From a virus, in the IMG/VR virus record IMGVR_UViG_3300032046_006282, positions 1 through 30,328 of that record: a DNA stretch of 30,328 nucleotides; one strand, written 5' to 3'. The notes beneath the pieces were generated by a model. That model was not told the DNA's origin. It ran no database searches and saw only the letters and a program-made list of their open reading frames with translations. A program made the position numbers and the translations under genes. How positions within the stretch are numbered: position 1 is the stretch's first letter; each line of letters starts with the position of its first letter. Positions 1-30,328 of the stretch are shown here, piece by piece.

Positions 1-111
1 ATAGGTAGCATCGGCATAGACTGCGGTCACGGTCGCGGTGAAGGTCTCGCGCTCGTATTCCATCGCGCGCCGCGTGCGGTTCAGCCAGAAATCGCCTTTG
101 GGTCTAAGCAT
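1..111 (-). CDS. Truncated tail-region protein, N-terminus only
   Basis: An ATG follows directly on the TAG stop of the hub-like gene (TAGATG), and the frame stays open for 37 codons to the window edge. The visible N-terminus begins MLRPKGDFWLNRTRRAMEY. No strong ribosome site is visible, so translation is probably coupled to the upstream gene. Its position after the hub suggests a distal tail or baseplate protein, but there is too little sequence to name a family. Confidence 0.6.
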   Translation of the reverse strand, partial: MLRPKGDFWLNRTRRAMEYERETFTATVTAVYADATY

Positions 112-1656
112 CTATGTCCACATATGCGTCGTGTCGCGCACCAGCTCCAGCGTGCTCAGGTTCGGCTCGCCGCGCTTGTATTCGATCTTGTGCGAGACGA
201 TGATGTAGTCAACCGAGGTCGCTGATTCCCCGCCGGAGTCGTCGAGGCAGACGGTGATCTTGTCGCCCGGCTCGTGCACCAGGTTGCAGGGCGCTACGAG
301 GGTTGCCGGGTAGCACTCGTTCGCCAGCCACGTCGCCAGCCGCTTCGCCAGCCATTCGCAGTCGGCGTTCTCCTGGCCGGGGTTGCCGCCCAGGTAGTCG
401 TTCTGCTCCTCGGCCACGCCCTTGTAGCCCGCCGCGTCGAGGCCGGTGTTGGTCGCGGTGCCCTTGTAGTTACCTTCTGATGACTGGCGCAGATAGCCCC
501 AGACCTGCACCGTCACCCAATCGTCCATCGCCACGCTGCCCTGCCAGTAGATGCGGATGAGGCCGTACTGGTCGAACTCTGCCTCCGCCATGCCCGCGTA
601 CTCGACCAGGTTCACGTCTTCCAGGTGCCCGGCGGGGGTGACGATGTAGATGCCGCCGTAGCCCGTAGGCAGCGGAAAGGCCGGGACGAGAAAGCGGTAT
701 TCCTCCGCCCAGTCGTTGTCATTCCACTTGTAGATCGCGCTGTGGATCGGGCCGACGCCGGGGTCGCTGTTGTTGAACCAGTAATCGTCCTCGAAAATCT
801 TGGTGGCGGTGAGCGCCAACTCCGGCACCGCCGCGAGCTGGTGGCCGATGACGTTGACCACGCTCGCCATGCGCTCCGGCTCCTGCCACTGCTCCTCGAA
901 CGAAACCATGAGCGGGTTGCTGCCGAGCGCGCCATAAGTCCAGGTCGTCGCGCCCTCCGGGATGATCGGGGCCGACACCGCCTTGCCGTCATACCGGAAG
1001 CGCAGGAAGTGATGCTTCGCGCCGAGTAACTGCGCGATGTCGCTCATGGGGTTGAAGGTGCCGGGCGTCCAATCGAAGACCACGCAGTCGAGGGCGGCGA
1101 GGGAGATGTCCCCGTCGCTGAACCCCACCTTCGCATCCTTGAGGATGTTCGTCACCAGCACGTTGACCTGGCGCAGCGCAGCGTTGCGCCGGACGCGGAT
1201 GACCCCGCTGCCGGGTTCGGGGCGGCCAAGCACCGGCTCCATCGTGATCTCGCCCAGCCACGCCTTGCGCCCGTTATCCATGCATTGCAGGGTCGTGATT
1301 TCCTCGCCGCCGCGCGAGACAGAGTTTGCGCCGCTGATGATGTAGCCCTGGAATATCTGAATGAAGGCGGCGGGCGAGTTTGTCATCCATATTCGGATGC
1401 GGTGCCCTGCGTCGGCGCGCGGATCGCCCTCGCCGCTCCACAGCCGCGAGTAGAGGCGTGCGGCATTCGCCAGCTGCACCTCGGCGGTCTCAGCGCGATG
1501 CTCCATCGTCTGCGAGATCGAGGCCGAAACCACGTCGGCGCTCACGTCGTGGTACGAGCCGCCGTACTCTATCTCCACCTTGCACTGGGGCAGACGTTCC
1601 AGCACACTCGGGGCGAGGGTGGCAAGGTAGTTACTGGGTAGAGAAGAGCGGGCCAT
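112..1656 (-). CDS. Tail/baseplate hub-like protein
   Basis: This 514-residue protein lies two genes after the tape measure, where tailed phages usually encode the tail hub. The N-terminal part (about 20-130) looks like a hub beta domain, with alternating strands around an IEYGG-type start and a QIFQGYI segment. The last 60 residues (EPGDKITV ... VDYIIVSHKIEYKRGEPNLSTLEL) have the pattern seen at the end of phage tail hub proteins of the gpD/gp27 kind. The middle is rich in aromatic and acidic residues. A GGAGGAATGAGG purine stretch precedes the ATG. The hub role rests on position and overall pattern and is an inference. Confidence 0.6.
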   Translation of the reverse strand: MARSSLPSNYLATLAPSVLERLPQCKVEIEYGGSYHDVSADVVSASISQTMEHRAETAEVQLANAARLYSRLWSGEGDPRADAGHRIRIWMTNSPAAFIQIFQGYIISGANSVSRGGEEITTLQCMDNGRKAWLGEITMEPVLGRPEPGSGVIRVRRNAALRQVNVLVTNILKDAKVGFSDGDISLAALDCVVFDWTPGTFNPMSDIAQLLGAKHHFLRFRYDGKAVSAPIIPEGATTWTYGALGSNPLMVSFEEQWQEPERMASVVNVIGHQLAAVPELALTATKIFEDDYWFNNSDPGVGPIHSAIYKWNDNDWAEEYRFLVPAFPLPTGYGGIYIVTPAGHLEDVNLVEYAGMAEAEFDQYGLIRIYWQGSVAMDDWVTVQVWGYLRQSSEGNYKGTATNTGLDAAGYKGVAEEQNDYLGGNPGQENADCEWLAKRLATWLANECYPATLVAPCNLVHEPGDKITVCLDDSGGESATSVDYIIVSHKIEYKRGEPNLSTLELVRDTTHMWT

Positions 1657-1675
1657 GCGTGCGCCTCATTCCTCC

Positions 1676-2041
1676 TCATGCTACGCCGCGGATGTTCAGG
1701 GTCAACTGCACCCGGCTCATGCCATTCGGATCGCGCCCTTGAGCGGTCAAGCTCATCACCATCACGTCCCAGGTGGTTGCCCCGACCTGCGGATTGAACT
1801 CATAGGTGCTGGTGGATTCGGCCATTGTCTGGAGTTGCTCCCACATCGCATCGTCCATGCGCTCCCACTCCAGCACTACTTCGGCGCCCGCCACCACCGC
1901 GGGCCACACGAAAATCACCTGCGAGGTAAGGGTATCTGCGGTCGCCACCGCCTTGGGGGTCAGCAGCGAATCCGCATCAAGCCCCATCACCTGCGAGGGG
2001 TCAATCTCGAAGGAGTACTCGCCCAGAATCATGTTGGCCAT
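1676..2041 (-). CDS. Small tail protein of unknown role
   Basis: The product is 121 residues, acidic and mostly beta-like, without membrane segments. A central VVLEWERMDDAMWEQL helix is followed by a YEFNPQVGATTWDV strand and a C-terminal VQLTLNIRG strand. The ATG begins one base after the tape measure TAG stop, and the ribosome site is weak, so coupling is likely. Position between tape measure and hub suggests a distal-tail or hub adaptor. I do not recognise a named family. Confidence 0.65.
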   Translation of the reverse strand: MANMILGEYSFEIDPSQVMGLDADSLLTPKAVATADTLTSQVIFVWPAVVAGAEVVLEWERMDDAMWEQLQTMAESTSTYEFNPQVGATTWDVMVMSLTAQGRDPNGMSRVQLTLNIRGVA

Positions 2042-2042
2042 G

Positions 2043-5000
2043 CTATCCCACCCCGCTACGGCGGTCTCTCCAGCCTAGCCGCCGGCACATCTCGTCCGCG
2101 ATCATCCCGCCGGCGTTGCGCACCACGCGCTTATTGAGCTCCTGGGCGTAGATCGTCACATTGATCGCGCCCGGCTCCAGTCTGACCGTCTGGCCTCCGC
2201 CGCCAGCCCCTGCTGCTGCCCAGGCAAGCCCGTGGCCGAACGGCGCCGCGGTGGGCAATCGGTCCAGGACTGCATTGGGCAGAATATAGCCGGCTCTGCG
2301 CGGAACCCACAGTTCCGGGCCGCGCTCGCCGACCACGCCGACATCCCGCGCCCGCACCTCGCCGCCATGCTGCCAGAGCTTAAAGAGCCCGCCCAACCCG
2401 CCAATGATCGCGCCGATCGGGCCGCCGACTGCCCACCCCATCAGTGCCCCCGCGAGCGTCCCGCTCAGTCCGCCCTGCCGCGAACCGAACCCGAGGGTGG
2501 TGGCAAGATACGCTGCCGCCATGGGGCCGAAAATCTGGGCGGCGGTTTGGGCGAATGGCTTTGAGGTCGCGCCGACAAACTGCTTGCTGGCCTGCTGTCC
2601 GAATGGCTTCGAGCCGACATCTGCGAATAGATCCGCCGCGCCAGTCCATGCGATCTGCTCTGCGGCGGTTTGCGCGCTGGTCGCGGTCGGGGCTTTCTTA
2701 CTACCAAACCCGAGCAATCGGCCGAGTAATCCGCCGAGTAAACCTCCAAGCCCCCCTCCGCCGCCTCCGCCAATGCTAAGGGCATCGCTTAACGCGGCCT
2801 TTATCTGCCCCGCTTTGGTCAGCACTTTTATCAGTAGCAGGATGAGGTAATGGATTGCGATTCTGAGCAGCTCGTCCCACAGTGCCTTCCAGAAATCCTT
2901 GAAGGTGCCGATGCCCTTGATCAGGTTGAAGATCGCGTCCTCGAACCGCTGGACGATGCTTTCCAGGACGCGCTTGGCCGCCTCCCGCATGTCCTCCCAC
3001 ATCTGTTGCCATGTGCTCTTGATCGCCCCCGTGTGCTGTTCGATTTTCGCCTGCACGGCCTCGATCTGTTTGGCGACGGTTTCGAGTTTCTCGATGTCAT
3101 CGCCAGCCGCTTTGCCCTGTGCAATGAGGTAGGCCAGCTCGGCGCGATAGGATTCAAGCAGCAGGGTATGGAGTCGGTTGCGCTCCTTGTCGGAGGAGAT
3201 GAGGAGCAGTTGGACTTCCCACATGCGCCGCTGCTTATCGGCGGCTTCACGCGCCCAGGGGATGCGAACCGATGGCGCCGGTGTTTCCAATCCTGCAGCC
3301 CGCGGCTTGGCGATGCCGAAGGTTGCCCCGATGATGCCGCCTGCCAGCGAATCCCTGATGCTCTTCGTTTTAGCCCCGATCACCTCCAGGGCCTGAGGCA
3401 GAGCCTCAAACGCGGCGCGAATGTATGCCGCCATCGCCGCCAAGTCGCTCAGCATCGGCTTGGGCTCCGCGAGCATGGCGTCAATATCATGGATCGCCGC
3501 CCGCATGTCCCCGGCCGCAAGGCTGGCCTGCACCCACTCGTCGCTGTACCGGGTCGCAGAAGCCGCCGCCTTCTCCTGATCCGCCAGTGTGAAGGCAAGG
3601 ATACCGCGCAGTTCCCGCGCCGCTGCTTGCCGCTGCTCCCAGGTGCCAGCCTCTTTCAGGTTGGCCTCGAGGGTGCGCACCACCAGTTGATAATGCGCGG
3701 TCTCGGCGTCCTCGGCTCCACGCATGGCAGTAGCAATGTCGGCGTACTGGCGCTTCTGCTCCTCGGTCGCCGCCTTGATGCGGTCGCCGTGTTCTGTCTC
3801 CATCCGGTTACGCTCGCCCAGTAGCTCGTTGAGATAGCCCTGGTCGAACTTTTGCTTGCCGCGCGCAATCTCTTGCCCCTTGATCGTGCGGTTCAGCCAG
3901 GTGTAGTAGAGATACTCGGCCTGTCGCCGATCGCCATCAGTCCGCCCCGCCTCAATCTGCCCCTTAAGCTCCCTCTGCAGCACGCGCGCGCGGTCCTCGG
4001 CAGTCGCGCGGGACGCATCCTCCCGCTTCTGCCGCGCATCCTCGATGTCCGAAATCTGGAGGTCAATGGCATGCTGGCGCTCCATCGCCTGCGCGATCTG
4101 CGCATTGAGGTTGGCGACAACTGCCGCATCCTTGCTGGCCGCCCGTGTCTTTTTGAGCTCCTCGATCTTGCTCTGGATGGCCTCGGACTTCGCCTGCAAC
4201 TCGACCAGCCGCACCCACTCGCGCGTCTCGGCGGACAGCGGCCCCAAGGGTTGCATCGCCCTACCGCCGGCTGCCTTGGCGCCCGCTCGCAGGCCTACAG
4301 CGCCCGGCATCTGGAAATGCCACGGCTCGTACTTGGCGCCCGCCCACTTCCCACCCCACCCGAGCTTGAAATAGTCGGCGAAAGGCTTGACTACCTCCAT
4401 GAACTTGAGGCCCATCGGAGTGCCGGCTGCGACGATCTTCCCGGTCGCATCCCGGAATGCAACGTCTATCGCGCGCCCAAACTCATGCGGGGACGTTCCC
4501 GGCTTGGCGGCATACGGCCCCTTGCCCGCCACATATCGGTCATACAGGCGCTGTTGCTCCTCGTGGCTGCGCCGAGCCGATGTGACCACCATCTCCACGC
4601 CGGCCTCGCGCAGCACGCGATTGACCTCGGTTAGAAAGTCGGCGAATAGCTTGTTTGGAGCCAGGTAGGGCTTGGTGGGCGCGCCTTCAGCCTGCCAACG
4701 CTCGTAGACCATCCGCTGGTTCCGGCGCACCCGGCGATATTCGGGCGTCTCCCCTAGAGGCATTTCCTCCGGGGGCTCCGGCATCCCGCCCAACTGCGCG
4801 CCCTTTTTCGACACTGCCGTTTTGTAGGCTTCGCCTGCATCCCTCGCCGCTTTGGCAGAATCGCGCCAAGCATCGGTCATCCGCCACACTATCTCGATGA
4901 GGCTTGTCGCGAGACCGGCGACAATGGCCCATGGGCCCGCTACGGCAAGCACCGCCAACAGGCGGCTCTGGGCAGTGGTGGCTGCGGTTGCCGCGCCAGC

Positions 5001-6455
5001 CAACTTCGTCTCTGCGGCAGCCGCCGCCAATGCCCCTGCCGCCAGCCGCCCCGTCGCGACGGTCGCACCTGTCGCCGCCACCGCCTCCGCCCGAAGGCTC
5101 GCCGTGGCAGCCACCGTCGTCGTGGTCACCGCCGCCTGCCTGATGCCGAGCAGCGCCAGCACCGCATTGAGGGCGCGCATCCCGCCCGTGATGAGCCCTA
5201 CATCGCCCACCACCATGCGCCAGGCCATCACGCCCTGGGCCACCTTGAGAACCATCAATACCGCGCCCCCGGCGAGCAGCATCACCGACCCGGCTAATGC
5301 GGTCAACCCAACCGCCGCGGTGCGGATCGGGGCCGGGAGCTTCTCTATTAACCCGACCAAACGCGTCACGAGCTTGAGCGCTGGACTTAGGACCGGCACA
5401 AGTTCGCCGCCGATGGCCTCCGCAGCATCCGTCACGCCCTGGCGAAAACGCTTCCATTGGTTCGCTAGCGTGCCCTGGACCTTCGCAAACTTCTCGTCCA
5501 CCACCCCCGCGGAGTCGGCGACCTCGAGGAGCTTCTGCGCGAACAATCGCGAGTCATCGGCTGCCAAGGCCGCCAGGACCTTGTAGCCGCGCACACCCCC
5601 GGCCATCTGAATCATCGCGGCTTCGTCATCCCCGGCGGTCTCGGTCAGGAACTTGATTGCGCCGGCAAATCCCCGAGACTGGATTAGCGCCTGGCCCGAT
5701 TCGTAACCCGCGGCATGCAGCGCGTCCTTCAGAACCTTGCCCGGGTTGGTCATGTTGGTCATCGCCCGCCCGATGCCCATGATCGTATTCTCGGCGTCGT
5801 ACCCGACGGTGGTGGCGGTGGCCAGGGCGGCGACGATATCGCGGATCGGCACCTTGAGTTGCGCGGAGATCGGCGCCAGGCTCTTCACGGCGGCGGCAAC
5901 TTCGTCCAGGCTCATGCGGCCCTTGAGGCTGCCCTGGTAGAGGGTGTCCATGACCGCGGGGGCTTCCCTGCTGAGCAATCCGTAGGCGCGCAGCAGCGAG
6001 ACGAGCGCATTGCCCAACCCCTGTACATCGGCCTTGCCGGCGACCGCGGCCTTGGCCGCCGCGGTAAGCACCTCCATGCCTGCGGCGCCTTTCATCCCGG
6101 CGCGCCCGATGTCAGCCAATGTCGGGGCAAGCATCTGATCCAAAACGCCGGTCGCACGAGCCAGCACGTCGATCTGTTTGCCCATCCTTTTCAGCTCGGC
6201 ATCGGTCAGCCCCAATACCTGGTTCATGTCGGTGAGAATGGATTGTTCCTCCGCCGCCGCTTTCGCCGCCAAGCCCAGGCCGGCTGCAATCGCAACGCCG
6301 GCGGCGCTCACCGTCAAGGCCGCGCTTTGCCACTGCGCCTGGTGATCGCGCACGGCGGCGCCGAATGCCATCAATTTGCCGCGCGCAGTGGCCAGGCTCG
6401 CGGCGAGCCCCGTGGGGTTGCCCGTAATCGCAACTTCGATCCTACCGACTTGCAT
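2043..6455 (-). CDS. Tail tape measure protein with embedded M15 peptidase
   Basis: At 1470 residues this is the longest gene in the window. Residues about 70-340 follow the TP901-type tape measure core pattern. Hydrophobic stretches lie near 375-405, 500-525 and 1225-1245, and long Ala/Gln/Glu-rich helical regions fill about 740-1210. Residues about 598-718 are an M15 (VanY/L-Ala-D-Glu type) peptidase: H657 and D664 in SPHEFGRAIDV, then E710 and H713 in EPWHFQ, match the zinc and catalytic positions of that family. The C-terminal GERGPELWVPRRAGYILP is a motif common at tape measure ends. At roughly 0.15 nm per residue it would specify a tail of about 220 nm. It overlaps the chaperone gene by 14 bases. 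Confidence 0.93.
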   Translation of the reverse strand: MQVGRIEVAITGNPTGLAASLATARGKLMAFGAAVRDHQAQWQSAALTVSAAGVAIAAGLGLAAKAAAEEQSILTDMNQVLGLTDAELKRMGKQIDVLARATGVLDQMLAPTLADIGRAGMKGAAGMEVLTAAAKAAVAGKADVQGLGNALVSLLRAYGLLSREAPAVMDTLYQGSLKGRMSLDEVAAAVKSLAPISAQLKVPIRDIVAALATATTVGYDAENTIMGIGRAMTNMTNPGKVLKDALHAAGYESGQALIQSRGFAGAIKFLTETAGDDEAAMIQMAGGVRGYKVLAALAADDSRLFAQKLLEVADSAGVVDEKFAKVQGTLANQWKRFRQGVTDAAEAIGGELVPVLSPALKLVTRLVGLIEKLPAPIRTAAVGLTALAGSVMLLAGGAVLMVLKVAQGVMAWRMVVGDVGLITGGMRALNAVLALLGIRQAAVTTTTVAATASLRAEAVAATGATVATGRLAAGALAAAAAETKLAGAATAATTAQSRLLAVLAVAGPWAIVAGLATSLIEIVWRMTDAWRDSAKAARDAGEAYKTAVSKKGAQLGGMPEPPEEMPLGETPEYRRVRRNQRMVYERWQAEGAPTKPYLAPNKLFADFLTEVNRVLREAGVEMVVTSARRSHEEQQRLYDRYVAGKGPYAAKPGTSPHEFGRAIDVAFRDATGKIVAAGTPMGLKFMEVVKPFADYFKLGWGGKWAGAKYEPWHFQMPGAVGLRAGAKAAGGRAMQPLGPLSAETREWVRLVELQAKSEAIQSKIEELKKTRAASKDAAVVANLNAQIAQAMERQHAIDLQISDIEDARQKREDASRATAEDRARVLQRELKGQIEAGRTDGDRRQAEYLYYTWLNRTIKGQEIARGKQKFDQGYLNELLGERNRMETEHGDRIKAATEEQKRQYADIATAMRGAEDAETAHYQLVVRTLEANLKEAGTWEQRQAAARELRGILAFTLADQEKAAASATRYSDEWVQASLAAGDMRAAIHDIDAMLAEPKPMLSDLAAMAAYIRAAFEALPQALEVIGAKTKSIRDSLAGGIIGATFGIAKPRAAGLETPAPSVRIPWAREAADKQRRMWEVQLLLISSDKERNRLHTLLLESYRAELAYLIAQGKAAGDDIEKLETVAKQIEAVQAKIEQHTGAIKSTWQQMWEDMREAAKRVLESIVQRFEDAIFNLIKGIGTFKDFWKALWDELLRIAIHYLILLLIKVLTKAGQIKAALSDALSIGGGGGGGLGGLLGGLLGRLLGFGSKKAPTATSAQTAAEQIAWTGAADLFADVGSKPFGQQASKQFVGATSKPFAQTAAQIFGPMAAAYLATTLGFGSRQGGLSGTLAGALMGWAVGGPIGAIIGGLGGLFKLWQHGGEVRARDVGVVGERGPELWVPRRAGYILPNAVLDRLPTAAPFGHGLAWAAAGAGGGGQTVRLEPGAINVTIYAQELNKRVVRNAGGMIADEMCRRLGWRDRRSGVG
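4302..4664 (-). other. M15 peptidase domain inside the tape measure
   Basis: This stretch codes for residues about 598-718 of the tape measure. It carries the SxHxxGxAxD and ExWH signatures of zinc D,D- or L,D-peptidases. All three zinc ligands (H657, D664, H713) and the catalytic glutamate (E710) are present, so the domain looks active. Family knowledge: such domains cut peptide cross-links of peptidoglycan. Inference: it opens the wall locally when the tape measure is released at DNA entry. Confidence 0.85.
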
Positions 6456-6720
6456 TTCGCATCTTTACCTTCAGGCCGAGAGCGGCCCACTGCTCGATGG
6501 TCATGTTGCGCACACGCTCGGGCGCATCATCCGGCCGCAGCGCCGCCAGAAAACGCTTGAAGTCCCGGTCTCTCGCGTGCTGCGCCATCCGCATGATCGT
6601 CGCCCCCCTGCATGCGCTCATCTGCTGCCGCCGCGTGATCGCTCCCGCGAATAGCTCGAGCTGCGCCGGCGTCACGTGGGCCGGAATCCACTCGTGATTC
6701 CAGCCATACTCGCTCATCAT
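6442..6720 (-). CDS. Tail assembly chaperone, T part (frameshift-expressed)
   Basis: This frame is -1 relative to the upstream chaperone gene and overlaps its TGA stop as TGATG. The frame is open back to the slippery site at 6780-6786. Read through from there, the junction gives RWADAFDLMMSEYGWNHEW, a natural-looking sequence that continues smoothly into this ORF. That argues for expression as a C-terminal extension of the upstream protein (about 239 residues in total) and not from its own ATG, which lacks a good ribosome site. Known in siphophages: the G and GT products bind the tape measure during tail assembly and are absent from virions. Confidence 0.8.
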   Translation of the reverse strand: MMSEYGWNHEWIPAHVTPAQLELFAGAITRRQQMSACRGATIMRMAQHARDRDFKRFLAALRPDDAPERVRNMTIEQWAALGLKVKMRNASR

Positions 6721-7160
6721 CAAGTCGAAGGCGTCCGCCCAACGGCTGCGAACTTCTCGGCGAACTCCCGCTGGCGCTGTAAAAAACGGACGAGCTCATT
6801 GACCCGCTCCATCGCCTCCACCAGGTCCATCAACTCGTTGGGGCCGCAGTTCTGGCGGAACCAATCGGCCTCGATTCGCTCGCCCTGCTCATCCTCGCAG
6901 ACCTCGGCTAACATCTCCGCGACCTGCTTCGGCGCCTGGCGGATTAGCTGGGCGAATGTTTGCATGTCCCCGGCCAGCCATGGCTCGATGAATGGCTCCA
7001 GCCGCTCGATCAGCCGCTCCCAAACCTCGATTACCGCCGGACGGACGTATATCCGGCGGCCGGCCACTTCGATTGTCTCGCCGCGGCGCAGGATGATCGC
7101 CGGATCCCGGTTGCCGTCCTCATTGCCGTCATCACTGGAACTCGAAGACTTCTCCGTCAT
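6720..7160 (-). CDS. Tail assembly chaperone, G part
   Basis: The product has 146 residues. It starts with an acidic, serine-rich tail (about 1-20), followed by a small beta region (ETIEVAGRRIYVRPAV) and helices. It lies directly between the tail-tube genes and the tape measure, the conserved place for the G/GT pair. GGAGG sits 6 bases before the ATG. The gene overlaps the end of the preceding tail-tube gene by 29 bases. Codons CGT-TTT-TTA, codons 125-127, form a slippery heptamer, so a fraction of ribosomes should produce a longer GT protein. Confidence 0.85.
   Translation of the reverse strand: MTEKSSSSSDDGNEDGNRDPAIILRRGETIEVAGRRIYVRPAVIEVWERLIERLEPFIEPWLAGDMQTFAQLIRQAPKQVAEMLAEVCEDEQGERIEADWFRQNCGPNELMDLVEAMERVNELVRFLQRQREFAEKFAAVGRTPST
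6780..6786 (-). promoter_or_regulatory. -1 ribosomal frameshift site T TTT TTA
   Basis: On the minus strand the bases read T-TTT-TTA in the exact zero frame of the G gene (codon boundaries at 6788, 6785 and 6782). This is the classic X XXY YYZ heptamer. Slipping back one base enters a frame with no stop until 6442, giving the GT fusion. A six-T run in frame is rare in a gene this GC-rich. A stimulatory RNA structure downstream was not established. Confidence 0.88.
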
Positions 7161-8304
7161 CCGATACCTCCATTAGCATTTGATCCTGCTTTGTGGGATC
7201 AGCGAGTGCGAGGAAATGCACCTCGTATGCGGTCGCCTCGCGCTTGCTATAGGCATGGCCGGTCGGCTTGATGATCGTTGCGCGCGGGATGCGGATGGTG
7301 CGCGTGGAATGAGTGCCGGGGCCCTTGCCGCGGGCGATAACCTCATGGATTGGCCGGGCGCCCGGGTTGCCCGCGATCAGCGTAATCGTCCCATCTTCCC
7401 CAACCGTCACCGACCCGGGCGGCAACCCCCAGGCAATGGCCAGATTTTGGAGCGTCGCCGCCTCGATTTGGCATACCAGGCTGAGTCGCCGCGCCGTCAC
7501 ATCCAGCCGCTCCGGCGCCGCCTGCTTGTCCGGCTGCTGCTCGATCTCGGCCTCCTCGATCTCCAGCCGCGTGCCGCCTATCAGGGCGCCGACGTTGCCG
7601 TCATCCACCAGGAGCTCGCGCGTACCGATCAGGATGTTGTCGGGATCGAGCGCCACGATGTCCTCCCCCAGAATCAAGTCCCCGCTGTACTCGAGGTATG
7701 CCGCGGCATCCGAAACCAGGTCGCCATGCTCCTTGCTCTCGTCCGCCCCCTCCCAGTAGAGGCCCTGAAGGCTTTGCTCATCCGCATTTTCCCACGCGAA
7801 ATTGAGCCACGCTTCGAGCACGATGCGGTCGCGCAGTTGCACCTCGATGTCTTCGCCGAGGGCGTCGGCCATGCCAACGAACCATGACTCCTCCGCCGGC
7901 CATTCCGCGGTCGGCCCCCAGTCATTGGTCAGCCGCTCCGAGTCAGCCCCGAACAGCGTGGCGATCCGCCCGACTCCCGGCCGCCATAGATAGATGAAGC
8001 TGCCGCCCTTGAGCGGCCCGCTTCGCCATGCGCCGGCATGGGTGAATCGTGTCCCCGCGACGAGGGTCTGCGCGGCCAGGGCGGGCGAGATGAACAGGGC
8101 CATGAGATCGCAGTGCGCATCCGGCACGACCCCGGCATCCCAGGTGCGCTCGACTTGAGCCGCGCCGTTGGTCTTGCTCATCGTCATGCAGACCAGGCGC
8201 TGCGCTCCCACGTGCCCGGCATCGCTATCGGTGGTCGCCGTGGCTGCGGGCGCGCCCGGCTGGCCACTCGCCTCGTTTCGCAGGTATAACCGCGTCGGCA
8301 TCAT
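7132..8304 (-). CDS. Tail-tube-like protein with N-terminal beta-sandwich domain
   Basis: The product has 390 residues. Residues about 1-212 look like a beta-sandwich, including GGSFIYLWRP, a segment I associate with appendage proteins of uncultured phages. Residues about 225-390 resemble the tail-tube domain of the next gene: SLVCQIEAATLQNLAIAWG (274-292) aligns with SIRVPLAEASLEHVKAVWG there. Two consecutive ATGs exist; AAGGG lies just upstream. The gene runs 29 bases into the chaperone gene. Whether this is the tube itself, a minor tube variant or a tail decoration is open. Confidence 0.65.
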   Translation of the reverse strand: MMPTRLYLRNEASGQPGAPAATATTDSDAGHVGAQRLVCMTMSKTNGAAQVERTWDAGVVPDAHCDLMALFISPALAAQTLVAGTRFTHAGAWRSGPLKGGSFIYLWRPGVGRIATLFGADSERLTNDWGPTAEWPAEESWFVGMADALGEDIEVQLRDRIVLEAWLNFAWENADEQSLQGLYWEGADESKEHGDLVSDAAAYLEYSGDLILGEDIVALDPDNILIGTRELLVDDGNVGALIGGTRLEIEEAEIEQQPDKQAAPERLDVTARRLSLVCQIEAATLQNLAIAWGLPPGSVTVGEDGTITLIAGNPGARPIHEVIARGKGPGTHSTRTIRIPRATIIKPTGHAYSKREATAYEVHFLALADPTKQDQMLMEVSDDGEVFEFQ

Positions 8305-8323
8305 TCGCCCTTATGGAAGGCGG

Positions 8324-8340
8324 GGCGGCCCGAGGCCGCC
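8324..8340 (-). promoter_or_regulatory. Hairpin upstream of the second tail-tube-like gene
   Basis: A perfect 7-bp stem (GGCGGCC/GGCCGCC) with a 3-base loop lies 20 bases before the ATG at 8304, in the 143-base gap between the two tail-tube-like genes. No T-run follows, so it is unlikely to be an intrinsic terminator. It may affect mRNA stability or ribosome access. The rest of the gap is GC-rich and holds no convincing gene. Confidence 0.4.
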
Positions 8341-8447
8341 TGCACCGAGCCGCCACCGCCCGGAGGCACCTTGCGACCGCATGTGCACCGCGCACGCAGC
8401 CGCGGCACAGCCTCAAGCTCCCCAGCCAGAGGCAGCGCAGCCGCCGA

Positions 8448-9269
8448 CTAGGCGACCGTGTACTCCTCAATGGAGCCGACCTGGTCGCCCACCACGCGGC
8501 TGGTATCCGCCAGCACCGTGATCTCCAGCGGCAGGTCAACCTGATCGTCGCGCGACCACACCAGGTCTCCGCCGCCCGTCACTGCACAGCGGTAGTAGGT
8601 GACCGCCCAGGTCTTCCCGCTTCCCGCGGGCAGGATCAGCAGCACGGAGGTCTCGGTCACCTCTTGATCGCCGCCGAAGGTCAACCGCCGCCGGCCGCCA
8701 CCGAGGTCGATGATGGTGGCCGACACGCCCCAGACCGCCTTGACGTGCTCCAGGCTCGCCTCCGCCAGGGGCACGCGGATCGAGAACTTCTCGCCGGCCT
8801 TCATCGTGCGGATCGGCAAGAGGCTCTGGTCCACCTCGACCTCGGAGGTCGTGATCTCATGGGCGATGGTCGCGCCGCCATGCGAGTGACCCATGAACAG
8901 CCCGCCGACATAGATCGCCTCCGGCGCGCCCTTGATCACCGCATCGGGGTCGAAGACGCCGGCGGTGTAGAAGTACAGGCAGCCCTCGAGGATGTCGTCG
9001 GGCTCGGTCTCGCCGTTGTCGGCGACGCCGATGTCCTGCATCCCGCCCTCCCAGGACTCGTCCCCGATATCCAGGGTCAGGGTCAACTCGGTCGCCGAGA
9101 CATAGGCGACGTTGGCGGCGTTCGCCACTTCCCAGGCGTCGCCGCTGCCGTGGGTCCGGCGCAATACCACGCTCATGGTCGGCGTATCGGTAAAGCCGGT
9201 GCCGATGATGGTGATGTCATCCCCCTCCTTGCCCAGGCTGGGGTCTATACTGGTGATCGTCGCAGCCAT
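8448..9269 (-). CDS. Major tail-tube-like protein with N-terminal IPT/TIG domain
   Basis: The product has 273 residues. The start at 9269 has AAGGAG upstream. The N-terminal part (about 4-100) opens with ITSIDPSLGKEGDDITIIGT, the typical first strand of an IPT/TIG immunoglobulin-like domain. Residues about 110-273 resemble siphophage tail-tube proteins: GGATIAHEITTSEVEVDQ, then PLAEASLEHVKAVWG, then a late beta region. It follows the tail terminator gene, the usual place for the major tail protein. The Ig-like domain is probably displayed on the outside of the tail. Confidence 0.75.
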   Translation of the reverse strand: MAATITSIDPSLGKEGDDITIIGTGFTDTPTMSVVLRRTHGSGDAWEVANAANVAYVSATELTLTLDIGDESWEGGMQDIGVADNGETEPDDILEGCLYFYTAGVFDPDAVIKGAPEAIYVGGLFMGHSHGGATIAHEITTSEVEVDQSLLPIRTMKAGEKFSIRVPLAEASLEHVKAVWGVSATIIDLGGGRRRLTFGGDQEVTETSVLLILPAGSGKTWAVTYYRCAVTGGGDLVWSRDDQVDLPLEITVLADTSRVVGDQVGSIEEYTVA

Positions 9270-9342
9270 TTTCGTTCGCTCCTTGTCGGTTAATCGTAAT
9301 CCGCCCGAAGGCAAACAGCCGGCTATTCAGTTGTCCTGCGGC

Positions 9343-9741
9343 CTATGACGATGCTCGCCGCAGGTCAATCCAGATGTTGAAGCCCGCCAGATGCGCGGTC
9401 TGGTCTCCCGCCTGCTCGGTCTCGAGATAGGCCGGGCTGCTGCTCGCCTCGATGGTCAGCGCAAAGAGGTTCGTGAGCTTGATGTTCTGCAGCCGGTGCA
9501 GGGTGTTGAAGGCGGCATACGCCCTGGTCATCGCCGCCGCCGGCGTCGCCGCTCGCGCGTAGATCATCACCGTGGGCTTCTCGCGCGCAGTGTAGCGATC
9601 GGGCGGATAGCCTCCGGTGGGATGCAGGCTCGTGCAGACCACGGGCGCGGGCGGGCGCTGAATCTTGAAGATGCTGGTCCCGACCGTACCCAGCCCTTTC
9701 GTCTGCATGTAGGCCGCGAGCTCGTCAATCAGCAGGCTCAT
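9343..9741 (-). CDS. Tail terminator / minor capsid-type protein
   Basis: This 132-residue protein overlaps the end of the gp10-like gene as ATGA. N-terminal LIDELAAYMQTKGLGTVGTSIF is the helix-turn typical of phage tail terminator proteins, followed by KPTVMIYARAATPAAAM and a C-terminal GFNIWIDLRRA strand. This fits the SPP1 gp17-like family, which caps the tail tube and joins it to the head connector. About 70 bases without a gene separate it from the tail-tube gene. Confidence 0.7.
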   Translation of the reverse strand: MSLLIDELAAYMQTKGLGTVGTSIFKIQRPPAPVVCTSLHPTGGYPPDRYTAREKPTVMIYARAATPAAAMTRAYAAFNTLHRLQNIKLTNLFALTIEASSSPAYLETEQAGDQTAHLAGFNIWIDLRRASS

Positions 9742-10238
9742 TCCAGCGCCTCTCCCACGCGCTGCTTCAGGTTATCGGAGTACTTCGACGACTGCTCTTT
9801 AAGATTGTCCTCGAGGTACTTCGCCTTCCCGCCCATCGGGTGGCGATAGTCGAGGCGCTCATGCTGCACTAGGGCATACGGCGTATTGAATCCGACCACG
9901 CCCGCAATCGCCTGCTTACCGCGTGCCCGGAGCATCTCGGCACCGACTGCCTCCTCGCCCACGGGGTGGCCGGCGCTGGTTTTGATGGTCTCGCCAGGAC
10001 CGAAGCCGATACCGCCGCCTCCGACCTTGCGACCGCCCACGAACACCTGCGCGTCCCCGCTCGCCCGCAGCGTACCCTCCTCGATCGGGGCGTCGCGCTG
10101 CGCTCGCCCCACCAGGTCCTCGACATTCTCGATCATGGCGCGACCGGCTGCGCCAACCACTCGCTGCCAAGCCAGCCCGCCCACATCGAGGTTGGCGATG
10201 GCCTCATTGAGGCCCCTAATCTCGCCGCCCTTGGCCAC
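9738..10238 (-). CDS. HK97 gp10-like tail completion protein
   Basis: The product has 166 residues from a GTG start that overlaps the TAG of the membrane-protein gene (TAGTG), with GGAGG 7 bases upstream. The pattern RAMIENVEDLVGRAQRDAPI, then EEGTLRASG, then a Gly-rich beta region and YALVQHERLDYRHPMGGKAK, is typical of gp10-like proteins (compare YA..vE.G....p..gka.yL). These act at the head-tail joint. Longer upstream starts exist in this frame but would overlap the neighbour and lack support. Confidence 0.8.
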   Translation of the reverse strand: MAKGGEIRGLNEAIANLDVGGLAWQRVVGAAGRAMIENVEDLVGRAQRDAPIEEGTLRASGDAQVFVGGRKVGGGGIGFGPGETIKTSAGHPVGEEAVGAEMLRARGKQAIAGVVGFNTPYALVQHERLDYRHPMGGKAKYLEDNLKEQSSKYSDNLKQRVGEALE

Positions 10239-10435
10239 TACTTGGCCTCCACGCCGAACCGGGTCTTCAGATAGTCCCGCACCGCCTCCAGAATCAGCAC
10301 GGCGCAGCCAGCCGCCCAGGGCGGCACCGCGCCTCCCGTGCCGGTCTGAAGCCCCTGCGCTTCCGCAATCCACACGGCCAGAGTGGCCAGCGCTCCGACC
10401 ACCAGGCCTTTGATCAGGGTCAGCTTCCAGTTCAC
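10238..10435 (-). CDS. Small membrane protein, holin-like
   Basis: The 65-residue product starts at GTG with a strong GAGGAGG. A hydrophobic segment at about 7-26 (LIKGLVVGALATLAVWIAEA) is followed by a second at about 38-51, and the C-terminus is charged (RDYLKTRFGVEAK). The size and two-segment pattern fit a small holin or another inner-membrane protein. Its location among connector genes is unusual for a holin, so the lysis role is only an inference. Confidence 0.65.
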   Translation of the reverse strand: MNWKLTLIKGLVVGALATLAVWIAEAQGLQTGTGGAVPPWAAGCAVLILEAVRDYLKTRFGVEAK

Positions 10436-10450
10436 GGTGTCCTCCTCAAT

Positions 10451-10756
10451 TCAGCAAAATGCTCGCTTGAGCACGGCATCCCCGCCCAGGTCGCGGCTCG
10501 CCGCGACGGTGATGATGGTCAGCCAAATCGCATTGTCCGCCGAGACCTGATCGCCGGCGGCGACTGTAGTATCCGGCCCCAGCGTGACGCTCACCTCGGA
10601 CAGCACCTGCTCGCCCTTCTGGTCGCGTACCAGGCGGCGCTTCTCGATCCACCGCCCGCTCCACTTCACCGCCGCCGCAAAGGTCGGCTGACCATAACCA
10701 TCCATGCCGCTCCGCGGCTTATGCCAGACGTCCTGATTGGTATAGTCGCCGATCAT
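10451..10756 (-). CDS. Head closure protein (gp16-like)
   Basis: The 101-residue product overlaps the preceding gene as ATGA. A short N-terminal part (DYTNQDVWHKPRSGMDGYGQP) is followed by a beta-barrel-like stretch with KWSGRWIEKRRLVRDQKGE and a later AGDQVSADNAIWLTIITVAAS. This order resembles SPP1 gp16-type head closure proteins, and the place in the gene order (after the DnaT-like adaptor, before the gp10-like gene) agrees. The ribosome site is weak, so coupling is likely. Confidence 0.65.
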   Translation of the reverse strand: MIGDYTNQDVWHKPRSGMDGYGQPTFAAAVKWSGRWIEKRRLVRDQKGEQVLSEVSVTLGPDTTVAAGDQVSADNAIWLTIITVAASRDLGGDAVLKRAFC

Positions 10757-11355
10757 CTGCCGCCCACGGTGCCCGGCGTCCAATCTCCATCCGGCGATGG
10801 CGAGGTGGCGATCACTGCTCCGGCCGCCAGGTAGGGCATCAGCAGCCTCTGCGCCTCCACACTATCCAGCGGCTGCGACGCGACTTGTGAGGCCGGCGCA
10901 TCCCCGTAACTCTCGCTCAGGCCATCCACCGCGAATGACCGCACACCCTGCAACTGCAATGCGCGGCGCCGTTCATCGGTATCCCCGCGGCTCAATAGCG
11001 CCAGCGCTTCCTCGCACTGCGCATGCTTGATTGCCGAGGCAATGATGTAGGCGCCGCTGCTGGGGTTGCGGTCGCGGTAACGCGGGAAGGCGAGGGCTTG
11101 CGTCGCCGATGTTACCTCGAGCTCATCCATCGCGAGCGCCGAGGGGTAACCATAGGGGCGCCGATGGGATCGCAACCGGCAGCTCTCGATGCGCCGACAT
11201 GCCGTCAGCAGCGCCTTCTGCTTGTTGGCTTCGACCGCCGCGCTCCATGCCGCGATATTCAGCCGCGTTGCAAAGTAGGTCTCGGCCTCGGCCAGCGTTA
11301 CGTAGGAGTTGGCGGTCGCCCCGGCTATTGTGGCATCAATCGGATCGATCGCCAC
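10753..11355 (-). CDS. Head-tail adaptor, DnaT-like/gp15-like
   Basis: The 200-residue product starts at GTG, 3 bases after the preceding TAA, with GAGGG upstream. The N-terminus ATANSYVTLAEAETYFATRL and the helix AAVEANKQKALLTACRRIE are the signature of the family annotated as DnaT-like ssDNA-binding proteins, which in this position serve as head-tail adaptors attached to the portal. A mid-protein ALAFPRYRDRNP and the helix IASAIKHAQCEEALALL support this. Function follows from family and context. Confidence 0.75.
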   Translation of the reverse strand: MAIDPIDATIAGATANSYVTLAEAETYFATRLNIAAWSAAVEANKQKALLTACRRIESCRLRSHRRPYGYPSALAMDELEVTSATQALAFPRYRDRNPSSGAYIIASAIKHAQCEEALALLSRGDTDERRRALQLQGVRSFAVDGLSESYGDAPASQVASQPLDSVEAQRLLMPYLAAGAVIATSPSPDGDWTPGTVGGR

Positions 11356-11358
11356 GGC

Positions 11359-11730
11359 TTAGCCCTCGACTTCCTCCACCAGCTTCGGGGCAGTCCACAG
11401 CAAGTGGATCGCATGCCCGGCAGTGAACGGCTTGCCTACTGCATCGGGCGGGACCTCGAGCGCGAAGTCGCCATACAGCACGCGCTCGGCTTTGCCCGTC
11501 CGGCTGCGAAGGTTGAACACCAGTCCCGCCTGCACCGCGCGCTCCAATGCCTCGGTGCGCTGCGGCTCGGGCAAGGCCATCATCCGCGTCAGCGATCCGC
11601 CCGCCGGCGCCTCATTCTGTCTGCCCGCGGCTACGGCTATGGATGCGGGCGCGATCTCGGTGCCGCCCTTTGCATCGCGTAGATCAACGTCCTGCACGAT
11701 GCCGTCCGCTGTTTTGTCATCCTTCGGCAT
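11359..11730 (-). CDS. Unknown connector-region protein
   Basis: The 123-residue product has a strong AGGAGG before its ATG. The first 45 residues are low-complexity and likely disordered; residues about 50-120 could be a small folded domain (RAVQAGLVFNLRSRTGKAERVLYGDFALEVPPDA). It sits between the collagen-like gene and the head-tail adaptor, so it is probably structural or a virion accessory. No family is recognised. Confidence 0.6.
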   Translation of the reverse strand: MPKDDKTADGIVQDVDLRDAKGGTEIAPASIAVAAGRQNEAPAGGSLTRMMALPEPQRTEALERAVQAGLVFNLRSRTGKAERVLYGDFALEVPPDAVGKPFTAGHAIHLLWTAPKLVEEVEG

Positions 11731-11762
11731 GCTCTTCCTCCTGCTCGGCTATGATTGTCCAG

Positions 11763-11802
11763 GCGTGGGGCCGGTGCAAAGAAGCGCGGTCCGGCCCCAC
11801 GC
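11763..11802 (-). promoter_or_regulatory. 12-bp perfect hairpin after the collagen-like gene
   Basis: Bases 11763-11774 and 11791-11802 are exact inverted repeats (GCGTGGGGCCGG) around a 16-base loop. There is no T-run behind it, so it does not look like an intrinsic terminator. It may act as an mRNA end-protection or processing structure in the 106-base gap before the next gene, whose ribosome site is about 25 bases further on. Confidence 0.6.
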
Positions 11803-11836
11803 AATCAACCGTCAGTCAATGGGCCTAGCCGCCAGG

Positions 11837-12277
11837 CTAACCCTGCGGGCCCTGCGGGCCCTGCGGACCCTCAGCGCCTTGGGCACCAGCAGCGCCTTGC
11901 GCACCCTCATCGCCCTGCGCTCCGGCATCGCCCTGCGCGCCTTCGGCCCCTTGGGCACCGGCAGCGCCCGCGGCACCTTGAGCGCCTTCGCCGCCAGCAG
12001 CTCCCTGAGCTCCGGCAGCCCCTGCATCGCCCTGCGCCCCAGCCGCACCAGCCGCACCCTGGGGACCCGAATCGCCTTGGGGTCCTCCGGGATCACCCTG
12101 GGCGCCGGCCGCTCCGGCTGCACCCTGGGCGCCGGCCGCTCCGGCTGCACCCGGGTCGCCCTGGGGGCCCTTATCCCCCGTCTGCTCGGCAACCCGGATG
12201 AGCGCGCCCAAGTTAATCGCCGCGGCCACCGGACACATCCGGTAGATCAGCGCAATTTGCTCATCGCTTATGGCCAT
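11837..12277 (-). CDS. Collagen-like virion protein
   Basis: The 146-residue product has a 33-residue N-terminal part (AISDEQIALIYRMCPVAAAI...) followed by about 36 Gly-X-Y triplets to the last residue. X and Y are mainly A, Q, D, P and E. One extra glycine near GDPGGPQ breaks the register. The C-terminus ends in three GPQ triplets with no trimerisation domain, so the N-terminal segment may attach to the capsid and set trimer formation. GAGGA precedes the ATG. Position just after the major capsid gene suggests a head fibre or decoration. Confidence 0.85.
   Translation of the reverse strand: MAISDEQIALIYRMCPVAAAINLGALIRVAEQTGDKGPQGDPGAAGAAGAQGAAGAAGAQGDPGGPQGDSGPQGAAGAAGAQGDAGAAGAQGAAGGEGAQGAAGAAGAQGAEGAQGDAGAQGDEGAQGAAGAQGAEGPQGPQGPQG
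12094..12147. repeat. 27-bp perfect tandem duplication in the collagen-like gene
   Basis: Bases 12094-12120 are repeated exactly at 12121-12147. The unit is nine codons, three Gly-X-Y triplets, so gain or loss of a copy keeps the frame. This points to recent slippage or unequal recombination that changes the length of the collagen stalk. Confidence 0.9.
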
Positions 12278-12303
12278 GTCAGCATTCCTCGCTTTCCTAG
12301 TAG

Positions 12304-12345
12304 CATCGGGCCAACGCGGCGCAGCCGCCGCGACAGCCTCCGATG
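12304..12345 (-). promoter_or_regulatory. Two-part hairpin after the major capsid gene
   Basis: An outer 6-bp stem (12304-12309 with 12340-12345) encloses a perfect inner 7-bp stem (CGCGGCG/CGCCGCG, 12315-12332). It begins 2 bases beyond the TAG of the major capsid gene and has no T-run. It could protect the 3' side of the capsid message or reduce read-through into the collagen-like gene. Confidence 0.5.
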
Positions 12346-12346
12346 A

Positions 12347-13333
12347 CTAGGCCAGGTCCTTGAGAACGCCCATGCGATAGGGGTTCCGGCAGACGAGCTG
12401 GCTATAGTGGATGATCCAGAAATCGGCGCTGTCCTTGGTCGCGCCCAGCACCAGGATCCCGAAGCCCGGCACGCCCGGCACCGCGACGACATTGCGCAGG
12501 CCCGTCACTGCCTGCTGCGTCGCATCTGTCACCGGCAGGATCTGATATTCCCACAGATCCTCGTCAATGAAGTCCATGCGGCCGGCGGTGTAGCCCGGCA
12601 CCTTGATCAGCGGCACGCCCTCGAAATCCAAAGCCTGGTAGCCGCCGGTCAAGCTGGTGGGATTTTGTTGGCGGCGCTCCGACCGCAGTAGATCGCCATA
12701 GGCGTACCACTGTGCGGAACCGGTATAGACTGCCGTCAGCTTGCCGCCCCGATCAGCGACCGTCTGCGCGACCGTCCGCATCAGCGCCTCGCTCAAACCA
12801 CGCGGCGTCCCGCCGTTCGCGCTCACGTAGGCTTTCCACCAGGTGTAGGTGTCGCGGGGGAGACCGGCATAGGTGCCACTGTCGGCCAGTGCAGCGTATA
12901 GGCCGGTGATGTCCAGGCTGGAGTTGCCCGTACCTGCGCTCATGATCTGCGTGTTGATGGAGTCGCGCATATCGAGCAGCCCATTATCAAGCTCGAACCG
13001 CAAGGGGTCTATGACCATCCCTCCGGCGGCGCCCGCCGCCAGCGACGGCCCGGTCACGGAGACCTCGGCGCGGTTGTATTTCCAGGCGAGGACGGCCTGC
13101 TTGGCCGCCTGCTGCCCGGAACCGGCGGCAGCGCCGCCATCAGCATAGGAGCCGACCGCGCTGTTCCCGGCATAGCGCACGGGCCAACGAATGGCGGCGC
13201 CCTTGCCGGTGATCACCTTCCCCCGCTCCTGCAGGCGGGTCAGCAGGAAGGTGTTCTTGGTCAGGGCATCGACCCACGGCCCGGCGTACAACTGCACAAT
13301 CAACTCGGCCAGCGTGGTCAATGTGGCTGGCAT
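12347..13333 (-). CDS. Major capsid protein
   Basis: The 328-residue product lies directly after the scaffold gene and has the strongest type of ribosome site (GAGGAGG). The N-terminus TLAELIVQLYAGPWVDALTKNTFLLTRLQERGK is an N-arm helix pattern, followed by ITGKGAAIRWPVRYAGN. The TSLTGGYQALDFEGVPLIKV and FIDEDLWEYQIL stretches resemble the C-terminal A-domain part of HK97-fold capsid proteins (compare F.G.pv..d...p). Fold assignment is from pattern and gene order. Confidence 0.85.
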   Translation of the reverse strand: MPATLTTLAELIVQLYAGPWVDALTKNTFLLTRLQERGKVITGKGAAIRWPVRYAGNSAVGSYADGGAAAGSGQQAAKQAVLAWKYNRAEVSVTGPSLAAGAAGGMVIDPLRFELDNGLLDMRDSINTQIMSAGTGNSSLDITGLYAALADSGTYAGLPRDTYTWWKAYVSANGGTPRGLSEALMRTVAQTVADRGGKLTAVYTGSAQWYAYGDLLRSERRQQNPTSLTGGYQALDFEGVPLIKVPGYTAGRMDFIDEDLWEYQILPVTDATQQAVTGLRNVVAVPGVPGFGILVLGATKDSADFWIIHYSQLVCRNPYRMGVLKDLA

Positions 13334-13362
13334 TTATCTATCCTCCTCGGCGAATCGCCGTC

Positions 13363-14091
13363 TCAGCCGAGGCCTTGTCGCAATCGTCGTTCGAGTTCAT
13401 TGCCGGCCTCGGCCAGATCTTTGGGCGCGACGGGCGGCTGACCCCGATTCGGATTCGTGGGCCCGCCGATCGGCGTCACCCGCTGCTGTCCCGAGGCGAT
13501 CAGATATGGCTTTTGCTCCACCAGGGATTTGAGGACATCGTCAATCCCGCTGACCGCGCCCTCTTCGCCGACCTTGATGGTCTCTGCGAAGATGGGCATG
13601 GCCTTGGCCAGGAGGAACGCGCCGGCGGGGTCCACCACATTCGCCTTTGTCGCCGCCAGCAGAAACTCGGCGCGCACGAGATCGGTCTGCCGGGCCGCCG
13701 TCAACTTCTCGCTGGCCGCCTTCTCGCGCTCGTAAAGTTCCTTGAACTTCTCCTGCTCCGCGAGGGCCTTCCGCTCCGCCGCTTCCGTCGCGGTGGCGAT
13801 CTCTGAGAGCTTGCGCTCGGCGCTTGTCGCGCGGGATTTGAGCGCCCCGATCTGGCTGCGCACGCCAGCCGTGTACTGCTCCTCGGCCAAGTCAAGTGGC
13901 TGGCCATCGAGTACCGCCTTGCGCTGGGCCTCGGTCAGACTGACCTTGAAAGTGCCCTTGCCTGCGGCGCTCGCTGCGGCCTCCGCGTCGGCCTTGCGTT
14001 TCGCCTCGTCGTCCTCGGCTTTTCGTTTGGCCTCATCCGTGGCTTCCTGCGCCTTGCGCGCTGCTTCGATTTGCTCTGGTGTCTCGGCCAT
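13363..14091 (-). CDS. Capsid scaffolding protein
   Basis: This 242-residue protein is highly charged and nearly all helical. Residues 1-40 are Ala/Glu/Lys-rich, and about 90-140 form a coiled coil (ALKSRATSAERKLSEIATAT...). The C-terminus is basic (ERRLRQGLG), the usual capsid-binding end of scaffolds. Position immediately before the major capsid gene fits. No protease domain is visible, so this resembles SPP1-type scaffolding without proteolytic maturation. Confidence 0.8.
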   Translation of the reverse strand: MAETPEQIEAARKAQEATDEAKRKAEDDEAKRKADAEAAASAAGKGTFKVSLTEAQRKAVLDGQPLDLAEEQYTAGVRSQIGALKSRATSAERKLSEIATATEAAERKALAEQEKFKELYEREKAASEKLTAARQTDLVRAEFLLAATKANVVDPAGAFLLAKAMPIFAETIKVGEEGAVSGIDDVLKSLVEQKPYLIASGQQRVTPIGGPTNPNRGQPPVAPKDLAEAGNELERRLRQGLG

Positions 14092-14133
14092 GATCCTGAT
14101 CTCCTCCCGTGGTTTACCGGCCGTCGCCGTCTC

Positions 14134-14155
14134 GCGGGGATTAACCGCTCCCCGC
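14134..14155 (-). promoter_or_regulatory. Hairpin upstream of the scaffold gene
   Basis: A perfect 7-bp stem (GCGGGGA/TCCCCGC) with an 8-base loop lies in the 73-base gap before the scaffold gene. No T-run follows. The gap otherwise holds only the GGAGGAG ribosome site. Confidence 0.45.
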
Positions 14156-14164
14156 AGCGTCTGT

Positions 14165-14542
14165 TTATGTATCCCGAAGCGCCTTCATGTGGCGCTGAAT
14201 GTGTTCCAAAGCCCCAATGCGAGCGGCTCGCGGCAACCGCCCCAAAGCCGCATAAGCGGTTGGGCCGCTGCTGGCATAAGCTGGCGCCGCCGCCGGCTGC
14301 TGGGATCCATCCTCGCGCACCCCCTGGATGCAGGAATAGAGCGCGTCCCGGTTGACCACCAGGTCGCCATCGAGGACCTCATGGTGCAACCCCAGGAAAT
14401 CATCCGGGGTGCCGCTCTCGGGCGCGTGGCAATAGGCTTCGGACACCAGCTTGTCATCCGCGCCGGCGAGGGCGGCGACCGTCGCCCGCTGAGCCTCCTC
14501 GTCCATCGGCAAATCCACGACCCGGCTGTTGTTGATGCGCAT
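14165..14542 (-). CDS. Unknown phage protein
   Basis: The 125-residue product starts at MRINNSRVVDLPMDEE with GAGG 6 bases upstream. The first part is acidic (AALAGADDKLVSEAYCHAPES), a Gln/Ala/Pro linker follows, and the last 30 residues are a basic helix (RAARIGALEHIQRHMKALRDT). The frame continues far upstream without a stop, but that part is arginine-rich shadow sequence overlapping the previous genes. Its place before the scaffold suggests a head-assembly accessory. No family is recognised. Confidence 0.6.
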   Translation of the reverse strand: MRINNSRVVDLPMDEEAQRATVAALAGADDKLVSEAYCHAPESGTPDDFLGLHHEVLDGDLVVNRDALYSCIQGVREDGSQQPAAAPAYASSGPTAYAALGRLPRAARIGALEHIQRHMKALRDT

Positions 14543-14549
14543 GATTGCC

Positions 14550-14606
14550 TCAATCCGATGTGGATAGAGTTTCCTTGATGGTATTCTCAATCTCGATTGT
14601 GGCCAT
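14550..14606 (-). CDS. Possible 18-residue peptide
   Basis: The ATG at 14606 opens a short frame (MATIEIENTIKETLSTSD) with GGGGAG about 10 bases upstream; it stops 7 bases before the next gene's ATG. The composition looks protein-like. It could be a leader that couples translation between its neighbours. An alternative ATG at 14616 overlaps the previous stop but gives only nine residues. Confidence 0.3.
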   Translation of the reverse strand: MATIEIENTIKETLSTSD

Positions 14607-14612
14607 CTGCTA

Positions 14613-14792
14613 TCATCTCCCCGGCTTTCGGCCAGCCTTGAATCGCCGAGTCGCCCTACGCCGCGGGGCGCCCTTGCCGCGATATCCCGAGGCGAATGCC
14701 GCGCGTCCCTGTTCCTCGGCCTGAGCCTCGGTCGGGTAGACCTTGCCGTGGCCACCCCACTTCCAGCCGCCTGCAACCTGGTGCACCGGCAC
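14613..14792 (-). CDS. Small basic phage protein with GGWKWGG motif
   Basis: The 59-residue product starts at GTG with GAGGAT 4 bases upstream. The segment VHQVAGGWKWGGHGKVYPT, then AEEQGRAAFASGYRGK, is a motif I know from many small phage proteins or protein C-termini (KGGykWG..GkvY.t...AekQ..Ai.asGy), usually near capsid genes. The C-terminus is Arg/Lys-rich. The frame is open further upstream, to a TTG inside the terminator T-run, but that start is unlikely. Its function is unknown. Confidence 0.65.
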   Translation of the reverse strand: MPVHQVAGGWKWGGHGKVYPTEAQAEEQGRAAFASGYRGKGAPRRRATRRFKAGRKPGR

Positions 14793-14794
14793 GC

Positions 14795-14866
14795 TTATCC
14801 TCGCGCCTGTGGCTGCGGATCGCTGATCCTTAGCTGCAGTGTTAGCTCGCCCAGTTGCGACGACAT
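14795..14866 (-). CDS. Possible 23-residue leader peptide
   Basis: An ATG with a good ribosome site (GGAGAGGGAACGG) opens a 23-codon frame beginning MSSQLGELTLQLRI. It ends in TAA two bases before the GTG of the 59-residue gene, so ribosomes could pass directly from one to the other. It lies just after a hairpin with a T-run and downstream of a promoter, the place for a regulatory leader peptide. No codon run that would suggest amino-acid attenuation is evident. Confidence 0.35.
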   Translation of the reverse strand: MSSQLGELTLQLRISDPQPQARG

Positions 14867-14886
14867 CCGTTCCCTCTCCGGCCAAC

Positions 14887-14940
14887 AAAAAGGCGGGCTC
14901 CCCCAGACCCCGATCTCTCGGAATCCAGAGAAGCCCGCCT
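14887..14940 (-). terminator. Hairpin with T-run in the P1 leader
   Basis: Outer stem of 9 bp (14891-14899 with 14932-14940, AGGCGGGCT type) and inner stem of 5 bp (14914-14918 with 14927-14931), followed on the minus strand by TTTTTG. It looks like an intrinsic terminator, yet lies downstream of promoter P1 and upstream of its genes. That order fits an attenuator or a short RNA better than a simple operon end. Confidence 0.75.
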
Positions 14941-14942
14941 CA

Positions 14943-14961
14943 GTCTGTGTGATGTCAGCGG
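14943..14961 (-). repeat. 19-base leader block, copy 1
   Basis: The minus strand reads CCGCTGACATCACACAGAC, identical to 17916-17934. In both places it lies just upstream of a GC-rich hairpin with a T-run and downstream of a sigma-70-like promoter. Confidence 0.9.
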
Positions 14962-15016
14962 ACCGGGTCGCGAGTCACCGCGGCCCTTGGTCTATTCGAT
15001 TATCACATCCGAATGC

Positions 15017-15045
15017 AGTATAGTCCGGCGGCAGCACCATGTCAA
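15017..15045 (-). promoter_or_regulatory. Promoter P1, TTGACA-17-TATACT
   Basis: The -35 TTGACA (15040-15045) and -10 TATACT (15017-15022) are separated by exactly 17 bases, close to the sigma-70 consensus. It starts about 20 bases after the MuF-type gene stop, in a 199-base gap, the longest in the window. Transcription would start near 15010. The first bases can form a short ATTCG/CGAAT hairpin. Downstream lie the shared block, the T-run hairpin and then the small genes leading to scaffold and capsid. Confidence 0.8.
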
Positions 15046-15065
15046 GCCCCCTGCGATCAGCCTTC

Positions 15066-16109
15066 TTACCGCGCTGCGCGGGCTAGTCGCCGTTCGGCCT
15101 GGCGATGGTGCGAGGTCGCCTGCTGCCGCAGCCGCTTGCCCTCCGCCCGGGCGCGCTCGGGGAAGTCGCGCCGGAACCGCTGTTGCATTTTCGCCGGCGT
15201 GCGGCCCCATATTGTGGGATCGGTCGAGGTTCCCGCCTTTATTTCCTCCGGGCTAGCCAACTGTTCAACGAAAGGCGTCAGTACGTGCCGGCAGTTGGGG
15301 TGAAAAATGATGTGGTTGCCCTGCACCATCCCCGGCAGTGAACTCACCGGCGGATAGTTCGGACTGGTCCCTGAGATCGAGACGACCATGCCCTCATAGT
15401 AGCGGCAGAAATCCTGGGCCCCGTGCGAATCAACCATCATCAGGTCGAGGCCATGCTCGCGAAGTCGGTTCATGGTCCCCTGGGTCATCGTCTCGCGCGT
15501 GGTGGTGCGTGCCACCATCTCGGTGTAGCGGTCGAGATCCCATTTGTGGCCGCGCCGGTCCACGAAGAACGGCCGCCCCTCCGCGAGCAGCCGCTGCTTG
15601 ATCTGTTTGCTCACCTCGATGCGCGCCTTGCCCTCGGCCACGCCTTTGGCGACCTCCTCCATGCCAACTCGCCGGAACACATCCCCCACTCGCCGGCCGA
15701 TCTGCGCGATGGCATAATCCATCGTGCGCAACAGCTCCTCGGTCACCGCCGCCACCGCCTGCTGGTGCACCTGGGCGAACACCTCATACCTCGGGCGCCC
15801 CAGGTTGATGCCGGCGCGCGTGATATTCCGCAAGCCCTGATCCGCGAAGTTCATGCCGAGGCGATAGGCGGCCGGCAGATTGGTCTGCAGCCAGAGCGCG
15901 GCCTCATCGCGTAGATCGGTCAGTATGAGGTTATATTGGCGCAACTGCGCGAGCGCGCGCCGGCGCTGCGCCAAACTCGCGGCAGCGTTGCCAAGGATAT
16001 CCAGGGCGTCGGCCATCGCTCTGCGATAGAGGGCGGCCAGCGAATCGAGTGGACCATCGAAGACGCGCTGGAACTCCAGGACCTTGCGGCGGGCGATCAG
16101 AGTCGGCAT
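15066..16109 (-). CDS. MuF-type minor capsid protein
   Basis: The 347-residue product follows the portal, as in SPP1-like phages. The N-terminal half is helical; residues about 200-285 carry the conserved motif set of phage minor capsid protein 2 / MuF proteins: ARTTTRET, then DFCRYYEGMVVSISG (C235) and FHPNCRHVLTPF (H270, C273, H275). These proteins are internal head proteins thought to act in DNA entry or exit. No fused toxin domain is visible; the C-terminus is a basic helix. AGGGA precedes the ATG. Confidence 0.85.
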   Translation of the reverse strand: MPTLIARRKVLEFQRVFDGPLDSLAALYRRAMADALDILGNAAASLAQRRRALAQLRQYNLILTDLRDEAALWLQTNLPAAYRLGMNFADQGLRNITRAGINLGRPRYEVFAQVHQQAVAAVTEELLRTMDYAIAQIGRRVGDVFRRVGMEEVAKGVAEGKARIEVSKQIKQRLLAEGRPFFVDRRGHKWDLDRYTEMVARTTTRETMTQGTMNRLREHGLDLMMVDSHGAQDFCRYYEGMVVSISGTSPNYPPVSSLPGMVQGNHIIFHPNCRHVLTPFVEQLASPEEIKAGTSTDPTIWGRTPAKMQQRFRRDFPERARAEGKRLRQQATSHHRQAERRLARAAR

Positions 16110-16112
16110 GGC

Positions 16113-16370
16113 TCAGTCCCTATGCCGGCGATATAGCATCCGCCATAACGTTCGCCATAGCATCTGCAAGCCGCACATCATCGCTAGTAGGCGGGCGATG
16201 GGCCAGCGCCACCACGGCGCCGGCCGCCAACCCGCAGCCGCGATGATCCGCCCTTCTTCCGCGGCCATGCACTGCCAGATCTGCTCGCGATTGAATTGCT
16301 TGAGCCCGAGTTGGCGCCGCCGGCGTTTGGTCATCGCCCCATAGACTCGGCTATGGAAGACCTTGCTCAC
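16113..16370 (-). CDS. Small basic tryptophan-rich protein
   Basis: The 85-residue product starts at GTG, overlapping the portal stop as GTGA, without a clear ribosome site; an ATG at 16334 is an alternative. The N-terminal half is basic (MTKRRRRQLGLKQF), and the C-terminal half has an amphipathic or membrane-like segment rich in Trp, Leu and Met (WWRWPIARLLAMMCGLQMLW). It may be a membrane or DNA-contacting accessory of the portal complex. No family is recognised. Confidence 0.5.
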   Translation of the reverse strand: MSKVFHSRVYGAMTKRRRRQLGLKQFNREQIWQCMAAEEGRIIAAAGWRPAPWWRWPIARLLAMMCGLQMLWRTLWRMLYRRHRD

Positions 16371-17839
16371 CGCGGTGTTTGATCAACCTCTATGCCTCGG
16401 CCGCCAGGGCTGCCCTGAGCTGGCGTCCCTTCCGCCGCTCCCTGGGAGGGCTGCGGTGCCTGTCCACGCCCAGCACCTGGCGCTCCGGTGAGCGCCACCG
16501 CCTGCCCGGTCTCTTCGGCAATTCGCCCCATCTCGGCTTCAACCGCATCGGGACCATCGAGACGCCGCACGCTCGATTCGATGCTCGTGTTGCCGGCTGC
16601 CAACCGCTGCATCTCAGTCTGCACCATCTCCGTGAGATCCTCCGGCAGCCCGTCCGCCCACTGGATCGTCGGCTCGGCCGGCTCGTACGCAGCGCCGCCG
16701 TGAATGACCTCGAGCTGCTGCGCGCACAGGAGCGCAGCCTTGAGCGCGCGGTCGTAGTACAGGCGCTTGCGGTTGATCTTCGCCAGCGTCCGCAGCAGTC
16801 GCAGCCGCAGGGCCGTGCCCGATTGGGCGGTGCCGTATTTTTCCAGCCCGAAGGCTACCGGCGCGGTCTCCGACATGATGAAGATCAGGTCAATCAGGCG
16901 GTCGGTGTGCGCCTGCGCCGCCGACAAATGCGCATCCCACGTCACGTAGGTCGGCGCCTGCTCGCCCGCTTCAAGCTGCACGACCTCCAGCTCGCTTAAG
17001 TTCACCGTCCCGTCCTCGTTGATGAACCGCGGCGGCAGCACCAGCTTGGGCGCCACGTGCTTGGTCATCACCTCATCGGTCTGCGACAGCCGCTCATCCA
17101 GCGCCTCGAACAGCGGCTCGAGGTCCTTGTAATCGCTCACCCCCCAGTAGCGCGACCCGTACACGAAGTTGGGGACATGAAAGATGGGGATGTGGTCGAG
17201 GCCGGTCTCGACTTCCGGCTCCAAGTCCTTGTAGGCCTCCAGGGTTTCGAGCGGCAATTCATCGCCGCCACCGCCGAGCCGCAGGAGCCGATTGCGGATC
17301 AGACCCGGTTCATGCTCCTCGATCCGCAGGTAACGCTTCTGTCGATCCAGTGGGTCGGTCTTCGGCCAGGCCAGAGTCACTCGCAGGACCTGGCGCACGT
17401 CATCCTCGCTGAGTTCCGGGAAATAGATGGTGGGCGGGATTTCCTCGATAATCGCCTCGGGCTGCTCCGATTGCGGAGTCCGTTTGCCCCACCGCACCTT
17501 GTAGACCGCGTCGCCCCGAAATGAATTGGCCAGCGCCGACTCGTAGTTCGTGGTGTGCAGGTTATTGCGCGCGATCAGGTTATCGAGCGCTTCCTGCGCC
17601 CCCTGGACATCCTCGGGCATGAGAAAATCCGGCTGCTCGCCAAACAATAGATCCGCCGAGAGCCGCGAGATCACGCCCGCGAAGTTGGCGACGATGTAGC
17701 GCCGGAGTTGGAACTTGCCGGGCACACCCGGCGCATAGAGCTCGCGGTGCTGGCCCAGGAACAACTTCTCGTACCGCTCATAATCCTTGACCCGCAGAAC
17801 ATGGTCGGCGGGCGGGTAGGCTCGGAAGTCAATCGGCAT
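16367..17839 (-). CDS. Portal protein, SPP1-like
   Basis: The 490-residue product starts at 17839 with AAAGGAG 8 bases upstream; the longer frame start at 17875 falls close to the terminator T-run and is not favoured. The pattern RYIVANFAGVISRLSADLLFGEQPDF, then YGSRYWGVSDYKDLEPLFEALDERLSQ and the later FIMSETAPVAFGLEKYGTAQSGTALRLRL, is that of SPP1 gp6-type portals. The dodecameric portal sits at a capsid vertex and is the channel for DNA. The C-terminus is a Gly/Ala/Gln-rich tail. It lies downstream of promoter P2. Confidence 0.92.
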   Translation of the reverse strand: MPIDFRAYPPADHVLRVKDYERYEKLFLGQHRELYAPGVPGKFQLRRYIVANFAGVISRLSADLLFGEQPDFLMPEDVQGAQEALDNLIARNNLHTTNYESALANSFRGDAVYKVRWGKRTPQSEQPEAIIEEIPPTIYFPELSEDDVRQVLRVTLAWPKTDPLDRQKRYLRIEEHEPGLIRNRLLRLGGGGDELPLETLEAYKDLEPEVETGLDHIPIFHVPNFVYGSRYWGVSDYKDLEPLFEALDERLSQTDEVMTKHVAPKLVLPPRFINEDGTVNLSELEVVQLEAGEQAPTYVTWDAHLSAAQAHTDRLIDLIFIMSETAPVAFGLEKYGTAQSGTALRLRLLRTLAKINRKRLYYDRALKAALLCAQQLEVIHGGAAYEPAEPTIQWADGLPEDLTEMVQTEMQRLAAGNTSIESSVRRLDGPDAVEAEMGRIAEETGQAVALTGAPGAGRGQAPQPSQGAAEGTPAQGSPGGRGIEVDQTPR

Positions 17840-17873
17840 GGTCGGCTCCTTTGGTCTCGCGCTGCAGAAATGC

Positions 17874-17912
17874 AAAAGGCGGCTCGCTCCGATTGCTCGG
17901 AATGAGCCGCCT
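17874..17912 (-). terminator. Hairpin with T-run in the P2 leader
   Basis: A perfect 9-bp outer stem (17877-17885 with 17904-17912) encloses a perfect 5-bp inner stem (17888-17892 with 17897-17901), then TTTTG on the minus strand. The architecture matches the hairpin at 14887-14940 although the loop sequences differ. It stands between promoter P2 and the portal ribosome site. Confidence 0.75.
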
Positions 17913-17915
17913 CAA

Positions 17916-17934
17916 GTCTGTGTGATGTCAGCGG
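17916..17934 (-). repeat. 19-base leader block, copy 2
   Basis: Identical to 14943-14961. Here the block is followed by TTGAGGCGG, against TGAGGCGG in copy 1, so the similarity runs into the first arm of the hairpin. Confidence 0.9.
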
Positions 17935-17938
17935 TCAG

Positions 17939-18175
17939 CTATTCGGTTGTGCGGGCGTCGCCGCGCCCGCTGGGAATTATAACCGGCGCGGGCTTCGCTG
18001 GCAACGATGGTGCGATGTCCAGCCGGCAAGCCTCGTTACGCTCAAGCACTTCCAGCCGCACCGGCAGGCCCTCATGGTACTGCACCTTCAGCGTCACCGA
18101 GCCGAAGCCGCCCACCTGCTGCCCATACGCATAGATCCTGGCCACCAGGTTATCCCAGTGGCACTGCTGGGCCAT
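17939..18175 (-). CDS. DUF2292-like small protein
   Basis: This 78-residue protein starts just after the large terminase stop. Residues about 22-50 (GGFGSVTLKVQYHEGLPVRLEVLER) match the short beta pattern of DUF2292/YezD-like proteins (fGsv.i.v.dG.....e...r). The function of the family is unknown. Promoter P2 lies inside its 3' part, and the stop is 4 bases before the shared leader block. Confidence 0.65.
   Translation of the reverse strand: MAQQCHWDNLVARIYAYGQQVGGFGSVTLKVQYHEGLPVRLEVLERNEACRLDIAPSLPAKPAPVIIPSGRGDARTTE
17951..17970 (-). promoter_or_regulatory. 5'-terminal hairpin of the P2 transcript
   Basis: A perfect 7-bp stem (GCGGGCG/CGCCCGC) with a 6-base loop begins at or next to the predicted start of transcription from P2 (about 17969). 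Such 5'-end hairpins are known to shield mRNA from decay. Confidence 0.55.
17976..18004 (-). promoter_or_regulatory. Promoter P2, TTGCCA-17-TATAAT
   Basis: The -10 TATAAT (17976-17981) is perfect and the -35 TTGCCA (17999-18004) differs from consensus at one base, with a 17-base spacer. It lies inside the DUF2292-like gene and should drive the portal, MuF-type and downstream genes through the leader hairpin. Confidence 0.75.
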
Positions 18176-18179
18176 ACCC

Positions 18180-19832
18180 TCACCATCCCGCCGGGCGCTT
18201 GGCGATGGGCTTCGGGGCCGCGCGCTTGCGCACCTGCCAGGCGATGCCGGCGGCGATCACCCGGTCGTCGAACTTGCTTTCCACCGCCTCCTGCCCCCCG
18301 CTGTCGGTGGTGACGAAGGTCATGCACTCGTCCACCAACCCCGCCGAGTTGATGATCAGCGCCTGCTGCGCAATCGCGGCCGCCAGGTCATCCACCAGGA
18401 TCGGCTTCGTCGCCTGGTCGGTCGGCCAGCCAAGCGTCGGCTGCGCCTTGGCCATGTGGTCGTAGCGCACGTGGTAGTAGAGCCGCGGGTAGCGGCAGAC
18501 GTTGCGCAGCGTGTTGAGCGTCGAGTGGCCGTGGTTGTTGCGCTCGACCCCGATCATCGCATTGTTGTACCAGCGCCCGAGCAGGCTGAGCTGCTGCGCG
18601 AAACGCTCGGGTGTGATGCGACCATGCAGCTCCGCGACCTGCGCTCCGGTCTGGCGATCAATCACGCAAGCAGCAGATGCATCGCCGCCGGCCAGTCCCT
18701 CCCCGACGTCCGCTCCGATGACATAAACGCGCGAGACGACCGGCTTGTGCCATACCATCAACTGCCCGGGCGCTATCGCTACATTCCCCGTTTTGGACTG
18801 CAGCACATCCACGCGCATCGGCGCCGGCGCAGCCGCGATCCGCGCCGCGGCCTGGCGCAGGCGCTCGGTATCGAAGCATCCGCGACCAGTGGCGAGGAAG
18901 CAGTCCACATCATTCTCCGGGTATTCCTGCTTGAAGCGCAGCCCCAGGCCGCGCTGTTTGTCCCGGCGCCACTTGATCTGCGCCAGAGAGAGGCCGTGCC
19001 CCGCCATCGCGTCGCACTCGTCGCTCGCGAGCTGCGCGCGCAGCGTCTCCTCCTCGCCCGCATCCAACGCGAGCATGTAGGTCGGGTCCTGCCACCAGCG
19101 ATAGAAGTTCGGGCGGTAGCGGTTGCTTCCCTCCTTGGCCTCGATCCATAGATCGTGAAAATAATTGCCGACGCCATTGGCCGTGCTCTCGATGATGATG
19201 CGCCCATCCGCCGGCACCGCCTCGGTCAGGGCGGCGAGCGCCTCCTGCGGTTTCGGCCAGAACGCGAACTCCGAGCAGTGCAGGTTGTTGATCGTCTGCC
19301 CGCGGCCGAAGGTCAGCGCGCCGGCGGTGCCGACGTAGAAGTGGCTGTTGATATCGGGCCACAGAAACTCGCGGCGGTTGGAGAATCGCGGCTTGCCCGC
19401 CAGCGCCCGCGCCGCCGCCGGCAGGCGCTCCCAGAAGAGCTGCACCTTGTGGAAGGTCTTCTCGCTCGAATCAATGTCATGGGCGACGATGACGGAGGTG
19501 GTATTGGGGCGCACTAGGCAGTCGCCAAAAAACAGCGCGCAGAACAGCGTGGTGAACCCGAGTTGGCGCGCCTTGAGGATCATGTCCCATCTGCTGCGGC
19601 GACCATAATAATCCGCCTGCACCGCATTGAGCAGGAACGGGATGACGCGGCGATCCTTAGTCCGAATCCACAGGTTCGCCTCGATCCAGGGGCGCGGGTT
19701 CGTCCGCTTCGCCACCAGCCGGTCCAAGCACCGGGAGAGCCCCGGCTCGTATTTGAGCCAGGAAGTCAATGGCGACGGCAGCCTCTTCATCGCTGAGCTG
19801 CTGGAGATCGCGTTCAACTCCGATGTCGGCAA
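18180..19832 (-). CDS. terL: Terminase large subunit
   Basis: The 550-residue product has the ATPase part with KARQLGFTT (87-95, Walker A-type), NNLHCSE (182-188, Walker B with Glu) and IIIESTANG (213-220, coupling motif). The nuclease triad is probably D375 (GADVGEG), E430 (GVERNN) and D522/D523 (KFDDR). It cuts and pumps DNA into the prohead at the portal. The start chosen is TTG at 19832 because GGAGGAGGTG stands 4 bases upstream; ATG at 19790 has no ribosome site. Either start overlaps the small subunit gene by 134-176 bases, which is long. Confidence 0.93.
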   Translation of the reverse strand: MPTSELNAISSSSAMKRLPSPLTSWLKYEPGLSRCLDRLVAKRTNPRPWIEANLWIRTKDRRVIPFLLNAVQADYYGRRSRWDMILKARQLGFTTLFCALFFGDCLVRPNTTSVIVAHDIDSSEKTFHKVQLFWERLPAAARALAGKPRFSNRREFLWPDINSHFYVGTAGALTFGRGQTINNLHCSEFAFWPKPQEALAALTEAVPADGRIIIESTANGVGNYFHDLWIEAKEGSNRYRPNFYRWWQDPTYMLALDAGEEETLRAQLASDECDAMAGHGLSLAQIKWRRDKQRGLGLRFKQEYPENDVDCFLATGRGCFDTERLRQAAARIAAAPAPMRVDVLQSKTGNVAIAPGQLMVWHKPVVSRVYVIGADVGEGLAGGDASAACVIDRQTGAQVAELHGRITPERFAQQLSLLGRWYNNAMIGVERNNHGHSTLNTLRNVCRYPRLYYHVRYDHMAKAQPTLGWPTDQATKPILVDDLAAAIAQQALIINSAGLVDECMTFVTTDSGGQEAVESKFDDRVIAAGIAWQVRKRAAPKPIAKRPAGW

Positions 19833-20271
19833 TCAGCACCTCCTCCGGCACACGCTTCACGATGCCGAGCGACTGCATCAGTTTGGTTTGTTCCACGAGC
19901 GCGGCCAGGATCACCCGCAGAAACCGGCCTCGCGCTGGCGATCCCTTGGGCGCTTCCATCAGATCGGCCCAGGCTTGGCGCGAGATGGCATTGGTCGTCT
20001 CGCGGATCTCGGCGCCCGCCTCGAGCACCGCCTCCTCGAGTTGGCCCGCCTTGCGCAGGTGCTCGTGCACTCGCTTGCGCACCGCAACCAGATCGCGGCC
20101 TATCGTGCGCCTGCCGACCCCGACGACCTGGGCGATCTCGCGGACGGTCAGCTTGCGCACCAACGCAAGCATCCACACCCGCCTGCGCCGCTCATCCACT
20201 TCCGCGAGCAACTCGGCGCGCTTGCGACCACGCGGGCTCCGTGTGCTCGGTGTCGCCGCCTCATCAGACAT
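19657..20271 (-). CDS. Terminase small subunit-like DNA-binding protein
   Basis: The 204-residue product overlaps the methyltransferase stop by 8 bases. Residues about 41-68 (LTVREIAQVVGVGRRTIGRDLVAVRKRV) form a clear helix-turn-helix, then a long helical oligomerisation region (EHLRKAGQLEEAVLEAGAEIRE...) and an acidic C-terminus. With the large subunit directly downstream this is probably TerS, which recognises the packaging start. The last 59 codons overlap the start of the large subunit gene. Confidence 0.75.
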   Translation of the reverse strand: MSDEAATPSTRSPRGRKRAELLAEVDERRRRVWMLALVRKLTVREIAQVVGVGRRTIGRDLVAVRKRVHEHLRKAGQLEEAVLEAGAEIRETTNAISRQAWADLMEAPKGSPARGRFLRVILAALVEQTKLMQSLGIVKRVPEEVLIADIGVERDLQQLSDEEAAVAIDFLAQIRAGALPVLGPAGGEADEPAPLDRGEPVDSD

Positions 20272-21658
20272 CAGCCGCCCCTATCGCTGTCGACACATGC
20301 GCCTGGCCAACGCTTGCCGGTCTGGCAAATTGGGGATTTCGGTCATTTTCTGCCACATCCTGCCCTTCGCCGGGCGCTGGAAGCACGGCAGACGCGCAGT
20401 CGTCGAAAGCCCGACCTGTCTCAGCATGGTGGGCTTGCTGTCCGGTCATGGTCTGCCAACGGCGAATGATCACATCGCAGTAGCCGGCATCCAAATCGAA
20501 CCCATAGCAGCGACGGCTGAGGGATTCGGCCGCGATGATCGCGGTGCCGGAGCCGAGGAACGGGTCCAGCACCAAGTCCCCGACGTCGGTGCTGTTGCGG
20601 ATCGCCCGCTCGATCAACGCCACCGGCTTCATCGTCGGGTGGAGTTCATTGCGGGCGGGCTTGTCATGCTCCCAAACGGTCGTCTCGTTGGTGGGCCCGT
20701 ACCAGCGCGGCGCATGGCCATGCTTGAAGGCGTAGAACTGCGGCTCGTACCGATGTTTGTACTGGGCAAAGAGCGCCCCAGCCCCAATGTTCTTCACCCA
20801 CACGATGAGGTTGCGTTCCTCGTAACCGGTGGCGATCAGCGCCTCGATCACCTGGCGGATGCGGGCCGAAGCGAACCAGAGGTATAGCGGCGCCTTATCA
20901 TCCGACCACCGATAGGCATGGCCCAGCGAGGCCTTGAGCAGTTCCAGGTAGAGGGCGGGCGTCAGTTCGTCCCAGTAGGCATCGCTGGGCTGATCCACAC
21001 CCCTGCGCGCCTTGGCGATGCGCTCTTCCTGGGCGGCGCGCCCGCCGCAGTAGGAGACGGCATAGGGCGGATCGGTGACCACGGCCTGGGCAATCTCTGT
21101 ACCCATCAGCCGGTCCCAGTTCTCAGGCGCGGTGCAGTCGCCGCAGAGCAAGCGGTGCCCGCCCAGCAGCCACAGATCGCCCGGGCGCGTGATCGGATTC
21201 TCCGGCGCCTCGCCCGGCCCCGGATCTTCACACCGGATTTCATGCTGCTCGGCCTTGATGCGGTCGAGCAGCTCGCGCACCTCATCCTCATTCCATCCGG
21301 TGGAATCGAGAGTGCCGACCTCGAGCCGCTCTCGCAGCAGAACAGCCAAGGCCTGGTCATCATCAACCGCGAGGCGCGCCGACTCATTGTCATCTACCAG
21401 GAATGCATCGGGATCGCTGCCGTCGTAGATATGCACGCCGATTGCCTCCCAACCCAATCCCCGCGCTGCTGCAACCAAGGCGTGGCCGGCGATGATGGTG
21501 CCATCGCTTTGAATCACGACGGGCTTCTGTTGCCCATGACGGGCGAGGTTCGCGCGTAGCGCCGCGAGTTGAGGTTCGGGGTGCTGGCGATAGTTGCGGG
21601 GATTCGAGAGCAGCCGGTCAATCGGCCACACCGGCCATTCGCCTGTGGCGTCGGTCAT
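20264..21658 (-). CDS. ParB-domain / DNA methyltransferase fusion
   Basis: In this 464-residue protein, residues about 8-115 are a ParB/Srx-like domain (RLLSNPRNYRQHPEPQLAAL, then GTIIAGHALVAAARGLG). Residues about 165-405 are an amino-methyltransferase with DPPY at 196-199 before the AdoMet-binding FLGSG at 367-371, the beta-class order. It should make N6-methyladenine or N4-methylcytosine. A Lys/His/Tyr-rich stretch (about 285-335) may be the target-recognition part. No partner nuclease is nearby, so it is an orphan enzyme. It opens the terminase operon behind promoter P3. Confidence 0.88.
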   Translation of the reverse strand: MTDATGEWPVWPIDRLLSNPRNYRQHPEPQLAALRANLARHGQQKPVVIQSDGTIIAGHALVAAARGLGWEAIGVHIYDGSDPDAFLVDDNESARLAVDDDQALAVLLRERLEVGTLDSTGWNEDEVRELLDRIKAEQHEIRCEDPGPGEAPENPITRPGDLWLLGGHRLLCGDCTAPENWDRLMGTEIAQAVVTDPPYAVSYCGGRAAQEERIAKARRGVDQPSDAYWDELTPALYLELLKASLGHAYRWSDDKAPLYLWFASARIRQVIEALIATGYEERNLIVWVKNIGAGALFAQYKHRYEPQFYAFKHGHAPRWYGPTNETTVWEHDKPARNELHPTMKPVALIERAIRNSTDVGDLVLDPFLGSGTAIIAAESLSRRCYGFDLDAGYCDVIIRRWQTMTGQQAHHAETGRAFDDCASAVLPAPGEGQDVAENDRNPQFARPASVGQAHVSTAIGAADV

Positions 21659-21673
21659 TCTAGGACAGTTCCT

Positions 21674-21778
21674 TCAGCCCCCAGAACGCATAAAGCCGCC
21701 CGGGATCCCAAGCACCGCAGGCGGCCACGCGAGAATTATACCACAATCGGCGGCTGCGCGCTTGGTCGCCTCCGACAT
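21674..21778 (-). CDS. Possible 34-residue peptide over promoter P3
   Basis: An ATG 3 bases after the ASCH gene stop has AGGGG upstream and opens 34 codons (MSEATKRAAADCGIILAWPP...), ending 15 bases before the methyltransferase ATG. The ribosome site is good, but the frame covers promoter P3 and its hairpin, so the coding potential may be accidental. Confidence 0.25.
   Translation of the reverse strand: MSEATKRAAADCGIILAWPPAVLGIPGGFMRSGG
21692..21725 (-). terminator. Weak hairpin with TTT behind P3
   Basis: An 8-bp stem with one G-T pair (21718-21725 with 21695-21702), a 15-base loop and a short TTTAT tail. It starts about 2 bases after the expected P3 transcript start. It may be a 5'-protecting hairpin or a weak attenuator; the T-run is short for a real terminator. 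Confidence 0.4.
21735..21743 (-). promoter_or_regulatory. Promoter P3, extended -10 TGGTATAAT
   Basis: A perfect TATAAT (21735-21740) is preceded by TGG (21741-21743), an extended -10 element. No -35 match lies 16-18 bases upstream, which extended -10 promoters can tolerate. It lies in the 122-base gap between the early region and the methyltransferase-terminase operon. Confidence 0.65.
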
Positions 21779-21780
21779 TT

Positions 21781-22233
21781 CTACCCCTTCTCCATCATCA
21801 GATTCCGCACCGCCGCCTCGATATCGAGCGGTAGATCAAAGAGTCCAAGCTGCCCGCGGGAGGGAATGGCCCGCTCGAAACCGATCTGCCCATCGAATAC
21901 CCAGCCCACCAGACCCACCTCAAACCACTCCGGCTCGTTCAGGTGCAGCGCCAGATCCCTCAGCCATTCGGAATAAGCTGCATAGGTTCGCGCCTCGATC
22001 AACCGGGCCACGCCGATGACCCCGCCGCAGCGCTCATGCGCCGGCACGGTCGCCTCACGAGTTCGTAGCCGCATGATGCGTAGGGGCGCATGGCGATCTG
22101 GCAGCTTACCGGCGTGAATCGCGATCGTCTGGCCAATGGCATGGCGCGGCGGTCGCCATCCGCGAATCTCGATGGACTTCCTGCCGCCGACCAGCGCATC
22201 GGCCCAGGGCTGCTTGATGCTCAGCGCCAACAT
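21781..22233 (-). CDS. ASCH-domain protein
   Basis: The 150-residue product begins MLALSIKQPWADALVGGRKSIE and continues IRGW, the unmistakable ASCH/PUA-like start (l.iKqpwa..I..G.K..E.R.w). GGVIGVARLIEA in the middle and GQLGLFDL near the end fit. ASCH domains are thought to bind RNA or modified bases, and some act as nucleases. The ribosome site is GGAG, and the gene overlaps the previous one by 13 bases. It is the last gene of the early region. Confidence 0.85.
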   Translation of the reverse strand: MLALSIKQPWADALVGGRKSIEIRGWRPPRHAIGQTIAIHAGKLPDRHAPLRIMRLRTREATVPAHERCGGVIGVARLIEARTYAAYSEWLRDLALHLNEPEWFEVGLVGWVFDGQIGFERAIPSRGQLGLFDLPLDIEAAVRNLMMEKG

Positions 22234-22490
22234 CGCTCTATCTCCGGCGGCAACTCCCGGAAGTCAACGCCGCCATCCCTGACCCGCAGAGCATCGCGGC
22301 CCGTAAGGACCGCCTGCAACATGCGCCGCTGCTCAAGGGTCCCCTCGCGGAGTACCGACTCTGCCCACCGGCAGACCGTTATCGCATCGTTCTCGGTGAA
22401 CTCGCCATCCTGTCCGACCGCTAGCATCAGAATGCATTTCTCGGCTTCGGGCATAGTTAGCATCGGATGATCCTTCTCCGCATCGATCAT
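22221..22490 (-). CDS. Small acidic unknown protein
   Basis: The 89-residue product starts at MIDAEKDHPMLTMPEAE, overlapping the preceding stop as ATGA, with GGAG upstream. It is helical and acidic (KCILMLAVGQDGEFTENDAITVCRWAESV), and no motif is recognised. The frame extends further upstream, but that part is a shadow of the previous gene. It belongs to the run of coupled small early genes. Confidence 0.65.
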   Translation of the reverse strand: MIDAEKDHPMLTMPEAEKCILMLAVGQDGEFTENDAITVCRWAESVLREGTLEQRRMLQAVLTGRDALRVRDGGVDFRELPPEIERCWR

Positions 22491-22801
22491 CGCCCTATCT
22501 CCGGCGCCGGCGCATAACATTGGTGGCACAGAGAAAAGCCCATATCTAGCAACTCCTTCAGTTCCCCCGGCCCTAGCTGATATATCGAGCGCCTGATTCC
22601 GCCCGATGGTAGTGGCACCGCGACTGCCTCGGCTTGCCACCGCAATCCCTCGCACCCCTCATTCGCGTGGATGAGACCAGTCGCCGGCCATCCGGTGTCT
22701 CCCTGTAAGGCGATGTAGCCGGCACTGCGCTTCTCGGAGCCATGCGCGGCCAATATCCGGGTCAATCCGCCCCGCTCAATTCTGATGTCAACAATCTTCA
22801 T
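22487..22801 (-). CDS. Small unknown protein
   Basis: The 104-residue product has GGAGGG before an ATG that overlaps the previous stop (ATGA). It looks mainly beta at the start (MKIVDIRIERGGLTRILAAHG), has a mid-segment HANEGCEGLRWQAEAVAVPL, and ends with two cysteines in CHQCYAP, which alone are too few for a zinc site. No family is recognised; the place in the operon suggests an early accessory protein. Confidence 0.65.
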   Translation of the reverse strand: MKIVDIRIERGGLTRILAAHGSEKRSAGYIALQGDTGWPATGLIHANEGCEGLRWQAEAVAVPLPSGGIRRSIYQLGPGELKELLDMGFSLCHQCYAPAPEIGR

Positions 22802-22998
22802 CGGGCATCCCTCCGGAGATCCCGGAAAAGCACCAGCGCCACGGCGATCACGCCTGCGCTGCGACGATCAAGGCCTAGGCTATGCCCGGCCCGGGCCAGC
22901 AGGCCCTGCACCTCGAACAGCATTTGCTCTTCGTCGGGTTCGGTGTTACGGCCGAGCATTTTGCAGGCTAGCTCGATATATGGCGGTTGCGGCGGCAT
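22798..22998 (-). CDS. Small unknown protein
   Basis: The 66-residue product has AGGAG about 10 bases before its ATG. It forms two likely helices (PDEEQMLFEVQGLLARAGHSLG and SAGVIAVALVLFRDLRRD). The second is hydrophobic but flanked by charges. No family is recognised. Translation of the next gene is coupled through ATGA. Confidence 0.55.
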   Translation of the reverse strand: MPPQPPYIELACKMLGRNTEPDEEQMLFEVQGLLARAGHSLGLDRRSAGVIAVALVLFRDLRRDAR

Positions 22999-23030
22999 GA
23001 CTGGCGTCTCCTCTCACGCTACGATGGGCC

Positions 23031-23498
23031 TCAGCGCATCGCCGGCGAGACCCAGTCCTCCCACAGAATGTAGCGCGGCGGCAACGCCGATAGATGCACC
23101 AGGCGAAAGCCGTGATCCTGCGCCATTCGCTCCATGCGCCCCCGCCTATGCGAGACGATCACCCGATCATCCAGGGTGATGAAGGCGCCGGCGGACCAGG
23201 CCCTCCCGCGATATTCGACCGACTCCGTCAACGCCATCGCCCACCAGATGCGATCGTCAAACAGCAGTAGCGGCCTCCGCAGGCGCCACAACGCCATCAG
23301 CAGGCGATAGCGGAGATGACTGCGGAATGCCATCAGGTGATAGCGAAGCGGAATCCGCGCGAGCTTGCGCAGGCGGCGTAAATGCGGCTCGCGGTTCCAC
23401 CGGCGCTGCAGCCACAGGTAGATTCCAACCTTCGTATTGAACTTCCACAGCTTGAAGAGGATGCGCATCTTCAGGCACCAGAATCTCCATCTGCTCAT
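23031..23498 (-). CDS. Very basic tryptophan-rich unknown protein
   Basis: The 155-residue product starts at MSRWRFWCLKMRILFKLWKF with GGAGG 9 bases upstream; an ATG at 23513 is possible. The first 95 residues are rich in Arg, Trp and Leu, suggesting membrane or nucleic-acid contact. The last 60 (YRGRAWSAGAFITLDDRVIVSHRRGR...) look like a small mixed fold. A competing frame at 23257-23490 is Pro/Ala-rich and less convincing. Composition differs sharply from the neighbours, so confidence is moderate. Confidence 0.5.
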   Translation of the reverse strand: MSRWRFWCLKMRILFKLWKFNTKVGIYLWLQRRWNREPHLRRLRKLARIPLRYHLMAFRSHLRYRLLMALWRLRRPLLLFDDRIWWAMALTESVEYRGRAWSAGAFITLDDRVIVSHRRGRMERMAQDHGFRLVHLSALPPRYILWEDWVSPAMR

Positions 23499-23514
23499 TG
23501 CTCGTGCCTCCATA

Positions 23515-23754
23515 TCATGTTTTCTCCCTGGCCTTCAGCGCCCGCACCAAGTCGCGCGTCTCCATCAGCCGCGCGCCGGCGGCGATGGCGCGCCGGACAG
23601 CCCGCGGCGTCGTCAAATCATAGTGCGGGCATCGGCCCGCCTGAAACCATCGGCGGCGCAAGCCGATGCTTGCGGCGAATGAATGCAGGCGATCCGCGTC
23701 GCTGCATACCAGGTGCCTGCCGTCGGTGAGAACCTCACTTGGCGCGTCGCCCAT
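23515..23754 (-). CDS. DUF4031 family protein
   Basis: The 79-residue product starts at MGDAPSEVLTDGRHLVCSDA with GGAG 7 bases upstream. The pattern LVCSDADRLHSFAASIGLRRRWFQ, then PHYDLTTPRAVRRAIAAGA, matches DUF4031, a small family common in phages and actinobacteria with no known function. The N-terminal strand of longer members is shortened here. It overlaps the previous gene by 20 bases. Confidence 0.8.
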   Translation of the reverse strand: MGDAPSEVLTDGRHLVCSDADRLHSFAASIGLRRRWFQAGRCPHYDLTTPRAVRRAIAAGARLMETRDLVRALKAREKT

Positions 23755-24130
23755 GTGCTTGCTCCGCCACCGCCAGCCGCCGCTTCGCCTCCTCGAGGCC
23801 GCTGAGGTCCGGGGCGCGGCCGGCGCTGATCCGGTTGTGAATCCGCTGCCAGGCATCGAACAGATGCGACAGCGCCAAGTGCGCGTTGCGGTGTGCGAGG
23901 GACTGGTCCTCGCAGGCGGCGATCCGCCGGCACCATTCCGTGCGCCGCCGATTCCACTCGTGGCTTTGGCTGCCCCACCCGCCGAGGTCCAATCGGTCAT
24001 GCTGCCACATCGAGACCATCCGTTCGAGATCGGTGATCAGCGACTGAATCGCCTCAATCTCCAGCGCGATGCCGGTCGGTTCGGGCGCCACCGGTTTCTC
24101 AGTCACAGAACCGCCCTCCGCACTCGTCAT
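23735..24130 (-). CDS. Helical unknown protein
   Basis: The 131-residue product overlaps the resolvase stop as ATGA. The first 20 residues are low-complexity; residues 22-131 are almost all helical and charged (ALEIEAIQSLITDLERMVSMWQHD, LEEAKRRLAVAEQAHGRRAK). It could be a coiled-coil adaptor of replication or recombination. No family is recognised. The longer frame reaching 24280 overlaps the resolvase and is not supported. Confidence 0.65.
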   Translation of the reverse strand: MTSAEGGSVTEKPVAPEPTGIALEIEAIQSLITDLERMVSMWQHDRLDLGGWGSQSHEWNRRRTEWCRRIAACEDQSLAHRNAHLALSHLFDAWQRIHNRISAGRAPDLSGLEEAKRRLAVAEQAHGRRAK

Positions 24131-24633
24131 GGGTTCCCGTTCCTTGGCTTTAAAGCCGCCGTTAATTTGCGCCGTGTGCGTTCCCGATTTAGGGCGACAA
24201 GGGCCACCGCTGCCGCATCCCAGATGTGCTCGGTAATCGGCTCGCGGGGGTTGTCCACCTCTACCGCGAATCGCATGCATCGCTCTACCGCGAGTTTCGA
24301 GGCGCCGCCACGCCCGGTGACCGCCTTCTTGATTTCCTTTGGCTGATAATCCACCAGCGGCACTTGCAGCGCCTCACAGGCAGCGCGCACCAGCTCCTGT
24401 TTGCCGCGCTGCGACATGCCGATCGTCCGCCGGCCCCACTGGCCTGGCCGCTCGGTGGCCACTAGGTCAACGTGGTGGTCTCGGCCCAATGCGACGATGA
24501 GTCGCTGGAGTTGCAGGCCGGTGGTCCTCGCCCACGAGCCCGCACAGATCATGTGCGGCTTGCCTGGCGCATCATCGCTGAGGATGACCAGCCCGCCCGG
24601 ATTGCCCAAATCTACGCCCATAGTCCTCATCAT
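24127..24633 (-). CDS. RuvC-like Holliday junction resolvase
   Basis: The 168-residue product has an RNase H-like fold pattern: MGVDLG with D8, VATERPGQWG with E61, KEIKKAVTGRGGASKLAVE, the typical RuvC DNA-binding loop region, and HIWDAAAVAL with H136 and D139. These give the acidic catalytic set. The length is close to bacterial RuvC (about 170). It should resolve branched DNA left by replication before packaging. GAGGGG precedes the ATG; two in-frame ATGs at 24630 and 24621 are alternatives. Confidence 0.85.
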   Translation of the reverse strand: MMRTMGVDLGNPGGLVILSDDAPGKPHMICAGSWARTTGLQLQRLIVALGRDHHVDLVATERPGQWGRRTIGMSQRGKQELVRAACEALQVPLVDYQPKEIKKAVTGRGGASKLAVERCMRFAVEVDNPREPITEHIWDAAAVALVALNRERTRRKLTAALKPRNGNP

Positions 24634-24935
24634 GCTTTCCCCTCGGGAATCCTCAGCGCCCGCAGCATGTTGCTTCGCGCAGCCTCGATCTGGTCATCCG
24701 TGTATCCGAGTTTGTGTAGTTCGTCCCGCGTCACGCCGGCGATATTGGCGCCTACAATATGGCCGGCGCGCCTTGCGCAGGGGACGCACTCGATGGAAGT
24801 CGCCTCTCGGGCCAGACGGGCTGAGACCCACGTCCGGACCCCGCACCGCCAGCAGCGACGGCGCACCGAAGGAACGCTTGGCCGCGCGAGCATGTCCACC
24901 GGCATGCCGACCGCTATCATCTCCTCATCTTTCAT
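24630..24935 (-). CDS. Zinc-knuckle protein
   Basis: The 101-residue product carries two CxxC pairs, CWRCG (about 29-33) and CVPC (about 50-53), spaced as in a zinc ribbon. The C-terminal part (VTRDELHKLGYTDDQIEAARSNMLRAL) resembles a small helical domain. It may bind DNA or recruit a partner next to the resolvase. It overlaps the previous gene as ATGA and has a weak ribosome site. Confidence 0.65.
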   Translation of the reverse strand: MKDEEMIAVGMPVDMLARPSVPSVRRRCWRCGVRTWVSARLAREATSIECVPCARRAGHIVGANIAGVTRDELHKLGYTDDQIEAARSNMLRALRIPEGKA

Positions 24936-25411
24936 GTGCCCGGCCTATCCCCGGTCTCGGTTCCCGTTCGCGCAGGCAAGGCCCGCAGTGCTGCGGTCAA
25001 ATCCGGCGGCTTTCCCTGCGCGACTTGATGCTCGATCAACTCGCCCACCGTGGCAGTCCTGCCGCCCGGAAGCGCCAACTCGGAGTAGGCGAGGAAAACG
25101 TCCTCGAACTTCAGGATGCCGAACTCGGCCTGCTCCAGCATCGCCTTCAGCCCCCAGTAAAGGGCGCGCATGCGCTGGCGCTCGTCCTGCGGTTGCTCGC
25201 CGAGGTTGACCTGAAACCGATACACGCGATCACCGCGGCGGAAGCGCAGCGCCAGGACTGCTTGATCGGCGGCGCGGATGCTTTGCCAGGCGACGGCCGT
25301 CGCGCCATATCGCAGCAGATGTTGCTCGATTTCATCCCGGCTCCTATGCGCCGGAACCGGGGTGTTACGATACGCTTCGGGAATCGGTCGCCGCAGTTGC
25401 TTTCTCATCAT
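24932..25411 (-). CDS. Unknown early protein
   Basis: The 159-residue product starts at two adjacent ATGs (25411 or 25408) overlapping the coiled-coil gene stop. Central RRGDRVYRFQVNLGEQPQDERQRMRALYWGLKAMLEQAEFG, followed by FEDVFLAYSELALPGGRTATVGE, is a pattern I have seen in phage proteins of unknown function near ParB-like genes. It is probably a globular nucleic-acid-metabolism accessory. The C-terminus is a disordered Thr/Gly/Pro tail. Confidence 0.65.
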   Translation of the reverse strand: MMRKQLRRPIPEAYRNTPVPAHRSRDEIEQHLLRYGATAVAWQSIRAADQAVLALRFRRGDRVYRFQVNLGEQPQDERQRMRALYWGLKAMLEQAEFGILKFEDVFLAYSELALPGGRTATVGELIEHQVAQGKPPDLTAALRALPARTGTETGDRPGT

Positions 25412-25650
25412 TCCGCCTTCGCCCGCCGCCGGCGCTTGGGGCGGATGATTTCCTGCCAGCCCGCGATCTCGGCGCGGAGTTTGCGTATCTCCTCGCGGTT
25501 TTCTGCCCGCGCCTCCAGCGCGTTCGCCAACGCGGCCTCGGCGGCGGCCAGCGCGGTCTGCGCTTCACGCAGAGCCTTTTCGCGCGCTTGCGCCGCCAGC
25601 GCCAAATCCACCAACTCCTCGGCACTCAACTTCATCATATCCGCCGGCAT
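25408..25650 (-). CDS. Coiled-coil protein with basic tail
   Basis: The 80-residue product follows the ParB-like gene directly (TGAATG), with AGGAGG upstream. Residues about 8-65 form an uninterrupted Ala/Glu/Leu coiled coil (ALREAQTALAAAEAALANAL), and the tail PKRRRRAKAE is strongly basic. It may be a dimeric partner of the ParB-like protein or a DNA-bridging factor. Confidence 0.65.
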   Translation of the reverse strand: MPADMMKLSAEELVDLALAAQAREKALREAQTALAAAEAALANALEARAENREEIRKLRAEIAGWQEIIRPKRRRRAKAE

Positions 25651-27378
25651 TCAACCCTCCTTTGCTTGCTTGGGTTTCTTCGCGCCTTTGGCTTTCAGCG
25701 CTAGTTTCCCCGCCTTCGCTTTGGCGGCAGCCCTCGCCGCGGCGGGGGTCGCCTTCTTTACCGCCTTATCCCGGGCGGACTTGGCTTTCTCCCGCGCCGC
25801 CGCCGCATCAACGCGCGCCTTCTCCTCCGCCGCCACCTGGCGCTCGATGGCGGCGACATCCACGCCCCAGATCAAGCCCTGCGCGCGCAAATGGTCGTGC
25901 TTGCCGTCGCACTGGTGGGCGTTGAGGCTATTCGCCAAGTCCATTTCCAGCGCGAGCTCCACCGCGGCCGTAGCGATCTCCTTGGCGGGCGCCTGGTCGA
26001 ATCGCGCCGCCAGGGCGCCGCGGTAATCTATCCCGCCCCAGTTGTTCTTTCCGGGTTTCAGCCCGAGCTGATCGCACATGCGCTTGGCGATATTGTGATC
26101 CAACCGTTGCGCCTGGCTCCCATAGAGCAACCGCATCGCCGGCGCGGAGAAGGGCTGCGGTCGCGCCTGCTCCATAATCTTTGCCAGCACCAGTTGCCCG
26201 GCGTGCGCGGCGGCGCGGCCCGCCGCCTTGCGCTGCTTCTCCCTGGCGATCTCGGAGGGCGAACGCACCAATGAATATGATCCCCAATGCTGCTTGCACT
26301 TGCTAGACCGCGGGCAGACGGTGAGGGTCTGCCCGGGCTTCTCCGAATCCGCGACCATGATGCCCTTGACCGCGGCCTCGCAGCATTTCTCGTTGCGCCC
26401 GATCTCGCGGTAATCGCAGCCGCAGATCGCGCTTTTATCCCGCCCGCCGCTATAACCAGCATCCAGCCGCAGCAGCGGCTCGCCTTTCGCCTTGGCGCCG
26501 GCGATGGCGCCCTCGATGAAGGCGGTGGTCTTCGCGCGGTAACACGCGCGGTCGGTGCACAGGTCGCGCTTGGCGAGTTCGGGCCACAAGGCCGGGGCGT
26601 AGCCAGTCCGCCTTTTGCAATCTTTGCAAAGCGGGGCGCTGGCCACCAGGTCCGGCGCATCGGCCTCGCGGAATGGCGCCGCGGGCAGGTCGAGTAGGAT
26701 CTCATTGCGAATCCAGCGGTCGAGCTCGGCCGCGCTCACGTAGCGGATTCCCTGCCAATCGGCGCGTAGCGCGTGCTTGAGCGCCTCGGCCTGTTCCTTC
26801 GGCTGCAGGCGCGCGATCAGGATCGCGTGGGCCGCGGTGATCTTCTCCTCCCACAGCGCCTTCTGCGCGGGCCCGATCAGTTCGCCGAGCTTCAGCCGCT
26901 GATAGACGTAGGACTGCGAGCGGCCGACCTTCGCCGCCACCGCCGCGACGTCGTAGCGGCAGGTTTGCATCAGTGCCCCGAAGCCCTGGGCCTCATCGAG
27001 CGGATGGACGTCCTCGCGCTGAAGATTCTCGACGACCTGGATCTCCAGCGCCCGGGCATCGCTGAGGTCGCGCACCACGACCGGGATGTGTTCCTGGCCC
27101 ACCGCGCGCGCCGCCCGTAGGCGCCGGGCGCCGCAGATGACCTCGTACATCGGCCCCAGGCCGCGTTTCCCTTTCCCCCGATCGCGGGCCTCATCGGGGA
27201 TCTGCCGCACCAGCAGCGGGTTGATGATCCCCTGCTCGCGGATACTGGCCGCGAGCTCCTCGAGCCCCTGGTTGTCGAAGTGCCGGCGCGGGTTGGTGGG
27301 CGATTCGTGCAGGCTCCGCGCCTCGACATAGGTGATCGTCGTCTCATCGGTCTTGATCGCAGTCGAAGGATCGCTCAT
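25651..27378 (-). CDS. ParB-like protein with cysteine-rich middle
   Basis: The 575-residue product starts at 27378 with a perfect AGGAGG. Residues about 15-130 are the ParB/Srx domain (SPTNPRRHFD, GARRLRAAR, ENLQREDVHPLDEA). A helix-turn-helix follows (about 141-165, DVAAVAAKVGRSQSYVYQRL). The middle (about 255-385) has many cysteines (CKDCKRR, CTDRACY, CGCDY, CC, CPRSSKCKQHW), suggesting one or two zinc sites. The last 70 residues are Lys/Ala-rich and should bind DNA. No parA is present, so a role in replication, nucleoid attack or gene control is more likely than partition. Confidence 0.85.
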   Translation of the reverse strand: MSDPSTAIKTDETTITYVEARSLHESPTNPRRHFDNQGLEELAASIREQGIINPLLVRQIPDEARDRGKGKRGLGPMYEVICGARRLRAARAVGQEHIPVVVRDLSDARALEIQVVENLQREDVHPLDEAQGFGALMQTCRYDVAAVAAKVGRSQSYVYQRLKLGELIGPAQKALWEEKITAAHAILIARLQPKEQAEALKHALRADWQGIRYVSAAELDRWIRNEILLDLPAAPFREADAPDLVASAPLCKDCKRRTGYAPALWPELAKRDLCTDRACYRAKTTAFIEGAIAGAKAKGEPLLRLDAGYSGGRDKSAICGCDYREIGRNEKCCEAAVKGIMVADSEKPGQTLTVCPRSSKCKQHWGSYSLVRSPSEIAREKQRKAAGRAAAHAGQLVLAKIMEQARPQPFSAPAMRLLYGSQAQRLDHNIAKRMCDQLGLKPGKNNWGGIDYRGALAARFDQAPAKEIATAAVELALEMDLANSLNAHQCDGKHDHLRAQGLIWGVDVAAIERQVAAEEKARVDAAAAREKAKSARDKAVKKATPAAARAAAKAKAGKLALKAKGAKKPKQAKEG

Positions 27379-27411
27379 TCGGTCGCCTCCTGTGGCTCTC
27401 GTTGTTGGCAT

Positions 27412-27687
27412 TCAGGCCAATTCTCCAAACATGCTCATCTGGCTGCGGATGCCATCGGCCGCCCCCGCGAAGTTGGGGAAGATCTCGGCCAGGACCGATT
27501 CGCACGCGCACGACACCCGCCACAATTTGCTCACTTCGTCAAACTCGCGCTCCAGCCCGGGTTCCAGGCGCTGCTTGATCTCATGCAACGCCGCCCGCCA
27601 CTCCTCGCTCGAGCCGCTCCAGCGAAATTGGAAATAGGCGAGGCCTTCGCGATCCACGATCTCCAAATCCTCAACCCGCGCAGCCAT
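27412..27687 (-). CDS. Unknown early protein
   Basis: The 91-residue product has a strong GGAGGGGG before its ATG. It starts with a beta-like part (VEDLEIVDREGLAYFQFRWSGS), followed by two long helices (WRAALHEIKQRLEPGLEREF). Three cysteines are not spaced as a zinc site. It precedes the ParB-like gene and is probably co-expressed with it. No family is recognised. Confidence 0.65.
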   Translation of the reverse strand: MAARVEDLEIVDREGLAYFQFRWSGSSEEWRAALHEIKQRLEPGLEREFDEVSKLWRVSCACESVLAEIFPNFAGAADGIRSQMSMFGELA

Positions 27688-27702
27688 CAGTTCCCCCTCC
27701 GC

Positions 27703-27933
27703 TCACTCAAAATATCTGCGCCCGCATTCCCAGACGAACTCCACCTCGCGGTCATCCGCGCCATCAACCCGCTGGACTCGAATCCCATCATTGCGCACGC
27801 GAATCGCCCCCTCGCAGTCGCCCGGTTGCAGCATCGCCACGACCTCGACCTCATCGCCGGCTTTGGCGAAGTCTCCCGCATTGCGGGTCAGGATCAGCCG
27901 GCTGCCGATCTTGAGTCCATCGAATGCGCCCAT
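27703..27933 (-). CDS. Small beta-rich unknown protein
   Basis: The 76-residue product has GGAGGA before its ATG, which overlaps the previous stop as TGATG. The pattern LKIGSRLILTRNAGDFAKAGDEVEVVAML, then GAIRVRNDGIRVQRV, suggests a small SH3- or KOW-like barrel. Such folds often bind nucleic acid or protein, but this is only a pattern guess. Confidence 0.6.
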   Translation of the reverse strand: MGAFDGLKIGSRLILTRNAGDFAKAGDEVEVVAMLQPGDCEGAIRVRNDGIRVQRVDGADDREVEFVWECGRRYFE

Positions 27934-28283
27934 CAGTTCCTCCTCGCTTTCGCTGCCCACGGCCGCCGTTGAACCAACCTGTCGGCCCAACGCGTCGCAT
28001 GTTGCGCCGCGACCTCCAGGCATACGCCCGGGCCGGTGAATAGGCGATAATCCGCCATCGCCAGAACCCATGCCGGCGCCGGATTAGTCGCCGATGTCAC
28101 GATCAGAATCGGGATCTGCATGCCCGCGGCCCACAGGAGATTGCGCAGGCAGTCGCTATCCGGCGCGCCCTCGATCAGTCCCAGGTAGACATCGGCCTGG
28201 TCGAGGTTCTGCTGCAGCGCGAAAGTGCCGGCCGCGGCGATGGGTTGTTCGATTTCCGCCGGCGGCTTGTCGCTCCTCGTCAT
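27933..28283 (-). CDS. Small Rossmann-like protein, possibly deoxyribosyltransferase-like
   Basis: The 116-residue product overlaps the helicase loader stop as ATGA, with GGAGAG 7 bases upstream. The order ALQQNLDQADVYLGLIEGAP, then CLRNLLWAAGMQIPILIVTS, resembles the central part of nucleoside 2-deoxyribosyltransferase-like folds (aDvvva.ldg ... E.GyA.a.gkPvi), but the catalytic glutamate position appears to be lost. It could therefore be a binding rather than an enzyme version. The assignment is weak. Confidence 0.5.
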   Translation of the reverse strand: MTRSDKPPAEIEQPIAAAGTFALQQNLDQADVYLGLIEGAPDSDCLRNLLWAAGMQIPILIVTSATNPAPAWVLAMADYRLFTGPGVCLEVAAQHATRWADRLVQRRPWAAKARRN

Positions 28284-29164
28284 CGCTCTCTCCGCCCGCC
28301 CCACTCCGCGTAATTGCCGGCGGTGATGGGCGCGACCTCCGTCGCCTCCAGCAGTCGCCGCATGATCCGCGCGCCCAGCCGCTGCTCAAGCTGCTGCTCG
28401 CTGCAGTTGCTGGTCGCCAGGATCGGCAGCTTGCGCCGATACCGACGATCAACCAGCGCGTAGAGCCGGTCGCGCGCCCAATCCCCGCGCTCGTCATCCG
28501 GCAATCGCTCGGCGCCCAGGTCGTCGAGCGCCAGCAGACTCACCGATCCCGCCGCCTGCTGAATGTCGCCGACCGCGATCCCGCCCGCCCGCTCGATGCG
28601 GTAGGACTCGCGCAGCGCCTCCAGGTAATCGGGCAGGCTGAGGAACAGGCAGACAACGCCGTCCCGCGTCAATCCCCGTACCGTGGCGGCCGCGAGGTGG
28701 GTTTTCCCGCACCCGTTCTCGCCGACCAACAGCAGCCCCATTCCGTCCGCCAGATGGAGCGACCAATTCATCGCCAGATCCGCGCAGCGCTCTGCGGCGA
28801 ACTGGTTGCCCGGGCAGACCTCGAAGTTTTGGAGGCTCGCGGCGGCGAAGCGCGCATCCACGTGCGCCTGCGCCCACAGGCGATCGAGGCACCGCTGTTT
28901 CTCCGCCGCGGCCTGCGAGCGCGCCCGTTCGGCGCTCTGCTTGCGCTCGCAACCGCAGCCGGCGCACCACACCACCAACGCGAGCGGCGGCTGCATGAAC
29001 TCAGGCCGCGGGATCTGCCGGCGACTCCGGCGCGTCCCGCAGTGGGGGCACGGCGCCGGCTCGGGCCGCTCGTTGAACGCGCCGCCTCTCCCACGATTCC
29101 GCGGCCCGCTGGCCATCTCCGCGGCGGATGAGGTTTGAGCTTGCTCCCTTTCCTCGATCTCCAT
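28280..29164 (-). CDS. DnaC-like helicase loader ATPase
   Basis: The 294-residue product starts at 29164 (MEIEEREQ) with GAGGAG 6 bases upstream; ATG at 29185 has no good site. An N-terminal zinc ribbon (CPHCG ... CAGCGCE, about 39-72) is followed by an AAA+ domain: Walker A GENGCGKTH (148-156), Walker B LLALDDLGAE (about 210-219) and sensor LPILATSN. It should load the replicative helicase at the origin together with the initiator encoded upstream. Its first 164 bases overlap the initiator gene in another frame. Confidence 0.9.
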   Translation of the reverse strand: MEIEEREQAQTSSAAEMASGPRNRGRGGAFNERPEPAPCPHCGTRRSRRQIPRPEFMQPPLALVVWCAGCGCERKQSAERARSQAAAEKQRCLDRLWAQAHVDARFAAASLQNFEVCPGNQFAAERCADLAMNWSLHLADGMGLLLVGENGCGKTHLAAATVRGLTRDGVVCLFLSLPDYLEALRESYRIERAGGIAVGDIQQAAGSVSLLALDDLGAERLPDDERGDWARDRLYALVDRRYRRKLPILATSNCSEQQLEQRLGARIMRRLLEATEVAPITAGNYAEWGGRRER

Positions 29165-30011
29165 CTCGTGCTCCTCGGTCGGCATTGATCTCGTCGGCCT
29201 TGCGCATCCAGTTGCGCACCCGCGAGCGAGGCCCGGTCTGCCCGCGCAAGGGGAGTTTGTTTTTTGAGGCGAGCCATGCTTTCAGCGCCCGGATCTCCCG
29301 CGCCAGGTCGAGCTGCCCATAAAGCTCCGCGAGCGAATCCAGAAGCTCGCGATCCCTGCCCTCATCGAGCGGATAGCCCGGGATCGCCTGCAACGCCGCC
29401 CGTTCCGCTGGCCATGACGCCCGGACAGGCTTGTCGTCGGGGGTGGTGGGCGGCGCGGCGCGCAAAACGCGCGGCGCGACCGCAGCTCCCTCCCTCCCTA
29501 AGTCTGGGTCTGTGCCTGAGCGAGGGCGAGGGAGAGGGAGAGGGACAGAGGGAGGGACTAGTCCCTCGGGGGCATCGATACCCTCTCGATAGCCTACCGA
29601 TAGGGTATCGGTAGGGTATGCCGACAGGCCCCCAAGCAAGTCCCGATTGTGCTCGAGGAAGTCGCGCAAAAACCGCTGCGGCCCGCGCAGGGCATGGTTG
29701 AGCGCCGAGATCAGGAACTTCGATCCAGCCTTGACTTCGCCCGCCTGCACGCGCAAGAAGTTCTTGACCCAGACCACCCCGTCGTCGGCATCGTAGAGAC
29801 ATCGCTCCCGGATGGCATCGAGCGCGCGATCCAGGCGCACCCCGCGCAGGCCGATGTGCGCGGCGATGAGTCCCGGCAATATGCTGTAGATTCCCGAAGG
29901 GTTCGCCAGGGGAGAGGTCACGAAATAGAGGAACAGCAACTTACCATCGGGGCCGAATGCGTGAAACCACGGCTCGTCCCAGATGCTGCTGTAGATAGTG
30001 CGACCGGGCAT
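29001..30011 (-). CDS. Replication initiator with N-terminal winged-helix domain
   Basis: The 336-residue product starts at 30011 (MPGRTIYSSIWDEPWF) with GGAGGG 4 bases upstream; the frame reaches 30221 but that part is shadow sequence. Residues 1-125 match phage replication proteins (DGKLLFLYFVTSPLANPSGIYSI, ALDAIRERCLYDADDGVVWVKNFL). A Pro/Arg/Ser linker (about 130-175) is encoded by repeat DNA (iterons at 29576-29619). The second domain (about 190-275) ends in RVRNWMRKADE. The last 50 residues are Arg-rich and overlap the helicase loader gene. Confidence 0.82.
   Translation of the reverse strand: MPGRTIYSSIWDEPWFHAFGPDGKLLFLYFVTSPLANPSGIYSILPGLIAAHIGLRGVRLDRALDAIRERCLYDADDGVVWVKNFLRVQAGEVKAGSKFLISALNHALRGPQRFLRDFLEHNRDLLGGLSAYPTDTLSVGYREGIDAPEGLVPPSVPLPLPRPRSGTDPDLGREGAAVAPRVLRAAPPTTPDDKPVRASWPAERAALQAIPGYPLDEGRDRELLDSLAELYGQLDLAREIRALKAWLASKNKLPLRGQTGPRSRVRNWMRKADEINADRGARDGDRGKGASSNLIRRGDGQRAAESWERRRVQRAARAGAVPPLRDAPESPADPAA
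29518..29557. repeat. Purine tract in the replication gene
   Basis: The plus strand is almost pure purine here, with AGGGAG repeats, and a pyrimidine run CTCCCTCCCTCCCT lies at 29486-29499. Together they form an imperfect inverted repeat that could open or form unusual DNA structure beside the iterons. Confidence 0.7.
29553..29566. repeat. 14-bp perfect palindrome
   Basis: AGGGACTAGTCCCT is a perfect palindrome 9 bases from the first iteron. It could be a binding site for a dimeric protein. Confidence 0.8.
29576..29619. repeat. Four 11-bp iterons, candidate replication origin
   Basis: Four head-to-tail 11-base units: CGATACCCTCT, CGATAGCCTAC, CGATAGGGTAT and CGGTAGGGTAT. The last two differ at one base, and CGATACCCT in unit 1 is the exact inverse of 29602-29610. 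TACCGATA-GGG-TATCGGTA forms an inverted repeat across units. The 11-base period is one DNA turn and not a multiple of three, so protein repetition does not explain it. Known parallel: in phage lambda the origin iterons lie inside the O initiator gene. Confidence 0.7.
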
Positions 30012-30043
30012 TCCGCCCTCCACCGTTGCCGCGATTGCTGCTG

Positions 30044-30328
30044 CTACTCGTCCGTCGCCGGCTCCGCCATCGCCCGCGACGGCGCCGTCTCGTCTTCCCC
30101 GAATCCCAGGTCCGGCTGCTCCAGTGCGATCTGCACGTGCACGCGCTTGCCGTGTAGCGCACCGAGCCGGTCCGCGAGCTCGTGCGGGTTGCCATCCTCG
30201 GCCACCAGGCTCGTGCGGCACTCGGGGTCGGTGCTGATGACCCGGCCCTCCTCTTTGGTGTCAACGAGCTTGACCATCGTCCCCGTGATCACTGCCTTGA
30301 ATGTTACTGCGGCTCCATTCAATTTCAT
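30044..30328 (-). CDS. Unknown early protein, at the window edge
   Basis: The visible 94 residues begin with an ATG that is the last codon of the window, so an earlier start cannot be excluded. The pattern AVTFKAVITGTMVKLVDTKEEGRVIST is beta-rich, then helix NPHELADRLGALHGKRVHVQIALEQPD and an acidic tail. It precedes the replication initiator by 32 bases. A role in early replication or regulation is plausible; no family is recognised. Confidence 0.6.
   Translation of the reverse strand: MKLNGAAVTFKAVITGTMVKLVDTKEEGRVISTDPECRTSLVAEDGNPHELADRLGALHGKRVHVQIALEQPDLGFGEDETAPSRAMAEPATDE

Follow-up and report, generated by a model that had tools for sequence, protein, structure and literature searches.

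A probable replication origin within the gene of a DnaD-like initiator in an uncultured tailed phage

Does a repeat-bearing segment inside a phage replication gene serve as the origin from which that phage is replicated? The window examined here, 30,328 bases with a GC content of 65%, is the whole of IMG/VR record IMGVR_UViG_3300032046_006282. PHROG and Pfam profile matches to tape-measure, portal, terminase and ParB-like genes identify it as a fragment of a tailed phage, whose end lies about 700 bp past the repeats. An initial annotation had proposed a candidate origin at 29486-29619. We conclude, with a probability of about 0.82, that this segment is the replication origin of the phage and lies inside the gene that encodes its DnaD-like initiator; there the initiator would bind, the duplex melt and replication start.

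The initiator (replisome organizer) gene is an open reading frame on the minus strand (29001-30011, ATG at 30011) encoding 336 amino acids. Residues 4-92 matched PHROG 1701, 'DnaD-like helicase loader', in a profile search (E 3.3e-9), and residues 1-135, when modelled with AlphaFold2, form a winged helix (mean pLDDT 80.6, pTM 0.75). The N-terminal winged-helix domain, the predicted iteron binder, comprises residues 1-95 (29727-30011, minus strand). The best Foldseek matches of the N-terminal model were weak (probability 0.82-0.95, E 0.14-0.3) and were the plasmid initiator/Rep-DNA structures 4pt7, 5kbj and 4pql, which we take to be RepA_N proteins. The Pfam search found no domain in the window protein, hence neither a C-terminal DnaB_2/DnaD-like helicase-loading domain nor the RepA_N domain (pfam06970), and the protein is therefore classed by its N-terminal domain only. 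Proteins of its relatives match both PHROG 1701 and PHROG 6251, and only some members of these families carry the C-terminal domain; DnaB_2 was found by Pfam in Geobacillus virus E2, L093 and L107, and the initiator of a close relative, L002, likewise had no Pfam domain. No lambda O profile was among the Pfam or PHROG matches of the window. The next gene after the initiator encodes a DnaC-like helicase loader (28280-29185, minus strand; PHROG 50, E 5.3e-48), and at the 3' end of the initiator gene (29001-29185) the two genes share up to 184 bases, read in different frames.

Four elements were found in the segment, all of them in the linker-coding part of this gene, where the initial annotation had put its units, palindrome and tract. 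Four 11-bp units, CGATACCCTCT (29576-29586), CGATAGCCTAC (29587-29597), CGATAGGGTAT (29598-29608) and CGGTAGGGTAT (29609-29619), given in plus-strand letters, follow one another in the exact phase that had been described. The lag-11 self-match at this array, 26/33, is the maximum over the entire record, and first-order Markov simulations never reached it, either in 200 runs over the full record or in 5000 over the local 200 bp; the array is therefore not a product of chance. Since 11 is no multiple of the codon, successive units are read in different frames. The 11-mer GATACCCTATC, which recurs as a repeat in the initiator genes of many other phages, occurs perfectly on the minus strand at 29599-29609, overlapping unit CGATAGGGTAT. 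Dyad symmetry of the units is mildly greater than in shuffled sequences (0.71 versus 0.57; singly mostly not significant), and the array itself folds well as a single strand (z -4.0) because the units face each other.

Between the array and the tract described below lies GAGGGACTAGTCCCTC (29552-29567), a perfect palindrome longer than any other in the record; the initial annotation had recognized it but gave its length as 14 bp rather than 16. What had been described as a purine/pyrimidine mirror tract proves to be a pyrimidine tract of the coding, minus strand with a 6-bp period (29510-29551; repeated CTCCCT/CTCGCC), and the mirror symmetry is a by-product of that repeat. Its lag-6 (27/33) and lag-12 (25/33) self-matches are both record maxima, and we propose it as the strand-opening or helicase-entry element. 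Its GC content is 71%, that of the iterons 52%. Just past the tract is a plus-strand pyrimidine block, CTCCCTCCCTCCCT (29486-29499), which is complementary to purines at 29541-29557 and has a similar counterpart in L002. On the coding strand this block reads GGGAGGGAGGGAG and, together with the tract, could form unusual purine-rich structures. Predicted single-strand folding of the palindrome and tract region was unremarkable in the window (z -1.2; z -2.3 in L002).

The initiator of L002 is 92% identical to that of the window over the first 134 residues, the C-terminal parts of the two proteins show no significant similarity, and the loaders share 31% identity. The arrays differ at 3 of 54 bases, the 16-bp palindrome is identical within differing surroundings, and the L002 tract has a 6-bp period with another sequence (CTCAGG). 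A comparison of synonymous sites between the window and L002, a single pair only, gave 2/16 versus 31/119 codons. Searches for further relatives with the window's own array returned only the contig of L002 and one distant homologue, L138, and GTDB genomes held no close relatives. A query with the peptide encoded by the iterons found no match, for which low-complexity filtering may account.

Homologues were gathered by the N-terminal domain alone, giving 93 loci, of which 56 non-redundant ones were analysed. Self-matches in their linker-coding segments were elevated at lags 10, 11 and 22 (t=8.7 for lag 11) and at lags 6, 12, 18 and 24 (t up to 12); the upstream and downstream controls of these 56 loci gave neither the lag-11 nor the lag-6-series signal. 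In the N-terminal coding region the lag-11 self-match was slightly elevated, and extra unit copies in some phages may account for part of this. Since the seeds for the homologue set stemmed from a motif search, the lag-11 test was repeated on subsets, and the signal persisted both in the 34 loci that lack the GATACCC-type motif (p=6e-7) and in the 15 whose identity to the motif-derived seeds is below 45% (p=2e-4). Locus by locus, arrays were present in 33/56, tracts in 33/56 and both in 18/56, compared with 6 arrays and no tracts in the N-terminal control, and 8/56 had neither element at the threshold used. Wherever both were detected the array lay 5' of the tract (18/18, median gap 13); inspection showed an apparent reverse order in L101 and in the cultured phages Krappator27, Javan271 and BUCT702. 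Many relatives thus keep the 11-base phase, the loss of which would have told against the annotation, despite large protein divergence and different unit sequences.

The sequence of the unit varies between lineages. GATAC-type units recur at a spacing of 11 bp, or close to it, in Geobacillus virus E2, PVJ1 and vB_EalM-137. In D6E, PK3.6, CD1801 and 268TH008 the unit is CGATACG, spaced by 11-12 bp, and in Krappator27 it is CGAATCG, spaced by 11 bp. A consensus-like query was used solely for the listing of named phages. Klebsiella ST846-OXA48phi9.2, Acinetobacter A785.1 and the E. coli phages CharmingMan and Fraca contain AAGGGGCTT or AGCCCCTT units and a CAGGAA tract; the phages of these three hosts were retrieved with the window protein only. 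Spacing of these units follows the helical turn and not the codon. Other spacings also occur (12-bp units in Listeria A118, 15-bp units in TP901-1). In the Klebsiella, Acinetobacter and E. coli loci (L140-L143) an 11-bp-period stretch was also seen in the winged-helix-coding part, at about nucleotides 172-200 of the initiator gene (from position 1432 of each locus). It encodes EGASKGL (EGAKKGL in the E. coli phages), a peptide similar to the EGASKGL that the linker units specify in the Klebsiella and E. coli phages, which suggests a second cluster of the linker unit there.

The short-period tract was compared across 43 genes that possess one. Thirty of these tracts were nearly without C or G on one strand, as against 3 equally long N-terminal stretches. 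Self-structure was predicted to be absent in 36 of the 43, although shuffled tracts differed little. Most tracts are AT-richer than their own genomes, whereas those of the window and L002 are 68-71% GC. The window tract is thus repetitive, strand-asymmetric and adjacent to the array but GC-rich, and the opening elements of SPP1 and lambda are AT-rich. If the duplex opens at the tract, strand asymmetry would be a more general property of it than AT-richness. DnaD of B. subtilis recognizes 5'-TnnT-3' elements (PMC10201434). An interpretation of the tracts as arrays of such elements was rejected, as A or T pairs at spacing 3 were 1.03- and 1.24-fold the expected number, much less than at spacing 6, and none is present in the tract of the window.

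Repeats in a disordered linker might reflect selection on the protein, or slippage tolerated there, rather than any function of the DNA; linkers do tolerate repeats, and the 6-bp tracts encode dipeptide repeats that could expand by slippage. The 11-bp units, read in three frames, give unrelated peptides. Six close relatives with four units (L107-L112) bear directly on this point. In these, ATA-NNN-TAT-N-G was invariant in 28/28 half-site columns versus 4/16 of the others (p=9e-8, Fisher's test; columns were classed according to the motif, but after inspection), and a class-free scan of periods 2-15 found only period 11 significant (p=0.001). All 10 third codon positions within half-sites were invariant, as against 17 of the 60 examined in the N-terminal domain (p=2e-5). 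Invariance therefore tracks the 11-bp phase, third codon positions included, which contradicts a protein-level origin of the array. The annotation had named conservation at synonymous positions in relatives as a check on its suggestion of DNA-level selection, and this comparison bears it out.

Arrays and tracts are also found outside genes. In L003 (5409-5957) the initiator gene ends after the winged-helix domain and a tract and array follow downstream in the intergenic gap, a natural case of an origin parted from its gene. In L005 (8480-8580) an array and a 6-bp tract are intergenic, 3.3 kb upstream of the initiator gene, whose own linker has neither. These non-coding examples and the invariance in L107-L112 are strong reasons to reject the protein-level explanation of the array, to which we assign almost no weight. 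When DNA alone was searched, with a pattern of two GATA..CTATC units spaced by 11 bp, 18 viral loci matched. Twelve of them have the initiator domain, and in 10 of these 12 the array is in the gene; five of the 12 contigs supplied seeds for the profile by which the domain was recognized, and the remaining seven did not. The same pattern was found at 7 loci in GTDB genomes, 2 of them with the initiator domain. It stands beside the initiator domain in a Pararhizobium MAG (L119) and a Mollicutes MAG contig (L124), which are probably prophages or phage contigs.

Selection on the DNA leaves the question of what the units do. They could be sites through which the initiator controls its own expression or copy number, with replication starting elsewhere. 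The apparent second cluster in the winged-helix-coding part of the Klebsiella, Acinetobacter and E. coli relatives, the 3.3 kb that separate the L005 array from its gene and the two initiator-bound regions of SPP1 (PMC6316719) would all suit such a role. We nevertheless consider it unlikely, as the array often adjoins a short-period tract, as an origin would, and the in-gene repeats of Tuc2009 and TP901-1 have been reported as the origin (PMC8965321). It is more doubtful still that the array belongs to another DNA-binding protein, such as a repressor or the phage's ParB-like protein, despite the dyad-like form of the units and the presence of a ParB-like gene in the record (25651-27411): the array accompanies the initiator gene across very different phages, and no ParB was annotated in the inspected neighbourhoods of cultured relatives. 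The reading as an origin has points against it as well: the tract of the window is GC-rich (71%), richer than the iterons, and in this departs from the classical opening element and from the tracts of most relatives; 8 of the 56 homologues have neither element; and the structural likeness to RepA_N initiators is weak. The retained phase and the synonymous invariance in relatives, both read from sequence, support the candidate origin of the initial annotation.

Iteron origins within initiator genes are already known from lambda O, SPP1 gp38, Tuc2009 and RepA_N plasmids, and the window adds a new member; since many phages that are only distantly related share the layout, we regard the locus as a new example of this known kind. 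The analogy to lambda O that had been drawn holds for the layout, with iterons and then a proposed opening tract in mid-gene, but SPP1 gp38, Tuc2009 Rep and the RepA_N initiators are nearer precedents. The flank in lambda is AT-rich and its initiator is of another family. Lambda iterons are also longer than the 11-bp units of the window. Four iterons flanked by an opening tract make up ori-lambda in the middle of the O gene (PMC7466680). The lactococcal P335 phages Tuc2009 (ORF16, Rep2009) and TP901-1 (ORF13) have, like the window, a DnaD-like organizer gene with in-gene direct repeats (PMC8965321), and the database record of Tuc2009 carries the remark 'contains origin of replication'. Tuc2009 Rep shares four units at an 11-bp pitch with the window, and its short-period tract is poor in C, but its N-terminal family is PHROG 5708, its C-terminal domain is Rep_Org_C (Pfam) and its unit is CAACCAAATGT. 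SPP1 gp38 binds direct repeats inside its own gene (oriL) beside an AT-rich unwinding element, and the helicase is loaded via a loader (PMC6316719); the window, by this published description, shares the organizer gene with internal repeats but has a GC-rich tract next to them and a DnaC-like loader in place of gp39. The RepA_N initiators of pSK41 and pSK1 bind four Rep boxes central in rep through an N-terminal winged helix, and the linker that the origin encodes is dispensable in the protein (PMC5703833). They are the best, though weak, structural match to the N-terminal domain of the window, from which they differ in having no sequence-level match, other box sequences and a plasmid system that uses primase contact.

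By analogy with SPP1 (PMC6316719), Tuc2009/TP901-1 (PMC8965321), pSK41 (PMC5703833) and lambda (PMC7466680), the origin most likely works as follows. The N-terminal winged helix would bind the array of four dyad-like 11-bp units (GATA-NNN-TATC type), and with one unit to each helical turn the initiator subunits would be aligned on one face of the DNA; the modelled likeness to plasmid initiators, weak as it is, fits this proposal. The nucleoprotein complex would then open or expose the adjoining strand-asymmetric 6-bp-repeat tract. Gene order and the SPP1 and RepA_N systems suggest that the C-terminal region of the initiator and the neighbouring DnaC-like loader would place the replicative helicase at this tract. 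Within the protein, the origin DNA would pass merely as an unstructured linker.

Taken jointly, the observations allow a broader reading, which we put forward tentatively and rate at somewhat less than an even chance: a portable two-part origin code may be common to winged-helix DnaD-like phage initiators and largely independent of host and GC content. It would consist of lineage-specific one-turn iterons and a short-period tract, in which strand asymmetry and not AT-richness is essential; the pair would lie inside the linker or outside the gene and would stay with the binding domain through swaps of the C-terminal domains. A regularity of this kind across the family was not found in the literature searched, which took in few subscription papers, and we do not claim that it is new.

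If the reading as an origin is correct, the origin of an uncultured phage would have been located from sequence alone. It would also provide a rule, namely to search the linker of a DnaD-like initiator gene for a strand-asymmetric tract and, next to it, units spaced by one helical turn; this rule could be tested on phages already in culture, among them E. coli phage Fraca, Acinetobacter A785.1 and Geobacillus virus E2. Because unit sequences differ by lineage, each initiator would have its own target, and the recognition code of the domain would thereby become readable. The exchange of origins and loader domains between phages would become traceable as well.
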